From assembly GCA_017617935.1 (NCBI GenBank), contig JAFZVF010000023.1, positions 1 to 47,712 on the forward strand: a stretch of 47,712 nt of DNA, read 5' to 3'. Below are positions 1-47,712 of the stretch, piece after piece. How positions within the stretch are numbered: the stretch's first letter is position 1; every line of letters begins with the position of its first letter. Under the pieces are notes generated by a model. It saw only the letters and a program-made list of their open reading frames with translations, had not been told where the DNA came from and did no database searches. Made by a program: the position numbers and the translations under genes. The DNA comes from Clostridiales bacterium (GTDB taxonomy: Bacteria > Bacillota > Clostridia > Saccharofermentanales > Saccharofermentanaceae).

Positions 1-165
1 CAATACTGGTGATTTACTATTTTCACCATCAGTATAGAAAACCCATGCTGACATTATTGGGACTTATCAGTCACTTTCTGCGAAATAGCCCATTAATGGG
101 ACTGAACTCAGGTTTTTCAACCGGTTTTTCAGCTTTTTTCGGTGCTGTTATTCAGATTAATCGAG
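1..165. other. Non-coding left edge with dyads
   Basis: I see no credible gene here. An imperfect dyad (ATACTGGTGA near position 4, answered by CACCATCAGTAT near 24-35) lies at the very edge and may be part of something that continues to the left. TGGGACT words occur near 58 and 103, and the second one follows a perfect CCATTAATGG palindrome. A related stretch with TGGGACT words lies upstream of the second antisense-RNA copy at about 500-545. This suggests the duplication that produced the two RNA genes originally included this upstream DNA, now diverged. Confidence 0.4.
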
Positions 166-193
166 TTGCATCGGATATGACGCGTGGTATAAT
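166..193 (+). promoter_or_regulatory. Promoter of antisense RNA 1
   Basis: A -35-like TTGCAT (166-171) is separated by 16 bp from a perfect TATAAT (188-193), which has a TG two bases upstream (extended -10). Transcription should start near 199-201 and run right into the terminator hairpin at 237-266. The same arrangement recurs exactly 412 bp further right (578-605). Confidence 0.7.
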
Positions 194-199
194 ATGCTT

Positions 200-285
200 A
201 CCGATGAAATGAGAGGAATTATTTTTCATCAAAACGAAAACCCCGAAGCGGCAACTTCGGGGTTTTCTATTCCGTTTTTGTAAGG
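200..285 (+). ncRNA. Antisense (antitoxin-like) RNA 1 of an Fst/par-type locus
   Basis: A short untranslated RNA of about 85 nt is predicted from the strong promoter and the rho-independent terminator. Its 5' part can fold into a hairpin (arms GATGAAA at 203-209 and TTTCATC at 224-230). The sequence GAAATGAGAGGA (206-217), mostly in the loop, is repeated perfectly on the same strand at 378-389. There it lies antisense to codons 4-8 of the convergent toxin gene. The RNA therefore carries a 12-nt perfect complement to the beginning of the toxin message, besides the shared terminator hairpin. This is the layout of the enterococcal par locus (RNA I/RNA II with direct repeats and a bidirectional terminator). 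The antitoxin role is inferred. Confidence 0.65.
237..276. terminator. Bidirectional terminator between antisense RNA 1 and the toxin
   Basis: A 12-bp perfect stem (arms 237-248 and 255-266, AAAACCCCGAAG/CTTCGGGGTTTT) encloses the loop CGGCAA (249-254). T-rich tracts follow on the plus strand and the stem is symmetric, so it can end both the rightward antisense RNA and the leftward toxin message. The same stem recurs at 649-678, but with the loop inverted to TTGCCG. Confidence 0.75.
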
Positions 286-312
286 TGGCTTAGGCCTTAG
301 GCTGACTGCTTT

Positions 313-399
313 TTACTTTCTTCCGTCCAGCCATTTGCTGATGTAATTAGCAATTACTCCAGCCATAACAGAAGAAAGAAATGAGAGGATATTCCTCAT
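313..399 (-). CDS. Fst-like type I toxin peptide, 28 aa
   Basis: This is a 28-residue peptide starting MRNILSFLSS and ending ISKWLDGRK. A hydrophobic stretch (about residues 4-21) would span the membrane, and it is followed by a W-L-D and a basic tail. That is the general plan of Fst/Ldr-family type I toxins. The start is fixed by a strong Shine-Dalgarno, GGAAAGGAGG (408-417), eight bases before ATG at 399-397. The start codon can pair in the message with CTCAT a few codons on, which would hide the start as in fst RNA I. The gene converges on antisense RNA 1 and shares its terminator. The toxin promoter is unclear; TTGAAG/TAATTG with 18 bp between them, upstream on the minus strand, is only a weak candidate. 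Family membership is judged by eye, not by a database search. Confidence 0.65.
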   Translation of the reverse strand: MRNILSFLSSVMAGVIANYISKWLDGRK

Positions 400-577
400 C
401 CCGATTACCTCCTTTCCACTACCTAAGTAGAAGTAAAGGTGGGCAGCAATTAGATTTTAGTTTGCGATATCTTCAAAAGAAATACGCGCAGACAAAAGTC
501 GGGACTTTAGGGTATCAAATGGGACTTTTTCGCGAAAATGGGACTGTTGTCCAGCGATTAAATGCAAGCTTTCATGG
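400..577. other. Region upstream of the toxin, TGGGACT words
   Basis: No protein gene is supported here. The stretch must hold the leftward toxin promoter and its 5' leader. GGGACT occurs three times (about 499-504, 530-535 and 550-555) and belongs to the diverged upstream part of the duplication seen at the left edge. Confidence 0.4.
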
Positions 578-605
578 TTGTTCAGGATATGACGCGTGGT
601 ATAAT
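578..605 (+). promoter_or_regulatory. Promoter of antisense RNA 2
   Basis: TTGTTC (578-583), a 16-bp spacer and TATAAT (600-605) in the same extended -10 context as the first copy. The -35 has changed but the spacing is kept, so this copy could still be active. Confidence 0.6.
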
Positions 606-611
606 ATGCTT

Positions 612-697
612 ACCGATGAAATGAGAGGAATTATTTTTCATCAAATAGAAAACCCCGAAGTTGCCGCTTCGGGGTTTTCTATTCCGTTTTTGTAAGG
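612..697 (+). ncRNA. Antisense RNA 2 (duplicated copy, inverted terminator loop)
   Basis: This predicted RNA of about 85 nt is nearly the same as antisense RNA 1, including the 5' hairpin and the GAAATGAGAGGA segment (618-629) complementary to the toxin start region. It does not converge on a toxin gene; it faces the 3' end of the hypothetical gene at 727-1452. Its terminator loop reads TTGCCG instead of CGGCAA. The loop is therefore complementary to the loop of RNA 1, and identical to the loop in the toxin message. It could still pair with the toxin start region but should not form the toxin loop-loop contact, or it could bind RNA 1. Function is inferred. Confidence 0.55.
649..690. terminator. 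Bidirectional terminator, loop-inverted copy
   Basis: The same 12-bp stem as 237-266 (arms 649-660 and 667-678) encloses the loop TTGCCG (661-666), the exact reverse complement of the first copy's loop. It can terminate antisense RNA 2 to the right and the 727-1452 message to the left. Confidence 0.75.
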
Positions 698-726
698 TGG
701 CTTAGACTTAAGGCAGTCCTTTAACT

Positions 727-1452
727 TTACTTATCATCCGTCCAGCCGGGCTCGTCGTCAAAATAGTCGTCATATTCAGGCCAATCCAACTGTTGCGCGA
801 CGTTAGCCCAGCACTCGGTCATGACCTTGTTCACGAATTTCATTATGTTGACGATCTCCGCATAGAACTGATCGTTATCAGACATCGCCAACATGACGAG
901 CATGAAGTTTCCTGCTATGTAACCCATATCGGAAACCTTGGCGTGATCTTCGGCAAAGGCGAGACTCGTCTTCTCATAAAGCGTCTTGCCGTATTCATCA
1001 AGACTTTCAAAACTGCCGTTTATTTCACTTGCAATGCGGTCCCAAGCCTCTTCGTCATAGACGGAGAGATCCACCGTAAAAGTTTCCGTGCCTTTAAACT
1101 CCCATGGCAGTTCAGCCGCCGTATCAGCACGGTATGCCTCATATTCATTCTTTGATCCGAACAGATAATCGTCCAACAGATCCTTCTCGTTTTCGATCGC
1201 ATTCAGACAAGCTTTCCTAAGTTCCTTCGTTTTCATCAGCGCGATCAAAAACTTTGCAAGATTCCCGGTAACGTATCGAATGCGGCTTTCCTTCAAAGCG
1301 CGCAGTTCTTCAGGCAGCAGGCAACCCAAAACCAAGTTCTCTTCAAATTCGCCAGCGTCTATGTCCGCGATTTCATTGAAAACTTTTTCGTACAGGCTCT
1401 TCAGCCTGGCTTCCGCCCGTACGTCCGGTTTTTTATTTGCTTCTGAAGACAT
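727..1452 (-). CDS. Acidic hypothetical protein, 241 aa
   Basis: I do not recognise the family. The product is acidic and mostly helical, with no signal peptide or membrane span and a very acidic tail (EYDDYFDDEPGW). The start chosen is ATG at 1452, eight bases after AAAGGAG; an upstream in-frame TTG is too close to that site. The last codons (GWTDDK) and the downstream DNA match the end of the small toxin gene (KWLDGRK) and its terminator. The 3' end therefore seems to have been joined to, or to have replaced, a duplicated toxin gene. It is transcribed toward antisense RNA 2, with which its 3' end would overlap. Confidence 0.7.
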   Translation of the reverse strand: MSSEANKKPDVRAEARLKSLYEKVFNEIADIDAGEFEENLVLGCLLPEELRALKESRIRYVTGNLAKFLIALMKTKELRKACLNAIENEKDLLDDYLFGSKNEYEAYRADTAAELPWEFKGTETFTVDLSVYDEEAWDRIASEINGSFESLDEYGKTLYEKTSLAFAEDHAKVSDMGYIAGNFMLVMLAMSDNDQFYAEIVNIMKFVNKVMTECWANVAQQLDWPEYDDYFDDEPGWTDDK

Positions 1453-1498
1453 TGCCAAAACTCCTTTTGATTACCAAATGTGTATATTATACGCCTCA

Positions 1499-2989
1499 TC
1501 ACCAAATGGTAATATCCACCGAATCCGTGCCCTTGTTGACCTTTACCTTGCCACTGGTGGCCTTGGGCTTAAGGAGGTTCATGTTGGGCTTCACCTTCTT
1601 GTTGCCGAAGCGGATCTTGACCATGTCGGGGGACGGGTGCTTCTTGGTGAGCTTGAGGCCCCTGATGTCAAGACAGCTGCCTCCTTCGATCGTGAATTCG
1701 AGCCTTCCGCCGGTGACCGCGATCGTGCCCTTGACCGTGAGCTTGCCACCCTTCATTATCCTGATCTCCTGAGGATCCACTTTCGGGAGCTTGACCTTGC
1801 CGACGTTGACGGTGACCTTCGTATAGATCCTGCAGTCGATCACATGGCCGCTGTCATCCTTGATCGAAGACTTGCCCTTGGTAAGGATCGCCTTGACCAT
1901 GGCGGTCTCGAGCTTGTTCCTTTCCGCGTAAGTCGTTTCAGGACCGCGGTACGCCAATTCAAACCTGTCGCCATGGGATGTGAAATTGCAGTCGATGCGG
2001 TCGGAAGTGGGCGCCATGTCACGCGTGTCCTGCTTCTTGGAAAGATATGCCGGCAGGCCGACCTTATTCTTGCTCGTGTTGTCGATGGTTACGATCTGGA
2101 CCGATTCCTTCACGTATTTGTCCTTTGTAAACGAGCCGGTGGAAACCGAAAGGCCGGTCAGATCAACGAAAGAGGCGTTCTCGAGTTCAAAAAGCCTCTT
2201 GCTTCCGGCCTTCTTCACGGCCTCGTCGCCATTTAGCTTGCCCTTTATCGTTACCTTGTGGTTTTCGCAATTAAGGGATACGCCGAAAAGGTCGTCCTTG
2301 GAAACGTCGATGGAAATGTCGCCGTCAAGCCTTATGTGATCAACTCCTGCCTTCTTCTGCTCAATGACCTCTTCAAGGTTCTTTGCAGGCTTGCCTGACT
2401 GGTAGTCTTCTCCCTGGCCGCCATTGCCTCCGCCTTCGCCGTCGACCAAGGCCTTCCACTCGCCCGCATATTTCTCATCAGACATGCGGCACATCTCGAT
2501 GAACTTTTCTTCAGTCTCCCTGGCCGCACCGTCAACATTGATCTGGCGGTAGTGCTCGTTCTTTCCCTCGTCAAAACGAGTGCGGTAGCTCTCGTAATCC
2601 TCCTCGCCCGCGATCATGGCGCCAAGGCCTACGACGTTTAAGTTCGGATCAGCTTTTATGAGCCCGATGAAATCACGTACTCCGTCCCAATATGGCTTTC
2701 CTACGAAGTCCTCCTTGCGGAATCCGGGAGTGTATTCACTTGTGCCGCAGTTGGTGATGAGGTCAACGTTACATATCATAAACAACTGCATTGCAGTGGT
2801 CCCGCCGTTATGTTCAGTCTCCACACTTACGCCTATGTAGTTGACGCCCGTGACAGGCTTGGGGGTAGGCGTGGGACCACCGCGTTCGCCGGGATCAGAA
2901 GCTTCAGAAGAAGCGCCGCCGTTTTCTGGGCCGCCATTGTTGCCGTTGTCTTTGCCGCTGCATGCGGACAGGAGCATGGTAAAGGCCAT
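1499..2989 (-). pseudogene. 5'-truncated lipoprotein gene
   Basis: The reading frame holds a lipobox-like LLSAC at its very start, a Gly/Asn/Pro/Thr-rich linker and then about 440 residues. The second half is rich in VTVNVGKVKL- and KGGKLTVKG-type beta strands, typical of extracellular beta-helix proteins. The expected basic start and most of the hydrophobic signal segment are missing: only about nine residues precede the lipobox cysteine. Upstream of about 2995 the DNA belongs to a PDDEXK nuclease gene in another frame. I therefore read it as a lipoprotein gene that lost its promoter and 5' end in a deletion or recombination. Internal initiation at ATG 2989 would give a protein that is probably not exported. 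Confidence 0.7.
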
Positions 2990-3411
2990 GCCGGTTTGTT
3001 CAGACCGAACACGTCGTTTTCCGTGATGAATATCACGTAATTGTCATGCAGATCCGCAAAGGCTTCGCCCTCTTTGAGCATGTCCGCATCAACCATGCTC
3101 GAATGGTATCTGGCGCGTCTTGGCTTAGCGCCTTTGTTCTCCCTTTGGATCTCGATGTCGTACTTGGCTCCCATAACGTCTTCGGCATAGATGTCGAGCC
3201 GAATGCTACGCCCGTGTAGATTGTTAAATTGCTTTTGAGTCCTTGAATCGATTACCTTAATGTTGTCTCTATCCAGGATGACGTTCAACACAAGTTGCGT
3301 GCCTTCAGTGAAACCATCAAAGCATACATTCATAAGGAGGTCATCTATCAACCGGAGGACTTTGATCCTCCTCAGATAGTCTGGTTTATCCTGTCTTTCA
3401 TTTTTCTTCAT
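2833..3411 (-). pseudogene. 3'-truncated PDDEXK transposase-type nuclease (Rpn-like)
   Basis: Residues 1 to about 140 look like the N-terminal half of the Rpn/PDDEXK_2 transposase family. They include a typical DDLLMNVCFDG-like start, LDIYAED (the metal-binding aspartate) and YDIEIQ (the E-x-Q variant of the ExK motif), and end in FITENDVFGLNKP. Family members usually continue for another 120-150 residues. Here the frame instead runs out of frame through the lipoprotein signal region (about position 2998 downward) and produces a low-complexity tail that is surely not native. The fragment may be expressed, but as a truncated protein. Start ATG 3411 follows an AAGAGG-like site. Confidence 0.7.
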
Positions 3412-3639
3412 GCCGTTTACCTCTTACCGGCATTATAAGCACGGAAAAACCGAAATTGGGGACAAATTGGGCCAGACGGTCAAAACACCCCCTGAAAATG
3501 AGACTTTTGGACAAAAATTGGAACTGCTGGGACTTTTTTGCCAATTTGGGACTGGCCTGTCCTATGCTCTGTTTGACGCAAAAGAGAGGAGGCAACAGGT
3601 ACTCGCGGACTGAATTGGCGGAGACTAGAGCCCCGCCCC
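3412..3639. other. Intergenic, no gene seen
   Basis: Contains several TTGGGAC / ATTTGGGACT / AATTGG words in one orientation and a GCCAG/CTGGC pair. They resemble the TGGGACT words at the left edge, but I could not define a unit. No promoter or RNA is supported. Confidence 0.3.
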
Positions 3640-4641
3640 TTAAACAACCACCTTGTTCTTGCCGGAGTTCTTGCCCTGGTAGAGCTTCTCGTCGGCCGCG
3701 GCGATCCAGTTGTCTAACGTGATGGCTTTGTTCTTGAGTTCAAAGCCCGCGGTCAGGGTAAGCTTTATCTCATTGCCCTCGTAGGTGACCGTCATGGCCT
3801 CTACGGTCGTTCTTAGCGTCTCCAGGATGGAAGTGTCAGAACTCATGAGGACCAGGAACTCCTCGCCGCCCCAGCGCGAGACGACGCAGTCTTTGCAAGT
3901 GTTTTCGATCGCCCTGGCGACGCTGATCAGGACCTCGTCGCCCGCCGCGTGGCCGTACCTGTCGTTGATGGACTTGAAGTCATCGATGTCGATCATGGCG
4001 ATGCCGTAGACCGCGTCGTCCTCGTGGGCCTCCTTGAGGCGCTCCATCATGTAGTGGCGGTTGTACAGGTTCGTGAGGCGGTCCTTGTTCGCGCGGTCGC
4101 TGAGCTGCCTTTCAGACTTTATGATCATGCTGATCATGAGGCGCGAATAGAAGGTGACGAAGGCCAGGACCGTCAGGGAATTGAATATCCAGAAGGTTCC
4201 CGCGATGCGCGTGTCGGTCTCATAGACGGGCTTTGCGTATGCCGCGTGGCCGGTCGAGATGAGGTATGCCGCAATGACGAGGCCGCTGTAGAGCTTTGTG
4301 TTTATCGTCGTGGTCCCCAGCTTGTACGCCATGTATTCCGTGTAGAAGATTATGGGGATCATTGAAAGGCTGTACAGGTGGAAGCCGAAACCGTACCCGA
4401 GGAAGACCGTCGTGATGCTCATGTACAGGGTGAGCCACCCGTAGACCAGCCTTACGTAGACGTCGAGCTTGTTTTTCCGTATGAGGTAAAAGCCAAAGAT
4501 ATAAACTAGCGCTGTCGGTATGGAAAACCAGATGAGGAACGACGCGCCGACCAGATAGAAAAGGCCCGCCAAAGCGAACACCAGGACGAGTATCACGGCG
4601 TTTATTATCAGGGTCAGCTTTTGAATCTCTTTTTGTACCAT
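3640..4641 (-). CDS. Membrane-bound diguanylate cyclase (GGDEF)
   Basis: Makes cyclic-di-GMP from two GTP. About six hydrophobic segments fill the first 175 residues and form a membrane sensor part. A GGDEF domain follows, with NKDRLTNLYNR, an MIDIDDFKSIND metal-binding region and an intact active site RWGGEEF at about residues 256-262. No RxxD inhibitory site is seen before it. The upstream ATG at 4671 lies inside the terminator of the preceding gene and has no ribosome site. The next ATG (4641) lies six bases after a perfect TATAAT, so a leaderless message starting at or next to the ATG is the likely arrangement. The protein is then 333 residues. Confidence 0.85.
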   Translation of the reverse strand: MVQKEIQKLTLIINAVILVLVFALAGLFYLVGASFLIWFSIPTALVYIFGFYLIRKNKLDVYVRLVYGWLTLYMSITTVFLGYGFGFHLYSLSMIPIIFYTEYMAYKLGTTTINTKLYSGLVIAAYLISTGHAAYAKPVYETDTRIAGTFWIFNSLTVLAFVTFYSRLMISMIIKSERQLSDRANKDRLTNLYNRHYMMERLKEAHEDDAVYGIAMIDIDDFKSINDRYGHAAGDEVLISVARAIENTCKDCVVSRWGGEEFLVLMSSDTSILETLRTTVEAMTVTYEGNEIKLTLTAGFELKNKAITLDNWIAAADEKLYQGKNSGKNKVVV

Positions 4642-4647
4642 GAATAA

Positions 4648-4653
4648 ATTATA
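4648..4653 (-). promoter_or_regulatory. -10 element placed for a leaderless mRNA
   Basis: A perfect TATAAT on the minus strand ends six bases before ATG 4641. No Shine-Dalgarno lies between them. Transcription would start on or beside the A of the start codon. No good -35 is visible. Confidence 0.55.
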
Positions 4654-4659
4654 TACCGC

Positions 4660-4695
4660 CAAAAAAACCATAGTGTGAACAACTATGGTTTATTT
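4660..4695 (-). terminator. Terminator of the 4735-5532 gene
   Basis: On the minus strand AAACCATAG and CTATGGTTT form a perfect 9-bp stem around a nine-base loop, followed by a run of seven T. It ends the upstream membrane-protein gene and overlaps the first in-frame ATG of the diguanylate cyclase gene. Confidence 0.75.
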
Positions 4696-4734
4696 GGTAA
4701 ATAACTTCTTTGGAAGGCCGCTCAGGGCGCCGTT

Positions 4735-5532
4735 CTACGTCCCGCTCGCCTGCTCTAAGGTCCTTTTCGCTTCCGCCTTTTTGAGCATTACGAAAACGTA
4801 GATCGGGAAGATGAGGTCAACGAGCGCGCCGAAGAGTTCTAAAAGCATCATTATGGCATCGGCTTTGCCGATAAGGAAGCCGGTGAAGCCACCGGGATTG
4901 TACTTGTGGTCTTGTGCCACTTTAACCATGACGTAAGAAGCCAAGATAACGAAGCCCGTCTTCAGCAAACTGAATGCATATACGGCGATCCTGATCTTCC
5001 AGGTGTCCGGGATGATCTTTTCCTTGTCCCTGTTCTGATAGAACGCGAGAAAAAGGATGACCGCGATCACCGTTCCCGTGACGAACCCGTTGATGTTGGT
5101 CACCAGGTTGATCCAGTAGGCCATCACCGCGCCCTTCCCCGTTTTGTTGAGGAAGAGGGCTACGGCCGTGCTCGCGATGCGGTTGACCGCCATTATCGCG
5201 AATACCGGGATGTATACGTACTTCTTTCCGTAAGTCATGTGGACGTACCAGCAGAGGCAGAACATCGTGGCGACGGAGAACAGCATCGTCACCAGATTCG
5301 CGCCGACCGACAGCCTTGCATAAACGGCGACGCCCAACAAATACCTGAAAGTGGTAATGAGGCTCGCCAATATCGAGCTCACGCCCGAAATGATGAACCC
5401 TATTCCTAAGATCTTCGTCTGCTTTTCCTTGTTGATCGTGACCAGCACGCCCATGACCAGAAGCGCGCAGCTCGCCGCAAAAGCAGAGATCCTGATGAGT
5501 ATGTAGAACAAGCTTATTGACGTGACTGACAT
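4735..5532 (-). CDS. Integral membrane protein, seven or more spans
   Basis: 265 residues, largely hydrophobic, with about seven predicted membrane segments separated by short basic loops and a basic C-terminal tail (KKAEAKRTLEQ). I do not recognise a named family; its size and layout resemble the membrane sensor halves of some signalling proteins, but no catalytic domain is attached. ATG 5532 is chosen because AAGGGAG lies seven to eight bases upstream; the longer frame to 5580 has no such site. The gene lies just upstream of the membrane diguanylate cyclase on the same strand, separated from it by a terminator. Confidence 0.75.
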   Translation of the reverse strand: MSVTSISLFYILIRISAFAASCALLVMGVLVTINKEKQTKILGIGFIISGVSSILASLITTFRYLLGVAVYARLSVGANLVTMLFSVATMFCLCWYVHMTYGKKYVYIPVFAIMAVNRIASTAVALFLNKTGKGAVMAYWINLVTNINGFVTGTVIAVILFLAFYQNRDKEKIIPDTWKIRIAVYAFSLLKTGFVILASYVMVKVAQDHKYNPGGFTGFLIGKADAIMMLLELFGALVDLIFPIYVFVMLKKAEAKRTLEQASGT

Positions 5533-5638
5533 ATATAGAACTCCCTTTTTTGTTTCCTTATGGCAGGTAGATTTTACCACACTTCGTTTCCGCGGTTCCC
5601 TCGTTGACTAGACCGCTCCCGTTTGGAAAAATATACCC

Positions 5639-6439
5639 ATGGGTGATGCAATTTCTAAAACCAAGAGTTCCAAGAAGCGCCTGGCGGTCCTGACCGCCGT
5701 TTTCGTTTGCGCTCTGGGCGCCTTGTTCCTTTTGCTCTACTATGAAAATCCCGCGTTCCGCCAGTACCTGATGACCAGCGGCCGCGTTAAGATGATCCAG
5801 GTCGACGGCATTTTCAACGTGCGCGACATCGGCGGCTGGAAGACCACTGACGGCAGGCATATCCGCTATGGGCTGATCTTCCGCGGCTCTGAAATGGACG
5901 GCAACCACATGGTAAACATCTCCGCCCACGGGATCGAGCAGATGAAGGATCTGGGCATCCGCACCGAGGTGGACCTCCGCAGCGCCGAGGAAGTCAAGGC
6001 CGCCAAATACCCGCTTAAGGATTTCGCCTCATACGACAGATTCGAGATAACCGCCTACATGGGCATAAGCACCCAGAAAGACCTGTATAAAGACGCTTTC
6101 CGGACCGTGATCGGCAGCGTCGTTAATGACAAGCCGGTCTACGTTCACTGCTGGGGCGGCGCGGACCGCACTGGCACGGTGATCGCCCTGCTCGAGGGCG
6201 CCCTGGGCGTTTCAAAGAAGGACGTCATCCGCGACTACGAGCTGACCTCCCTTAGCGAAAACATCGGCGACAGGCATTACGGCAAAGGCAACGAGGGCTC
6301 CCAGTTCAAGGATTTGGTCGAATACATAGAGAACAATTTTGAAGGCGCCACTTTCAGCGAAAAGTGCAGCAATCTTTTGATAGACCTCGGCATAACCGAA
6401 AAGGAGCTTTCTGACTTCCGCGCAAAGATGCTCGAATGA
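5639..6439 (+). CDS. Membrane-anchored tyrosine-protein phosphatase
   Basis: Belongs to the Y_phosphatase3 group of cysteine-dependent phosphatases. One N-terminal membrane anchor (about residues 14-34) would place the catalytic domain outside the cell. Family marks are FNVRDIGGW (residues 59-67), LIFRGSE, a VDLRS strand and the catalytic loop HCWGGADRTG (residues 170-179), with C171 as nucleophile and R177 binding phosphate. The substrate is unknown; outside the membrane it may act on surface protein or lipid phosphoesters. No Shine-Dalgarno precedes ATG 5639; a TTGACT (5604-5609) and an A/T-rich -10-like AAAATA (628-633 of that kilobase) end five bases before it, so this too may be a leaderless message. 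Confidence 0.85.
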   Translation: MGDAISKTKSSKKRLAVLTAVFVCALGALFLLLYYENPAFRQYLMTSGRVKMIQVDGIFNVRDIGGWKTTDGRHIRYGLIFRGSEMDGNHMVNISAHGIEQMKDLGIRTEVDLRSAEEVKAAKYPLKDFASYDRFEITAYMGISTQKDLYKDAFRTVIGSVVNDKPVYVHCWGGADRTGTVIALLEGALGVSKKDVIRDYELTSLSENIGDRHYGKGNEGSQFKDLVEYIENNFEGATFSEKCSNLLIDLGITEKELSDFRAKMLE

Positions 6440-6470
6440 GGGTCTTGCCGATTTGCTCCCTTGACTAGTC

Positions 6471-7310
6471 TTAGGCCGGCGCTATCTTGATCTCCGCCTT
6501 TGACTCCGGGTCGTCCCTGATGATCTCGCCGACGGACTGCACCTTTATCGTCCCGCTTTTCGGGTTCTTTATGCTCACCACATGCGAGAGCACCTCCGCC
6601 TCGGCCTCCGACTTCTCAAAAGCCAGGTCGCAGTCGACCATCACGCAGTTGACGAGCTTTAGCCCCTTGCAGTAGCAAAAAGGCTGCGTCCCCGTTATCG
6701 TGCAGTTTTCAAAAGTCACGTTCTCGCAGTACCACGCCAGGTACTCGCCCTTCACCGTGCAGTTCCTGACGGTCACGTTTTTCGCGTGCCAAAAGGCGTC
6801 CTTCGTGTCAAAAACGCAGTTCGTGAAAGTCGCGTCCTTTATGTACTGGAAAGAATACTTGCCCTTGAGCTTCACGTTTTCGAAAGTCAGGTTGTCCGAT
6901 CTCATCATGAAGTACTCGCTCTCCACGCTCGAGTTCCTCATCTCAATATTGCTGACCGACCACCCAAACTCGGGCGAGACTACGTCACAGGAATCGATCT
7001 TCACGTCCTTGCACTCGCGCAAAGCCTTGATCCCGTGCATTCTCGTGTCCTTTATCTCAATGTCGTCCGAATACCAGAGCGCCGCGCGGCAAGTGTCATA
7101 CATCCTGCAGTTTGTGATCTTCAGGTCGTGGTCGTGCCAGAACGGGTACCTGAGCTTGAACTCGCAGTCATGCACAACGATCCCGCTGCTCTCCTTAAAG
7201 GCGCTCTCCCCGTCCGCCGGCCCGTCAAAGCTGCAGTTAAACACCTCCAACTCGCGGCTCCCATACAAAGCCCTCTCCTCGTCAAACCTCTTTCCCTCGA
7301 TTACGTCCAT
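6471..7310 (-). CDS. DUF3737 family beta-helix protein
   Basis: 279 residues made of short repeats of the type V-x-N-C-x-(V/F/L), for example ATFTNCVFDTK, VTVRNCTVKGE and VTFENCTITGT. They build a right-handed parallel beta-helix. The opening MDVIEGKRFDEERALYG and the overall length match DUF3737, which is common in Firmicutes and of unknown biochemical role. There is no signal peptide, so it should be cytoplasmic. The start ATG 7310 follows AAAGGA about nine bases upstream. It converges on the phosphatase gene and no terminator hairpin is visible in the 31 bp between them. Confidence 0.85.
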   Translation of the reverse strand: MDVIEGKRFDEERALYGSRELEVFNCSFDGPADGESAFKESSGIVVHDCEFKLRYPFWHDHDLKITNCRMYDTCRAALWYSDDIEIKDTRMHGIKALRECKDVKIDSCDVVSPEFGWSVSNIEMRNSSVESEYFMMRSDNLTFENVKLKGKYSFQYIKDATFTNCVFDTKDAFWHAKNVTVRNCTVKGEYLAWYCENVTFENCTITGTQPFCYCKGLKLVNCVMVDCDLAFEKSEAEAEVLSHVVSIKNPKSGTIKVQSVGEIIRDDPESKAEIKIAPA

Positions 7311-7384
7311 TGATCCTATTCCTTTGAGTTTTTATACATTATAAGCCATCGCCCGCCGCCGTTCTTAATGATTGCATTCAAATT

Positions 7385-7436
7385 TGTCTCAATGGTTGTC
7401 TCAATCTCCGTTCAGATTGAGACAGATTTTGAGACA
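7385..7436. repeat. Nested dyad of TGTCTCAA words
   Basis: TGTCTCAA at 385-392 and TGTCTCAAT at 397-405 (offsets within 7000) are answered by ATTGAGACA at 416-424 and TTGAGACA at 429-436. The four arms nest into one 52-bp hairpin. It directly abuts the 72-bp repeat array. Confidence 0.75.
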
Positions 7437-7632
7437 TTCCATCTTTCGTTCCATGTTTCATCATAAAATGAGGAGGCTGTATGGAATGAAAGCCTAAAAA
7501 CATGCTCATTCCATCTTCCCTCCTCTGTTTACCCCAAAAGTTGGAAGGAAACATGGAATGGCGGGCAAAAAACGCACTCATTCTATCGTTCGTTCTAACT
7601 TTCGTCTAAAAGTTGGAAGGAATCGTAGAATG
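7435..7632. repeat. Three tandem 72-bp units, each a 54-bp dyad
   Basis: Units start at 7435, 7507 and 7579, an exact 72-bp period. Each begins CATTCCAT (CATTCTAT in the third) and ends exactly 54 bp later in ATGGAATG (GTAGAATG in the third). An 18-bp spacer follows the first two. The third unit has the compensating change on both arms (CC to CT against GG to AG), so the pairing, not just the sequence, has been kept. Interiors are diverged but share AAAAGTTGGAAGG in units two and three. No coding potential is seen. Confidence 0.8.
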
Positions 7633-7633
7633 A

Positions 7634-7664
7634 AAAGCGGGGACCCTCAGATCCCCGCCCTTGC
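7634..7664 (-). terminator. Terminator of the 7682-9136 gene
   Basis: On the minus strand GCGGGGA and TCCCCGC pair across about nine bases and are followed by TTTT, 20-50 bp after the stop codon. Confidence 0.65.
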
Positions 7665-7681
7665 ATATGCTTGTAACACTG

Positions 7682-9136
7682 TTAATTGGAGTTTTCGTCC
7701 GGTTTTGCCGGGGGCGCGCTGCCGTCTCCGCCGGGGCCGCCATTGCCATCAGGCGGATTGCCAGAAGGCTTTTCGCCGTTGGGCAGTTCGGGCGGCTGTC
7801 CGTCAGGCGCGCCGTTGCCGTTTCCGCCGGGCTGCGCGGAAGAGGAAGCAGAAGACTCTGTCTTGAACACCAGAGCCTCGCCCTCGGATGCCGTGCCCTC
7901 GACGTATTCCTTGCCGTTGACGTAAAGCTTGTAGCCGTTTAACTTGATGGAGCCCGCTTCGCAGGTGAGGGAGGTTACATAAGAGTCGCCCGTGAGGGTC
8001 CATGTGGAGCCCTTTTCGATCTGAACATAGACCTGGCCTGCGTTGTCCGCGTTGAGCGCGCCTTCAAAGATGGAGCCGGACGCCATGTACATGTTGAGGC
8101 CGGAAACCTTGTCCACGACGATGTCGCCATAGACGTTCTGGTTGGTCAGGGTGAGGTTGACCTTGCCACCGTTGGATCCGTCGGTGCCCCAGCCCGCGGC
8201 CGCCGCCCTCAGGAAGACGCCGTTTGCATCCTTGTTCGAGATGGAGACGTTTTCGAGCGCGATGTTCGCCACCGTGTTGTTTACGAAAAAGACGTCGCCG
8301 TTGGCGTTGATAAAGGAGCCGTCCTTCATCGTGAAGCTGGCGGTTCCCACGTCCGCGTCACCGGACATGGACTGGTAGATCATGACGCCGTTGTAATTGG
8401 TTGAATTCTTGCTGTTTAGGACGTTGTGGTCCGCCTTGAGCGTCACGTTGTTGAGCGTTACGCTGTTCTTGCCCTCGATCACGACGCCTTCTGAAGCGGT
8501 CGACGTCAAAGAAGCGTTGTTGACGGTGATGTCAGCGGTCGAGTAAATGGCGGGCGAGCCCGTGCCGTCGGTGGAATAAGTGCCGCCCGTAACGGTCACG
8601 GTTCCGCCTCCGCGATCCGACCTGATCGCCGCGGACGAATTGCCGGTCGTGTGGACCGTCAGATCCGTCGCATTCATGGTGCCGCCGCCGGTCGTCATGA
8701 TGCCGCCTGAACAATTGCCCGTTGTCTCAATGGCGGAATTGCTTACGTTGACCGTGGTCCCTTTTCCGTATGAAAAGACCGCATTCGCGTGCGTGCCGTT
8801 CGTGGTGATGACCATGTTTGAAAGCGTCAGCGTCGCGCCGTTTGTCGCGAATATCGCCGCGTTGTCGCCGTAAAAATCGGCCTCGTCGTTCTTGGAAGAA
8901 TCACCTGTTTTTGTGACGCTTACGTTTGAATACTCCGCGGTCTCACCGTCAGCCGTGATGACGTGCTCGCCGCCGGTGGAGCTTTTCATTTCCTCAGTTG
9001 TCTGGATCTGTGCATTTGCGGTAGTCACGGCCGTCCCGGTGTCTGCGCTTGCCGTCTGCATGCAAGCCGCCGCGGACAAGCCGAATGACGTTGCCAGCGC
9101 TATTGCCAATAGTGTTCTTATAGTCTTGTTTTTCAT
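7682..9136 (-). CDS. Secreted beta-helix lipoprotein (adhesin-like)
   Basis: 484 residues. A type II signal peptide with lipobox LSAAAC ends near residue 25. Many short strands rich in Thr, Asn and Ser follow (for example TVTVTGGTYSTDG and SVTLNNVTLKAD), typical of right-handed beta-helix surface proteins. The C-terminal 60 residues are a Pro/Gly/Asn-rich, low-complexity tail. It should be lipid-anchored on the outer face of the membrane, perhaps a carbohydrate-binding or adhesive protein; no catalytic motif is seen. ATG 9136 is chosen because AAAGGAG lies eight bases upstream. Directly repeated CTTAAAC boxes upstream suggest control by a response regulator. Confidence 0.75.
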   Translation of the reverse strand: MKNKTIRTLLAIALATSFGLSAAACMQTASADTGTAVTTANAQIQTTEEMKSSTGGEHVITADGETAEYSNVSVTKTGDSSKNDEADFYGDNAAIFATNGATLTLSNMVITTNGTHANAVFSYGKGTTVNVSNSAIETTGNCSGGIMTTGGGTMNATDLTVHTTGNSSAAIRSDRGGGTVTVTGGTYSTDGTGSPAIYSTADITVNNASLTSTASEGVVIEGKNSVTLNNVTLKADHNVLNSKNSTNYNGVMIYQSMSGDADVGTASFTMKDGSFINANGDVFFVNNTVANIALENVSISNKDANGVFLRAAAAGWGTDGSNGGKVNLTLTNQNVYGDIVVDKVSGLNMYMASGSIFEGALNADNAGQVYVQIEKGSTWTLTGDSYVTSLTCEAGSIKLNGYKLYVNGKEYVEGTASEGEALVFKTESSASSSAQPGGNGNGAPDGQPPELPNGEKPSGNPPDGNGGPGGDGSAPPAKPDENSN

Positions 9137-9183
9137 ATGTCTCACTCCTTTCGATCAAAGGGAAATCTCTGTTCGATAAGAGG

Positions 9184-9238
9184 AGTATATCGGGCCCGCC
9201 TTAAACAAGCCTGAAGTCGAAACTTAAACGAGGTTTAA
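9184..9238 (-). promoter_or_regulatory. Promoter with direct-repeat regulator boxes
   Basis: On the minus strand a TATACT -10 (184-189 of this kilobase) is preceded by two GTTTAAG boxes (plus-strand CTTAAAC at 9200-9206 and 9223-9229), exactly 23 bp apart, two helical turns. A third, inverted half-site (GTTTAA) lies at 9233-9238. No -35 consensus is present at the expected place, as in activator-dependent promoters bound by OmpR-type or LytTR-type regulators. Which regulator binds is not known. Confidence 0.45.
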
Positions 9239-9317
9239 ATTTCATGTTTCATGACTCGGAATCTAAAACAATTGCCAAAGCATGGAACGGGGGACTTCAC
9301 AGCCCCCCTCTCAAAAA

Positions 9318-12300
9318 CTACTCGTACTTCTTCGTGACCAGTCTGGCCTCGAATTCTTCCTTCGGGAGCGGCGGGTCATAGTAGTAGCCCTGGATGATCT
9401 CGCAGCCGAGTTCGCGCATATTGGAAAGCTGTTCTTCGGTCTCTACGCCCTCAGCGACACAGTCGAAGCCGAGGTTGTTCGAGATTGCGAGAACGCTGCT
9501 GAACATCTTGTACTTAACGCTGCCAATGCCGTCTTCTTCCCCGGGGATGAAGCTCTTGTCGATCTTTATGGTCTTCCAGGGGATGTCCCTCAAAAGGTTG
9601 AGCGAGGAATATCCCATGCCAAAATCGTCGATCGAAGCGGCAATGCCCTTGGCGTGGAGCTCCGTAACCACGCGCCTCAAGTCGTTGAACTCAACGTCGG
9701 TCGTGGTCTCCGTGAGCTCTATCTCAATTGCATCGTGCGGGATCCTGTATTTGTCCATGATCCGCTCGATCGTGTTCGGAAGATCCATGTTAAGGATGTT
9801 CTTTCTCGAGAAGTTGATCGACATCGGGACGAGCGTTCTGCCCTCGCCGCCGTCAAGCCATTTGCGCTGGTCGCGGCAGACGTGCTCGAGCATGTAAAGG
9901 TCTAGCTTGCAGATGTCGCTCGTCTGTTCAAGCGCGGGAATGAACTCGACCGGCGGGACGATCTTTCCGTCTCTGAACCATCTGCACAAAGCCTCGCCTC
10001 CGACGATCTCGCCGGTGTTTGCATTGACCTTGGGCTGGTAGAACGGATGCAATTCCTCGTTTGCGAGGGCGTCCGAGAGCATCTGCTGGATCTTGGCGTT
10101 CTTCTGTCTCTGCGCCATGAGGTTTTCGTTATAGAAAATGACCCGTCCCTTTCCTGCGTTCTGGGCGACGCGGCACGCGCTGATGATGGGTCCCATTATG
10201 TCACCGGGATCCTTGGGAACAAATCCTTCATCCGTAACAAAGACGCCGACGCTCGACGGAACCTTGACGCTGCTGTATTTGTCAATCCTGATAACGGCCT
10301 CATTGAGGTAATCCGTGATCTCTTTGAGCTTGTTCTTGGGGCCGAGGCAGACGAAATTGTCGCCTCCCAGTCTGCCGACGAAGCCGTCTTTTCCAACGAT
10401 CCTCATCAGGCCTTCGTAATGCTCCTTGATGATGCGGTCGCCCGTTTCCCTGCCGAACTCCTGGTTTATGAGCGAGAAGTGACGCAGGTTGTATCTTGCG
10501 GCCATCTTGTCCGCGAAAGTACCGGACTGGACGATCCTTGCGAGTTCGCGGTTGAGGTTTTTCAGGTTCGGATATCCAAAGTCGTCAAAATATGCAAGCT
10601 CGTAAACGATGTCCCTCATCCTGACACGGCTGACGTAGCTTATGATGGTCCTCATTACGAGTTCGAGTTTGCTTGCTTCCTCATGCGTAAGGGGCTCTTC
10701 GCCTTCCTCCATGTAAACGGTCGAAACGGTGATCGTCATGACGCTCGTAACGGCCCTGAACCTCAGGACCTCGTGGCCTTCCTTGTGCAGGTCAAAAGCG
10801 ATAAAGTTCTCGCCGTTGCCTTCCCTCTCATCCTTCGGATTTTTGTAGACCGTGGTCACGCCCTTGCAAAGCCTGAACATGAGGCCGATCTTGGTAAGGT
10901 AGTGCGTGATGCGCTTTACGTCCGCCTTTTCAAAATCGACCAAAGCAGACAGGAGCTGCTCATAAAGCTCATAGAATTTGATGAACGAATAGCCTTCAAC
11001 AGACTGGACGTCTTCGTTTATGGGCTGCTCCTTGAAACGCTTCTTGTTCGCGTACATGAGGTTGTCCGCACGCTCGAAAACGTCCTGCACCGTCAGATCG
11101 ATGCCCGGCATGTACTCCGCCATGCCGTACGCCAGCGTAACGAGATCCTGGTGTCTGTTGTCGTTCTGGATGACGTTGAACTTCTTCAAAAGATCGTATC
11201 TGTTCTCGTAATCCGATCCCCTCAGCACGATGACGAACTCGTCGCCGCCGATCCTGAATACCGGGCTGTGATCGAATATCTCGCAGATTATCGCGCACGC
11301 ATCCTTGATGTATTTGTCGCCCGCGCTGTGGCCCTGCTCGTCGTTCACCTGCTTGAGGCCGTTGATGTCGCAGACCACGATCGCAAACTCAAGGTCCACG
11401 TCCTTTTTCGAGATCTGGTTGTTGATCTGTATCTCCGTGTTGACGTATGCGTGCTTGTTCTTTACGTTCGTCAGCGCGTCCTTGTTCGCCATGTCGATCG
11501 CCGAACCGATCTTGGCCTCATACTCGATCTCGCGCCTCTTGATCTCGTCAATGTTTTCGACCGCCACGATGATATGATCCTGGTCGCTCGCAAGCCTCAT
11601 TATGACCAGCGACACGTACTGCGGGCGCCCGTCGAGCATGAGCCTGTAGTTTAAGAACAGCTTGTTGTTGAACAGATCGAGCTGTGAGAGGATGTTCTCC
11701 TTCAATATCGCCTGGGACATCATCGGATAGTCTTCCTCATAGATGTCCTTCTTCATGTTGCGCTGCGAATCAGCGAAAAAGTCGTCGCCCCTGTTGCCCA
11801 CTTCGAGCTTCGTGTACTTGTCGCTCGATGAATATTCATAGTACTCGTTCGTTTTGATGTTGACGCGGTAGATTACCTCGTACCTCATGGCCAGCGCCAT
11901 CGCGACATTGTTAAAAAGTTCATTTTCCACCACGAGCGACTGCTCGCGCTTCGTCTGCGCATCGACATTCAAAAGGCCCATAACGATGTGGTCCGGATCG
12001 TTTTTCGGTTTGACCACGTTCAGCGAAACGTACTTGACGTCCGTTCCGAGCTGCTGCCTGTAGGTCATCGTGACCATTCCGGATCTGTACAGTTTCCTCA
12101 GGAGATTCTCTTTCTCAAGCCCGTACAGGACGTAATCGAGATCGTCCTTGTGTATGATCCCTTTGACGTCTCTTGCCACATCGGCGAAAAAGTCCTTTCC
12201 GTTTGCCGTGGTGCCAAGCTTTGCAAAGGCATCGCTCGCACTGTATATCGTGTATTCATTGGTCTGGATGTTGATGTAATAGATAGCTTCATAACGGCTG

Positions 12301-12761
12301 GCAAGCGCTCCCGCGATGCGGCTGTACGTCAGCATCTTCTCTTCGGTCGCGAGCTCTCTCTTCCTCTGCGCGTCAACGTTCCTGACGCCGATGAAGACCT
12401 TGTCGTCCGTCCCTTTGATCGTCTTCAGGTAATAGTGCTGCGGCTCCCCGTTCACCATCAGCCTGTACCTTATCGTAAATGACTTGCCGTTCCTTAAGAC
12501 CTCTGTAACGGTCTCTTTTTTGAACGCGGCCAAAAACTCTTCCTGATCTTCGGGATATACCAACTCACGGCAGTTACGGGGCACCGCTTCATAGAAATTC
12601 TCGCCCGCGTCCCTCTGTACGAGCGTCATGCTTTCGCCCTCAGCAGTATACTCGACGTAACTGTCGTTCGGGTAAATAACGTATATGCTGTCGTAATCTT
12701 TCGCGAGCGCAAGCGCGATCTCTTCGAAAGTTATTGGCTTTTTCGAGTTCTCGCCGTCCAT
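9318..12761 (-). CDS. PAS(3)-GGDEF-GGDEF*-EAL cyclic-di-GMP enzyme, 1147 aa
   Basis: Three diverged PAS-like repeats fill residues 10-410; each has a YEAIYYINI-TNEY-like core and ends in a VGVRNVD-type strand. A complete GGDEF domain follows (residues 420-575; active site GGDEF at 505-509). Then come a GAF-like or linker region (about 590-715) and a second, degenerate GGDEF domain with GGDNF at 799-803. An EAL domain covers 895-1140, with EAL at 923-925, SIDDFGMGYSSL near 1043-1054 and EGVETEEQ at 1104-1111. The first GGDEF and the EAL keep their key residues, so the protein may both make and degrade cyclic-di-GMP, with the middle GGDEF acting as a regulatory GTP-binding site. No membrane span or signal peptide is seen; it is cytoplasmic. 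ATG 12761 follows an ACGGGGTG site. A relative of the same size lies at 25641-29114. Confidence 0.9.
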   Translation of the reverse strand: MDGENSKKPITFEEIALALAKDYDSIYVIYPNDSYVEYTAEGESMTLVQRDAGENFYEAVPRNCRELVYPEDQEEFLAAFKKETVTEVLRNGKSFTIRYRLMVNGEPQHYYLKTIKGTDDKVFIGVRNVDAQRKRELATEEKMLTYSRIAGALASRYEAIYYINIQTNEYTIYSASDAFAKLGTTANGKDFFADVARDVKGIIHKDDLDYVLYGLEKENLLRKLYRSGMVTMTYRQQLGTDVKYVSLNVVKPKNDPDHIVMGLLNVDAQTKREQSLVVENELFNNVAMALAMRYEVIYRVNIKTNEYYEYSSSDKYTKLEVGNRGDDFFADSQRNMKKDIYEEDYPMMSQAILKENILSQLDLFNNKLFLNYRLMLDGRPQYVSLVIMRLASDQDHIIVAVENIDEIKRREIEYEAKIGSAIDMANKDALTNVKNKHAYVNTEIQINNQISKKDVDLEFAIVVCDINGLKQVNDEQGHSAGDKYIKDACAIICEIFDHSPVFRIGGDEFVIVLRGSDYENRYDLLKKFNVIQNDNRHQDLVTLAYGMAEYMPGIDLTVQDVFERADNLMYANKKRFKEQPINEDVQSVEGYSFIKFYELYEQLLSALVDFEKADVKRITHYLTKIGLMFRLCKGVTTVYKNPKDEREGNGENFIAFDLHKEGHEVLRFRAVTSVMTITVSTVYMEEGEEPLTHEEASKLELVMRTIISYVSRVRMRDIVYELAYFDDFGYPNLKNLNRELARIVQSGTFADKMAARYNLRHFSLINQEFGRETGDRIIKEHYEGLMRIVGKDGFVGRLGGDNFVCLGPKNKLKEITDYLNEAVIRIDKYSSVKVPSSVGVFVTDEGFVPKDPGDIMGPIISACRVAQNAGKGRVIFYNENLMAQRQKNAKIQQMLSDALANEELHPFYQPKVNANTGEIVGGEALCRWFRDGKIVPPVEFIPALEQTSDICKLDLYMLEHVCRDQRKWLDGGEGRTLVPMSINFSRKNILNMDLPNTIERIMDKYRIPHDAIEIELTETTTDVEFNDLRRVVTELHAKGIAASIDDFGMGYSSLNLLRDIPWKTIKIDKSFIPGEEDGIGSVKYKMFSSVLAISNNLGFDCVAEGVETEEQLSNMRELGCEIIQGYYYDPPLPKEEFEARLVTKKYE

Positions 12762-12889
12762 GGTACACCCCGTTTTTGAAGGTTACTTTTTATTTTACCT
12801 TGTTTACCGTGCCGTGTGTTAATCAATTGTAAAAAAATAATGAGGATTGCGTGTATAACATGGGTACATCCCAATAGGTGGTCATCCTT

Positions 12890-12970
12890 ATGAAGAGCAC
12901 AAAATTGGTCAGCATCGTCCTGGCAGCAATTAGCCGTTGGTGTATCTATTTTGTATCGGCTGCAACCACG
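12890..12970 (+). pseudogene. Possible 5' remnant of a secreted-protein gene
   Basis: A ribosome-site-like AGGTGG, then ATG and a basic-hydrophobic start (MKSTKLVSIVLAAIS) that looks like a signal peptide, then element A at codon 28. TATAAC lies upstream. The frame continues only through the repeat. The evidence is thin. Confidence 0.25.
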
Positions 12971-13088
12971 GGTGTACCTAAAAGTGTCACGATTTTCCCG
13001 TTTTTAGGTACACTTTTCGGCAAATCAGCCTCGGTTTGCTTTTTTGTGTACCGATTTTTGCAAATTTAGTGACACTTTTAGGTACACC
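12971..13088. repeat. Dispersed repeat element A, copy 1
   Basis: 118 bp bounded by perfect 20-bp inverted ends, GGTGTACCTAAAAGTGTCAC. Inside are two tandem 42-bp dyads (GTGTACC 12972-12978 with GGTACAC 13007-13013; GTGTACC 13046-13052 with GGTACAC 13081-13087), a 74-bp period. Other copies lie at 23363-23480 and, inverted, 37894-38010. No transposase is encoded, so it is non-autonomous, MITE-like or REP-like. Confidence 0.8.
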
Positions 13089-13112
13089 TGATATGAACAG
13101 ATGCTTCGGTTT

Positions 13113-13131
13113 CATGTCCCTTTTCGTGAAC
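13113..13131. repeat. Element B arm remnant
   Basis: CATGTCCCTTTTCGTGAAC matches the outer arm of element B at 37761-37874 (GTTCACGAAAAGGGACACG, inverted). As in the third copy of element A, it lies close to element A. Confidence 0.5.
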
Positions 13132-13168
13132 ACAAAAAAAACAGATCAGCCGTCTTCCGGCTGATCCG
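13130..13168 (-). terminator. Terminator of the AraC-type gene
   Basis: On the minus strand GATCAGCCG and CGGCTGATC form a 9-bp stem with a five-base loop, followed by a run of eight T. It lies about 100 bp after the stop codon of the 13265-14104 gene. Confidence 0.8.
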
Positions 13169-13264
13169 TTCTTGTTCCTTACGCTCTTTTCGCCCGGGCC
13201 AAGGCATATCCAATGGTTTTCACTGACAACGGCGTGGCACAAGTCCCTTGCCAGCGGCGGGCGT

Positions 13265-14104
13265 TTACACCTTCTTCAGCGGGACCCAGATGTATGCAAC
13301 GTTGTCGTTGGGGTCTTCTTTAAGCGGAGTGTAAACCTCGAGGTTGTAGCTGCCCGCGAGCATGTATCCCTTGAGGGACGGGAGCCACTCGGTCCAGACC
13401 TGGGTGTTGACGGACTGCAATGCCTGAGGGAGCGGGCCCTTACAGGTGAACACAGCCCAGAGGCCGCCGGGGACCTGGTAGGTCTCGAGGCCGTCCGGAA
13501 TGTCTTCCATGGGCTGGTAAAGGTCTGCGATCCAGTAGTCAAAGACCTTTCCGTGCGTGTCATTGTTGTCGACGCACAGGCCGAAAGTGCCTTCGAGGCC
13601 CTTCATGTCATTGGCCCATTCGCCCCAGAACTTGGGGATCTCCTGATAGCTTGTCTCCGAGTTAAACTGTCTCTTGAGGCCGATAACGGTGAACGGCGCT
13701 TTTTCTACGATACGATAATCCAACATGTTTCCACCCTCCAGTGTGACTTTGATGTGTAACGGCGCGAGCGAGCGAAGGACTTTTCCGGACTCCCTGGCTT
13801 CTGATGGCGTGATACCGTGGAAGCGGCAGAAGGCCTTGGTGAAGCTGTCCGGTGAATCGTAGCCGTACTTCATGGCTATATCGATCACCTTTGCCTCCGA
13901 GCCTGCCAGTTCCTGCGCCGCGAGCGTCATCCTGCGCGAACGGATGTACTCGCCTACGGTCATGCCGCAAAGCGCGCCGAAGATCCTTTGGTAATAGAAG
14001 GGCGACAGAGCGGCCTTTGCGGCGATTGCTTCAACGTCCGCTTCCTCTGTCAGATGCTGCTCCATGTAATCTATGGATGCCTGAAATCCTTCTATCCAGT
14101 CCAT
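13265..14104 (-). CDS. AraC-family regulator with GyrI-like effector domain
   Basis: 279 residues. The AraC DNA-binding domain with its two helix-turn-helix units fills residues 8-106 (SPFYYQRIFGALCGMTVGEYI and GYDSPDSFTKAFCRFHGITPSEAR). Residues 125-279 form a GyrI/SOUL-like effector-binding fold (YRIVEKAPFTVIGL, FTCKGPLPQALQSV and the C-terminal EVYTP...VAYIWVPLKK). Such proteins, like BmrR-type and Rob-type regulators, bind hydrophobic or cationic small molecules and activate export or stress genes. The target is unknown. The gene stands alone, with its own terminator. Confidence 0.9.
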   Translation of the reverse strand: MDWIEGFQASIDYMEQHLTEEADVEAIAAKAALSPFYYQRIFGALCGMTVGEYIRSRRMTLAAQELAGSEAKVIDIAMKYGYDSPDSFTKAFCRFHGITPSEARESGKVLRSLAPLHIKVTLEGGNMLDYRIVEKAPFTVIGLKRQFNSETSYQEIPKFWGEWANDMKGLEGTFGLCVDNNDTHGKVFDYWIADLYQPMEDIPDGLETYQVPGGLWAVFTCKGPLPQALQSVNTQVWTEWLPSLKGYMLAGSYNLEVYTPLKEDPNDNVAYIWVPLKKV

Positions 14105-14211
14105 TTCGTCATCTCCTTGCCGTTTACGATGTCAGTATAACAGGGGCAATTTCAAGAGACCCGACAATTCGTGCTCTCTTTGTCAGTATAGACGAACGGC
14201 GCGCATAACCG

Positions 14212-14250
14212 CAACAAAAAGCCCCGGCGGCACAAAACCGTCGGGGCGGA
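14212..14250 (-). terminator. Terminator of the histidine kinase gene
   Basis: On the minus strand GCCCCGACGG pairs with CCGCCGGGGC (one mismatch) and is followed by TTTTTTG, just after the kinase stop codon. Confidence 0.75.
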
Positions 14251-14267
14251 AAATCAGATAAAAAGAC

Positions 14268-15863
14268 TTATAAAGTTATCGTCACCACGAAATTGTCGCC
14301 CTCGCTCTTGACGTCGAGCTTATAGCCGAGCAGCACGAGGTTGTTCTCCGCGATCGCGAGACCAAGTCCGCTGCCCATGTTCTTGCGCGACTCGGAGCCC
14401 TTTGCAAATGGCTGTTTCATGGCTGATGCGTCCTCAACGGCCTCGGCCGACACATTGGAAATAATGATCTTACCGCTGTCACAGGCAACCAAAACCGTAC
14501 TCCCTTCCTTGGCATACAAAGCGGCGTTGTTGATCAGGTTTCCGATCGCCTGGGCGAACAGGTCCTTGTCGGTGCTGACCGTGACCTCGGCCTTCTCATA
14601 TGAAACCGTAAGCCCGCGCTTCGTGATCTCGTGCTCGTTCTCGGCAATCGCGTCGGCAAGGACGGCGCCAATGTCCACGGCGGTCTTGTTGACGGTAACG
14701 GACTCGTTTTCGCCGCGCGAAAAATCGAGCATGGAGTTGACCATCTTATTCATCTGCCAGACCTTTTCGGAGATCTTGGAAATGTAGAATTCCTGCTTGT
14801 TTTCGCCGGTGTGGTTTTCGAGGTTTTCGGCATAGGTCAGGATCGCGGCCATCGGGGTCTTGAGGTCGTGAGCCATCGCGTCGGTCATCTTGCGCCTGTA
14901 CTCGAAGACCTCGTAGTTCCTCTTTTTTCGGTTATAGATGAATGCCGTGGGCATAAAAGAAATGGTGATGGTCATTGCGGCAAGAGTGCAACAGAGTATC
15001 ATTATCTGTGTCTTATATGCTTCCGAAAATGGCATGTAGATCAGTTCGGTATTTTTATCTCCGAAATTGACATTGTAATCATTTATAGCGAAGCTGGTAC
15101 CGGTATAGTCTGCTTCATCATCAGCGCCCTGAAATCCTTCGATCGAAGCACTGAAATAATCAACGCCGTTCCAGACTATGCGCGTATAACCCTTGAGTTC
15201 CGGGCTGTCCTTGTCGATGGGGATATTTACGACAACATTTGAAATGCCATCCATGCCCACTGCTTTGGTATCACAGATGTGACAGGAGACAGGTATAAAC
15301 TTTGCGTTTTCAATATCAATGTAAGCTTCTGTTACAGCCAGCTCGATCACAGGCTTTTCATCAAACTTGGCAGTGATTACGGCTCCGTCACTATCATAAA
15401 TGACCGGCACCACCGCTTTGTATTGCAAAACTTCAGGCGTTTCGAAATACTTCATGTACTTTGCATCCGCCAGTACAAAGTAGTAGAGCCTCTTTGTACC
15501 GGGATCGGTATCACTGTCCGGAGCATAATGCATAATTATGTTCCATGAAGAATCAGCAACTTCTTTTTTGTTGTAGTACACCTTGTACCGTTGGCCGGTT
15601 GAAGTGTAATGATTTAAGAGCTTTACTTTGATATCGGCAATATCCTGTGCCGTTACGTCCTTTTTGTTCAAACCGGCAAAGATAGCATTATCGACTCTCT
15701 GAACGTGCCAGTCGATCATCTTCGATGCATCGTTATAGTATTCCCACGATGCGTTGTTGTAGATCAACGTTCCTATGCACGACAGGAGCGCCGCAACTAC
15801 GACAAGGCATTCTAAATACGAGATGATAAAACTCGGTTTCTTTATCTTTCCACGCACTTTCAT
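14268..15863 (-). CDS. Sensor histidine kinase, partner of the adjacent regulator
   Basis: 531 residues with a membrane span at about 13-36, an extracellular sensor part (about 37-285), a second span near 286-308 and a kinase core. The phosphoacceptor is H332 in AHDLKTPMAA; an N box NLINNA follows near residue 448 and a GSGLGLAIAENN box near the end. The region between the N box and the G2 box is short. The start ATG 15863 shares its A with the last base of the regulator's TAA stop (TAATG), with a GGAAGG ribosome site inside the regulator gene. A longer frame to 16001 overlaps the regulator and lacks a start signal. A close paralogue lies at 40278-41843. Confidence 0.88.
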   Translation of the reverse strand: MKVRGKIKKPSFIISYLECLVVVAALLSCIGTLIYNNASWEYYNDASKMIDWHVQRVDNAIFAGLNKKDVTAQDIADIKVKLLNHYTSTGQRYKVYYNKKEVADSSWNIIMHYAPDSDTDPGTKRLYYFVLADAKYMKYFETPEVLQYKAVVPVIYDSDGAVITAKFDEKPVIELAVTEAYIDIENAKFIPVSCHICDTKAVGMDGISNVVVNIPIDKDSPELKGYTRIVWNGVDYFSASIEGFQGADDEADYTGTSFAINDYNVNFGDKNTELIYMPFSEAYKTQIMILCCTLAAMTITISFMPTAFIYNRKKRNYEVFEYRRKMTDAMAHDLKTPMAAILTYAENLENHTGENKQEFYISKISEKVWQMNKMVNSMLDFSRGENESVTVNKTAVDIGAVLADAIAENEHEITKRGLTVSYEKAEVTVSTDKDLFAQAIGNLINNAALYAKEGSTVLVACDSGKIIISNVSAEAVEDASAMKQPFAKGSESRKNMGSGLGLAIAENNLVLLGYKLDVKSEGDNFVVTITL

Positions 15864-16549
15864 TATCGTTTTCCTTCCGTGATCTTGTAGCCCTTCCCGA
15901 AAACGGTCCTGATCTGCGAAGACGCATCGCCCAGGCAGGCGCGAAGGCGCCTTATCGTGCCATCCACGACTCTGTCGTTGACGTCCAGGTTGTCGCCCCA
16001 CACGTGGTCTAAGATGTTTTCGCGCGTGAGGATCGATTCCTTGTTGGAAAGCAGGTAGAAAAGGAGCGAATACTCCTTCGCCTGGATTTCGATCTCGCGG
16101 CCGTTTACGGTGACCCCCATTGTCCTTTTGTTTATCGAAACGGCTCCGCAGGTCAGCACCTCATCCGCCGCACTCTTTTTTGCGCGCTTGAGAAGTGCAA
16201 GGCTCTTGGCATACAAGTGTCTCATGACGAAAGGCTTGACGACGTAATCGTCGCACCCGAGCTCGTAGCCTCTTAAGATGCTGCTTTCGGAACCGAGCGC
16301 CGTGAGAAGTATTATCGGGCAGTCGCTCTTTTTGCGGGCTGCCCTGCATATATCAAAACCCGACGCTCCGGGAAGCATTACGTCCAGGATCATGAGGTCG
16401 AAGCTTTCGTCAGTGACCATGCGCAACGCTTCGTCACCGTCAGAGCAGCTGATGACTTCCAGCAGGTCTTTGCCTTCCTCTAGAAAAAAGTCGCAGACGT
16501 TGTCCAGGATCTCCTGCATGTCTTCAACGATCAAAACCCTGTATGACAT
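15863..16549 (-). CDS. OmpR/PhoB-type response regulator
   Basis: 228 residues. The receiver domain (residues 1-120) has E9/D10, the phosphorylated D56 in DLMILDVMLPG, the LLTALGSE switch and K105-like VKPF. A winged-helix DNA-binding domain follows (about 130-226; ends in VFGKGYKI). It controls transcription in response to the co-expressed kinase. ATG 16549 follows GGAGGAAGG. A dyad GACAC-13 bp-GTGTC lies about 20-50 bp upstream and may be an operator. The paralogue at 39592-40272 is clearly similar over its whole length. Confidence 0.9.
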   Translation of the reverse strand: MSYRVLIVEDMQEILDNVCDFFLEEGKDLLEVISCSDGDEALRMVTDESFDLMILDVMLPGASGFDICRAARKKSDCPIILLTALGSESSILRGYELGCDDYVVKPFVMRHLYAKSLALLKRAKKSAADEVLTCGAVSINKRTMGVTVNGREIEIQAKEYSLLFYLLSNKESILTRENILDHVWGDNLDVNDRVVDGTIRRLRACLGDASSQIRTVFGKGYKITEGKR

Positions 16550-16606
16550 TAATCCTTCCTCCGTGCTTTCATCTTACAGGACACTTATGCCAAACTTGTG
16601 TCACGG

Positions 16607-17035
16607 TCAGGAATTTTCCAAAAGCTTATACAAAAGCCCGTAAAGCTGCGCGGCCTCGTCTTTTTCAAGCCCCACGCATGCTCCGACTTTTCCCGGAATG
16701 GCTTTTGCCTTTTTATAAAGCGCCTTTCCCTCATCGGTCAGAGTGATCACGACTACGCGCTCGTCCTCTTCGCTCCGCTCGCGCCTGATAAGCCCCTGTT
16801 TCTCGGTGTTCTTGAGCATCGGAGTAACCGTACCCGTGTCGAGCCTGAGCTTCTTGCAAAGCTCGCCGACCGTGATGCCGTCCTTCTCCCAAAGCACGAG
16901 AAACATTATGTATTGGGTGTACGTGAGCCCCAGCGGCTTGAGGTACGGCGTATAGTTTCCGACGATCTTGCGCGAAGCGGCATAGAGCGGAAAACACAGC
17001 TGCGAACCGAGTTTCATGGATTCATCTATCTTCAT
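16607..17035 (-). CDS. ohrR: OhrR-like MarR-family redox regulator
   Basis: 142 residues with a winged helix-turn-helix (LTVGELCKKL-like region, then RRERSEEDERVVVITLTDEG wing). The N-terminal QLCFPLYAASRKIV is the hallmark of OhrR, with C14 as the peroxide-sensing cysteine, followed by YLKPLGLTYTQYIMFLVLWE as in that family. OhrR proteins repress peroxidase genes until organic hydroperoxide oxidises the cysteine. The gene lies 41 bp downstream of the glutathione peroxidase gene and is probably co-transcribed with it, so it would control its own operon. ATG 17035 follows AAGGT. The residues, not a search, support the OhrR call. Confidence 0.85.
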   Translation of the reverse strand: MKIDESMKLGSQLCFPLYAASRKIVGNYTPYLKPLGLTYTQYIMFLVLWEKDGITVGELCKKLRLDTGTVTPMLKNTEKQGLIRRERSEEDERVVVITLTDEGKALYKKAKAIPGKVGACVGLEKDEAAQLYGLLYKLLENS

Positions 17036-17076
17036 CTAAATACCTTCTAAAAAACCCTAAAAGCCTCACGGGAACT

Positions 17077-17619
17077 TCACAGGAGGGACTCAACAAACGC
17101 CCTGACTTCCTTCATGTCGGCGGTCGGCTCAAAACGCTTTACAACATTGCCGTTCCTGTCAACGATGAACTTCGTGAAGTTCCACTTTATGTCAGGTTTG
17201 CTAGCGTAATCCTTGTCCATCTTCTCCATCATCTTTCTCATCAGAAGCGCCATAGATCCCTTGCCGAAGCCCTCAAAACCCTTCTGCTCCTGGAGGTATT
17301 TGAAAAGCGGGAGCGCGTTCTCACCGTTGACGTCGGACTTCTTCATCTGCGGAAACTTCGTCTTGTACTTGAGCTGGCAGAACTCGTAGATCTCCTCGTC
17401 CGTTCCGGGCGTCTGGTTCGCGAACTGGTTGCACGGAACGTCAAGCACCTCAAAACCCTTGTCGTGAAAATCCTCGTACATCTGCTCGATCGGCTTGTAA
17501 TGCGGCGTGAAACCGCAGCCCGTCGCGGTGTTGACAATGAGGATGACCTTGCCCTCAAAATCCCTAAGTGAAAATTCTCCGCCCTTCGGCATTGGTACTG
17601 TGAAATCGTAAATTGACAT
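17077..17619 (-). CDS. Glutathione peroxidase family (thiol peroxidase)
   Basis: 180 residues, full length for the family. The peroxidatic cysteine is C35 in NTATGCGFTPHY (cysteine, not selenocysteine), with the family motifs VPCNQFANQTPG and IKWNFTKFIVDRNG (Gln, Trp and Asn of the active site). Bacterial members of this type mostly use thioredoxin to reduce peroxides. It is the first gene of a two-gene operon with the OhrR-like regulator; the promoter carries a dyad expected for that regulator. Residues 112-140, with two extra Met/Lys-rich helices, are a normal bacterial insertion. Confidence 0.9.
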   Translation of the reverse strand: MSIYDFTVPMPKGGEFSLRDFEGKVILIVNTATGCGFTPHYKPIEQMYEDFHDKGFEVLDVPCNQFANQTPGTDEEIYEFCQLKYKTKFPQMKKSDVNGENALPLFKYLQEQKGFEGFGKGSMALLMRKMMEKMDKDYASKPDIKWNFTKFIVDRNGNVVKRFEPTADMKEVRAFVESLL

Positions 17620-17646
17620 GTGGATTCTCCCTTCTTTTACTGTTGT

Positions 17647-17685
17647 ATTTGGTAAAATTATATTGTATCAAATATAAATAGTCAA
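17647..17685 (-). promoter_or_regulatory. Promoter and operator of the peroxidase-OhrR operon
   Basis: On the minus strand TTGACT (17680-17685), 17 bp, then a perfect TATAAT (17657-17662). A dyad, ATTTGGTA (17647-17654) and TATCAAAT (17666-17673) with 11 bp between, covers the -10. It is the likely OhrR-like binding site, placed to block RNA polymerase. Confidence 0.7.
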
Positions 17686-17754
17686 TAAACCGGAAGCACC
17701 AGCCAAGCGGGGGCTTACCTCAGCGCCATCATGACGCTGAGGCATGCCGCAAGA

Positions 17755-18519
17755 TTACTGAACTCCCATGAATTCGTCTATCGCCTTGAGCACGGGCGCA
17801 GTGTACTTCTCGCCTCCGAAAAGCCACTGCTCGTGCTGCATGTCGAACTCCCTTATGTCAGGGTCCCTGAAATACTTCAGATAACGCTTCTTATACTTCT
17901 CGCCCATCTTGTTTGCGTAGATGAAATGCGCCGTCGTGCCTTCGACATGGATGTCGTCCTTGAGGCACGTGATGAGGTCCGTGTAAAACTCGTTCTTTAT
18001 TGATTCCTTCTTGAATCTGGTGAAAGACTGAAGGAACATCTCCGCAATGTCTTCCTCCATCTCGAAAGTTTCAATGAACATCTTCTTTGCCTTCTGCTTT
18101 TTCTTTTCGCTCTTGGTAAAGCTCGTGAGGAGCGGAACGACCATCGCGGACTTGAGTTTCGCGGACAGAACACCGCTTTGGTCAAGATCGGGGCTGCCGA
18201 AGATGCCGTGGTCCATGTGGATGTTTTCGCGCATTATAAGCTGGCCGACAAAGGTGCTGCCGAGCGATGATCCGAGCGCGCCGTCGATCCTGCCGCCGTG
18301 CTTTTCCTTGACGTACTTTTCTATCTTTTCAGTGACGGTTATCACGTCGGGAAAGATCAGGTCACTGCCGTCAAAGCCGTCGTAATTGACGCAGATCAGA
18401 TGATACTTTTCGCCGAGCCTGTCGATGACGCTGCTGAAGTTCGCCTGCCAGTCGCAGCACGTTCCGGGGAGCAGCATCAACGTCTTGCCCAATACGTTTC
18501 CTCTTTCTTCAAACGTCAT
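17755..18519 (-). CDS. Alpha/beta hydrolase
   Basis: 254 residues. The oxyanion/entry loop LLPGTCCDW, a strand-turn LICVNYDGFDGSD and the nucleophile elbow GSSLGS (nucleophile S85) place it in the alpha/beta hydrolase fold. The helical lid (about 125-190) is Lys/Glu-rich. No signal peptide, so cytoplasmic. The acid and histidine are less certain; the C-terminal HEQWLFGG is a plausible histidine. Substrate unknown, probably an ester or lipid. ATG 18519 lies eight bases after AGGGGG; an upstream TTG is too near this site. It is 24 bp downstream of the ABC exporter permease gene, on the same strand, and may be co-transcribed. Confidence 0.75.
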   Translation of the reverse strand: MTFEERGNVLGKTLMLLPGTCCDWQANFSSVIDRLGEKYHLICVNYDGFDGSDLIFPDVITVTEKIEKYVKEKHGGRIDGALGSSLGSTFVGQLIMRENIHMDHGIFGSPDLDQSGVLSAKLKSAMVVPLLTSFTKSEKKKQKAKKMFIETFEMEEDIAEMFLQSFTRFKKESIKNEFYTDLITCLKDDIHVEGTTAHFIYANKMGEKYKKRYLKYFRDPDIREFDMQHEQWLFGGEKYTAPVLKAIDEFMGVQ

Positions 18520-18543
18520 ACTCAAATCCCCCTTTTAAACATA

Positions 18544-21500
18544 TTACTCTCTATTCTTCAGAACCATTGCGGGATTTATCTTTTTGAGCCTGCCCGTGAG
18601 CACGAAATTGATGATTAGATAAAGTCCGATGATCACCGCGAAGATGATGACGTACAGTGCCGGCGAATATGAAGGCTCAATACCTACGCCGACATTGGCT
18701 ACGAGGTATCTCGGATAAATGTAATCCATGATGAACTTGGCAAGCGGAAGCACAATGAGCGAACCTATGAAGACGATGTAGAAGTTGCCGTCCAAATACA
18801 TCTTCCTGACTTCCCTGTTCCTGAAACCGAAGATCTTTACGAGCGAGATATTGAACGCCGAGCGGTCGATCATCATCTTTACCATCAGGTACATTACGAC
18901 CAGGAAAATGACCGCTGCCGCCGTGGACATGATTGTTACCATCGGTCCCATCATGTCGACGTAGATACCGGCAGACCTTTCGATCTCAGCTTTCGAGACC
19001 GTGGAATAGAGCCTGCCGCTTTCGATCCCGAGGTCGTGATCCGCGAAGACCACGTTGTAATACTTTTCGTCCTCGCCGAAAAGATCGCGGCACTTTTCAA
19101 TGTCCATGAACACCATGAGCGAAGCCGAGTAATCGCAGATCCTCGCTACCTTGAAAGCATAGAGCCTGTCGCCGTTTTCGCCCTTGAGCGTGAACTCGTC
19201 ACCGACCTTGAGAGCATACTTGACCGCAACTGCCGAACTGACTACAACGTCGCTGTTGTTGTCCGGCAGATCGCCCGTATCAAAGAACGGATTGTCCTTC
19301 GTGATGCCAAGTACCATGACATCAAACGTATGACCGTAGATCTCCTTCTTCAGGCTCTCGGCAACGGCTTCATAGCCGCCTTCGGGAACATCCTCGGTCG
19401 GATATTTGTAACTGTACATGTATTCGTACTTTGTCTGGCTTGTATAGAGGTCTTTGACCTTGGAGCAGTACACCATCGTATTGAGTGCCATCAGTGCAAC
19501 GAGCAGCGCCATGAACAGACCAAGGATAACGGTAAGACCCGCCCTGATCTCGCGGATCATCTGCCTGATCCTGAACATGCTGATGAACTTCAGCCCCCTG
19601 ATCTTGAGGTCTTTTCCGCGGACCGCCTTCTGCTCGTTCCGGAGAAGCGCCAAAGGCGTTTTCTTGAGCCTCTTTCTGATAACGAGGACGTTGACGATCA
19701 AAGCCGTTACCGGAGGGATCACAAGACCGTAGATGAGTATGAAAGGCGTCACCTTTATCGGCAGATCCGGCAGCGAAAAGTAACTCGTGGAATCTGAAAT
19801 CTCCGAAGGGATCCCCGCGGGCGTAAACACTGCCAGAGCCGTTCCGATCAGACCAGAAACAAAAGCCACTATTACAGGCACCGCGACATAGCTCGCGACC
19901 AGCGTCCTTCTCCTGACGCCCATCGAATAAAGCGCGCCGATGACCGAGCTTTCCTGGTCGATCGTGTGCACGATGAATACCGAAATTACGTATGCGAAAA
20001 GCATGATGAGCAGTATCCCGAAAATGATGCTCGCGGTGTAATTGATCTGTACGTCGTCCGCCGCCGAGTCGATCCTGGGATTCTCATCCGCGTTCAGGAA
20101 CATCATGAGGTTCGACGTCTTAATATCGAAAAACTCATCGATGAACTCATTGGTCTTGTCCGAGAATTCCTGCATGCCGTCGGCATATTCCTTTGCACCG
20201 TCCGCGAGCTCTTTTGCTCCGTCGCTTATCTTTTCTGAACCTTCGTAAAGCTCGTCGACTCCGTCAGCAAGCTTTTTAGTGCCCTTCCAAAGTTCGGTCG
20301 TGCCCTTGTGGAGCCCTGACGCGCCGCTTCTCAGGAACACGCTGCTGTCGCTCAGTTTCTTCGTACCCTTATAGAGCTGGCCCGCGCCGTCGCTGAGTGC
20401 AGTCGTACCGGAATTGACTCCTGATACGCCGCTCTTGATCTGCAGGTATCCGTTCGCAAGCTGCTTGGCGGGATCTGCAAAGCTCTTTGCAACTCCCGCT
20501 ACGTAAGGATCGGGGCTGTTTGCGGCCGCGCCCGCCTGGTTGGCATAGGCGTTGACGCCGTCACCATAAGCATTTGCGCCTTTTTCAAGCTGCTTGGTGC
20601 CGCTTGCGAGCTTTGTCGCACCCTTTGAAAGAGACGATGTGCCGGACGCTACTTTTCCCACACCTTTGGTGTACTGCTTAACGCCCTTTTCGAGCTGGCC
20701 CGCGCCCTTGTCCAAGGCCTTGACGCCCTTCTTGAAATCGGGCATCGCGTCCTTCAATTCCTTCATTCCGTCCTTATATTCCTTAGTACCATCGGCAAGT
20801 TCCTTCGCACCGTCGGAAAGCTCCTTTGCTCCGTCCCTGAGCTTGTCGATGCCCTCAAGAAGATCGTCCTTCTTGCCGGTCATCCTCTTCCAGTATTCGC
20901 GGAAATACTCGTCGTCGACGTCGCTCACCTTGAATTCAATGTCCTCAAGCGTCTTCTTGAGCTCGTCCTCGCTCATCGCGCCGTTTAACAGGAACGCGTA
21001 GTAGTATTCTTCCGAAGACAGCGACTTGCCATTCGCGTAAAGTTCATCGTAAGCGTCGCCCGTCAAAAAGATGAGCCCGAAAGCCCTCGAATCCGAAACG
21101 GAATCCGAGACCTTCTTGATTATCGTGTTGTAATCGGGCGTGACGCCGATGCCTGTGACAGTGAAGTCTTTTCCGCCTATGGAAACGGTGTCGCCGAGCT
21201 TTACTTCGTTGACTTCGGAATAGCGTCTCTCGATCACCGCCTCGTTGTCTTTTTCCGGAAGGCGGCCGTCGATCAGCGAGATCTTGTTTATGTTTTCCCT
21301 GACCTTGAATGCCCTCAGGACCTGCTTTTCGTTAACGGCATAATCCACAAAGAACATCTTTTCGATCGATACGCCTTTGTCCGTCAGATTCTTTTCCTCT
21401 TCAGCGCGGAGCGGCACAAAGACCGAGAACTCGCCGTCTTCTCTGCAGAGCTGTTTGTCGCTTTTCTCGGTACAGTCGATTACCGTGACCGCCGCGCCCA

Positions 21501-21612
21501 TGAGGCTGACGACAATGAATATCGAAAATATGATCAGCGCCGACAGAGCGATATATCTCGCCCAGCCCGCTTTCAGGTCGCGGAGCGCCCTTTTAAATAA
21601 GATCCATCCCAT
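18544..21612 (-). CDS. FtsX/MacB-like ABC transporter permease, 1022 aa
   Basis: A large permease with an N-terminal membrane span (about 15-38), a long extracytoplasmic part, FtsX-type membrane bundles near residues 530-690 and again 890-1015, and a second extracytoplasmic domain between them. Within the first outer part (about 255-480) there are many repeats of the type ELxDGxKELxDG and LxKGxxxLxxG, like those of YhgE/Pip proteins, expected to form a long coiled or helical rod. With the ATPase encoded one base upstream it forms a MacB-type mechanotransmission exporter or a protein-acting machine rather than a small-molecule pump. The single-base gap between the two genes points to tight co-translation. 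The substrate is not known. Confidence 0.88.
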   Translation of the reverse strand: MGWILFKRALRDLKAGWARYIALSALIIFSIFIVVSLMGAAVTVIDCTEKSDKQLCREDGEFSVFVPLRAEEEKNLTDKGVSIEKMFFVDYAVNEKQVLRAFKVRENINKISLIDGRLPEKDNEAVIERRYSEVNEVKLGDTVSIGGKDFTVTGIGVTPDYNTIIKKVSDSVSDSRAFGLIFLTGDAYDELYANGKSLSSEEYYYAFLLNGAMSEDELKKTLEDIEFKVSDVDDEYFREYWKRMTGKKDDLLEGIDKLRDGAKELSDGAKELADGTKEYKDGMKELKDAMPDFKKGVKALDKGAGQLEKGVKQYTKGVGKVASGTSSLSKGATKLASGTKQLEKGANAYGDGVNAYANQAGAAANSPDPYVAGVAKSFADPAKQLANGYLQIKSGVSGVNSGTTALSDGAGQLYKGTKKLSDSSVFLRSGASGLHKGTTELWKGTKKLADGVDELYEGSEKISDGAKELADGAKEYADGMQEFSDKTNEFIDEFFDIKTSNLMMFLNADENPRIDSAADDVQINYTASIIFGILLIMLFAYVISVFIVHTIDQESSVIGALYSMGVRRRTLVASYVAVPVIVAFVSGLIGTALAVFTPAGIPSEISDSTSYFSLPDLPIKVTPFILIYGLVIPPVTALIVNVLVIRKRLKKTPLALLRNEQKAVRGKDLKIRGLKFISMFRIRQMIREIRAGLTVILGLFMALLVALMALNTMVYCSKVKDLYTSQTKYEYMYSYKYPTEDVPEGGYEAVAESLKKEIYGHTFDVMVLGITKDNPFFDTGDLPDNNSDVVVSSAVAVKYALKVGDEFTLKGENGDRLYAFKVARICDYSASLMVFMDIEKCRDLFGEDEKYYNVVFADHDLGIESGRLYSTVSKAEIERSAGIYVDMMGPMVTIMSTAAAVIFLVVMYLMVKMMIDRSAFNISLVKIFGFRNREVRKMYLDGNFYIVFIGSLIVLPLAKFIMDYIYPRYLVANVGVGIEPSYSPALYVIIFAVIIGLYLIINFVLTGRLKKINPAMVLKNRE

Positions 21613-21613
21613 A

Positions 21614-22315
21614 TCAGAGGTCCTCCAGCTGCGCCGCCGGCACCTTGGTGTCGTTGTAGTAATCCTTGTAGATCTCGCCGTCCTTGAGATAGATGACGTG
21701 ATCGACCATCTGCTTGATCGAATTGTTATGGGTGACGATCAGCATCGTCGTACCGTACTGTTTGTTGATCTTTTCGAGCAACACGAGGATGTCGCGCGAA
21801 GTCTTTGAATCCAGCGCGCCCGTGGGCTCGTCGCACATTAGTACTTTCGGGTTCTTCACGAGCGCCCTGGCGATGGCGCATCTCTGCTGCTGACCGCCCG
21901 AAAGCTGCGACGGGAACTTGTACTGGTGCTCAGTAAGTCCGAGCACGTTGAGGAGTTCATCGAGTTCGAGCGGATCCTTCGTCAGGTATTCACAGACCTG
22001 TATGTTCTCCCTGACCGTAAGATTGGGAACCAGATTATAGAACTGAAAGATGAAGCCCAGGTTGTCTCTTCTGTAATTGGAAAGTTTTTCACCTTTGAGA
22101 CCCTCGATCAGTGTCCCCGCGACTGACACGCTGCCGGAATCAATGACGTCCAGGCCTCCGATGCAGTTGAGCAATGTTGATTTGCCCGAACCGGACGTGC
22201 CCTGGATTACGCACATCTCGCCTTTTTCGATCTTGATGCTGATGCCTTTGAGGACCTGCATGTAGCTGCCGCCCTCACCGTATGCCTTTTTCAAATCCTT
22301 TGTAACAATGAACAT
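21614..22315 (-). CDS. ABC transporter ATPase of the MacB/LolD type
   Basis: 233 residues with all nucleotide-binding motifs: Walker A GTSGSGKST (39-47), Q-loop FQFYNLVPNLTV, signature LSGGQQQR, Walker B VLMCDEPTGALD and the H-loop IVTHN. It drives the permease encoded directly downstream. The leader between this gene and the riboswitch region holds a TTAGC-AGAG-GCTAA dyad (about 22347-22360) near a TAATAT -10-like box, possibly an operator. Confidence 0.92.
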   Translation of the reverse strand: MFIVTKDLKKAYGEGGSYMQVLKGISIKIEKGEMCVIQGTSGSGKSTLLNCIGGLDVIDSGSVSVAGTLIEGLKGEKLSNYRRDNLGFIFQFYNLVPNLTVRENIQVCEYLTKDPLELDELLNVLGLTEHQYKFPSQLSGGQQQRCAIARALVKNPKVLMCDEPTGALDSKTSRDILVLLEKINKQYGTTMLIVTHNNSIKQMVDHVIYLKDGEIYKDYYNDTKVPAAQLEDL

Positions 22316-22435
22316 AAATACACTCCATTCACTACTGTGTTAATATTAGCCTCTGCTAACTGCTTGGTGCACATGTTGTTTTCAACAATGTTTTTCCTTT
22401 TGCGGTCTTCCAATTTGTGAATTGGTTGTCCTGTG

Positions 22436-22501
22436 CTAACTAGAGTGTGGAGAAAAGATCTTTTGTTCTGAGACTTGCGACTGCGTTTGTTTTCTGCTCA
22501 T
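22436..22501 (-). pseudogene. 21-codon frame behind the riboswitch, probably a gene remnant
   Basis: ATG 22501 follows a perfect GGAGG by four bases and is the first frame after the riboswitch terminator; it reads MSRKQTQSQVSEQKIF and stops after 21 codons. Riboswitches of this class normally precede a manganese exporter (MntP, a P-type ATPase or a TerC-like protein). None is here, so this may be the surviving N-terminus of a deleted gene, or a leader peptide. Confidence 0.4.
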
Positions 22502-22510
22502 AAAACCTCC

Positions 22511-22540
22511 AAAAACAAAAAAATATGGCCGAAGCCATAT
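22511..22540 (-). terminator. Riboswitch expression-platform terminator
   Basis: On the minus strand a 7-bp stem, ATATGGC/GCCATAT with a TTCG tetraloop (22523-22540), is followed by TTTTTT-G-TTTTT. An upstream hairpin (CATGTATA 22582-22589 with TATACATG 22564-22571) shares its CATG with the 3' strand of aptamer helix P1 and carries CGAAGC in its loop, which can pair with GCTTCG of the terminator. These are the parts of a transcription switch. Confidence 0.7.
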
Positions 22541-22585
22541 CAAAACGATTTCTGGAGAAACGTCATGTATAGCTTCGCAGTTATA

Positions 22586-22667
22586 CATGAGTCTCGCAAT
22601 TTAAAACAAGCCAGGCCTATCGCCAGTATGTTGACTTGTTACGCAGTACGCTTGCTACTCCCTCATG
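22586..22667 (-). ncRNA. yybP-ykoY (manganese) riboswitch aptamer
   Basis: Minus-strand RNA with closing helix CATGAG (22662-22667 side) / CTCATG (22586-22591 side). Just inside the helix lie GGGAGTAGC and, at the other end, GCGAGAC. These are the two conserved joining segments of yybP-ykoY RNAs, which form the Mn2+ site. GTCAACATACTGG in the middle also matches the class, as recalled from known examples. A TTGACA-17 bp-TAGCAT promoter starts it a few bases upstream. Recognised by motif and layout; a covariance-model search would settle it. Confidence 0.75.
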
Positions 22668-22680
22668 GGGTACACGTTTG

Positions 22681-22709
22681 ATGCTATCAGCCTATGTCTG
22701 ATCTGTCAA
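22681..22709 (-). promoter_or_regulatory. Riboswitch promoter
   Basis: Perfect -35 TTGACA (22704-22709), 17 bp, -10 TAGCAT (22681-22686) on the minus strand; transcription would begin about 10 bases before aptamer helix P1. Confidence 0.65.
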
Positions 22710-22752
22710 GTTTCGTTTTTCCCGGATCAGAGCTGCCTGCCCGGGAAAGTTT

Positions 22753-23265
22753 TCATCGCTTCGGAAACCAGGGAATGCACCTGTTCACCTTGCTCTTGTA
22801 TTCTTCATATTCCTCGCCGTAAACGTTTTTCAGCCACTTCTCTTCCGTGTTTTTCAAAACAACCGTCAGGATTGCCCAATCGATAAGGAACAGCGGCAGC
22901 GAGACTATGTTGTGCCACATGAGCCCGATCCCCGTCATGGCAAACCACCATCCCGAATACATCGGATTTCTCACCCAGGCATAAATGCCGTCGGTCTTGA
23001 GCCTGTTCTCCGTGATGTTCTCGTCCATTCCCGAGCGCACCGCCGCGATGAACCAGATGGGAAGTCCGAGCACGATCCCAAGCGCTCCCACGATCCTGAA
23101 TGCAAGGATCCAGGCGCCCCCGAGAGTTCCGGTCTTAAACAAGTACGCCGCCAAAGCGATGACCGCCGCGTTCAGGAGCGCGATCCCGTAGATCAGATAA
23201 GGTCCGATGCCGAACATCGGGAGCTTCTGCCCTTCTTTTGTGTAATTCTTTAACGTGTTTTTCAT
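22753..23265 (-). CDS. ICMT-like membrane methyltransferase
   Basis: 170 residues with four to five membrane spans and the C-terminal signature of the isoprenylcysteine carboxylmethyltransferase/PEMT superfamily: YAWVRNPMYSGWW, EEKWLKNVYGEEYEEYKSKVNRCIPWF. The Arg-Asn-Pro-x-Tyr and the E-E-x-x-L-x-x-x-x-G-x-x-Y pattern bind S-adenosylmethionine. The bacterial substrate is usually unknown. ATG 23265 follows AGGAG with seven to eight bases between. Its promoter carries a palindromic operator. Confidence 0.85.
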   Translation of the reverse strand: MKNTLKNYTKEGQKLPMFGIGPYLIYGIALLNAAVIALAAYLFKTGTLGGAWILAFRIVGALGIVLGLPIWFIAAVRSGMDENITENRLKTDGIYAWVRNPMYSGWWFAMTGIGLMWHNIVSLPLFLIDWAILTVVLKNTEEKWLKNVYGEEYEEYKSKVNRCIPWFPKR

Positions 23266-23287
23266 AAATATCTCCTGAACGCTTGAA

Positions 23288-23338
23288 CATATGAGCAACC
23301 GTTCATATGTATTATAGCGCGATGCTTCCGTTTGTCAA
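23288..23338 (-). promoter_or_regulatory. Promoter with palindromic operator
   Basis: On the minus strand TTGACA (23333-23338), 16 bp, TATAAT (23311-23316). Directly downstream, over the start of transcription, lies the dyad CATATGA (23288-23294) / TCATATG (23303-23309) with 8 bp between the arms, typical of a TetR- or MarR-type repressor site. No such repressor gene is adjacent. Confidence 0.65.
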
Positions 23339-23362
23339 CACCATTTGCTCGGGGCCAGACAG

Positions 23363-23480
23363 TGTGTACGTATAAGTGTCACGATTTTCCCGTTTTTAGG
23401 TACACTTTTCGGCAAATCAGCCTCGATTTGCTTTTTCGTGTACCGATTATTGCAGATTTAGTGACACTTTTAGGTACACG
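23363..23480. repeat. Dispersed repeat element A, copy 2
   Basis: About 118 bp, clearly the same element as 12971-13088 and in the same orientation. The left end is degraded (GTGTACGTATAAGTGTCAC), the right end intact (GTGACACTTTTAGGTACAC). The flank after it (GTCGAGTGCGGCA) is shared with copy 3 but not copy 1. Confidence 0.8.
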
Positions 23481-23564
23481 TCGAGTGCGGCATCGCATAG
23501 GTTTTATTTGTTTTTTCTTTAACCGCCCAAATAGCCGATTTTGAGACTTTTTCATCTCAAGACC

Positions 23565-23605
23565 TTGTCGGTTTTTGTCGGTTTTTGTCGGTTGTTTTCG
23601 TCGCA
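23565..23605. repeat. Short tandem TGTCGGTTTT repeats
   Basis: About three head-to-tail copies of a 10-bp word directly before the start of the 23626 gene. A small TTGAGA/TCTCAA hairpin lies just upstream. No function assigned. Confidence 0.5.
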
Positions 23606-23625
23606 AGAGCATATAAAATCAGCCT

Positions 23626-24402
23626 ATGAGATACTTCGACACATACATTCCACAAGAGTATTTGGCTCTTAAGATCAACTACTGCCGCCAACAACTGAAG
23701 TTGCTGCCTCAAGTCAGCGTGAATGAATTCAATTACAAAGGAGGGCAAAGAAAAAGAGTAGTGGTTGGCAGTCACCGATACAGCCTGGAAACACCGGAAG
23801 GCAACAAGTATTACAGAGTCATGCTCCTCCGAAACGACCTGGAAGAAAAGCTGCAGATCTATGAGGCGATTTGGAAACACAACTTCCTGAAGCCGGTACC
23901 TGAATACGAGGTGCCCAAGATTGCCAGGACCTTGAACACCGGCTATGAAAAAGTCGTCTTGAATAAGGATTTCTTTAACAGCCTTAAGGAAGACGCCAAC
24001 AAAAACTACTCAAAGTCCAAGGCGTATGCGTTTAATGGGATCAATTACCGTTCCGCCGCTGAGCGCGAGATCGCCATCTTCTACACTGAAGCCGGGATAC
24101 CGTTTAAATACGAGCCCGAGGTCTGGTTTAACGGCATGAGCAAACCTGCTTATCCAGATTTTGTCTTATTGATCCCCGAGCTGGACACGTGCAAGTTTCA
24201 TGAGCATTGCGGCTTGATTAACTACAACAACTATGTAAGGGATCTGACGCTTAAATGCGGCACGTATTCCGGCGCCGGTCTGATGCTGGATCAGGACGTT
24301 TACTTTACTTACAGTTCTGATGACGTAAATCTCGATATCCGCTACTTGGCTGCAAAGCTTAACGCCGTGGTTTACGGAACCATGCTCAATTTCAATCAGT
24401 AA
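23626..24402 (+). CDS. PD-(D/E)XK-like nuclease-fold protein
   Basis: 258 residues. The C-terminal half has the marks of a restriction-endonuclease-like fold: YRSAAEREIAIFYTEAGIPFKYEPE (first helix with E146/E148), PDF at 177-179 and HEHCG at 192-196, which takes the place of the E-x-K motif as in some UvrD-linked and very-short-patch-like nucleases (EH-x-G). The N-terminal 130 residues are helical and unassigned. The family appears in Clostridia as single proteins of unknown role; DNA cleavage or repair is an inference. No clear Shine-Dalgarno precedes ATG 23626 (AAGAGC only). The gene sits just after repeat element A. Confidence 0.6.
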   Translation: MRYFDTYIPQEYLALKINYCRQQLKLLPQVSVNEFNYKGGQRKRVVVGSHRYSLETPEGNKYYRVMLLRNDLEEKLQIYEAIWKHNFLKPVPEYEVPKIARTLNTGYEKVVLNKDFFNSLKEDANKNYSKSKAYAFNGINYRSAAEREIAIFYTEAGIPFKYEPEVWFNGMSKPAYPDFVLLIPELDTCKFHEHCGLINYNNYVRDLTLKCGTYSGAGLMLDQDVYFTYSSDDVNLDIRYLAAKLNAVVYGTMLNFNQ

Positions 24403-24478
24403 ACGGGAACGACAAAAACAAGCGCAAAAGCTAAAACTGTGGTACGCTATTGCTAATCACTCAAAAAGGAGTCTACCT

Positions 24479-24871
24479 ATGGCTTTACAGGAATCCGGTG
24501 AGATGTATCTCGAGACCATATACGTCCTTTCACAGAAATCAGAAGAAGTGCGCGCGATCGACGTCGGCGAGTACATGGGATTCTCAAAGCCGTCCGTAAG
24601 CCGCGCCCTGGGGCTCCTGCGCGAGGAAGGCCTCGTAAAGAACGACGCAAACGGCTACCTCAAGCTCACAAAGGCGGGCGAGATCCACGCAAAGCGGATC
24701 TACGAGCGCCACACCCTGCTCACGCAGCTTTTCATCAATCTCGGCGTTGACGAGAAGATCGCCGCAGAGGACGCGTGCCGCATCGAGCACTACATCAGCG
24801 ACGAAACTTTTGAAGCCATAAAGACGCACGCAAAGGATTTCGGAAAGAAAAAACCGGACGGAAAAGCCTGA
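24479..24871 (+). CDS. DtxR-family metal-dependent repressor, iron-type ligands
   Basis: 130 residues: a winged helix-turn-helix (about 25-65, with FSKPSVSRALGLLREEGLV) and the metal-binding dimerisation domain. Aligned to MntR, the ligands are M9, E12, H78, C100, E103 and H104. MntR has Asp and Glu where this protein has Met and Cys; DtxR and IdeR have Met and Cys. The protein is therefore predicted to respond to ferrous iron rather than manganese. There is no SH3-like domain, as in other short members. ATG follows AAAAGGAG. The stop TGA abuts the stop of the convergent next gene, forming TGATCA. Confidence 0.85.
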   Translation: MALQESGEMYLETIYVLSQKSEEVRAIDVGEYMGFSKPSVSRALGLLREEGLVKNDANGYLKLTKAGEIHAKRIYERHTLLTQLFINLGVDEKIAAEDACRIEHYISDETFEAIKTHAKDFGKKKPDGKA

Positions 24872-25489
24872 TCACCACAAAAAGATCAGAAGCGCAGTAA
24901 ACATTATCACGCCCGCTATGTTGCCCTTAGCGGGTATTTTTGTCGGCAGGATCGCAAGAAAGATCGGCACGGTGTTGAAAAAGCAGGCCCACCACGGCAG
25001 GTTCGTCTGACCCGTCGCTATGCCGACCAGGAGGGTCATGGCAAACGCGAAAAGCCCGAAATAGCCTGCGATCATGCAGGCTGCCGTCTGCTTCTGGAAG
25101 GTGAGGACGGCGTCCCTTGCCATAACCGTGCGCTCCATCTTTATGTAAAACCACTCCACGAAGCCGCAGATCACGTGATGGACGACGATCGGGACGATGA
25201 AGACCACGGAAAAGATCAGCATCAAGGTGCCGCAGATCTTTGAATGGCCGTACATCCAGTTGGAAACGGCGAGATAGCCGAACGCGAACAGCATTATCGA
25301 AAAGGTCCCAAGGATCACGGAACACATCGGGTTTGAAGGCGGCATGCCGGCAAACTCCCTTTTCATCATTTCAGGAGTCTTGATGCATTTGAGGTCAAGC
25401 CAGCCCTTCTTGCCGTAGCTTAAAAGGCAGTCGCAGATCCCGCAAAGGATATGTCCAATTATCGCTGCAAAAAGAAATATCTTCAGCAT
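24872..25489 (-). CDS. Membrane protein, DUF6796-like
   Basis: 205 residues with about six membrane spans. Motifs such as HILCGICDCLLSYGKKG near the start, HHVICGFVEWFYIKMERT in the middle and LPWWACFFNTVPIF near the end match my recollection of DUF6796 proteins, whose function is unknown. ATG 25489 is preceded by a weak GTAGGGA; an upstream frame to 25525 adds a basic stretch without a ribosome site. It converges on the DtxR-type gene with no bases between the stop codons. Confidence 0.65.
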   Translation of the reverse strand: MLKIFLFAAIIGHILCGICDCLLSYGKKGWLDLKCIKTPEMMKREFAGMPPSNPMCSVILGTFSIMLFAFGYLAVSNWMYGHSKICGTLMLIFSVVFIVPIVVHHVICGFVEWFYIKMERTVMARDAVLTFQKQTAACMIAGYFGLFAFAMTLLVGIATGQTNLPWWACFFNTVPIFLAILPTKIPAKGNIAGVIMFTALLIFLW

Positions 25490-25568
25490 GTTCCCTACCG
25501 GTCCCCTCCGATCAGATGACAACATTTTAAATGTATTTACGGTTTAGGTGGGGCTTATTAACAGATAT

Positions 25569-25601
25569 GTTAAAGTAATTTAACTTTTCATATACTATAA
25601 T
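25569..25601 (+). promoter_or_regulatory. Promoter region of the 25641 gene
   Basis: A perfect TATAAT (25596-25601) is preceded by the palindrome GTTAAA-GTAA-TTTAAC (25569-25584), which lies where a -35 or an operator would be. No consensus -35 is present. Confidence 0.5.
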
Positions 25602-25640
25602 TAACTTGTATCACTATCAAGAGCGACACAAGGGGCGTTT

Positions 25641-28600
25641 ATGACCAGGCAGGACGACATTTTCAAAAAGATCTCCGAATCACTTCTGACGGACTATTCG
25701 AGCGTTTATTACGTCAATGCGGTCACGAACGAGTACTGCTGGTATTCCGTAAACCCCGCGTTCCATTCGCTGAAGCTCGAGCAGGGCGGCGACGACTTTT
25801 TCAAAAACATCATTGAAGACTGCAAAAAGGTGGTCTACGAAGAAGACCAGCACATTTTCATTGAGGACATCCAGAAGGACAAACTGCTCAGCGCCATGAA
25901 GAATGGTGACACGCTGAACGTTGAATACCGCCTCGTGATCGACGGCGTCCCGACCTGGCATGCACTGAAGGTCATCCACGGTATAGACGAGGAAACCGAT
26001 TATTTCATCCTGGGCGTCATCAACATCGACGAGGAACACCGCCGCAAAGATGAGGAAAAAGAGACCGCGCGTCAGAAGGAAGTATTCAACCAGATCACGG
26101 CGAGCCTCGCGGGACAGTATGACACGCTCTATTACATCGATCTGAAAACGAACACCTACGTTGAGATCTCCTCGACTGATGAATACAAGAAACTCAACGT
26201 GCCCGCGACGGGAAGCGACTTTTTCGCCGAGAGCAGGCGAAGCATCCGCAAATACGTGCATCCCGAGGACCAGGCAAGAGTCATCAAATACCATTACAAG
26301 GATGCGATGCTGAACAACCTGAAGCACAGGAATTCCTTCTCTGCCGAATGGCGCCTTGTCGTAGGCGAGCAGGTCAAAAACATCAGGCACACCGAGATCA
26401 TGTCGAGCGACAAGAAGCACATCATCGTATGTATCGAGAACATCGACGACGAGGTCAAGGAACGGGCAAAGCTTTCTGCGAAGATGCAAAAGGGCGCCAC
26501 CTACACGCACATCGCCGTCACCCTCGCGACCCAATACGACCTGATCTACTACATCGACGTCAACACGGAGCACTACATGGAGTTCGCGACGCGCAAACTC
26601 TATGGCGAACTGGAGATCCAGGAGGAAGGCGACAACTTTTTCGCCACGGCCGACAAGAATGCAGACATGGTCATCTTCCCTGACGACAGGGACCGCATAA
26701 AGAGTTTCCTCAACAAGGACAACCTCATCACACAGCTCGAAAAGAGCTCCCAGCTGATCCAGGATTACCGCATGGTCGTAGGCAACGGCAATCCTCAGTA
26801 CACGAGGATGATCGTGAGCTGGTCCGCGGACAAGTCGCACTTCATCATGTGCATCGAAAACCGCGAAGAGCACGTCAAAAAGGAGCAGGAGCAGCTCCAG
26901 GCGCTCACGCTCGCAAACGAGATCGCCCGCAAGGACAGCCTTACGAGCACGAGGAACAAGACCGCTTACAAGGAATTCGAAAAGAGCCTCCAGGGCGAGA
27001 TCGACAGCCATTCCGCCGATTCGTTCTGCATAGCGATCTGTGACTTAAACGACCTGAAGCTCATCAACGACACGCAGGGTCACGCCGCAGGCGACGAATA
27101 CATCAAGACTTCCTGCAAGCTGATCTGTCGCCTGTTCTCGCACAGCCCCGTTTTCAGGATCGGCGGCGACGAATTCGTCGTCATCTTGAGAGGCCTGGAC
27201 TACATCGAGCGCGAGAATCTCGTTTCCGTTTTCAGAAGACAGGTTGAGGACAACATCAGGATAGGCTCGGGTCCCGTTGTCGCAATGGGCGTTGCGGAAT
27301 ATCAGCCAAATTCCGACAAGACCGTCGCGGAGATATTCAAGCGCGCCGATGACCGCATGTACGAGGACAAAAAGCGTCTCAAGGAGATCAAGCTCCTTGG
27401 CGAGAGCCGTTCGTTAAAGGAAAGGTCCTCCGAGAAGATGATCACGGATGACAGAAGAAAGATGCTCGATGCTCTTTTCAACTCCTATGACGTGGTCTCC
27501 GACGGCACATACATATATCTCTGCGACATGAAATACGACTTCTCCAGGTGGTCCAAGATCGCCGTCGACAAGTACGGTCTTCCGTCCGAATACATGTACG
27601 GCGCGGGCGACATCTGGGAGAACTACATCCACCCGGAAGACAGAGATGCCTATCATAAGGGCATTGACGAGATCTTCGGCGGAAACGTTTCAGGCCACGA
27701 CATGCAGTACCGCGTCAGAAGACCCGACGGCATGTATGACGTCTGCACCTGCAAAGGCATAGTCATCAGAGACACCACGGGCGAGCCCGACTACTTTGTC
27801 GGCACGATCCGCAACCACGCCACACAGGGCCACATCGACTCGCTCACGGGCCTTCGCAACCAGTACGGCTTCTTCGACGATCTCGAAAGCTGCATAAAGA
27901 GAAACGTTTCTGCATACGTCCTTATCGTCGGCATCAGCAAGTTCTCCGAGATCAACGAAGTCCACGGCTACCATTTCGGCAACCGCGTGCTGCAGCTCTA
28001 TGCGCGCAAGGTTTTCGAAACGACGGGCAACAACGGCAACAGTTACAGGATCGACGGAACCAAGTTTGCTGTCATTACCAACTCCCTGTCTGAAGACGAC
28101 ATTCAGGAAAGATACAACGAATTTCGCAACTACTTCAGGGAAGATTTTGAAGTCGACGGCAAGAAGATCCTGCTCGAAGTAAACGGCGGCGCGCTGAAGA
28201 TCGAGCACTTCGAATCCGATTCACAGACTATCTATTCCTGCCTGAACTTCGCTTACGGTGAGTCCAAGACGCGCCATCAGGGCGACCTGGTCTTCTTCCA
28301 CAACGACCTCAACGAGAGCAACGTCCACAGGCTCGAAAAGCTCCATGCGATCCGCGCCTCGATAATGCACGGCTACAGGGGCTTCTACCTCCTCTACCAG
28401 CCCGTGGTCGACGCGAAGACCGAGAAGCTCATCTCCGCGGAAGCACTGCTCAGATGGAAGAACGACAAGTACGGAATGGTCCCGCCGGACCAGTTCATCC
28501 CGCTCCTCGAATCGGATCCCCTCTTCCCCGAGTTAGGCGAATGGATCATCAGGGAAGCCATCTACGCGGCGAAAAAGATCCGCAAGAAGAATCCGAGCTT

Positions 28601-29114
28601 CGTCATCAACATCAACCTTTCGTACACGCAGCTGCAAAAACCCGATTTCGTGGACATGGTGCTGCGCATCCTGAACGAACTCGGCTACCCGCCGGAGCAC
28701 CTCTGCTTCGAGGTCACCGAGCGCTGCAGGTTCCTTGACGTCAAGCTTCTCAAGAACGTCACGACAAGCCTCAAGTCACAGGGCGTCCTCATCGCGCTCG
28801 ACGATTTCGGCACGGGCTTCTCGTCCGTCGGCATCGTAAAAGAGTTGCCGCTGGACATCATCAAGATCGACAAGGCCTTCGTTTCGCAGATCGAGCAGAA
28901 CTCCCAGGACAGGGAGCTTATCAGATACTTTGCAGGTTTGGCGTCGCTCTTCGGCGCAAAGGTCTGCGTTGAGGGTATCGAAACCTCCAAGATGAGGGAC
29001 ATCCTCCAGCAGTTCAACGTCGAGAGCTTCCAGGGCTACTACTACGCAAAGCCCCTCCCGATCGAAAAGGTTTACGATTGGGGTAAAGACGGCGCCGCAC
29101 CCAAAGACGATTAA
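25641..29114 (+). CDS. PAS(3)-GGDEF-PAS-GGDEF*-EAL cyclic-di-GMP enzyme, 1157 aa
   Basis: Three related PAS-like repeats (about residues 10-410) are followed by an intact GGDEF domain (GGDEF at 508-512) and a fourth PAS domain of the PAS_3 type (about 615-730, with NYIHPEDRDAYHKGI and YRVRRPDGMY). A degenerate GGDEF domain comes next (DGTKF at 805-809 instead of GGDEF), then an EAL domain with EAL at 934-936, LDDFGTGFSSVG at 1053-1064 and EGIETSKM. It may both synthesise and hydrolyse cyclic-di-GMP. The N-terminal two thirds clearly resemble the 9318-12761 protein, but the insert between the GGDEF domains differs, so the two probably answer to different inputs. ATG follows AAGGGG. A lipoprotein gene starts 33 bp downstream. 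Confidence 0.9.
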   Translation: MTRQDDIFKKISESLLTDYSSVYYVNAVTNEYCWYSVNPAFHSLKLEQGGDDFFKNIIEDCKKVVYEEDQHIFIEDIQKDKLLSAMKNGDTLNVEYRLVIDGVPTWHALKVIHGIDEETDYFILGVINIDEEHRRKDEEKETARQKEVFNQITASLAGQYDTLYYIDLKTNTYVEISSTDEYKKLNVPATGSDFFAESRRSIRKYVHPEDQARVIKYHYKDAMLNNLKHRNSFSAEWRLVVGEQVKNIRHTEIMSSDKKHIIVCIENIDDEVKERAKLSAKMQKGATYTHIAVTLATQYDLIYYIDVNTEHYMEFATRKLYGELEIQEEGDNFFATADKNADMVIFPDDRDRIKSFLNKDNLITQLEKSSQLIQDYRMVVGNGNPQYTRMIVSWSADKSHFIMCIENREEHVKKEQEQLQALTLANEIARKDSLTSTRNKTAYKEFEKSLQGEIDSHSADSFCIAICDLNDLKLINDTQGHAAGDEYIKTSCKLICRLFSHSPVFRIGGDEFVVILRGLDYIERENLVSVFRRQVEDNIRIGSGPVVAMGVAEYQPNSDKTVAEIFKRADDRMYEDKKRLKEIKLLGESRSLKERSSEKMITDDRRKMLDALFNSYDVVSDGTYIYLCDMKYDFSRWSKIAVDKYGLPSEYMYGAGDIWENYIHPEDRDAYHKGIDEIFGGNVSGHDMQYRVRRPDGMYDVCTCKGIVIRDTTGEPDYFVGTIRNHATQGHIDSLTGLRNQYGFFDDLESCIKRNVSAYVLIVGISKFSEINEVHGYHFGNRVLQLYARKVFETTGNNGNSYRIDGTKFAVITNSLSEDDIQERYNEFRNYFREDFEVDGKKILLEVNGGALKIEHFESDSQTIYSCLNFAYGESKTRHQGDLVFFHNDLNESNVHRLEKLHAIRASIMHGYRGFYLLYQPVVDAKTEKLISAEALLRWKNDKYGMVPPDQFIPLLESDPLFPELGEWIIREAIYAAKKIRKKNPSFVININLSYTQLQKPDFVDMVLRILNELGYPPEHLCFEVTERCRFLDVKLLKNVTTSLKSQGVLIALDDFGTGFSSVGIVKELPLDIIKIDKAFVSQIEQNSQDRELIRYFAGLASLFGAKVCVEGIETSKMRDILQQFNVESFQGYYYAKPLPIEKVYDWGKDGAAPKDD

Positions 29115-29147
29115 GAGCCACAATCCGGCAGAAAGGTTGGTGTGTTC

Positions 29148-29696
29148 ATGAACAAACGCGTTTTGGCAATCGTCATGTCCGCCTGCATGCTGTCCTCGTT
29201 AACGGCGTGCGACGTTTTCAACGGCCTGATCAATCCGACCGAAAAGCCGACAATGACGATTCCTACGGACACGGAAACCGAGGAAACTACCACCACGGAA
29301 GCTACAACTGAAGAGACCGCCACTACCGAGGAAACGACGACCACCACCGCCGAGGCGACGGCCTCCGAAGACGCCACCATGGCAGACGTGACCGATCCGG
29401 CCGACACTTCCGCGCCGTCCGCTACCGCCACCCCCAAGCCCGCCAAGAAGCCGTCCTCCATCCCCAAGGGCTGGCAAAAGGTAAAGGCCGCTTACGGCAA
29501 AAAGTACAAAGGCAAATACGTCTACGTCATCATGAAGAACTACCAGTACAAGGGCTGGTACAACGGCAAGTGGATAAAGCTCTACGATGACACTTATACA
29601 GTTGATGACGACGGCGAAAACCACATCGAAGGCGTGACCCTTTACCGCGACAAGAACGAAAAGTACATATACGCCGAGTTCCAGGAAAAACGGTAA
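29148..29696 (+). CDS. Small secreted lipoprotein with Thr/Glu-rich linker
   Basis: 182 residues. Signal peptide with lipobox SLTAC (cysteine at about residue 21), a linker of about 80 residues made almost only of Thr, Glu and Ala, then a compact C-terminal domain of about 75 residues rich in Tyr, Lys and Trp (KGWQKVKAAYGKKYKGKYVYV, YKGWYNGKWIKLYDD). It should be displayed on the cell surface; the aromatic end may bind a polymer. ATG 29148 follows AAAGG; a GTG six bases earlier is less likely. It is close behind the GGDEF/EAL gene and shares its transcription direction, so it may be a co-expressed output of that signalling protein. Confidence 0.7.
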   Translation: MNKRVLAIVMSACMLSSLTACDVFNGLINPTEKPTMTIPTDTETEETTTTEATTEETATTEETTTTTAEATASEDATMADVTDPADTSAPSATATPKPAKKPSSIPKGWQKVKAAYGKKYKGKYVYVIMKNYQYKGWYNGKWIKLYDDTYTVDDDGENHIEGVTLYRDKNEKYIYAEFQEKR

Positions 29697-29716
29697 GCAC
29701 AAGTCTTCATTATATG

Positions 29717-29748
29717 TCCGGTCCCACTCCCGGGGCCGGATTTTTGTT
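29717..29748 (+). terminator. Terminator after the lipoprotein gene
   Basis: CCGGTCCC and GGGGCCGG pair (one G-T pair) around a six-base loop, followed by ATTTTTG. Confidence 0.7.
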
Positions 29749-29875
29749 TAATTCCAAGATTACCTGCCAAGGTTCGGCCAAAGTTGCCCGATAACTTGGA
29801 ATATTGTTCAAATAGCGGCTTAATTCCATGTTTACCTGCCAAGATTCTCAAAAAGTTGGCAGGTAATCTTGGAAC
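29749..29875. repeat. Two tandem dyads at a 72-bp period (array C)
   Basis: Units begin TAATTCC at 29749 and again at 29821, exactly 72 bp apart, and each ends in CTTGGAA about 50 bp later. Unit two is a nearly perfect hairpin (TTACCTGCCAA with TTGGCAGGTAA); unit one has a weaker one. The dyad words differ from those of the 7435 array, but the 72-bp period and 52-54-bp dyad length are the same. Confidence 0.75.
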
Positions 29876-30030
29876 GGCAGATGAATAATCCCCCACCCAA
29901 CTTTCCACACCCCTTATTCTTGATTTTGCCCCCATACTAATACGCGCCCGACAATGTATAATTGAATAAGCTTAAATGAACACTTCATCTTGCGGCAATC
30001 GCGCGGATCAGGTGTCGGAAAGGTGCTTTT

Positions 30031-30996
30031 ATGAACTCATTCTCCGAAAAGATACTCAATAACGTTAATAAAGTCATCGTCGGAAAAGACGACCAGATCG
30101 AGCTGCTCCTGATCTCCCTTCTGGTCGGCGGACACGTGCTCTTGGAAGACGTTCCGGGAACCGGCAAGACCAAGACTGCAAAAGCTTTGGCGGCATCGCT
30201 CGACCTTGATTTCAAGCGCGTGCAGTTCACTATCGACCTTCTGCCTTCCGACCTGACGGGCATCAATTTCTTCGACCGCGAGGCGAACTCCTTCGTCTTC
30301 AGAAAGGGCCCGATCTTCACGAACATCCTGCTTGCCGACGAGATCAACCGCGCGACCGCAAGGACGCAGTCGAGCCTTCTCGAGTGCATGGAGGAAAAGC
30401 AGGTCACGGTCGACGGCGACACCAAGAAATTGGAGCCCCCGTTCCTCGTAATCGCGACGCAGAATCCGGTCGAATCGCAGGGCACGTTCCCGCTTCCCGA
30501 GGCGCAGCTCGACCGTTTCCTCATGATGATAAAGATGAACTATCCCACACATGGTGAAAGCATAGACATCCTCAAGCGCTTTGCGACTGAGGACCCGCTC
30601 GACACGCTCGCGCCCGTCACTACAAGGGAAGAGCTTGCCCAGATGCAGGAGCAGGTCAAGAAGATCTTCGTTTCAGACCTCCTGTACGACTACGCGGCAA
30701 AGATCGTTGAAGCGACCAGGGAATCTGACGACGTCGCCGTCGGAGCGAGCCCCCGTGCGCTTCTCGCGTTCGTGGCTGCAGCAAAGGCAAGGGCTTTCGT
30801 AAGAGACCGCACAAACTGCATCCCGGATGACTTCAAGGCCCTCGCAGTGCCTGTTCTTGCGCACCGCCTGACGGTAAGGCTCCAGAGGGCCGTTTCGAAG
30901 GATGTAAAGTTCCTTTCGAAGCGCGACGTGGCAGAAGAGCTCATGGGCAAGATCTTGGACGAAGTACCCTGCCCGACCGAAGACTTCAGCAGATAA
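30031..30996 (+). CDS. MoxR-type AAA+ ATPase
   Basis: 321 residues. Walker A VPGTGKTK (41-48), Walker B LLADEINRA, sensor 1 ATQNPVE, sensor 2 region GASPRALLAF; ends in DEVPCP. MoxR ATPases act as chaperones for assembling protein complexes, often with a DUF58 partner carrying a von Willebrand-like region. It is the first gene of a three-gene operon with the DUF58 protein and a membrane protein, an arrangement widespread in bacteria and tied to cell-envelope or stress functions. ATG 30031 follows GGAAAGG. Confidence 0.93.
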   Translation: MNSFSEKILNNVNKVIVGKDDQIELLLISLLVGGHVLLEDVPGTGKTKTAKALAASLDLDFKRVQFTIDLLPSDLTGINFFDREANSFVFRKGPIFTNILLADEINRATARTQSSLLECMEEKQVTVDGDTKKLEPPFLVIATQNPVESQGTFPLPEAQLDRFLMMIKMNYPTHGESIDILKRFATEDPLDTLAPVTTREELAQMQEQVKKIFVSDLLYDYAAKIVEATRESDDVAVGASPRALLAFVAAAKARAFVRDRTNCIPDDFKALAVPVLAHRLTVRLQRAVSKDVKFLSKRDVAEELMGKILDEVPCPTEDFSR

Positions 30997-31007
30997 TCAG
31001 CAGATAA

Positions 31008-32141
31008 ATGGAAGTCCTGGTTCTCGTCGGAATACTCATTGCTGTTGTTGTAGTAGAGATCGTCTACTACCGTCTGCACGCGCTCGACAACTTAAGGCTT
31101 AAGGTCGACTTTTCCAAGAACATAGCGGACTGCGGCGAGGACATCGAGCTCATCGAGGTGGTCGAAAACAAGAAACGCCTGCCGCTTCCGTTCATCATCC
31201 TCAAGTTCGCGACGCCCCTTGAGCTCAAGTTCTACGATGCTTTAAAAACGCCCACCTCCGACTTCACGTACCGTGAAGACATGCTGACCATGAAGCCGTT
31301 TTCCAAGCACACGCGCCGCATCAAGGTAAAGTGTTCCAAGCGCGGCTACTACGTGTTCCCGAGAGTCGGCATCACCACCTCCGACATGTTCCTTTTCGAA
31401 AGGTTCACGAAGGATTTCGATAACGCAGCTAACCTCATGGTGCTCCCGAAAGTCCTGAAAACAAGCATCACGGAGATCCTCATGTCCGTCACCTTAAGCG
31501 AGCTCCAGTGCAGGAGGACGCTCATCACGGATCCCTTCTCGCTCGCTGGGATAAGAGAATACGGGCCGAACGACCCGATGAAGAGCATCAACTGGAAGGC
31601 AAGCGCCAGGGTCGGCGAACTGATGGTCAACCAGAACGCGTCAACTTGCGCCCAGAAGGTCAACATTTTCTTGAACCTCGAGGCTTATAACCCCAAGGGC
31701 TCCACGCAGCTCCTCGAATCGGCGATCAGCCTTGCATACACTTATCTTCTTGAGCTGGCAAAACTGAACATTCCCGCTTCCATTATCACGAACGGCCGCG
31801 ACGTCCTGTCAGACCTTCCCGTCGTCTCAGAATACGATCCAAGCTCCGCCGCCGTCACCAAGCGCGGCATAATGCTCGCGGGCATCGACCTTAGAAAACA
31901 CGCGGTGTCTTTCGCCGGCATCCTCGAAAAATACTTGTCGTCCACTGACCAAGGCGACTTCATCCTGATAATATCGCCCAAGTACAGCGACGGCTTCCGC
32001 GCCCTCCTGACTGAGCTCAAGACCCTCCGCCCGTCACTTCTCTGGATAATGCCGTGCTACAGCACGACCCCGGAGATCGGCCTTGAGTCTTCGATCTCTG
32101 ATTCATACATGAGATGGGAGGTGTCCGGCAGTGACCAATGA
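31008..32141 (+). CDS. DUF58 domain protein
   Basis: 377 residues. One N-terminal membrane span (about 4-20), a beta-rich part, then the DUF58 signature GIREYGPNDPMKSINWKASA near residues 183-202. The C-terminal part resembles a von Willebrand-type fold. Partner of the MoxR ATPase encoded 11 bp upstream. The stop codon overlaps the start of the next gene. Confidence 0.9.
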   Translation: MEVLVLVGILIAVVVVEIVYYRLHALDNLRLKVDFSKNIADCGEDIELIEVVENKKRLPLPFIILKFATPLELKFYDALKTPTSDFTYREDMLTMKPFSKHTRRIKVKCSKRGYYVFPRVGITTSDMFLFERFTKDFDNAANLMVLPKVLKTSITEILMSVTLSELQCRRTLITDPFSLAGIREYGPNDPMKSINWKASARVGELMVNQNASTCAQKVNIFLNLEAYNPKGSTQLLESAISLAYTYLLELAKLNIPASIITNGRDVLSDLPVVSEYDPSSAAVTKRGIMLAGIDLRKHAVSFAGILEKYLSSTDQGDFILIISPKYSDGFRALLTELKTLRPSLLWIMPCYSTTPEIGLESSISDSYMRWEVSGSDQ

Positions 32142-33363
32142 CGAGACCCGCACCACGCGTGAAAGCCTTTTCTCCGAGATGTTGATGTCGCTCATAATCG
32201 CGCTGTCGATACAGTCATGCCTCATGATCATCAGGGGCTTCAACGAATACGTCACCATCACGACCTACCCCCAGCTGATCCCGCTGATCCTCCCCGTCAT
32301 CCACACGCTTATCCGCAGGAAATGGCCGAAACTGCTGACGTGCTTCATTTTGCACATCGTATCATCAGTATTGTTCTTCCTCGCACTCGTTTTCATCCCC
32401 GGCTCGGAATTCGGAAATGGCATATCAAACGTCTTCTATCTGGGAATAACCGTTTTCTTCTTTACGGTCTCATCCTACAGCTACCGCCTCAACCCGAAGA
32501 TCCGTCCGAGCGACACCCAGGTCGCCGCCATCCCCGCCTGCGTCTTCCCGATCACCGGCTTCTTCTATGCCATGATGAACCGCCCGGCCCTTCTCGAAAA
32601 CCTCATCAGCAACACGATCCTCTGTGCGGTGCTCTACCTCGTAATGCGCCAGGTCGCGGTATTTGACGAAAAGTACTATCACTCGATCCGCAACTCATCC
32701 CAGCCGCAGGTGCTCCTCAGAAAGCAGAACTACAGGACCGCCGCAGGCCTCGTCGGGATCTTCGTCCTTTCACTCCTCATCCTCAAGTTCATACCTGTGG
32801 AATCCCTTTCGAAGATCGTATTGGAAGGCCTGAAAGCCCTGCTGCGCTTTCTTATCCCTCTGATCTTCGCAATCCTCGATTTCATCGCATCGCTCATTAA
32901 GGACATCTCGGGCGAACAGGAACCCGCAGAGGAGGAAATGGAGCTGCCCGAAGAGCTCTTCAATGACGCGCCCTGGATCCGCGTAGTTTCGATAATCATC
33001 GCCATCATCATCCTGATCGGCCTCATTCTCCTCGTAATCAACACCATCAGGATCATCATCCAGAATGCGCCCAGATACGGCAAAGAAAAGAAGTCAACGA
33101 ACGACGGCATCGTCACCGACACCATCGAAAACATCAATCCCGACAAGAGGTCCTTATTCAGAAAGCGCCTGGATTTTGGAAAAGGCTACGAACGCCGCAT
33201 CAGAAAGCGGTTCTACGACAAGACCGTAAACGCAATGAAAAAGGGCCTCCCCGTCTCTTCGTCCTCAACCCCGGGCGAGATCGAGCGCGTTCTTTTGGAA
33301 AGCGGCGACAGCGACTTTTCCGCCCTCAGGCAGGAGTACGAAAAGGTCCGCTACGGCAAATAA
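32131..33363 (+). CDS. Membrane protein of the MoxR-DUF58 operon (DUF4129-like end)
   Basis: 410 residues with about six to seven membrane spans in the first 325, an acidic loop (GEQEPAEEEMELPEE) and a cytoplasmic C-terminus (YDKTVNAMKKGLPVSSSSTPGEIERVL) resembling DUF4129. In many operons of this kind the third gene is a transglutaminase-like protein with such an end; the transglutaminase core is missing here. GTG 32131 is the start: GGGAGGTG lies seven bases upstream, and the frame overlaps the DUF58 gene by 11 bases. Confidence 0.8.
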   Translation: MTNDETRTTRESLFSEMLMSLIIALSIQSCLMIIRGFNEYVTITTYPQLIPLILPVIHTLIRRKWPKLLTCFILHIVSSVLFFLALVFIPGSEFGNGISNVFYLGITVFFFTVSSYSYRLNPKIRPSDTQVAAIPACVFPITGFFYAMMNRPALLENLISNTILCAVLYLVMRQVAVFDEKYYHSIRNSSQPQVLLRKQNYRTAAGLVGIFVLSLLILKFIPVESLSKIVLEGLKALLRFLIPLIFAILDFIASLIKDISGEQEPAEEEMELPEELFNDAPWIRVVSIIIAIIILIGLILLVINTIRIIIQNAPRYGKEKKSTNDGIVTDTIENINPDKRSLFRKRLDFGKGYERRIRKRFYDKTVNAMKKGLPVSSSSTPGEIERVLLESGDSDFSALRQEYEKVRYGK

Positions 33364-33479
33364 ACAGTCCGAATAGTCCGCTGACTTTTGCACTAAAACG
33401 GCGCGCCAACATCCTTTTATCAGACTAAAATTTCGGCTATAATTTTCGTTGGAAAAATAAAATATTGGAGGTCCACGGT

Positions 33480-34673
33480 ATGGCAGAAAGACGGGTTGGA
33501 ACAGTTTCAAGAGGCATCAGGTGCCCCATCATCCGCAAGGGCGACGACCTGGCAAAGATCGTAACGGATTCGGTCCTTGAAGCGGCTGAAGCGGAAGGTT
33601 TCGCGATGAGGGACAGAGACGTCATCGCCATCACGGAATCAGTCGTCGCAAGATCGCAGGGCAACTACTGCACCGTTGACGACATCGCAGCTGACGTAAA
33701 GGCAAAAACGGGCGGCGGCACGGTCGGAGTCATCTTCCCCATCCTGTCGCGCAACAGGTTCGCGATCTGCCTCCGCGGCATCGCAAAGGGCTGTGAAAAG
33801 ATCGTCCTCATGCTCTCCTACCCCTCCGACGAAGTCGGCAACTGCCTTGTCAGCCTCGACAAGATCGACGCGGCAGGCATCAACCCCTATAGCGACGTCC
33901 TCTCCCTTGAGAAGTACAGGGAGCTCTTCGGCGAAAACAAGCACGAGTTCACGGGCGTTGACTACGTCGCATACTACGGTGACCTTATCAAGGCCTGCGG
34001 CTGCGAGTGCGAGATCGTTTTCGCAAACCAGGCAAAGGCAATCCTCGATTACACAAAGACGGTCATCAACTGCGACATCCACACCAGGGCAAGGACCAAG
34101 AGGATCCTCCTCGCATCAGGCGCAGAGAAAGTCGTCAGCCTCGACGAGATAATGAACGCGCCCGTTAACGGCAGCGGCTGCAACGAGACCTACGGTCTCC
34201 TCGGTTCCAACAAGGCGACCGAAGACCAGGTCAAGCTCTTCCCCAGAGACTGCAAGGACTTGGTCCTCACAATCCAGAAAAACGTTCTCGACAGAACAGG
34301 CAAGTGCGTTGAAGTCATGGTCTACGGCGACGGCGCCTTCAAGGATCCCCAGGGCAAGATCTGGGAACTCGCAGACCCGGTCGTCTCCCCCGCCTTCACC
34401 GACGGCCTCATCGGCACACCCAACGAGCTCAAGCTCAAGTACCTCGCTGACAACGATTTTGCAGAACTCTCAGGCGAAGCGCTCAAGAACGCGATCTCCG
34501 AGAGCATCAAGGCCAAGGACGCCAACCTCGTCGGCAAGATGGCGAGCGAAGGTACGACCCCGAGGCAGCTCACCGACCTCATCGGCTCGCTCTGCGACCT
34601 GACCTCCGGCTCCGGCGACAAGGGCACCCCTGTCGTCCTCGTTCAGGGCTATTTCGACAACTACACGAACTGA
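33480..34673 (+). CDS. CofE-like (F420-0:glutamate ligase family) protein
   Basis: 397 residues. The N-terminal 250 residues carry the CofE fold and motifs (RCPIIRKGDDLAKIV, RDRDVIAITESVVARSQGN, SRNRFAICLRGIAKG, NPYSD); the rest is an extension found in clostridial members. CofE adds glutamates to coenzyme F420 with GTP and metal. No other F420 gene is in the window, and such Clostridia are not known to make F420. The real substrate may be another carboxylate, a common situation for these homologues. ATG 33480 follows TTGGAGGT. A TATAAT lies near 33439. Confidence 0.8.
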   Translation: MAERRVGTVSRGIRCPIIRKGDDLAKIVTDSVLEAAEAEGFAMRDRDVIAITESVVARSQGNYCTVDDIAADVKAKTGGGTVGVIFPILSRNRFAICLRGIAKGCEKIVLMLSYPSDEVGNCLVSLDKIDAAGINPYSDVLSLEKYRELFGENKHEFTGVDYVAYYGDLIKACGCECEIVFANQAKAILDYTKTVINCDIHTRARTKRILLASGAEKVVSLDEIMNAPVNGSGCNETYGLLGSNKATEDQVKLFPRDCKDLVLTIQKNVLDRTGKCVEVMVYGDGAFKDPQGKIWELADPVVSPAFTDGLIGTPNELKLKYLADNDFAELSGEALKNAISESIKAKDANLVGKMASEGTTPRQLTDLIGSLCDLTSGSGDKGTPVVLVQGYFDNYTN

Positions 34674-34687
34674 TGGTTAAATGCATC

Positions 34688-34722
34688 AAAGGCCTGATTC
34701 CCGCGGGAGTCAGGCCTTTTTG
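34688..34722 (+). terminator. Terminator of the CofE-like gene
   Basis: AAAGGCCTGATTCCC and GGGAGTCAGGCCTTT form a long stem (one G-T pair) followed by TTTTTG, 15 bp after the stop codon. A second copy of this terminator ends the islet at 37646-37691. Confidence 0.9.
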
Positions 34723-34736
34723 TTTGGGTTTGTTTT
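34691..34736 (+). repeat. 46-bp direct repeat flanking the islet, left copy
   Basis: Identical to 37646-37691 except for one base (C to T in the hairpin loop side). It comprises the terminator stem and the following GTTTGGGTTTGTTTT. Left copy lies at the natural position behind the CofE-like gene. Confidence 0.85.
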
Positions 34737-34761
34737 TTGTCTGCAAAGGAACTTACAAATC

Positions 34762-35223
34762 CTACTGAGCTATATACGAGTTGATAATATCTTTACTGCT
34801 TTCACCACTATATATAACCATACCGTCTTTATTGACTATCGCTTGCGTCATTTGCAAATCAGGGTGTTTGATATAAAGATCCTCTCCCTTAATTCGCTCC
34901 TCGGTAATCTTATCCCAAGTAATATCATCAAACACAATATACTGTTCTGAATCAGTAGTATCTTTCATCGCAGTTTCAGATGGTTTGAATTTATCAGTTA
35001 CTTGCCAGGTTACTGGGTTCAACATGATCAAAGAACCACAGGATTTGCACTTCCATGCGTAGCAATAATCTTCCGTACCATCAAGAAGATATCGACTAAT
35101 AAACATACCGGTCTTTATGAGTCGGTTCCACTCAGTCAATTTAATAAAAAGTATCTGTGTGCCATCTGCTTCGTCGTGATAGTGAATGCCATTTCCGCAT
35201 ATTCCACATTCTAAAGATGCCAT
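34762..35223 (-). CDS. Zinc-ribbon protein, candidate immunity partner
   Basis: 153 residues. Two CxxC pairs (C6/C9 in ECGICGNG and C59/C62 in CKSCGS) should bind one zinc; the rest is unassigned and rich in aromatic and acidic residues. It starts 10 bases after the toxin-like gene ends, with an AGGAGG ribosome site, and is the last gene of the islet operon. A small acidic protein encoded directly behind a nuclease-like toxin often neutralises it; that role is inference from position. I do not recognise a named family. Confidence 0.6.
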   Translation of the reverse strand: MASLECGICGNGIHYHDEADGTQILFIKLTEWNRLIKTGMFISRYLLDGTEDYCYAWKCKSCGSLIMLNPVTWQVTDKFKPSETAMKDTTDSEQYIVFDDITWDKITEERIKGEDLYIKHPDLQMTQAIVNKDGMVIYSGESSKDIINSYIAQ

Positions 35224-35233
35224 ATTTCACCTC

Positions 35234-35695
35234 CTAATAAATTCTAACAATATCGTTGCCAAACCACACTTCAAGTTTTCCCGTCACTTTACCCTTATGC
35301 AAAGCACTGTTATAAGCTTGCGTAATAACATTAATGACATCTGATCTCGAAATGCTTGGATCATGTTTGGATAATATAACTACTTTTCCTTCACGATGTG
35401 TTTCAGAAGGATATCGATCATTATCCGCCACGATTTGTCTGAAACCATGAATGATTCTTCCTTCAACTGTATCTGGATTCATCGATTCTATGCCCTTCAC
35501 TTCAACATGTACACCTTCAACGGATAGATCAGCTTGAAGTCTATCATTCCTTTTTTTGAGAAATGCAACATAGTTGCCCTCTTGAATATATTTTTCAGCC
35601 ACTTTAATTGCGTCAGAATCTTTAACTTTATGCCCTCCTGTATCATAGTAACATTTTTCTTTTATTCTTCCGCTTGATCCGCCATATCCGCCCAT
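35234..35695 (-). CDS. Candidate PD-(D/E)XK nuclease toxin (CdiA-CT-like)
   Basis: 153 residues. A glycine-rich start, MGGYGGSSGR, resembles small phage proteins; then a helix-rich part (residues 24-50) and the core RLQADLSVEGVHVEVKG with D56 and E65-x-K67, the DxnExK pattern of PD-(D/E)XK nucleases and of CdiA C-terminal tRNase toxins. A second part ends VWFGNDIVRIY. No secretion signal, so it is an orphan toxin domain, not part of a larger CdiA. ATG 35695 shares its A with the TAA of the DUF4417 gene (TAATG), and AAAGGAGGTG lies just upstream; the longer frame to 35719 is inside that gene. DNA or tRNA cleavage is inferred. Confidence 0.55.
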   Translation of the reverse strand: MGGYGGSSGRIKEKCYYDTGGHKVKDSDAIKVAEKYIQEGNYVAFLKKRNDRLQADLSVEGVHVEVKGIESMNPDTVEGRIIHGFRQIVADNDRYPSETHREGKVVILSKHDPSISRSDVINVITQAYNSALHKGKVTGKLEVWFGNDIVRIY

Positions 35696-36381
35696 TAGGC
35701 GCACCTCCTTTCGTTCCATTGCTCGCTAAAACTTGGTATTCTTACTATTTTCAAACCGGGATATTTGTCATAAATCCATCTATCTACTTCCCCACAGATA
35801 ATTAACGCCGTTGGCTTCTTTTGAAATATCAATGCATTCACTCCCCCTATAAATAGTCGCCTTGCTTCAGGATCATTTCTTACACCATTTGTAGTAATCG
35901 CCAAAGAAGATCTTGTTGGAAGACCATCAAAACACCATTCCCATGTTTCCGGTCCCCCAAAACCAGCAGTAGGAATCGTTTCAAAACCTTTGATTTGTTG
36001 CATAGCATAGGCTACGGCACGGTTCTTTCTGCAGTTCCATATTTGGTGTTCAGTGCTATAGTTCCTATACATACTAAAGTCAGAAGACGCCATAGCTTTT
36101 GTTCTCTGCATGAATGGTATGTATTTATCGAAATTACGGTAAAGCCTGCAAAATTGGTAATCATCAACAAAGCAGTGACAAAAGGCGTCATTGCCTGTGT
36201 AAGACATCAAAGCATTAAACGGTATGACAGTTTCTGTCGTTGGAACATAATTCGTTCTGGCTAATTGCGCAAAATGATATCGTCCAACAAAATCTGCCCC
36301 TTCTGTAAGCAATAAATGAAACAGATCATATTGAAATGCTTCGTTCCTGCTTTTTGAAAGTTTTTCAATATAGTGATTCAT
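35695..36381 (-). CDS. DUF4417 protein
   Basis: 228 residues. Motifs RTKAMASSDFSMYRNYSTEHQIWNCRKNRAVAYAMQQ, FETIPTAGFGGPETWEWCFDGLPTRSSLAITTNG and RLFIGGVNALIFQKKPTALIICGE, given here by their key stretches, match DUF4417, a family of phages and mobile elements with no established role. ATG 36381 has GGAGG nine bases before it. The frame is open for 186 bp more upstream, but without a ribosome site. Its stop overlaps the toxin-like gene, so the two are translationally coupled. Confidence 0.75.
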   Translation of the reverse strand: MNHYIEKLSKSRNEAFQYDLFHLLLTEGADFVGRYHFAQLARTNYVPTTETVIPFNALMSYTGNDAFCHCFVDDYQFCRLYRNFDKYIPFMQRTKAMASSDFSMYRNYSTEHQIWNCRKNRAVAYAMQQIKGFETIPTAGFGGPETWEWCFDGLPTRSSLAITTNGVRNDPEARRLFIGGVNALIFQKKPTALIICGEVDRWIYDKYPGLKIVRIPSFSEQWNERRCA

Positions 36382-36652
36382 TTCGGAGTGCCTCCATATG
36401 AATAAGTACAACAAGACAATTAAGTGTATTTTGTCTTGAGGTTTATCTATAGAAACGCCATGTGGCACTTCTATAGACAACAGACATTCAGCAGGACATA
36501 TTTTCATCCCCTGCTTGAAGAAGATTCCGAAAACTGCTATATTGAAGTTCCAACCAACGAATAGCAATATTCGGAAAACATCGCGGCGATTAATATATAA
36601 TCAATGCGATGTTTATTTTTTTCTTTTTACACTCATACGCATCCCTCCTTTA
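36382..36652. other. Islet intergenic region with hairpins and a 7-codon frame
   Basis: Holds a perfect TCTATAGAA/TTCTATAGA dyad (about 36447-36478) and a CAAGACA/TGTCTTG hairpin upstream of DUF4417, possible operators of a separate promoter. An AAACATCGC/GCGATGTTT stem (about 36578-36617) with a strong T-run on the plus strand follows. Next to the ImmA stop, AAAGGAGG precedes ATG AGT GTA AAA AGA AAA AAA TAA (minus strand), a possible seven-residue peptide MSVKRKK; I cannot tell whether it is real. Confidence 0.4.
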
Positions 36653-37177
36653 TCAGTATTTTTTTCGATATTCAGCTTGAGCATCAGAAACTCCGTATTT
36701 TGTAACAAGCTCTTCAAAAGAAAGCCCCATCGTTTCGTCATATGGCAGCATTACTTCACCACAGAGAGCTTTCGCTTGCCATTCAACACTTAGATAGGGC
36801 GGTATAGTTCTATTTTTAAGACTTCTAGTAAATATCGGCGTGAACCCTGCCTTGAACAAAAACGCATGGCAGAGTTCATGCACAATAATATCACGATATG
36901 CACCTATGTTTTTTTCATAGGCTCCATCATAAATATTCTGTCGTATCTTAATTGTAAAAGTTCCATCATCATTAATCTCACACCTGGCGGGCTCCGTTGG
37001 CGAAAGATCATTATCGTCAACCACCTCAAAATTTGATCCCGGAAATACAGTTCCAAATTTCTCAAGCGCTGCTAAAACCGGGAATGGCCCATTAGGTGGT
37101 ACATCAAATAGTTTTCTGAAAAAAGTTGAAAGTATCCTCAACTCTTTTCGACTTGTTGGTTTTGTTAGATAGTCCAT
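36653..37177 (-). CDS. immA: ImmA/IrrE-type metallopeptidase
   Basis: 174 residues. The zinc motif HELCH (100-104) and the downstream VEWQAKALCGEVMLP with E132 are the COG2856/ImmA signature. ImmA proteins cleave a partner XRE repressor after a damage or quorum signal and so induce a mobile element. The gene starts within the stop codon of the XRE gene (TAATG, one shared base), as in ImmR-ImmA pairs of ICEBs1-like elements. ATG 37177. Confidence 0.85.
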   Translation of the reverse strand: MDYLTKPTSRKELRILSTFFRKLFDVPPNGPFPVLAALEKFGTVFPGSNFEVVDDNDLSPTEPARCEINDDGTFTIKIRQNIYDGAYEKNIGAYRDIIVHELCHAFLFKAGFTPIFTRSLKNRTIPPYLSVEWQAKALCGEVMLPYDETMGLSFEELVTKYGVSDAQAEYRKKY

Positions 37178-37539
37178 TAGTTCTTGTTCCTCTCTAATAT
37201 TTTCATAATTTCTATAGCTGTATCTTCATCCATATCATCAAAAGATCTACCAAAAGTTAGAGCTACAGCCCGCTTTCCTTCTGTTACACCTGAAAGATTT
37301 ATCTTCACCTGAGTTTTCGATTCTTCTATAGCCTGAACAAGTTGTTCTTTTTCTTTCTTATTCAATCCATATTCATCAACAAGAATACCTACCCAGGACT
37401 CCGGAACGTTCTTCTTTCCATTTTCAACAGCCGATAAAAAAGGTGTTTTAACTTTTAGTCTCTTAGCCATGTCTCCCATAACTTCATGTTTTTTTACTCG
37501 TAGCAGTCTTACAAATTCTCCAAATTTTGTATAACCCAT
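37177..37539 (-). CDS. XRE-family repressor (ImmR-like)
   Basis: 120 residues. A lambda-repressor-like helix-turn-helix lies at about residues 5-62 (FGEFVRLLRVKKHEVMGDMA, then KTPFLSAVENGKK). The C-terminal part is charged and would be the site of ImmA cleavage or interaction. ATG 37539 is chosen: GGAGG lies six bases upstream; the longer open frame to 37803 crosses the promoter and the repeat. Its promoter has a perfect -35. It probably represses its own operon and perhaps the DUF4417 operon. Confidence 0.85.
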   Translation of the reverse strand: MGYTKFGEFVRLLRVKKHEVMGDMAKRLKVKTPFLSAVENGKKNVPESWVGILVDEYGLNKKEKEQLVQAIEESKTQVKINLSGVTEGKRAVALTFGRSFDDMDEDTAIEIMKILERNKN

Positions 37540-37585
37540 ACTTGACCTCCAACACACTTTGGTTTTAATCTCCGATTGCATAATT

Positions 37586-37614
37586 ATATTAATCTCTTTT
37601 TGGTTAACTGTCAA
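37586..37614 (-). promoter_or_regulatory. Promoter of the XRE-ImmA operon
   Basis: On the minus strand TTGACA (37609-37614), 17 bp, TAATAT (37586-37591). A GTTAAC palindrome (37604-37609) touches the -35 and may be a repressor half-site. Confidence 0.75.
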
Positions 37615-37645
37615 CTTGTTATTTAAATATGCTAATTGCCTTTTT

Positions 37646-37691
37646 GGCCTGATTCCTGCGGGAGTCAGGCCTTTTTGTTTGGGTTTGTTTT
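37646..37691 (+). repeat. 46-bp direct repeat flanking the islet, right copy
   Basis: Same terminator sequence as 34691-34736 with one base changed. No gene ends here on the plus strand, so this copy is best read as the far border of an insertion. Confidence 0.85.
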
Positions 37692-37760
37692 GGGCGGGAG
37701 CCAACCGGCCCATGTTTCTTAACAGGTTTTCGCCAAAACAAATGGAACATGCATTTCCCC

Positions 37761-37874
37761 GTTCACGAAAAGGGACACGAAAATGATTGATTTCGTGTCC
37801 CAAAACGTGAATCAGATGCGATATTCACAAATCGGGACACGGATTTGGCAAAAAACGTGTCCCTTGTCGTGAAC
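37761..37874. repeat. Repeat element B: two tandem 52-bp hairpins
   Basis: Unit one (37761-37812) runs GTTCACG...CGTGAAT with inner arms GGGACACG (37772-37779) and CGTGTCCC (37794-37801). Unit two (37823-37874) runs ATTCAC...CGTGAAC with inner arms GGGACACG (37834-37841) and CGTGTCCC (37856-37863). The period is 62 bp. A remnant arm lies at 13113-13131. As in element A, the four arms alternate in direction and could pair either neighbour-to-neighbour or outer-to-outer. Confidence 0.8.
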
Positions 37875-37893
37875 CATAGCTGCCGCACTCGAC

Positions 37894-38010
37894 GTGTACC
37901 TAAAAGTGTCACAAAATCCGCAAAAATCAGCACACACATAAGCAAACCGAGGCTGATTTGCCAAAAAGTGTACCTAAAAACGGGAAAAATCGTGACACTT
38001 TTAGTGACAC
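37894..38010. repeat. Dispersed repeat element A, copy 3 (inverted)
   Basis: About 117 bp, the same element as at 12971 and 23363 but in the opposite orientation. Its outer flank (GCCGCACTCGAC) is shared with copy 2; its other flank (CCACGACCGCAGCC) resembles the left flank of copy 1. Confidence 0.8.
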
Positions 38011-38084
38011 CCACGACCGCAGCCTGAATCCGTGTAGTGATACAATTGGCGTTGGCAAAAAAAAGAAGTATATCCGGAGGGCAT

Positions 38085-38549
38085 ATGGCTGCTGATATAA
38101 AGTTTTCGGTGAACAGCGCGATCAACGATCAATCCCTGATCCCCGCTACGATAAGTGAAGAACTGGAACAAAAGTTTCTCAGGAAGGCCAAGGCCTCTTC
38201 GATAAAACTGATCCCCACATCGTTTCTCGTGGCGGCGGTAATAATCGTCATAGTGTTTTTGCTCGTATATTTCCTACACTTCCTGGTTGTAAGCACTCTT
38301 GGTTTCTTGTGCGTGATCTACCCGATATATTCGATCTTCGATGCTATCGCGACGTCAAAAGCGATAAAAAACCACGACTATGCTTTCTATTATGGTGAGA
38401 TAACCGGCAAGACGGACAATAACAACTATATAGTCAAAGGTCTTGAAGAGCATAAGATAAGCGTCCTGTTCGGTCAAAAGGAATACAATGCGGGCGACCG
38501 GGTCATCGTCGCAAGAGTCAAGGATGACCTGAGCCTGATCTCGGAATAA
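38085..38549 (+). CDS. Small two-span membrane protein
   Basis: 154 residues: a soluble N-terminus (1-42), two membrane spans close together (about 43-90) and a C-terminal domain of about 60 residues (YYGEITGKTDNNNYIVKGLEEH...) that looks like a small beta-barrel. No family recognised. ATG 38085 follows GGAGG with six bases between; the frame upstream to 38037 lacks a site. It converges on the next gene. Confidence 0.7.
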   Translation: MAADIKFSVNSAINDQSLIPATISEELEQKFLRKAKASSIKLIPTSFLVAAVIIVIVFLLVYFLHFLVVSTLGFLCVIYPIYSIFDAIATSKAIKNHDYAFYYGEITGKTDNNNYIVKGLEEHKISVLFGQKEYNAGDRVIVARVKDDLSLISE

Positions 38550-38589
38550 TGACTTTTTTATAGGCCCGTTCCCATAAAAGGAGCCAGGC

Positions 38590-39480
38590 TCACGCGATAC
38601 TCTTTTTCAAAAACTCGGTCGTCCCCTTGATCAGCTCGTCCCAGCCCTTGGGCTGGAAATTATGGTTGGCGCCTTGGATGCGGACCAGTTCGGCTGACGG
38701 GTACAGTTTGGCGGCACGGTCAAAGTACTCGGGAGAAGTGGTACCCATCGCACTTTGCGTCGTGCCCAGGAAGATGACCACATTGCCTTTGAATGCCGCC
38801 ATGTAATCGTATATGTCAAAAGAATAAAGGTCATCAATAAAACCCTTGCTGTAAACGGAAGCGGGAACGGCCGAAAGATCAGGATAGTCCTTTTTGATCT
38901 GATCTTTCAGCGCATAAGCGGGCTCGACCAGCACCATGCCTTTTATCTCATCCGGGAACTTGCAGCCGACGTACGATGCGACCAGGCCACCTAAACTGTG
39001 ACCCCACAGGAACACTTTGGTGCCGTCAATGTAAGACAAAGTGCGTACGCCTCCGATCACGGCCTTGAGGTCTTCCACTTCCTTGAGGACCGTCAGTTCG
39101 TCAAGGTGCGACACCCCTGCAAAGTTGAATAATACGGCCGCCACGCTGTTGTCGCTCTGCTCTTTTGCGATGTCTGCGAGATAGCGATAATCGGCGCCAA
39201 GACCGCCAGCGAAAAACACAACGGGGAACGGTCCGTCACCCTCAGGCAGATATATTACCCCGGACAGCTCAAAGCCGTCCCTCTTAACGGAAAACTTTTT
39301 CTTGTTCTTATTCTCAGCGTCATCGGTCACCTTGATCTCACGCGCAGCAATCGTTTTCTCTTCCTGAATAGTCGTCTCAACGGCAGTAGTCCCGCTCGTT
39401 GCAACAGGCTCTGGCTTAGCAGCACACGCAGCCGTAAAAACAAAACCAACAACAAGCACTATAGACATCAGTTTTTTCAT
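38590..39480 (-). CDS. Lipoprotein alpha/beta hydrolase
   Basis: 296 residues. A type II signal peptide ends in the lipobox FTAAC (cysteine at residue 19). A short linker and an alpha/beta hydrolase domain with GHSLGG (nucleophile S162 in FLWGHSLGGLVASY) follow, with the histidine near ANHNF close to the C-terminus. A surface-bound esterase or acyl hydrolase; the DLKAVIGGV helix and small lid resemble dienelactone-hydrolase-like proteins. ATG 39480 follows AAAGGGAA. The promoter on the minus strand has TATAAT at 39514-39519. It is divergent from the second two-component system, sharing about 110 bp. Confidence 0.85.
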   Translation of the reverse strand: MKKLMSIVLVVGFVFTAACAAKPEPVATSGTTAVETTIQEEKTIAAREIKVTDDAENKNKKKFSVKRDGFELSGVIYLPEGDGPFPVVFFAGGLGADYRYLADIAKEQSDNSVAAVLFNFAGVSHLDELTVLKEVEDLKAVIGGVRTLSYIDGTKVFLWGHSLGGLVASYVGCKFPDEIKGMVLVEPAYALKDQIKKDYPDLSAVPASVYSKGFIDDLYSFDIYDYMAAFKGNVVIFLGTTQSAMGTTSPEYFDRAAKLYPSAELVRIQGANHNFQPKGWDELIKGTTEFLKKSIA

Positions 39481-39591
39481 GGCGTTCCCTTTCGTTCGAT
39501 GAAGTTCATTTTCATTATACGCAAATACATTTCCCCGTGACATACTCACGACACACCGATAAGATATGATGTATGCATGGAGGAACGCGTA

Positions 39592-40272
39592 ATGTCATAC
39601 AGATTGCTGATCGTTGAAGATTCACCCGAGCTGCTCGAGGCCATGAGCGACTTCTTTCGCGAGGAAGACGCCGGACTTTGGGAAGTGGTGACCGCATCTG
39701 ACGGAAAAGATGCATTGGCCAAGGTCACGGGCGAGGATTTCGATCTGTTGATCTTGGACATAATGCTCCCGGGGGCTTCCGGGTTTGACGTATGCAAGGC
39801 GGCGCGCAAAAGAAGCGACTGCCCGATCATATTCGAGACGGCCCTGGGTTCCGAAAACAACGTATTACAAGGATATGCGACCGGCGGCGACGATTACGTC
39901 GTGAAGCCCTTTTCGCTGCGTCTTCTCTATGCAAAGAGCCTTGCTCTCCTGAGGCGCGCGAAAAAGGAAGATGACGGCGAAGTCTTAAACTGCGGCGCGA
40001 TATCCCTTAACAAGAAGACCATGCTCGTCAAAGTCTCAGGCCACGAAGTGCAGATCAATGCCAGGGAGTATTTCCTGCTTGTGTATCTGCTCGAAAACAA
40101 GGGCTCCGTCCTAACGCGCCAGGCCATCCTGGAACACGTTTGGAGCGATGACTTGGACGTCAATGACAGGGTCGTGGACAACACGATCAGAAGGCTCAGA
40201 AAAAGCCTCGAAGACGCCGCAAGCCAGGTCAAGACGTTGATAGGCAGGGGTTACCGCATAACGGAGGAATGA
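39592..40272 (+). CDS. OmpR/PhoB-type response regulator, second copy
   Basis: 226 residues: receiver with E9/D10, D56 (LLILDIMLPG), the TALGSE switch and VKPF, then a winged helix (ends LIGRGYRITEE). It is clearly paralogous over its whole length to the regulator at 15863-16549, including LDVNDRVVD-x-TIRRLR near the recognition helix. The recognition region is so similar that the two may share DNA targets. ATG 39592 follows GGAGGAA by seven bases; a start 15 bases earlier lies within that site. TATGAT is the likely -10. Confidence 0.9.
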   Translation: MSYRLLIVEDSPELLEAMSDFFREEDAGLWEVVTASDGKDALAKVTGEDFDLLILDIMLPGASGFDVCKAARKRSDCPIIFETALGSENNVLQGYATGGDDYVVKPFSLRLLYAKSLALLRRAKKEDDGEVLNCGAISLNKKTMLVKVSGHEVQINAREYFLLVYLLENKGSVLTRQAILEHVWSDDLDVNDRVVDNTIRRLRKSLEDAASQVKTLIGRGYRITEE

Positions 40273-40277
40273 TCCCC

Positions 40278-41843
40278 ATGAAAGCCCGTAAAGCCACCAT
40301 AAAGAAACCCAAATTCCTGTTGCCTTATTTTCTCAGCGCGATCTTACTGCTGATCTTAGCTGCGGGTGCGGCAGTGATAATCTGCATGCCTGCGTTCTAC
40401 GAATACGAATTCTCTTTGGAACAAGAGATGTACGAAAAATATGATTATCTACGCGATTTCTTTAAAGAATCACTTGATAAGCAGAATCTGAGTCCAACTG
40501 ACGTCTCCATGGCCAAAGAAGTTCTGATAAACCATTATGGAGAAACTGGACAAAGATGCGAGGTCGTTATTTCAGGTAATGTAGAAAAAGAAATCAAGCT
40601 TGATTCTGACAGGACGGCACTGCTCCTCTATGCATATGAAGCGGAAGACGGCGATTATGACTACTCTTACCTCAGACTGGCGGACAGTAAGTATCTGAAG
40701 TATTTCGATACGGAGGAAGCGAAGTCTAAAGCTTACGTTTTCGGACAAGGCTACTCTGATTGTTTTCATAATTCTCCCACGATCGATTTTGAATGCAAAA
40801 AATTCTACGCGAACTTTGAAAAAGGCCTGTTCATCCCGGCAGAAGCCGAGATTTTAACCTGGCATGGCGACCCTACGGGCATTATCGTAAAGATCGACCC
40901 GGAAAACACTGACGGCTTCACCCTCATTAATACCGCAGAAGCCATGCCTCACTATGCAAAAGCCACCATCAAGGGATATGAACCGACAGGCAATGAAGAA
41001 AGCTTTGACTGGACAGTTGATGAATTCAGCAACAATTACCACCACTTCGATTTCAAAGCGGGGCCAATGAAGGCGATCCATTTCTATGAGGCTTACAAGT
41101 ACAAGATCGACTTCGCGATCGTTCTCATCTGCTGCGGCGCTTTCATCTTCGCATTCATCCCTGCGACCATAATCTACAACACAGGGAAAAGAAGATACGA
41201 GATCTTCGAATACAGGCGCAAGATGGTCGACGCGATGGCGCACGACCTGAAGACCCCGATGGCCGCGATCTCAGCTTATGCGGAGAACCTTTCAAACAAC
41301 ATCGCGACGGACAAGAAGGAGTACTACGCGGGCAAGATCGAAGACAAGGTCGCACAGATGAACAAGATGGTTAACGACATCCTTGAGTTCTCGAAATCCG
41401 AGGATTCCTCTGCCGCGATAACCAAGGAAACCGTGGACATAGCGGAAGTCATCGAAAAGGCAATCGCAGACAACGAACACATAATCAGCAAGCGTTCGCT
41501 TAAGATCAATTTTGTGAAAAAGAGCGTTACCATCAAGACCGACCTGAACCTCTTCAGGATGGCGATCGCAAACCTCATCAACAATGCGGTCCTTTACAGC
41601 AAGGAAGGCACGGAGATCAGCATCACCTGCGACGAAAAGAACCTGGTGATAATCAACATTGCCGAAGAGGCAGAAGGCAACGCAAACGACCTGAAAGACC
41701 CGTTTGTCAAAGGCAGCAAAGCGCGCAGCACGGGCGGCACTGGCCTTGGCCTTGCGATCGCGAACAACAACCTCGCAATGCTTGGGTTTAAGCTTGTCGT
41801 CAAGTTTGAAGACGACAGGTTTGTAGCGACCGTGAAATTGTGA
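40278..41843 (+). CDS. Sensor histidine kinase, second copy
   Basis: 521 residues: span at about 15-36, an extracellular sensor part to about 280, second span about 280-300, phosphoacceptor H322 in AHDLKTPMAA, NLINNA and GTGLGLAIANNN boxes. It is a paralogue of the kinase at 14268-15863; the kinase core is far more alike than the sensor part, so the two probably sense different signals. The start ATG 40278 lies 10 bases after GGAGG; ATG 40269 overlaps the regulator's stop but is too close to the site, and MKARKATIKKPKF matches the paralogue's MKVRGKIKKPSF. Confidence 0.88.
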   Translation: MKARKATIKKPKFLLPYFLSAILLLILAAGAAVIICMPAFYEYEFSLEQEMYEKYDYLRDFFKESLDKQNLSPTDVSMAKEVLINHYGETGQRCEVVISGNVEKEIKLDSDRTALLLYAYEAEDGDYDYSYLRLADSKYLKYFDTEEAKSKAYVFGQGYSDCFHNSPTIDFECKKFYANFEKGLFIPAEAEILTWHGDPTGIIVKIDPENTDGFTLINTAEAMPHYAKATIKGYEPTGNEESFDWTVDEFSNNYHHFDFKAGPMKAIHFYEAYKYKIDFAIVLICCGAFIFAFIPATIIYNTGKRRYEIFEYRRKMVDAMAHDLKTPMAAISAYAENLSNNIATDKKEYYAGKIEDKVAQMNKMVNDILEFSKSEDSSAAITKETVDIAEVIEKAIADNEHIISKRSLKINFVKKSVTIKTDLNLFRMAIANLINNAVLYSKEGTEISITCDEKNLVIINIAEEAEGNANDLKDPFVKGSKARSTGGTGLGLAIANNNLAMLGFKLVVKFEDDRFVATVKL

Positions 41844-41880
41844 TTTAATCTGAAAAATACCAAAGACGGAGGACACGGCC

Positions 41881-42024
41881 ATGAGAAGACGGTTCAAGTC
41901 AAAACGCGGATTTACGCTTACCGAACTTATAATTGTACTCATCATCGCAGCGATAATCACCGTGGCCGTGATCGCCGTCCTTGTCAGGACCTACAACAAT
42001 CTTCCGATGGACATGATGGGGTAA
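41881..42024 (+). CDS. Orphan prepilin-like peptide, 47 aa
   Basis: ATG 41881 after GGAGGA opens a 47-codon frame. It begins with basic residues and has RGFTLTELIIVLIIAAI, the type IV prepilin/pseudopilin signature: cleavage after G10, F as first mature residue, T and E at +2 and +5, then a hydrophobic helix. It ends after about 15 further residues (YNNLPMDMMG), without the globular head. It follows the kinase gene by 37 bp on the same strand and may be co-transcribed. No pilus machinery is in the window. It may be a truncated pilin, or a very small membrane peptide processed by the prepilin peptidase. Confidence 0.7.
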   Translation: MRRRFKSKRGFTLTELIIVLIIAAIITVAVIAVLVRTYNNLPMDMMG

Positions 42025-42026
42025 GG

Positions 42027-42590
42027 TCAATACCCGCCGAGCTTGCCTGCAAAAGCTTCCAAAACCAGAAATAACGCCACGCCAACAGGAATCAGATAAA
42101 GGATCAGATATTTCTCCTTCTTAGTCATGATAACCGTCAGGATCCCGCCTATGACCAGCCACACTGCAGCCTGCGTGATGCCTGCGATTATGCCTCGCCT
42201 TAATTCGGCAGCCTTTTCGTCAAGCGATCTTTGTTCGATCATCTGCATCAGCTTTTCGATCCTGTCCCGCTCTACAAAATTACTCCCGTCAGTCGAGATG
42301 TAGGTGTGAATAACGGTGTCCTCGTAATTGAAATAGACCTTATATTCCTTGCCTTCCCGGGCAACATAGACCGGATGGATGACAGTGCCTTTGCTCAATT
42401 CAACGTTGCCGTTCATATCAAAGACTGAAACATCCTTGCTCACAGTCAGCTCAATATCGTTTTCAATAGTGTGCGCCGAAATGTAATAATCCAAAAAGTA
42501 CCTGACGTACAGAAAGTTGGCCAAGAAGATCCCTATGACCTCCAGGGCCAGTAAAACGCATGCTATCACTTTCTTATGTTTGTCCGACAT
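42027..42590 (-). CDS. Hypothetical membrane protein, three spans
   Basis: 187 residues: one N-terminal span (about 8-30), a domain of about 100 residues outside the membrane with beta strands (DMNGNVELSKGTVIHPVYVAREGKEYKVYFN), and two spans near the C-terminus. No family recognised. The start ATG 42590 has no Shine-Dalgarno within range but lies six bases after a perfect TATAAT (42597-42602), so the message is probably leaderless, with the same spacing as at 4641. The gene converges with the prepilin-like frame, whose stop lies two bases away. Confidence 0.7.
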   Translation of the reverse strand: MSDKHKKVIACVLLALEVIGIFLANFLYVRYFLDYYISAHTIENDIELTVSKDVSVFDMNGNVELSKGTVIHPVYVAREGKEYKVYFNYEDTVIHTYISTDGSNFVERDRIEKLMQMIEQRSLDEKAAELRRGIIAGITQAAVWLVIGGILTVIMTKKEKYLILYLIPVGVALFLVLEAFAGKLGGY

Positions 42591-42596
42591 GGCTTT

Positions 42597-42602
42597 ATTA
42601 TA
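42597..42602 (-). promoter_or_regulatory. -10 element placed for a leaderless mRNA
   Basis: TATAAT on the minus strand ends six bases before ATG 42590, the same spacing as at 4648-4653. Confidence 0.5.
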
Positions 42603-42644
42603 TCCTTGAAAGCACCGTTTTCCGCCAAGGCTTCCCGAATGCGT

Positions 42645-42685
42645 CAAAAACGCGCTGTCGGTACTAATAGTCCAACAGCGCGTCA
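42645..42685 (-). terminator. Terminator of the zinc-ribbon gene
   Basis: ACGCGCTGT (42650-42658) and ACAGCGCGT (42675-42683) form a 9-bp stem, followed by TTTTT on the minus strand. Confidence 0.75.
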
Positions 42686-42735
42686 TCAACGAGCTTAAAA
42701 AGAATCGCGGCAAATACTGACCGCCTGATCAGGGA

Positions 42736-43797
42736 TCACCTGTCCAGCTTGTAGCCGTTTTCAACGATATAGAAGGCATTTGTATTGTTTGCCGGGAACT
42801 CGACGGTTATCTTTCTCATAAGGCCGTCATCCCCCTTGAAGAACCAGACGACAAGGATCATTCCGTCAGGATACGTACCGTAGCACTGGATCGCGTCGTA
42901 GCCACCGAGCTTGACCTTTGCTCCGGTGACCTTCTGTGCTCCCGCCTGCTCCATTGAATACATCTGGGATTTAGCCAAGTCTTCGGCTGAATAATTCACG
43001 TTGAGGACAAACAATCCGATGATCGAACCGGTGCTCATTTCCTTTGCCTGCTCATGTTCAACAACGTCATTTGAAAAACCGCCGGCCTCGAGGAACGTGA
43101 CCCACTTGCCTGAAGAAAGCGGTACCGTTCCGGTCTTGTCATTACCAATGGAAGTCAGATAAAGGCCACTCTTTGATTCAGAAGCGGACGTCTCGGAAGG
43201 AGTCTCTTTAGTGGTTTCCTCCGTCGTTGCCTCTGTATCTTCAGTGGTCTCTCTCGTCGTTCTGCGCGTGGTCTCGTACTCCGTGGTCGTCGTGGCGCGG
43301 GTTCTATCAACATAGTTCCTTCTATACTCCCTTGCGGAGCTAAACCCATAGATAAGCGCAACGATCCAGACAACTACAAGTACTGCGGAAATTATGATTC
43401 CGGCAATAGCCTGTCCCTTGCCCTTCTCGTTCTTCTTGCCGGCCGCAATGAGGCCGATGATGGATAAGATCAGGAAAATGATCGAGGTCGTTCCACCAAG
43501 CAGGATCGACACCAAAGAACCGATGAATCCGACAATGCACAAAACGTTGGTCTTCTGCTGCGGCATGGCGACAATGGGCGCGGCCTGAGGCGCGGGATTG
43601 GCTGCGGGAGCCACCTGCTGTACGGGTGCTACAGGCTGTATGGGAGCAACCGGTTGTACGGGTGCGGGAGCCGGCGGAGGCGTCTGCATTGGTGCAGGAG
43701 CGGTCTGAGGCGCCGCAGCGGGCGTGAGATCTTTTCCACAATTGGCGCAAAACTTTACGCCGTCAGCGTTCCGTGAACCACAATTAGGACAAAACAT
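42736..43797 (-). CDS. Zinc-ribbon membrane protein with external domain
   Basis: 353 residues. An N-terminal zinc ribbon (CPNCG at 3-7, CANCG at 17-21), a Pro/Ala/Gln-rich linker with VAPVQP-type repeats, a DUF4190-like pair of membrane spans (about 85-155), a Thr/Glu/Arg-rich linker and a C-terminal extracellular domain (about 210-353). The ribbon is inside the cell and the last domain outside. The Thr/Glu linker is like that of the lipoprotein at 29148. Function unknown. ATG 43797 follows AAGGGGG. Confidence 0.8.
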   Translation of the reverse strand: MFCPNCGSRNADGVKFCANCGKDLTPAAAPQTAPAPMQTPPPAPAPVQPVAPIQPVAPVQQVAPAANPAPQAAPIVAMPQQKTNVLCIVGFIGSLVSILLGGTTSIIFLILSIIGLIAAGKKNEKGKGQAIAGIIISAVLVVVWIVALIYGFSSAREYRRNYVDRTRATTTTEYETTRRTTRETTEDTEATTEETTKETPSETSASESKSGLYLTSIGNDKTGTVPLSSGKWVTFLEAGGFSNDVVEHEQAKEMSTGSIIGLFVLNVNYSAEDLAKSQMYSMEQAGAQKVTGAKVKLGGYDAIQCYGTYPDGMILVVWFFKGDDGLMRKITVEFPANNTNAFYIVENGYKLDR

Positions 43798-43943
43798 TTT
43801 ATTCCCCCTTGTATTTCCTTAATATTGCAACATTTTACCGAAACGGTTCATATATTTCCATCAATCTTACAACCTGTTTATGGAAATAATATGAATAAAT
43901 CAAAAACAATCAGCACTGCCTCAATAACAACGGGGACCGTATG

Positions 43944-45050
43944 TTAACCGCCTGTGTTTCCTTGCTTATTATCTTGTTTCACGCGCGGCTTTGCCCCCAT
44001 CAGGAAACTCAGCAAAGGGATCCTGTAAGCGATCTCCGCGCAAGCAAAGGTCACCGGAAAAGCGCATATGACCGGCACGAAGTATGCTGCGAAAGTACTG
44101 TGCCCGACAAGGCCGGAAAGCCAATACTGAAACAGAACGATCCACAGGAAATGAATGCTGAAGATGAGAAAAGACCTTTGCGACAAATACTCTGCAACTT
44201 TCCCCGAACGATCCAGCACGTGCTTTCCGATGCCGATCAGCGCAAGGATCATGAACCATTCCGTGAATGCTTTGGCTATCGTGTTTACTGCACCGAAATC
44301 TCTTTCTGACCAGATAAACATATAGACGTCGGCTATGCCTGCAACAAGACCGACGGCCAAAGAAACGAATCTGTACTTTTCCGTTTTTTCCAGCACTTCG
44401 TCATTTGAAAAGACGAAATATCCGATAAGGAATACATAGAGATACTCTGCAAAACTCTTGCCGCCGACGACCAACAGATCATATAAAAACGGAAGAGGCA
44501 TTACGAAAAGACAAAGCGCCCAGAATGGCATCTTCCCTGCCCTTTCCTTTTTGAATATCCGCTTCGACAAAGCAATGATGCCTATCCCCGCGATCGATAT
44601 CACAAACAGAAAATACAGGAACCAAAACTGGCCGACTCCGAAACCTCCGTCAAATCCCGACAGATCCGTCCACTTGGTGAAGAAGATCCCGTAATGCGCG
44701 AAAAAGCCACCGTCATAACCGCAGTTGGTCTTGTCGCCTATATAGGCCATGATGGGACAAAAGAACAGCGTACCGAACACAAAAGGAATGATGAGCCTCT
44801 TTACCCTTTCGACTATGAACTGCCCGTAAGTACGCTTCTTCAGCGCGTACCTGGTGCTGACTCCTGCCAAAAGGAACATCACGGGCATATAGAAAGGACT
44901 GCAGAAAACGATGAAGCAGCTTATGACCTTATCGGGATGGAAAAGGAAATAATTCAGCTCTCCCCAAGTATTAAAGGCCTGCGCGGCATGATAGGGGATC
45001 AGCAGCAGTATTATCAGGCACCTGACGTTGTCGATATAGTGTTTCCGCAT
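43944..45050 (-). CDS. Acyltransferase 3 family membrane protein
   Basis: 368 residues with about ten membrane spans. The first span starts with RKHYIDNVRCLIILLLIPYHA, carrying the R-x(10)-H pair of the family; FWFLYFLFV and FLIFSIHFLWIVLFQY are typical further motifs. Such enzymes add acetyl or other acyl groups to surface sugars, peptidoglycan or antibiotics. The acceptor is unknown. The gene starts three bases after the acetyltransferase gene ends and lies in the same operon. Confidence 0.88.
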   Translation of the reverse strand: MRKHYIDNVRCLIILLLIPYHAAQAFNTWGELNYFLFHPDKVISCFIVFCSPFYMPVMFLLAGVSTRYALKKRTYGQFIVERVKRLIIPFVFGTLFFCPIMAYIGDKTNCGYDGGFFAHYGIFFTKWTDLSGFDGGFGVGQFWFLYFLFVISIAGIGIIALSKRIFKKERAGKMPFWALCLFVMPLPFLYDLLVVGGKSFAEYLYVFLIGYFVFSNDEVLEKTEKYRFVSLAVGLVAGIADVYMFIWSERDFGAVNTIAKAFTEWFMILALIGIGKHVLDRSGKVAEYLSQRSFLIFSIHFLWIVLFQYWLSGLVGHSTFAAYFVPVICAFPVTFACAEIAYRIPLLSFLMGAKPRVKQDNKQGNTGG

Positions 45051-45053
45051 ATT

Positions 45054-45578
45054 CTATGGTTTCTTTATTGCATAAAGGCATTCTCCGGAAGAAACGCCGG
45101 TCTTGGGATAGCATCTTGTTCCCGTATCGTCGACCAGAGTCATGCCGATCTTTCTCATAACCTTCTCGGATGCCCGGTTTCTGCTGTCACAGTGCGCCTG
45201 CACCACTTCCGCGTTCAACTCTTCAAAAGCATGATCCATAAGGGCTTTTGCCGCTTCGGTGGCATATCCGTTTCCCCGCATGTCATTTCGAATGGTCCAG
45301 CCGATCTCAAAAACGCGTTCATCCCCGAACTTTTCCAGATTAACGCCGCCAATGATCTCACCGTTTAAGAGAACTACATATTCCCTGTCTTCCGGCTCAT
45401 CTTTTGCCCATTCAGACACGGCAAATTCCACGAACTTCTTCGTTTCTTCAATAGTCTCATTGGGGAAAAACATCATCATGTCAATGGAAGGATCGCCAGC
45501 GTATCTGTGGATGGCTTCGCAGTCGTCATTTTCTATAGGCCTGATCGTTAATCTTTCTGTTGAAATTGAACTCTTCAT
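45054..45578 (-). CDS. GNAT acetyltransferase, RimJ/RimL-like
   Basis: 174 residues. LTIRPIENDDCEAIHRYAGD at the start, GGVNLEKFG, WTIRNDMRGNGYATEAAKALMDHAFEEL (acetyl-CoA-binding R-G-x-G-Y-A-x-E) and SRNRASEKVMRKIGM are standard for this group, which acetylates amino termini of ribosomal proteins or small amines. Encoded three bases upstream of the acyltransferase and three bases after the preceding gene, so a tight operon. Confidence 0.9.
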   Translation of the reverse strand: MKSSISTERLTIRPIENDDCEAIHRYAGDPSIDMMMFFPNETIEETKKFVEFAVSEWAKDEPEDREYVVLLNGEIIGGVNLEKFGDERVFEIGWTIRNDMRGNGYATEAAKALMDHAFEELNAEVVQAHCDSRNRASEKVMRKIGMTLVDDTGTRCYPKTGVSSGECLYAIKKP

Positions 45579-45581
45579 TGT

Positions 45582-46421
45582 TTATTTCTTCTTTGACTTC
45601 ATTAAAACGAAAGCAACCAAAGCACATATCACTACTCCGCCGCCTGCTGCCCCCAACACCACAGGCATAGGTATGGAGCCGCCTTCTGAGGGCTCATCCT
45701 CTACAGCGGTGACGTCAGATGAAGTACTTTCCGTCTTTTTCTTGGTGGCAACTGTAACTGTGGTCATTTCGGCCTTTGACGCTTCAACAGAGCTTTCATC
45801 CATATATTTGCTAAGATCAAAGCTCTTTCTTGCCGTGAAGTACGTCGATGTCGAGAACTCATCAGTTATGAATGCGATGCGTTCTATATAACCGGTGTTT
45901 CCGTTTGCAAAGACTTCCAGCTCTGCATCTTTGAGATACTCGACTGTTCCGTCTTCCTTGACGCGGAATAAGTTAACGTCATACCCGCCGTCAAGCTCGC
46001 CTTCGGGAATATCAATATATATGCGGATATGCCGGTCAAGCTTGATATGCCCCTCTATATATATCGGGTAAATGCGTGCGCTCGCAAGATCGGGCATGCC
46101 GTTTGCTCTTGCAATGTCTGTAAACATCTTGTGCGCTTCCTCGCTCATATGACCGCGTTTCATGTTGCTTACAATCTTGATGACCTCACGCTTGTCGCCG
46201 TCAAGAAAAGGCGCTTTGGTCTCGCCTATGTCAAACTGGATCTTGAAGCCCTCGCCCTTATACTCGACCATCGGACCTCCATCAGGGCTGGAGAGCCTTT
46301 GACTGGTCGTTGCGGTAGTCTTTTTAGGCTTTTTCCGCTTGTTTGTCTTAGCAGAGCATGGCAATGCCAAAAGCGAAACAGCTAGAATAGCCGTCAAAAG
46401 AATTGTCATCAGCTTTCTCAT
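45582..46421 (-). CDS. Secreted, C-terminally membrane-anchored protein
   Basis: 279 residues. Signal peptide (residues 1-24, RKLMTILLTAILAVSLLALPCSA), a Lys/Thr-rich linker, an extracellular beta-rich part (about 50-200), a Thr/Ser/Glu linker and a C-terminal span ending KSKKK, with the body outside the cell. VFANGNTGYIERIAFITDEFSTSTYFTA resembles repeats of clostridial surface proteins. ATG 46421 lies nine bases after GAGAGG. The preceding gene's stop lies 19 bases inside this leader. Confidence 0.75.
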   Translation of the reverse strand: MRKLMTILLTAILAVSLLALPCSAKTNKRKKPKKTTATTSQRLSSPDGGPMVEYKGEGFKIQFDIGETKAPFLDGDKREVIKIVSNMKRGHMSEEAHKMFTDIARANGMPDLASARIYPIYIEGHIKLDRHIRIYIDIPEGELDGGYDVNLFRVKEDGTVEYLKDAELEVFANGNTGYIERIAFITDEFSTSTYFTARKSFDLSKYMDESSVEASKAEMTTVTVATKKKTESTSSDVTAVEDEPSEGGSIPMPVVLGAAGGGVVICALVAFVLMKSKKK

Positions 46422-46438
46422 GATCGTCATCCTCTCTT

Positions 46439-46810
46439 TCAATACAGCTGTTCCCACTTGACCGAATCAGAACGGCCCTTGTTTTGATAGAAATCCAAAA
46501 TTGCTTTTAATGCGTCTGCCTTACTTATGATCTGGTAAGAATACACCTCGTATTGACCATCGCAAAAGGGAATTACAGTATCGCCGCCGTCTTTTCCACA
46601 AGTTACATAGCAGCTTCCATCATCCCCGAAATGATTTATCGATACCCCAATAGAGTTTATCAAGATGCCAAGGCAAGGGGCATCATCTGTACCGCCGTTC
46701 TCAGAAACCCATACTTCTGATGAGTCCAGAGACAATTGCTCTCTTATAACCTTTTCAAAATCGTTAAGGTTATCGCAAGAAACGTTATTGTGGCCAAAGG
46801 ATACTATCAT
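46439..46810 (-). CDS. Imm1-like orphan immunity protein
   Basis: 123 residues without signal or membrane span. The plan matches the Imm1 family of polymorphic-toxin immunity proteins: SSEVWVSENGG, PCLGILINSIGVSINHFG, then a strand region and KADALKAILDFYQNKGRSDSVKWEQLY. No toxin with a recognisable C-terminal nuclease or deaminase domain is next to it here, so it is an orphan within this window; its toxin may be foreign. A TATAAT lies upstream near 46865-46870. Confidence 0.6.
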   Translation of the reverse strand: MIVSFGHNNVSCDNLNDFEKVIREQLSLDSSEVWVSENGGTDDAPCLGILINSIGVSINHFGDDGSCYVTCGKDGGDTVIPFCDGQYEVYSYQIISKADALKAILDFYQNKGRSDSVKWEQLY

Positions 46811-46983
46811 ACGGGCGTTTCAACCAAAAAGACGATCAACAAAGGGGCCTTGCTTATGCTCTTATTATATCATCTCAGTAATGTTCTCCAGAAAAATGGT
46901 TAACACCCAGCATTATCAATAACATGCCGATAATGGTATCTTAATGCCCAGTTCCACATGGAACAAGTTCAATAAAATCTTTC
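46811..46983. other. Intergenic, AT-rich
   Basis: A promoter-like TATAAT for the Imm1-like gene and the palindrome GTTCCACATGGAAC (near 46951-46964). Nothing else is seen. Confidence 0.4.
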
Positions 46984-47712
46984 TTATCTCAAAACGAGTG
47001 CCGGATTTCCCAACATCGCTTTGATCGTTGCCTTATAGTCGTCAATATCCATAATCCTTGTTATGGTCGTTATCCTTTTGCCGGCGTCTTTGCTGGACGC
47101 TCCGCAATGATAAACTTTCATATCCGTTGTTCCTTCATCCAAAACAATATATCTGTCATGTGCACGGTGCATAGACTTCAGAAATGTAATTGTTCTGCCG
47201 GGATTCTCAGTAACAAAGTCGTTGTACTCAGTCAGTCTGAGACTCGGTCTTGCCGCATTATCACTGATTATCGTGATCTTTACGTTTTTCTTTGAATGAG
47301 CCAGGTGATGAAGTGTTTTCGTGCCGATATAATCATCGATGATCACGATCTTGCTCTTTGCACTTCTGTATATCTTCTGATAGGCTTCGTCTGCTTTGAA
47401 AGGCTTGCAGTCAAGGATAAGGATTTCTTCGTTGCTGATTCCCTGATCAAAGAGCTTCATGAAGACTGAGAGATCGGTCTTCGTAACCATTGAATCTTGT
47501 ATCGCCTCAATTTTCTGAGTGTTCTTCTCAACTTTATCAACAAGAGCGAAGTAATTCTTCTGCGTCAGGAGTGGTTGATTTTCGATAAGATAGTCCTTCA
47601 TTGACTTGAAAAGGCGGACAAGGGTTCTACTTTGTTTTATCGCTAAATCGCCTTTTAAAACCGTCATAAGCAAATAAATGCCTTGTTCGGTAAAGGCAAA
47701 TGGATTATAACG
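46984..47712 (-). CDS. ORF6N-type phage-like protein, 5' end outside the window
   Basis: The frame stays open to the last base; translating the edge gives RYNPFAFTEQGIYLLMTVLKG, the conserved end of the ORF6N/KilA-N-related domain (L-P-Y-A-F-T-E-Q-G-x-x-M-L), so the N-terminal DNA-binding part lies to the right. In the window follow a coiled helix (about 60 residues, TQKIEAIQDSMV) and a C-terminal alpha/beta domain with KSKIVIIDDYIG and a H-x-x-x-D-like HRAHDRYIVLD that resembles a phospholipase-D-type fold. Such proteins are common in prophages and mobile elements of Clostridia. Confidence 0.7.
   Translation of the reverse strand, partial: RYNPFAFTEQGIYLLMTVLKGDLAIKQSRTLVRLFKSMKDYLIENQPLLTQKNYFALVDKVEKNTQKIEAIQDSMVTKTDLSVFMKLFDQGISNEEILILDCKPFKADEAYQKIYRSAKSKIVIIDDYIGTKTLHHLAHSKKNVKITIISDNAARPSLRLTEYNDFVTENPGRTITFLKSMHRAHDRYIVLDEGTTDMKVYHCGASSKDAGKRITTITRIMDIDDYKATIKAMLGNPALVLR

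Follow-up and report, generated by a model that had tools for sequence, protein, structure and literature searches.

A Mn2+ riboswitch without its own gene, probably tied to an FtsX-type ABC operon in five Saccharofermentans-group species

What does a Mn2+ riboswitch control when no full-length gene stands directly behind it? The question is raised by a stretch of 47,712 nt from a Clostridiales bacterium (contig JAFZVF010000023.1), hereafter the window. On its minus strand, between 22709 and 22499, a promoter is followed by a Mn2+ (yybP-ykoY) aptamer, then by a switch hairpin, an intrinsic terminator and a ribosome site; an open reading frame (ORF) of 21 codons comes next. An earlier note on this DNA had described these parts, including the bases that the switch hairpin shares with helix P1, and all of them were found again on the minus strand. 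It had proposed that an exporter gene was deleted and that the riboswitch was left either idle or newly in control of a MacB-like operon further on. The riboswitch does stand before a MacB-like, FtsX-type ABC operon, which we call ABC-2. The features of the locus are collected in Table 1.

Table 1. Features of the riboswitch, of the ABC-2 operon and of the neighbouring regulator gene.
Feature	Position	Strand	Sequence or evidence
Sigma-70-like promoter of the riboswitch	22681..22709	(-)	TTGACA (22709-22704), 17-nt spacer, TAGCAT (22686-22681)
Mn2+ (yybP-ykoY) aptamer	22585..22668	(-)	R1 and R2 covariance models; covariation
Switch hairpin CTCATGTATAACTGCGAAGCTATACATGA	22563..22591	(-)	Sequence; minimum-energy fold, -10.6 kcal/mol
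Proposed antiterminator	22534..22573	(-)	GCTATA (22573-22568, 3′ arm of switch hairpin) with TATGGC (22539-22534, 5′ arm of terminator)
Intrinsic terminator GATATGGCTTCGGCCATATT and T run	22515..22541	(-)	Hairpin 22541-22522, then T7; mean identity 97% over five species
Ribosome site GGAGG and ATG start	22499..22510	(-)	Apparently left over from the former gene of the riboswitch
21-codon ORF MSRKQTQSQVSEQKIFSPHSS	22436..22501	(-)	Body 55% identical on average, frame-shifted between the five species
Operator box 1 of the ABC-2 promoter, degenerate, GTTAGCACAGGACAAC	22425..22440	(-)	In most relatives with boxes, located -127 to -130 relative to the ABC-2 start
Operator box 2 of the ABC-2 promoter, GTTAGCAGAGGCTAAT	22345..22360	(-)	Located at -45 to -49, both in the window and in relatives, whether or not these carry the riboswitch
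ABC-2 ATPase, 233 aa	21614..22315	(-)	PF00005, E = 4.5e-33; MacB/BceA/LolD-like
ABC-2 permease, 1022 aa, FtsX-type, XXXLXXG heptad coil	18544..21612	(-)	PF02687, E = 1.2e-22, two stretches; TIGR03057 repeats
Alpha/beta-hydrolase-like gene behind ABC-2	17755..18525	(-)	No Pfam match; 28% identical (E = 3e-14) to the L231 hydrolase
DtxR/MntR-family regulator	24479..24871	(+)	PF02742, E = 3.6e-15; PF01325, E = 1.3e-10

Architecture and class of the element

The riboswitch promoter matches the consensus at 10 of 12 positions and has TG ahead of its -10 element, and is weak evidence alone because one such site is expected there by chance. TTGACA-type promoters likewise lie upstream of riboswitch copies linked to another ABC operon, ABC-1 (see below), and in two relatives, G009 and G018, the promoter has been swapped for one of another type. 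The aptamer consists of P1 (CATGAG/CTCATG), L1 (GGGAGTAG), P1.2 (GCAA/TTGC), P2 and P3. Its L3 reads ACATACT (22631-22625), the metal-sensing adenosine corresponding to 22629. The motif CTCATG is common to the 3′ strand of P1 and the 5′ arm of the switch hairpin, which is thus a competing expression-platform hairpin. Local RNA stability is above that of shuffled sequences (z = -3.7), and between 22200 and 22900 no terminator was found besides the riboswitch's own. Elsewhere in the window, 228-443 (-) matches the Rfam family RF02442 (SpF66 sRNA) at 53.7 bits, against a cut-off of 42.

Two covariance models bear on the class of the aptamer. R1 was built from 24 sequences, the window among them; R2 was built from 21 mntP-linked aptamers of other genera only, without the window or its genus. 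The window aptamer scored 97.1 bits with R1 (E = 2e-24) and 92.5 bits with R2 (E = 1e-27), the runner-up site in the window reaching 12.9 bits in the R2 search. The RNAalifold structure for R2 is nearly the same as the structure drawn for R1. Covariation in the two alignments exceeded that of almost all of 500 shuffles; in one of them 12 pairs were changed on both sides, and none of 500 shuffles scored as high. Helices P1, P2 and P3 are supported by covariation with mntP-linked members. L3 of the window, ACAUACU, is identical to that of the crystallised X. oryzae aptamer, ACA48UACU (PMC6754395), and the metal-sensing adenosine is invariant in alignments A1 and A3. The crystallised aptamers have a P4 helix and a four-way junction (PMC6754395). 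The window aptamer has no P4, and a few unpaired bases lie between P3 and P1.2. Since the mntP-linked copies of A3 lack P4 as well, its absence is treated as a trait of the subtype and not as a defining one.

The Rfam model of the class, RF00080, gave a local match of 17.6 bits to the window aptamer, below its cut-off of 45; such a score had been named in the earlier note as refuting the assignment. However, RF00080 gives mntP-linked copies of this order 25.6-28.1 bits, likewise below 45, and among nine control genomes with any RF00080 match only two exceed the cut-off. The cut-off does not discriminate here, because these positive controls also fall short, and it was dropped as a test of membership; the low score of the window is uninformative. 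Judged from its sequence, the element is a genuine Mn2+ riboswitch of the yybP-ykoY class, as had been proposed. At its present cut-off RF00080 misses likely true members in this order.

A riboswitch of this class might respond to a metal other than Mn2+. In this respect it may be considered that boxes next to the riboswitch also mark an FeoA-like gene, and that ABC-linked copies often have a variant L3, ACAUCCU. However, the L3 of the window is the canonical ACAUACU, as in 78 of the 79 mntP-linked copies listed, and the Mn2+-sensing adenosine is kept, so that we consider another ligand very unlikely. The variant itself carries an A to C change two positions past the metal-sensing adenosine. 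Among the copies listed it occurs in 11 of 18 ABC-linked, all five P-type-ATPase-linked and one of 79 mntP-linked aptamers (L182, L187, L235, L236, L244, L246, L247, L251 and others), and it may tune affinity or metal choice.

Partners of the riboswitch and the region upstream of ABC-2

In the Saccharofermentans group 43 of 85 genomes carry copies detected by R1, 59 in all. At the loci read in the genus the partner is either mntP or the FtsX-type operon ABC-1 (ATPase of ~235 aa, permease of ~898 aa), directly upstream of which the riboswitch stands in 27 genomes. The proposed loss of an exporter holds in one part: the riboswitch's own first gene is missing, but its usual partner in the genus is ABC-1, not a classical Mn exporter. 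As the lost exporter mntP is unsupported, since the window genome does carry this gene, with no riboswitch attached.

For the partner counts the named genomes were scanned and at least 116 riboswitch copies were read. Among the 116 copies listed, the partner is mntP in 79, an ABC operon in 18, a P-type ATPase in five and another gene in seven, the remaining seven lying on pieces too short to tell. The other genes include three that look cation-antiporter-like from their sequence, and an alpha/beta hydrolase in L231. Several groups, divergent from one another, can be told apart among the ABC partners, and the FtsX-type operons under the riboswitch are ABC-1, the types of G080/L235 and of G021, and a 740-aa type of Lachnospiraceae. 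No paper joining yybP-ykoY with MacB or FtsX was found in the literature searched. The sole match for manganese riboswitch, ABC transporter and efflux was a C. difficile review, which lists a P-type ATPase under a Mn riboswitch. Two kinds of aptamer-like sequence were seen besides. A degenerate one lies upstream of a TetR-like gene (L169, G170:C88, 1575-1652) and is possibly a decayed riboswitch; another, with a different L3 region, shares its locus with a normal copy (L208:2447-2542, minus strand), with similar ones in L181 and L243.

ABC-2 is found in ~35 genomes of the genus. Because its ATPase and permease are separate genes, and because the permease reaches 26.2 bits with MacB_PCD against a cut-off of 27, the operon is called MacB-like and FtsX-type only. 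A PDB sequence search with the permease returned coiled-coil matches only, and an AlphaFold2 model (mean pLDDT 41.8) was set aside. The alpha/beta-hydrolase-like gene behind the permease probably belongs to the same operon; its L231 relative stands directly under a Mn2+ riboswitch.

The repeats CTSTGCTAAC, which the earlier note had described as flanking the 80 bp behind the ORF, are real and lie at 22431-22440 and 22351-22360 of the plus strand. They are the half-sites of two GTTAG-N6-CTAAC palindromes. Two such boxes ~81 bp apart are found in many ABC-2 loci with and without the riboswitch, and since this spacing is kept in both, the repeats are putative operators of a second promoter, not deletion scars; a scar at this place was ruled out. 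The same box occurs three times upstream of the FeoA-like gene of the window genome and is also found at mntP promoters of relatives; across the window genome the pattern shows no general excess over its reverse. In G076 and G082 (L311, L312, L313) ABC-1 carries GTTAG..CTAAC boxes instead of the riboswitch. From these loci it seems that a metal control on such operons may be either the boxes or the riboswitch, the one replacing the other. The box type and the neighbourhood make the product of the DtxR/MntR-family gene, whose best NCBIfam model is MntR, below its cut-off, a candidate binder of the GTTAG boxes.

In nine riboswitch-free ABC-2 loci (L085, L086, L087, L092, L095, L096, L100, L101, L110) a Fur-like box, TGATTTTGAGAATCGAAATCA, or a close variant stands ~167 bp ahead of the operon. 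A promoter with a CATATG..TTCATATG box is common to ABC-2, the ABC-1 of G012 and the riboswitch of G009 and G018 (L083, L088-L091, L093, L094, L098, and G009 and G018 upstream of the riboswitch). This CATATG-box type drives ABC-2 directly in G002 and others and precedes the riboswitch in G009 and G018.

Conservation and origin of the arrangement

The order riboswitch then ABC-2 is found in five species of the Saccharofermentans group, all rumen bacteria: the window, G039, G009, G018 and G028. In each, the riboswitch is followed by the ribosome site, an ATG, a short ORF that shifts frame and the regulatory region of ABC-2. On average the aptamer is 94% identical, the switch arm 95% and the terminator 97%; the ORF body reaches 55% and the promoter and leader 48%, and 4-fold sites of the neighbouring ATPase gene lie at 39-60%. 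The ribosome site before the ORF is ~90% identical, which suits either a recent change or a role of translation, and all five species have retained AAACGCAGT directly behind the start codon. A conserved 21-residue peptide, named beforehand as evidence against a lost gene, is absent; with its frame shifts and low nucleotide identity, a leader peptide or attenuator ORF was rejected, and the ORF is probably a drifting remnant. The upstream neighbours vary, an ICMT-like gene in the window and G028 and other sequence in G039, G009 and G018, while ABC-2 is constant. Because conservation is strong, ABC-2 stays as the upstream side changes, and the riboswitch of G009 and G018 sits behind the CATATG-box type of promoter that elsewhere serves ABC-2 itself, a working element tied to ABC-2 is favoured: the riboswitch has probably been reused rather than left over.

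This comparison also bears on the readings in which ABC-2 is not the target. Had the first gene been lost and nothing taken its place, the riboswitch would still make a short, Mn2+-gated transcript, but one of no consequence. The ORF has just 21 codons and is unconserved, a ribosome site and a start codon can still be made out, and ABC-2 is served by a separate promoter region; with ~200 nt and this second promoter between terminator and ABC-2, termination at the riboswitch could make no difference to the operon. However, an element without effect accords poorly with an aptamer-to-terminator segment so much better conserved than the neighbouring 4-fold sites and the drifting ORF beside it, or with a link to ABC-2 that outlasts changes upstream. 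The idleness offered as an option in the earlier note is thus disfavoured, and we regard it as unlikely. Alternatively the leader might be the product, either as a Mn2+-dependent small RNA acting in trans or through a regulatory translation of the short ORF. A short transcript with a strong ribosome site and the invariant nucleotides past the start codon would suit such a role, which we judge to be similarly improbable, since the peptide is not conserved and a trans-acting RNA would not need the adjacency to ABC-2 that is kept. Finally, the riboswitch might still have its gene in the living cell if the window were mis-assembled. The assembly is a draft of 110 contigs and 81% completeness, but the same junction recurs in five genomes, each time on a contig of its own and with differences particular to the species, and an artefact is extremely improbable.

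The ribosome site found behind the riboswitch, followed by ATGAGC, also opens the ABC-1 ATPase gene in L060, L062, L063 and L064, and followed by ATGAGT it does so in L061. On the basis of the shared expression platform and ATGAG start only, the module would descend from a riboswitch directly before ABC-1. ABC-1 itself was not found in the draft assembly of the window or in G039, G009 and G018. G028 carries both arrangements; its ABC-1 contig is 99.4% identical to a contig of another species, so that transfer or contamination is possible. A simple deletion in place, as first proposed, lacks support: in G031 and G074 the ICMT-like gene adjoins ABC-2 without a riboswitch, whereas in the window and G028 the riboswitch lies between them, and the module may therefore be an insertion. 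Both routes, loss of an adjacent ABC-1 and insertion of the riboswitch alone, are possible. In G076 ABC-1 lies upstream of ABC-2, and both share one strand with DtxR-like, FeoB-like and hydrolase genes over ~18 kb. This cluster has no riboswitch, and no locus was found from which the window arrangement could directly descend; among 28 ABC-2 loci read outside that arrangement, none has a riboswitch.

Proposed control of ABC-2 and comparison with known systems

Where the riboswitch of this genus precedes mntP, the 3′ strand of P1 doubles as the 5′ arm of the terminator, and an ON switch results. The ABC copies instead have a separate hairpin that captures the 3′ strand of P1; the 3′ arm of this hairpin is able to pair with the terminator further on, at its 5′ arm. 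In a comparison of 85 distinct arm pairs, the cognate duplex averaged -8.0 against -7.1 (sd 0.17) for permuted pairs, a value reached in none of 2000 permutations, relatedness being uncontrolled. The antiterminator of the window is short, GCUAUA/UAUGGC, with 6 bp, one of them G-U (-5.1 kcal/mol).

We infer that the riboswitch controls ABC-2, and put at about 0.6 the probability of the full reading: that it is a functional transcription ON switch, descended from an ABC-1 leader, whose distal promoter supplies read-through into ABC-2 on top of a proximal promoter with DtxR-like boxes. In favour of it also count the lack of any further terminator found in 22200-22900, the repeated position of the class ahead of this transporter superfamily, and the Mn2+ riboswitch directly before the hydrolase homologue in L231. 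At high Mn2+, P1 would be held and the switch hairpin could not form; its freed 3′ arm would pair with the 5′ arm of the terminator, and polymerase would pass the 21-codon remnant and enter the ATPase, permease and hydrolase genes. At low Mn2+ the switch hairpin and the terminator would form, leaving ABC-2 to the proximal promoter alone, which is probably under a DtxR/MntR-like repressor at the GTTAG boxes.

A wider reading, which we hold only tentatively, is that Mn2+ riboswitches were placed repeatedly on FtsX-type ABC operons, with at least four divergent permease groups besides ABC-2. These transporters might then form an unrecognised arm of manganese homeostasis, and the lineage of the window would have passed the switch from one operon to another with its function kept and its first gene lost. 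The aptamer class is known; its link to FtsX-type ABC operons is the part that we did not find in the literature searched. This link singles out a group of transporters that can be tested for a part in manganese handling. In the five species the riboswitch looks as if it survived the loss of its gene and came under the use of another operon, and the case makes such a change of target directly testable.

The window element shares L1, L3 with its metal-sensing adenosine, P1.1/P1.2, P2 and P3 with the yybP-ykoY riboswitches (RF00080; L. lactis yoaB, X. oryzae). As in these, P1 competes with an expression-platform hairpin, and a transcription ON logic is likely. Unlike them, it has a three-way junction without P4, a separate switch hairpin with a distant terminator, and no full-length gene directly behind it; its likely target is an FtsX-type ABC operon with a promoter of its own. 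The mntP-linked Mn2+ riboswitches of Lachnospiraceae and relatives (L252, L241, L212) have a nearly identical aptamer and the same layout of switch hairpin and terminator, but in contrast to the window mntP follows directly. Closest are the riboswitch-ABC-1 operons of the same genus (L060-L064), with the same aptamer, a near-identical terminator and the same ribosome site and ATGAG start. There ABC-1 follows at once, whereas in the window it is gone and ABC-2 stands in its place with a second promoter. ABC-2 in turn resembles the MacB/BceA/LolD-type exporters in its ATPase sequence and FtsX-type permease, and differs from them in its separate ATPase and permease genes, its two FtsX stretches and its long XXXLXXG coil.

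Follow-up and report, generated by a model that had tools for sequence, protein, structure and literature searches.

The palindrome array at positions 29751-29875 probably represents a cognate site of a chromosomal nuclease with a predicted PD-(D/E)XK fold, dispersed as a non-autonomous copy, and together array and nuclease would form a competence-linked system resembling REP elements and their RAYT enzymes. The window, the whole 47,712-nt stretch that was analysed, is contig C77 of a draft Saccharofermentans-like rumen genome (2.21 Mb, 110 contigs, 81% complete); all of the DNA considered here comes from draft assemblies, mostly MAGs. The array and its surroundings comprise the following features.

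29142-29696, + strand: upstream gene, lipoprotein-like by eye, with its terminator preceding the array
29716-29750, + strand: intrinsic terminator belonging to the upstream gene, with a T-run that ends at the array border
29751-29802, no strand: class A dyad unit 1, 52 bp, ATTCCAAG...CTTGGAAT, outer words TTCCAAG/CTTGGAA
29803-29822, no strand: linker between class A units 1 and 2, 20 bp, from sequence
29823-29875, no strand: class A dyad unit 2, 53 bp, ATTCCATG...CTTGGAAC, left word TTCCATG
30031-30996, + strand: gene of a MoxR-type AAA ATPase downstream of the array, used as synteny anchor

The sequence and a repeat search of the window agree on two dyads, 29751-29802 and 29823-29875, with a start-to-start spacing of exactly 72 bp. 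The initial annotation had described two units 72 bp apart, each with the words TTCCAAG/CTTGGAA; the spacing is exact, whereas its coordinates fall 2 bp early, and the words hold for unit 1 and not for the left arm of unit 2, which reads TTCCATG. Both units fold better as RNA than shuffled sequences (z = -3.3 for unit 1 and -6.4 for unit 2). No known RNA family matches over the array at the Rfam gathering score, the sole match in the window being RF02442 at 228-443, and identity of the array as an Rfam RNA family, a tRNA or a tmRNA was rejected. The RF02442 match is on the - strand at 53.7 bits; the family is the Streptococcus sRNA SpF66, which would not be expected in this organism, and strong dyads are present at 236-267 and 644-683. 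Tandem Repeats Finder, run on two array stretches, did not report the arrays and is thus unsuitable as an array detector. The MoxR protein of the window shares 97% identity with its counterpart in the rumen MAG Saccharofermentans sp. RUI139.

The sequence of unit 2 is found again in the same genome, on contig C45 at 95% identity over 60 nt (E = 2e-20) and at further sites. In this genome, a class A profile built from 33 hand-picked units matches 43 distinct units (E ≤ 0.02), spread over 24 loci, and the idea that the words are specific to a locus was accordingly rejected; each word defines a family that extends over the genome and is usually linked to a single nuclease paralog. Each unit consists of an outer word and an inner word followed by the inner and outer words inverted. 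Of the 19 pairs of adjacent class A units among hits on the + strand, 18 have a spacing of exactly 72 bp and one of 73 bp; all five pairs that took no part in building the profile are at exactly 72 bp. The linkers of different pairs are constant in length and variable in sequence. Three congeners (G009, G018 and G028) have arrays of two or three units, again exactly 72 bp apart in 15 of the 15 adjacent pairs listed, and 6 of the 30 genomes in the genus set, this one included, match the profile at E ≤ 0.01. Class B is a second genome-wide word family, and further families in this genome carry the words GTGTACC, GGTAC, TATCC, TAGGTACC and GTTTACG. Elements other than class A in the window are listed below.

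7380-7436, no strand: third-word dyad (GTCTCAAT) that directly adjoins the class B array; a similar fusion occurs at C17
7436-7631, no strand: class B array of three units at 7436, 7508 and 7580, 72-bp period, from profile search
12972-13087, no strand: 74-class element, words GTGTACC/GTGTCAC, from dyad scan and similarity search
23364-23480, no strand: 74-class element, words GTGTACC/GTGTCAC, upstream of a nuclease gene
37761-37874, no strand: 62-class element, words TTCACG/GGGACACG, unit 50, linker 12
37881-38003, no strand: further GTGTACC 74-class copy, beside the 62-class element at 37761-37874

The class B units reproduce the 72-bp period with other words, as the initial annotation had noted for the array it placed at 7435. 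Third-word dyads (TTCTCAAT / GTCTCAAT) adjoin class B arrays at several loci (window 7380-7436, L020, L054 and L057), and at 37761-38003 one element of the 62 class and one of the 74 class, with different words, almost abut, as such elements do near the C86 and C41 copies. The GTGTACC element has 12 further matches in the same genome at E ≤ 0.01, with identity of up to 95%; it has inverted ends, and some copies share a flank on one side. No target-site duplication was seen around its copies. An intrinsic terminator points into 14 of the 24 class A and B arrays of this genome, against 88 of 825 control sites.

Applied to the MoxR loci of the clade (1.10 Mb) and to three genomes (1.03 Mb), a scan that ignores the words and searches for three evenly spaced dyad centres gave 73 and 96 hits, respectively, as compared with 0 and 1 after local shuffling; outgroup MoxR loci (0.24 Mb) gave 6 hits without a peak. 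The scan recovered many word families of one design, in line with the proposal that a single architecture recurs with different words, and the anticipated excess of this period among dyads is present, 72-74 bp being the largest peak. The period is not 72 bp alone: array periods cluster at 50-52, 61-64 and 72-74.5 bp, so that the two further classes are about one and about two helical turns shorter. When one best pair was taken per locus at T ≥ 33 and the scan covered 48-80 bp, 44 loci were tallied, with 5 at 50-52, 16 at 61-64 and 23 at 72-74.5 bp and none elsewhere. The Rayleigh R at 10.5 bp is 0.86 for these 44 loci, which were treated as independent though the families are related, and 0.76 for the 61 loci found at T ≥ 30, likewise treated as independent. 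Inner words of the GGRACACG family, which belongs to the 62 class, stand 22, 40 and 22 bp apart in all elements from which the four were recovered. Together, the period classes and these fixed distances indicate that spacing changes in steps of about one helical turn, a constraint that supports the structural role suggested by the initial annotation.

The second component of the system was found beside the arrays. The window encodes a 258-aa protein with seven paralogs in the same genome, and its gene is preceded by a short promoter motif.

23565-23590, + strand: TTGTCGGTTTTTGTCGGTTTTTGTCG motif, also present in competence-gene promoters, from motif search
23626-24402, + strand: one of eight paralogous nuclease-family genes; 258-aa product with PD-(D/E)XK-like motifs

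A two-unit array lies within 170 bp of six of the eight paralogs, each with its own word: class B adjoins the paralog on C79, the TATCC family that on C66, the TAGGTACC family that on C98, the GTGTACC family that on C77 (the window) and the GGTAC family that on C84, and GTTTACG stands on both sides of the paralog on C93. A class A unit starts at the stop codon of the paralog at C105:795-1556, which is likely to encode the class A enzyme; this gene has a single unit only and was scored as having no array. No array was found at the C104 paralog, and the GGGACACG elements of this genome are without a distinct resident nuclease gene. In RUI139, two 62-class elements flank the ortholog of the window gene at 23626-24402.

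This association extends across the genus. From 92 nuclease hits, 79 remained after removal of 13 duplicates and 74 after removal of 5 with less than 300 bp on one flank. A phased array lies within 400 bp of 58 of these 74 genes, as opposed to 81 of 1157 other ORFs (Fisher 8e-46), and the 81 array-bearing controls may include neighbours of nuclease genes; the other 16 nuclease genes have no array at the threshold used. When the eight genes of the genome from which the hypothesis arose are excluded, an array stands beside 52 of 66. Most arrays lie either 90-190 bp upstream of the start codon or 0-50 bp downstream of the stop codon. By profile search, the nuclease genes occur in all 30 genomes of the genus set, with 1-14 in each, and across the class in 43 of 392 genomes and 20 of 219 genera. 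Outside the genus, where the counts are without a control set, arrays lie beside several family members with periods of 53-54, 64.5, 75 and 83-84 bp, at 13 of 18 loci when T ≥ 26 and the period is 40-90 bp and at 6 of 18 when T ≥ 35. The period class tracks the nuclease tree, requiring 13 changes as compared with a mean of 24.6 and a minimum of 20 in 100 shuffles. Similarity of words between genes is clear only above 60% protein identity, which points to fast word turnover; no clear difference was seen between the N- and C-terminal halves of the protein as the better tracker of the words.

The paralogs are about 250-270 aa in length and match no Pfam family at its cut-off and no NCBIfam model. 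In the family alignment, S-x-x-E, YE, PD(F/Y) and E-(F/H)-x-G are kept, and S, E, YE, PD, E, G and Y are invariant or nearly so in 44 sequences. The AlphaFold model of the C105 protein, the likely class A cognate, has a mean pLDDT of 94.9, and its residues from about 120 to 252 align to the Bax1 endonuclease (Z 8.7, rmsd 2.9, 108 aligned); Can2 follows at Z 6.8 and several restriction enzymes are lower. Rows with Z < 8 are insufficient alone, and the order of the motifs supports the assignment: the modelled C-terminal region has a PD-(D/E)XK fold, and nuclease activity is predicted. There is a weak profile match to T7 endonuclease I over the catalytic motif (E 0.04), a match to phrog_9019, a phage Holliday junction resolvase profile (E 3e-5), and a match to the C-terminus of the PADLOC candidate defence protein PDC-S68, for which the best E per protein ranges from 1e-6 to 1e-26. 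The N-terminal half alone is without a convincing structural match among the families listed (Foldseek E ≥ 0.07, VIA Z ≤ 4.4), and from its dsRBD-like look no fold is claimed at these scores. The class A cognate protein has no tblastn match in plasmid or phage collections and none in viral contigs.

The promoter motif connects the nuclease genes with competence genes. The pattern TTGTCG-NN-TTTTGTCG has 13 sites in this genome and the reversed-pattern control has 0. The sites precede seven of the eight nuclease paralogs, comM, comEA, comEC and two pilus-type loci, one of which leads to a T2SSE ATPase; apart from a site at a contig end, the motif is confined to competence-type and nuclease genes. 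Gene names near the motif were taken from Pfam (Mg_chelatase; SLBB and HHH; PF03772; T2SSE), and a small ORF beside it, C105:47942, which lacks a Pfam match, was judged pilus-type by eye. When the set was widened, TGTCG-N5-TGTCG was found to precede 40 of 79 nuclease genes, as against 1 of 1250 other ORFs; nuclease genes retrieved from outside the genus did not show it in their upstream regions. We infer that the TTGTCG repeat is a competence operator.

Comparison of orthologous sites and of words within arrays shows that the arrays change quickly. In the nearest relative (L125), the site upstream of moxR has the same terminator and lacks the array; this empty site may be ancestral or the result of a deletion. 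Upstream of moxR in three other relatives (L128, L129 and L131) stand arrays of other words, those of L128 and L129 having a period of 72 bp in the scan. At L128, upstream of moxR at 10001, the array is a long tandem run of 72-bp units with the word GTCCCTG in near-identical copies, whereas units elsewhere are diverged; at L129, the words within one array (9500-9800) shift from AGCTGTTT to TTCTCTG to TTCCATC, with hybrid units. When inner words of 62-class elements from three genomes were paired, agreement was 81% within elements (93 pairs) and 42% between them (1987 pairs; permutation p 0.0005). This set holds 17 elements, three of them with three words rather than four, and leaves out partial 62-class hits (RUI139 C64 and, in the genome of the window, C66, C86 and C41). 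The higher agreement within elements indicates that words change in concert inside one element, and such local homogenisation bears out the suggestion in the initial annotation of a copying mechanism within a locus.

The paired columns of the units covary in register, at 0.077 as compared with 0.0003 (sd 0.013) in permutations and about 0 in slid versions; 59 units were kept of 66 matched, at least one chance sequence among them. In-register covariation of the arms is compatible both with base pairing and with two-fold protein sites. A weaker 12-bp signal is also found, direct (0.04-0.07) and cross-inverted (0.07), relatedness being only partly controlled; since the in-register signal is joined by these direct and cross-inverted signals, selection for a hairpin only was rejected.

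We favour the following account of these observations. Each nuclease paralog would have its own word, presented as two-fold symmetric units spaced by about 5, 6 or 7 helical turns, a spacing that fits assembly of enzyme subunits along the same face of the helix, spanning two or more units. As the genes carry the motif of competence-gene promoters, the enzyme is probably produced during DNA uptake. Cutting or nicking at or between arrays, and subsequent repair or recombination that might involve incoming DNA, would homogenise the words in an array and seed further arrays, with sites behind terminators favoured. A more specific form of this reading, which we put forward tentatively and regard as somewhat unlikely, is a competence-coupled drive: a word-specific nuclease made during uptake would assemble on phased arrays and cut, and templated repair with incoming or ectopic copies would spread and rewrite the arrays, as in a gene-drive-like analogue of REP/RAYT that uses transformation. 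Enzyme and word would then co-diverge fast, so that sister species have different words at the same intergenic site.

Other explanations account for part of the evidence. A nucleoid protein, gyrase or a transcription insulator could use the arrays as a phased scaffold behind terminators, a host function in which the nuclease would be a chance regulated neighbour. The terminator bias, the helical phasing and the finding that several species have an array at one position upstream of moxR, with words that differ between them, would all suit such a function; we nevertheless judge it unlikely, because word families are tied to nuclease paralogs, the closest relative has no array, and a single host protein would not explain the fast turnover of words. 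A comparably low probability attaches to the notion that the arrays are not mobile and act on transforming DNA, marking, trapping or protecting it, with the nuclease processing imported or recombining DNA there in the manner of a self-recognition signal. The promoter motif common to comEA, comEC, comM and pilus-type genes and the fast divergence of words between species speak for this possibility, but each family has tens of copies, far below the hundreds to thousands of uptake motifs described for Pasteurellaceae and Neisseriae in PMC2346458.

That the palindromes act as RNA, as terminators or hairpins at mRNA 3' ends with no dedicated enzyme, is very improbable. The units do fold better than shuffles and their arms covary in register, yet a terminator is already present before over half of the class A and B arrays of this genome, RNA hairpins do not need constant linkers or spacing steps of one turn, and the arrays are associated with one gene family. 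Ordinary REP/BIME elements spread by a RAYT (Y1, HUH) transposase would follow the same logic of palindromes, regular spacing and an adjoining cognate enzyme gene. This origin was rejected, and we give it hardly any weight, as Y1_Tnp (PF01797) is missing from the array-rich genomes: it has no match in the genome of the window (81% complete) or in G005, G009, G018 and G028 (91-99% complete), and it is matched by control genomes and by 16 of 59 genus-set genomes.

The preferred reading, a nuclease with dispersed cognate arrays, nonetheless shares much with REP/BIME/REPIN elements and RAYTs as portrayed in PMC2817692 and PMC3116915: palindromes lie outside genes in clusters of regular spacing, a genome has more than one family and each family stands beside its own enzyme gene, and hybrid arrays, compensatory changes and fast turnover occur. 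According to PMC2817692, genes stand between inverted REPs, co-evolution occurs and BIMEs can be hybrid. The present system differs in that its enzyme has a predicted PD-(D/E)XK fold rather than HUH/Y1, that arrays are often one-sided and two-sided only in some cases such as C93, that unit spacing falls into helical-turn classes and that the enzyme genes have a promoter motif in common with competence genes. T7 endonuclease I and the junction-resolving PD-(D/E)XK enzymes show a weak likeness by sequence profile and the N-terminal half here is different; PDC-S68 is alike in its C-terminal nuclease region, but its models are of about 1200 aa, in comparison with the 250-270 aa of the proteins beside arrays. 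DNA uptake sequences of Neisseria and Haemophilus are alike in their short repeated words and link to competence and differ from the phased multi-unit arrays, many words per genome and cognate nuclease seen here.

Rpn and YhgA-like nucleases are PD-(D/E)XK enzymes. To our knowledge, no association of Rpn genes with palindrome arrays is known. The proteins here have no Pfam Rpn match (PF04754; none in hmmscan of the eight paralogs at E ≤ 0.1 or ≤ 1) and are similar to that family, as described in PMC5350276, in having several paralogs and a link to horizontal transfer. No description of such a system was found in the open-access literature that was searched, and the Rfam, Pfam and NCBIfam libraries searched have no model of the array or enzyme family. 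REP/RAYT, the one near kind, fails on the defining enzyme, with the analogy of mechanism still close; the system may represent a new type of repeat-spreading or DNA-exchange system. If so, palindromic intergenic repeats would have arisen at least twice, around unrelated enzymes, the geometry of the complex would be readable from the spacing of the DNA (5, 6 or 7 turns), and there would be a direct connection to natural transformation. The purpose of REP-like repeats would also become testable, with enzyme-site pairs set by neighbourhood, words that can be swapped and transformation as the natural assay, and modular small nucleases with diverse cognate words would be a source of new DNA-recognition specificities.

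Two minor observations concern the nuclease promoters and their motif. A TATAAT-like box lies a few bases before the nuclease ATG, for example at 23605-23626 of the window, and the distance from motif to start is 51-52 bp in most paralogs of this genome; as the box is so close to the ATG, the nuclease-gene mRNAs may be leaderless. The thirteenth copy of the motif (G000:C75:122, L348) stands at a contig end with no called gene and possibly marks another member of the regulon.
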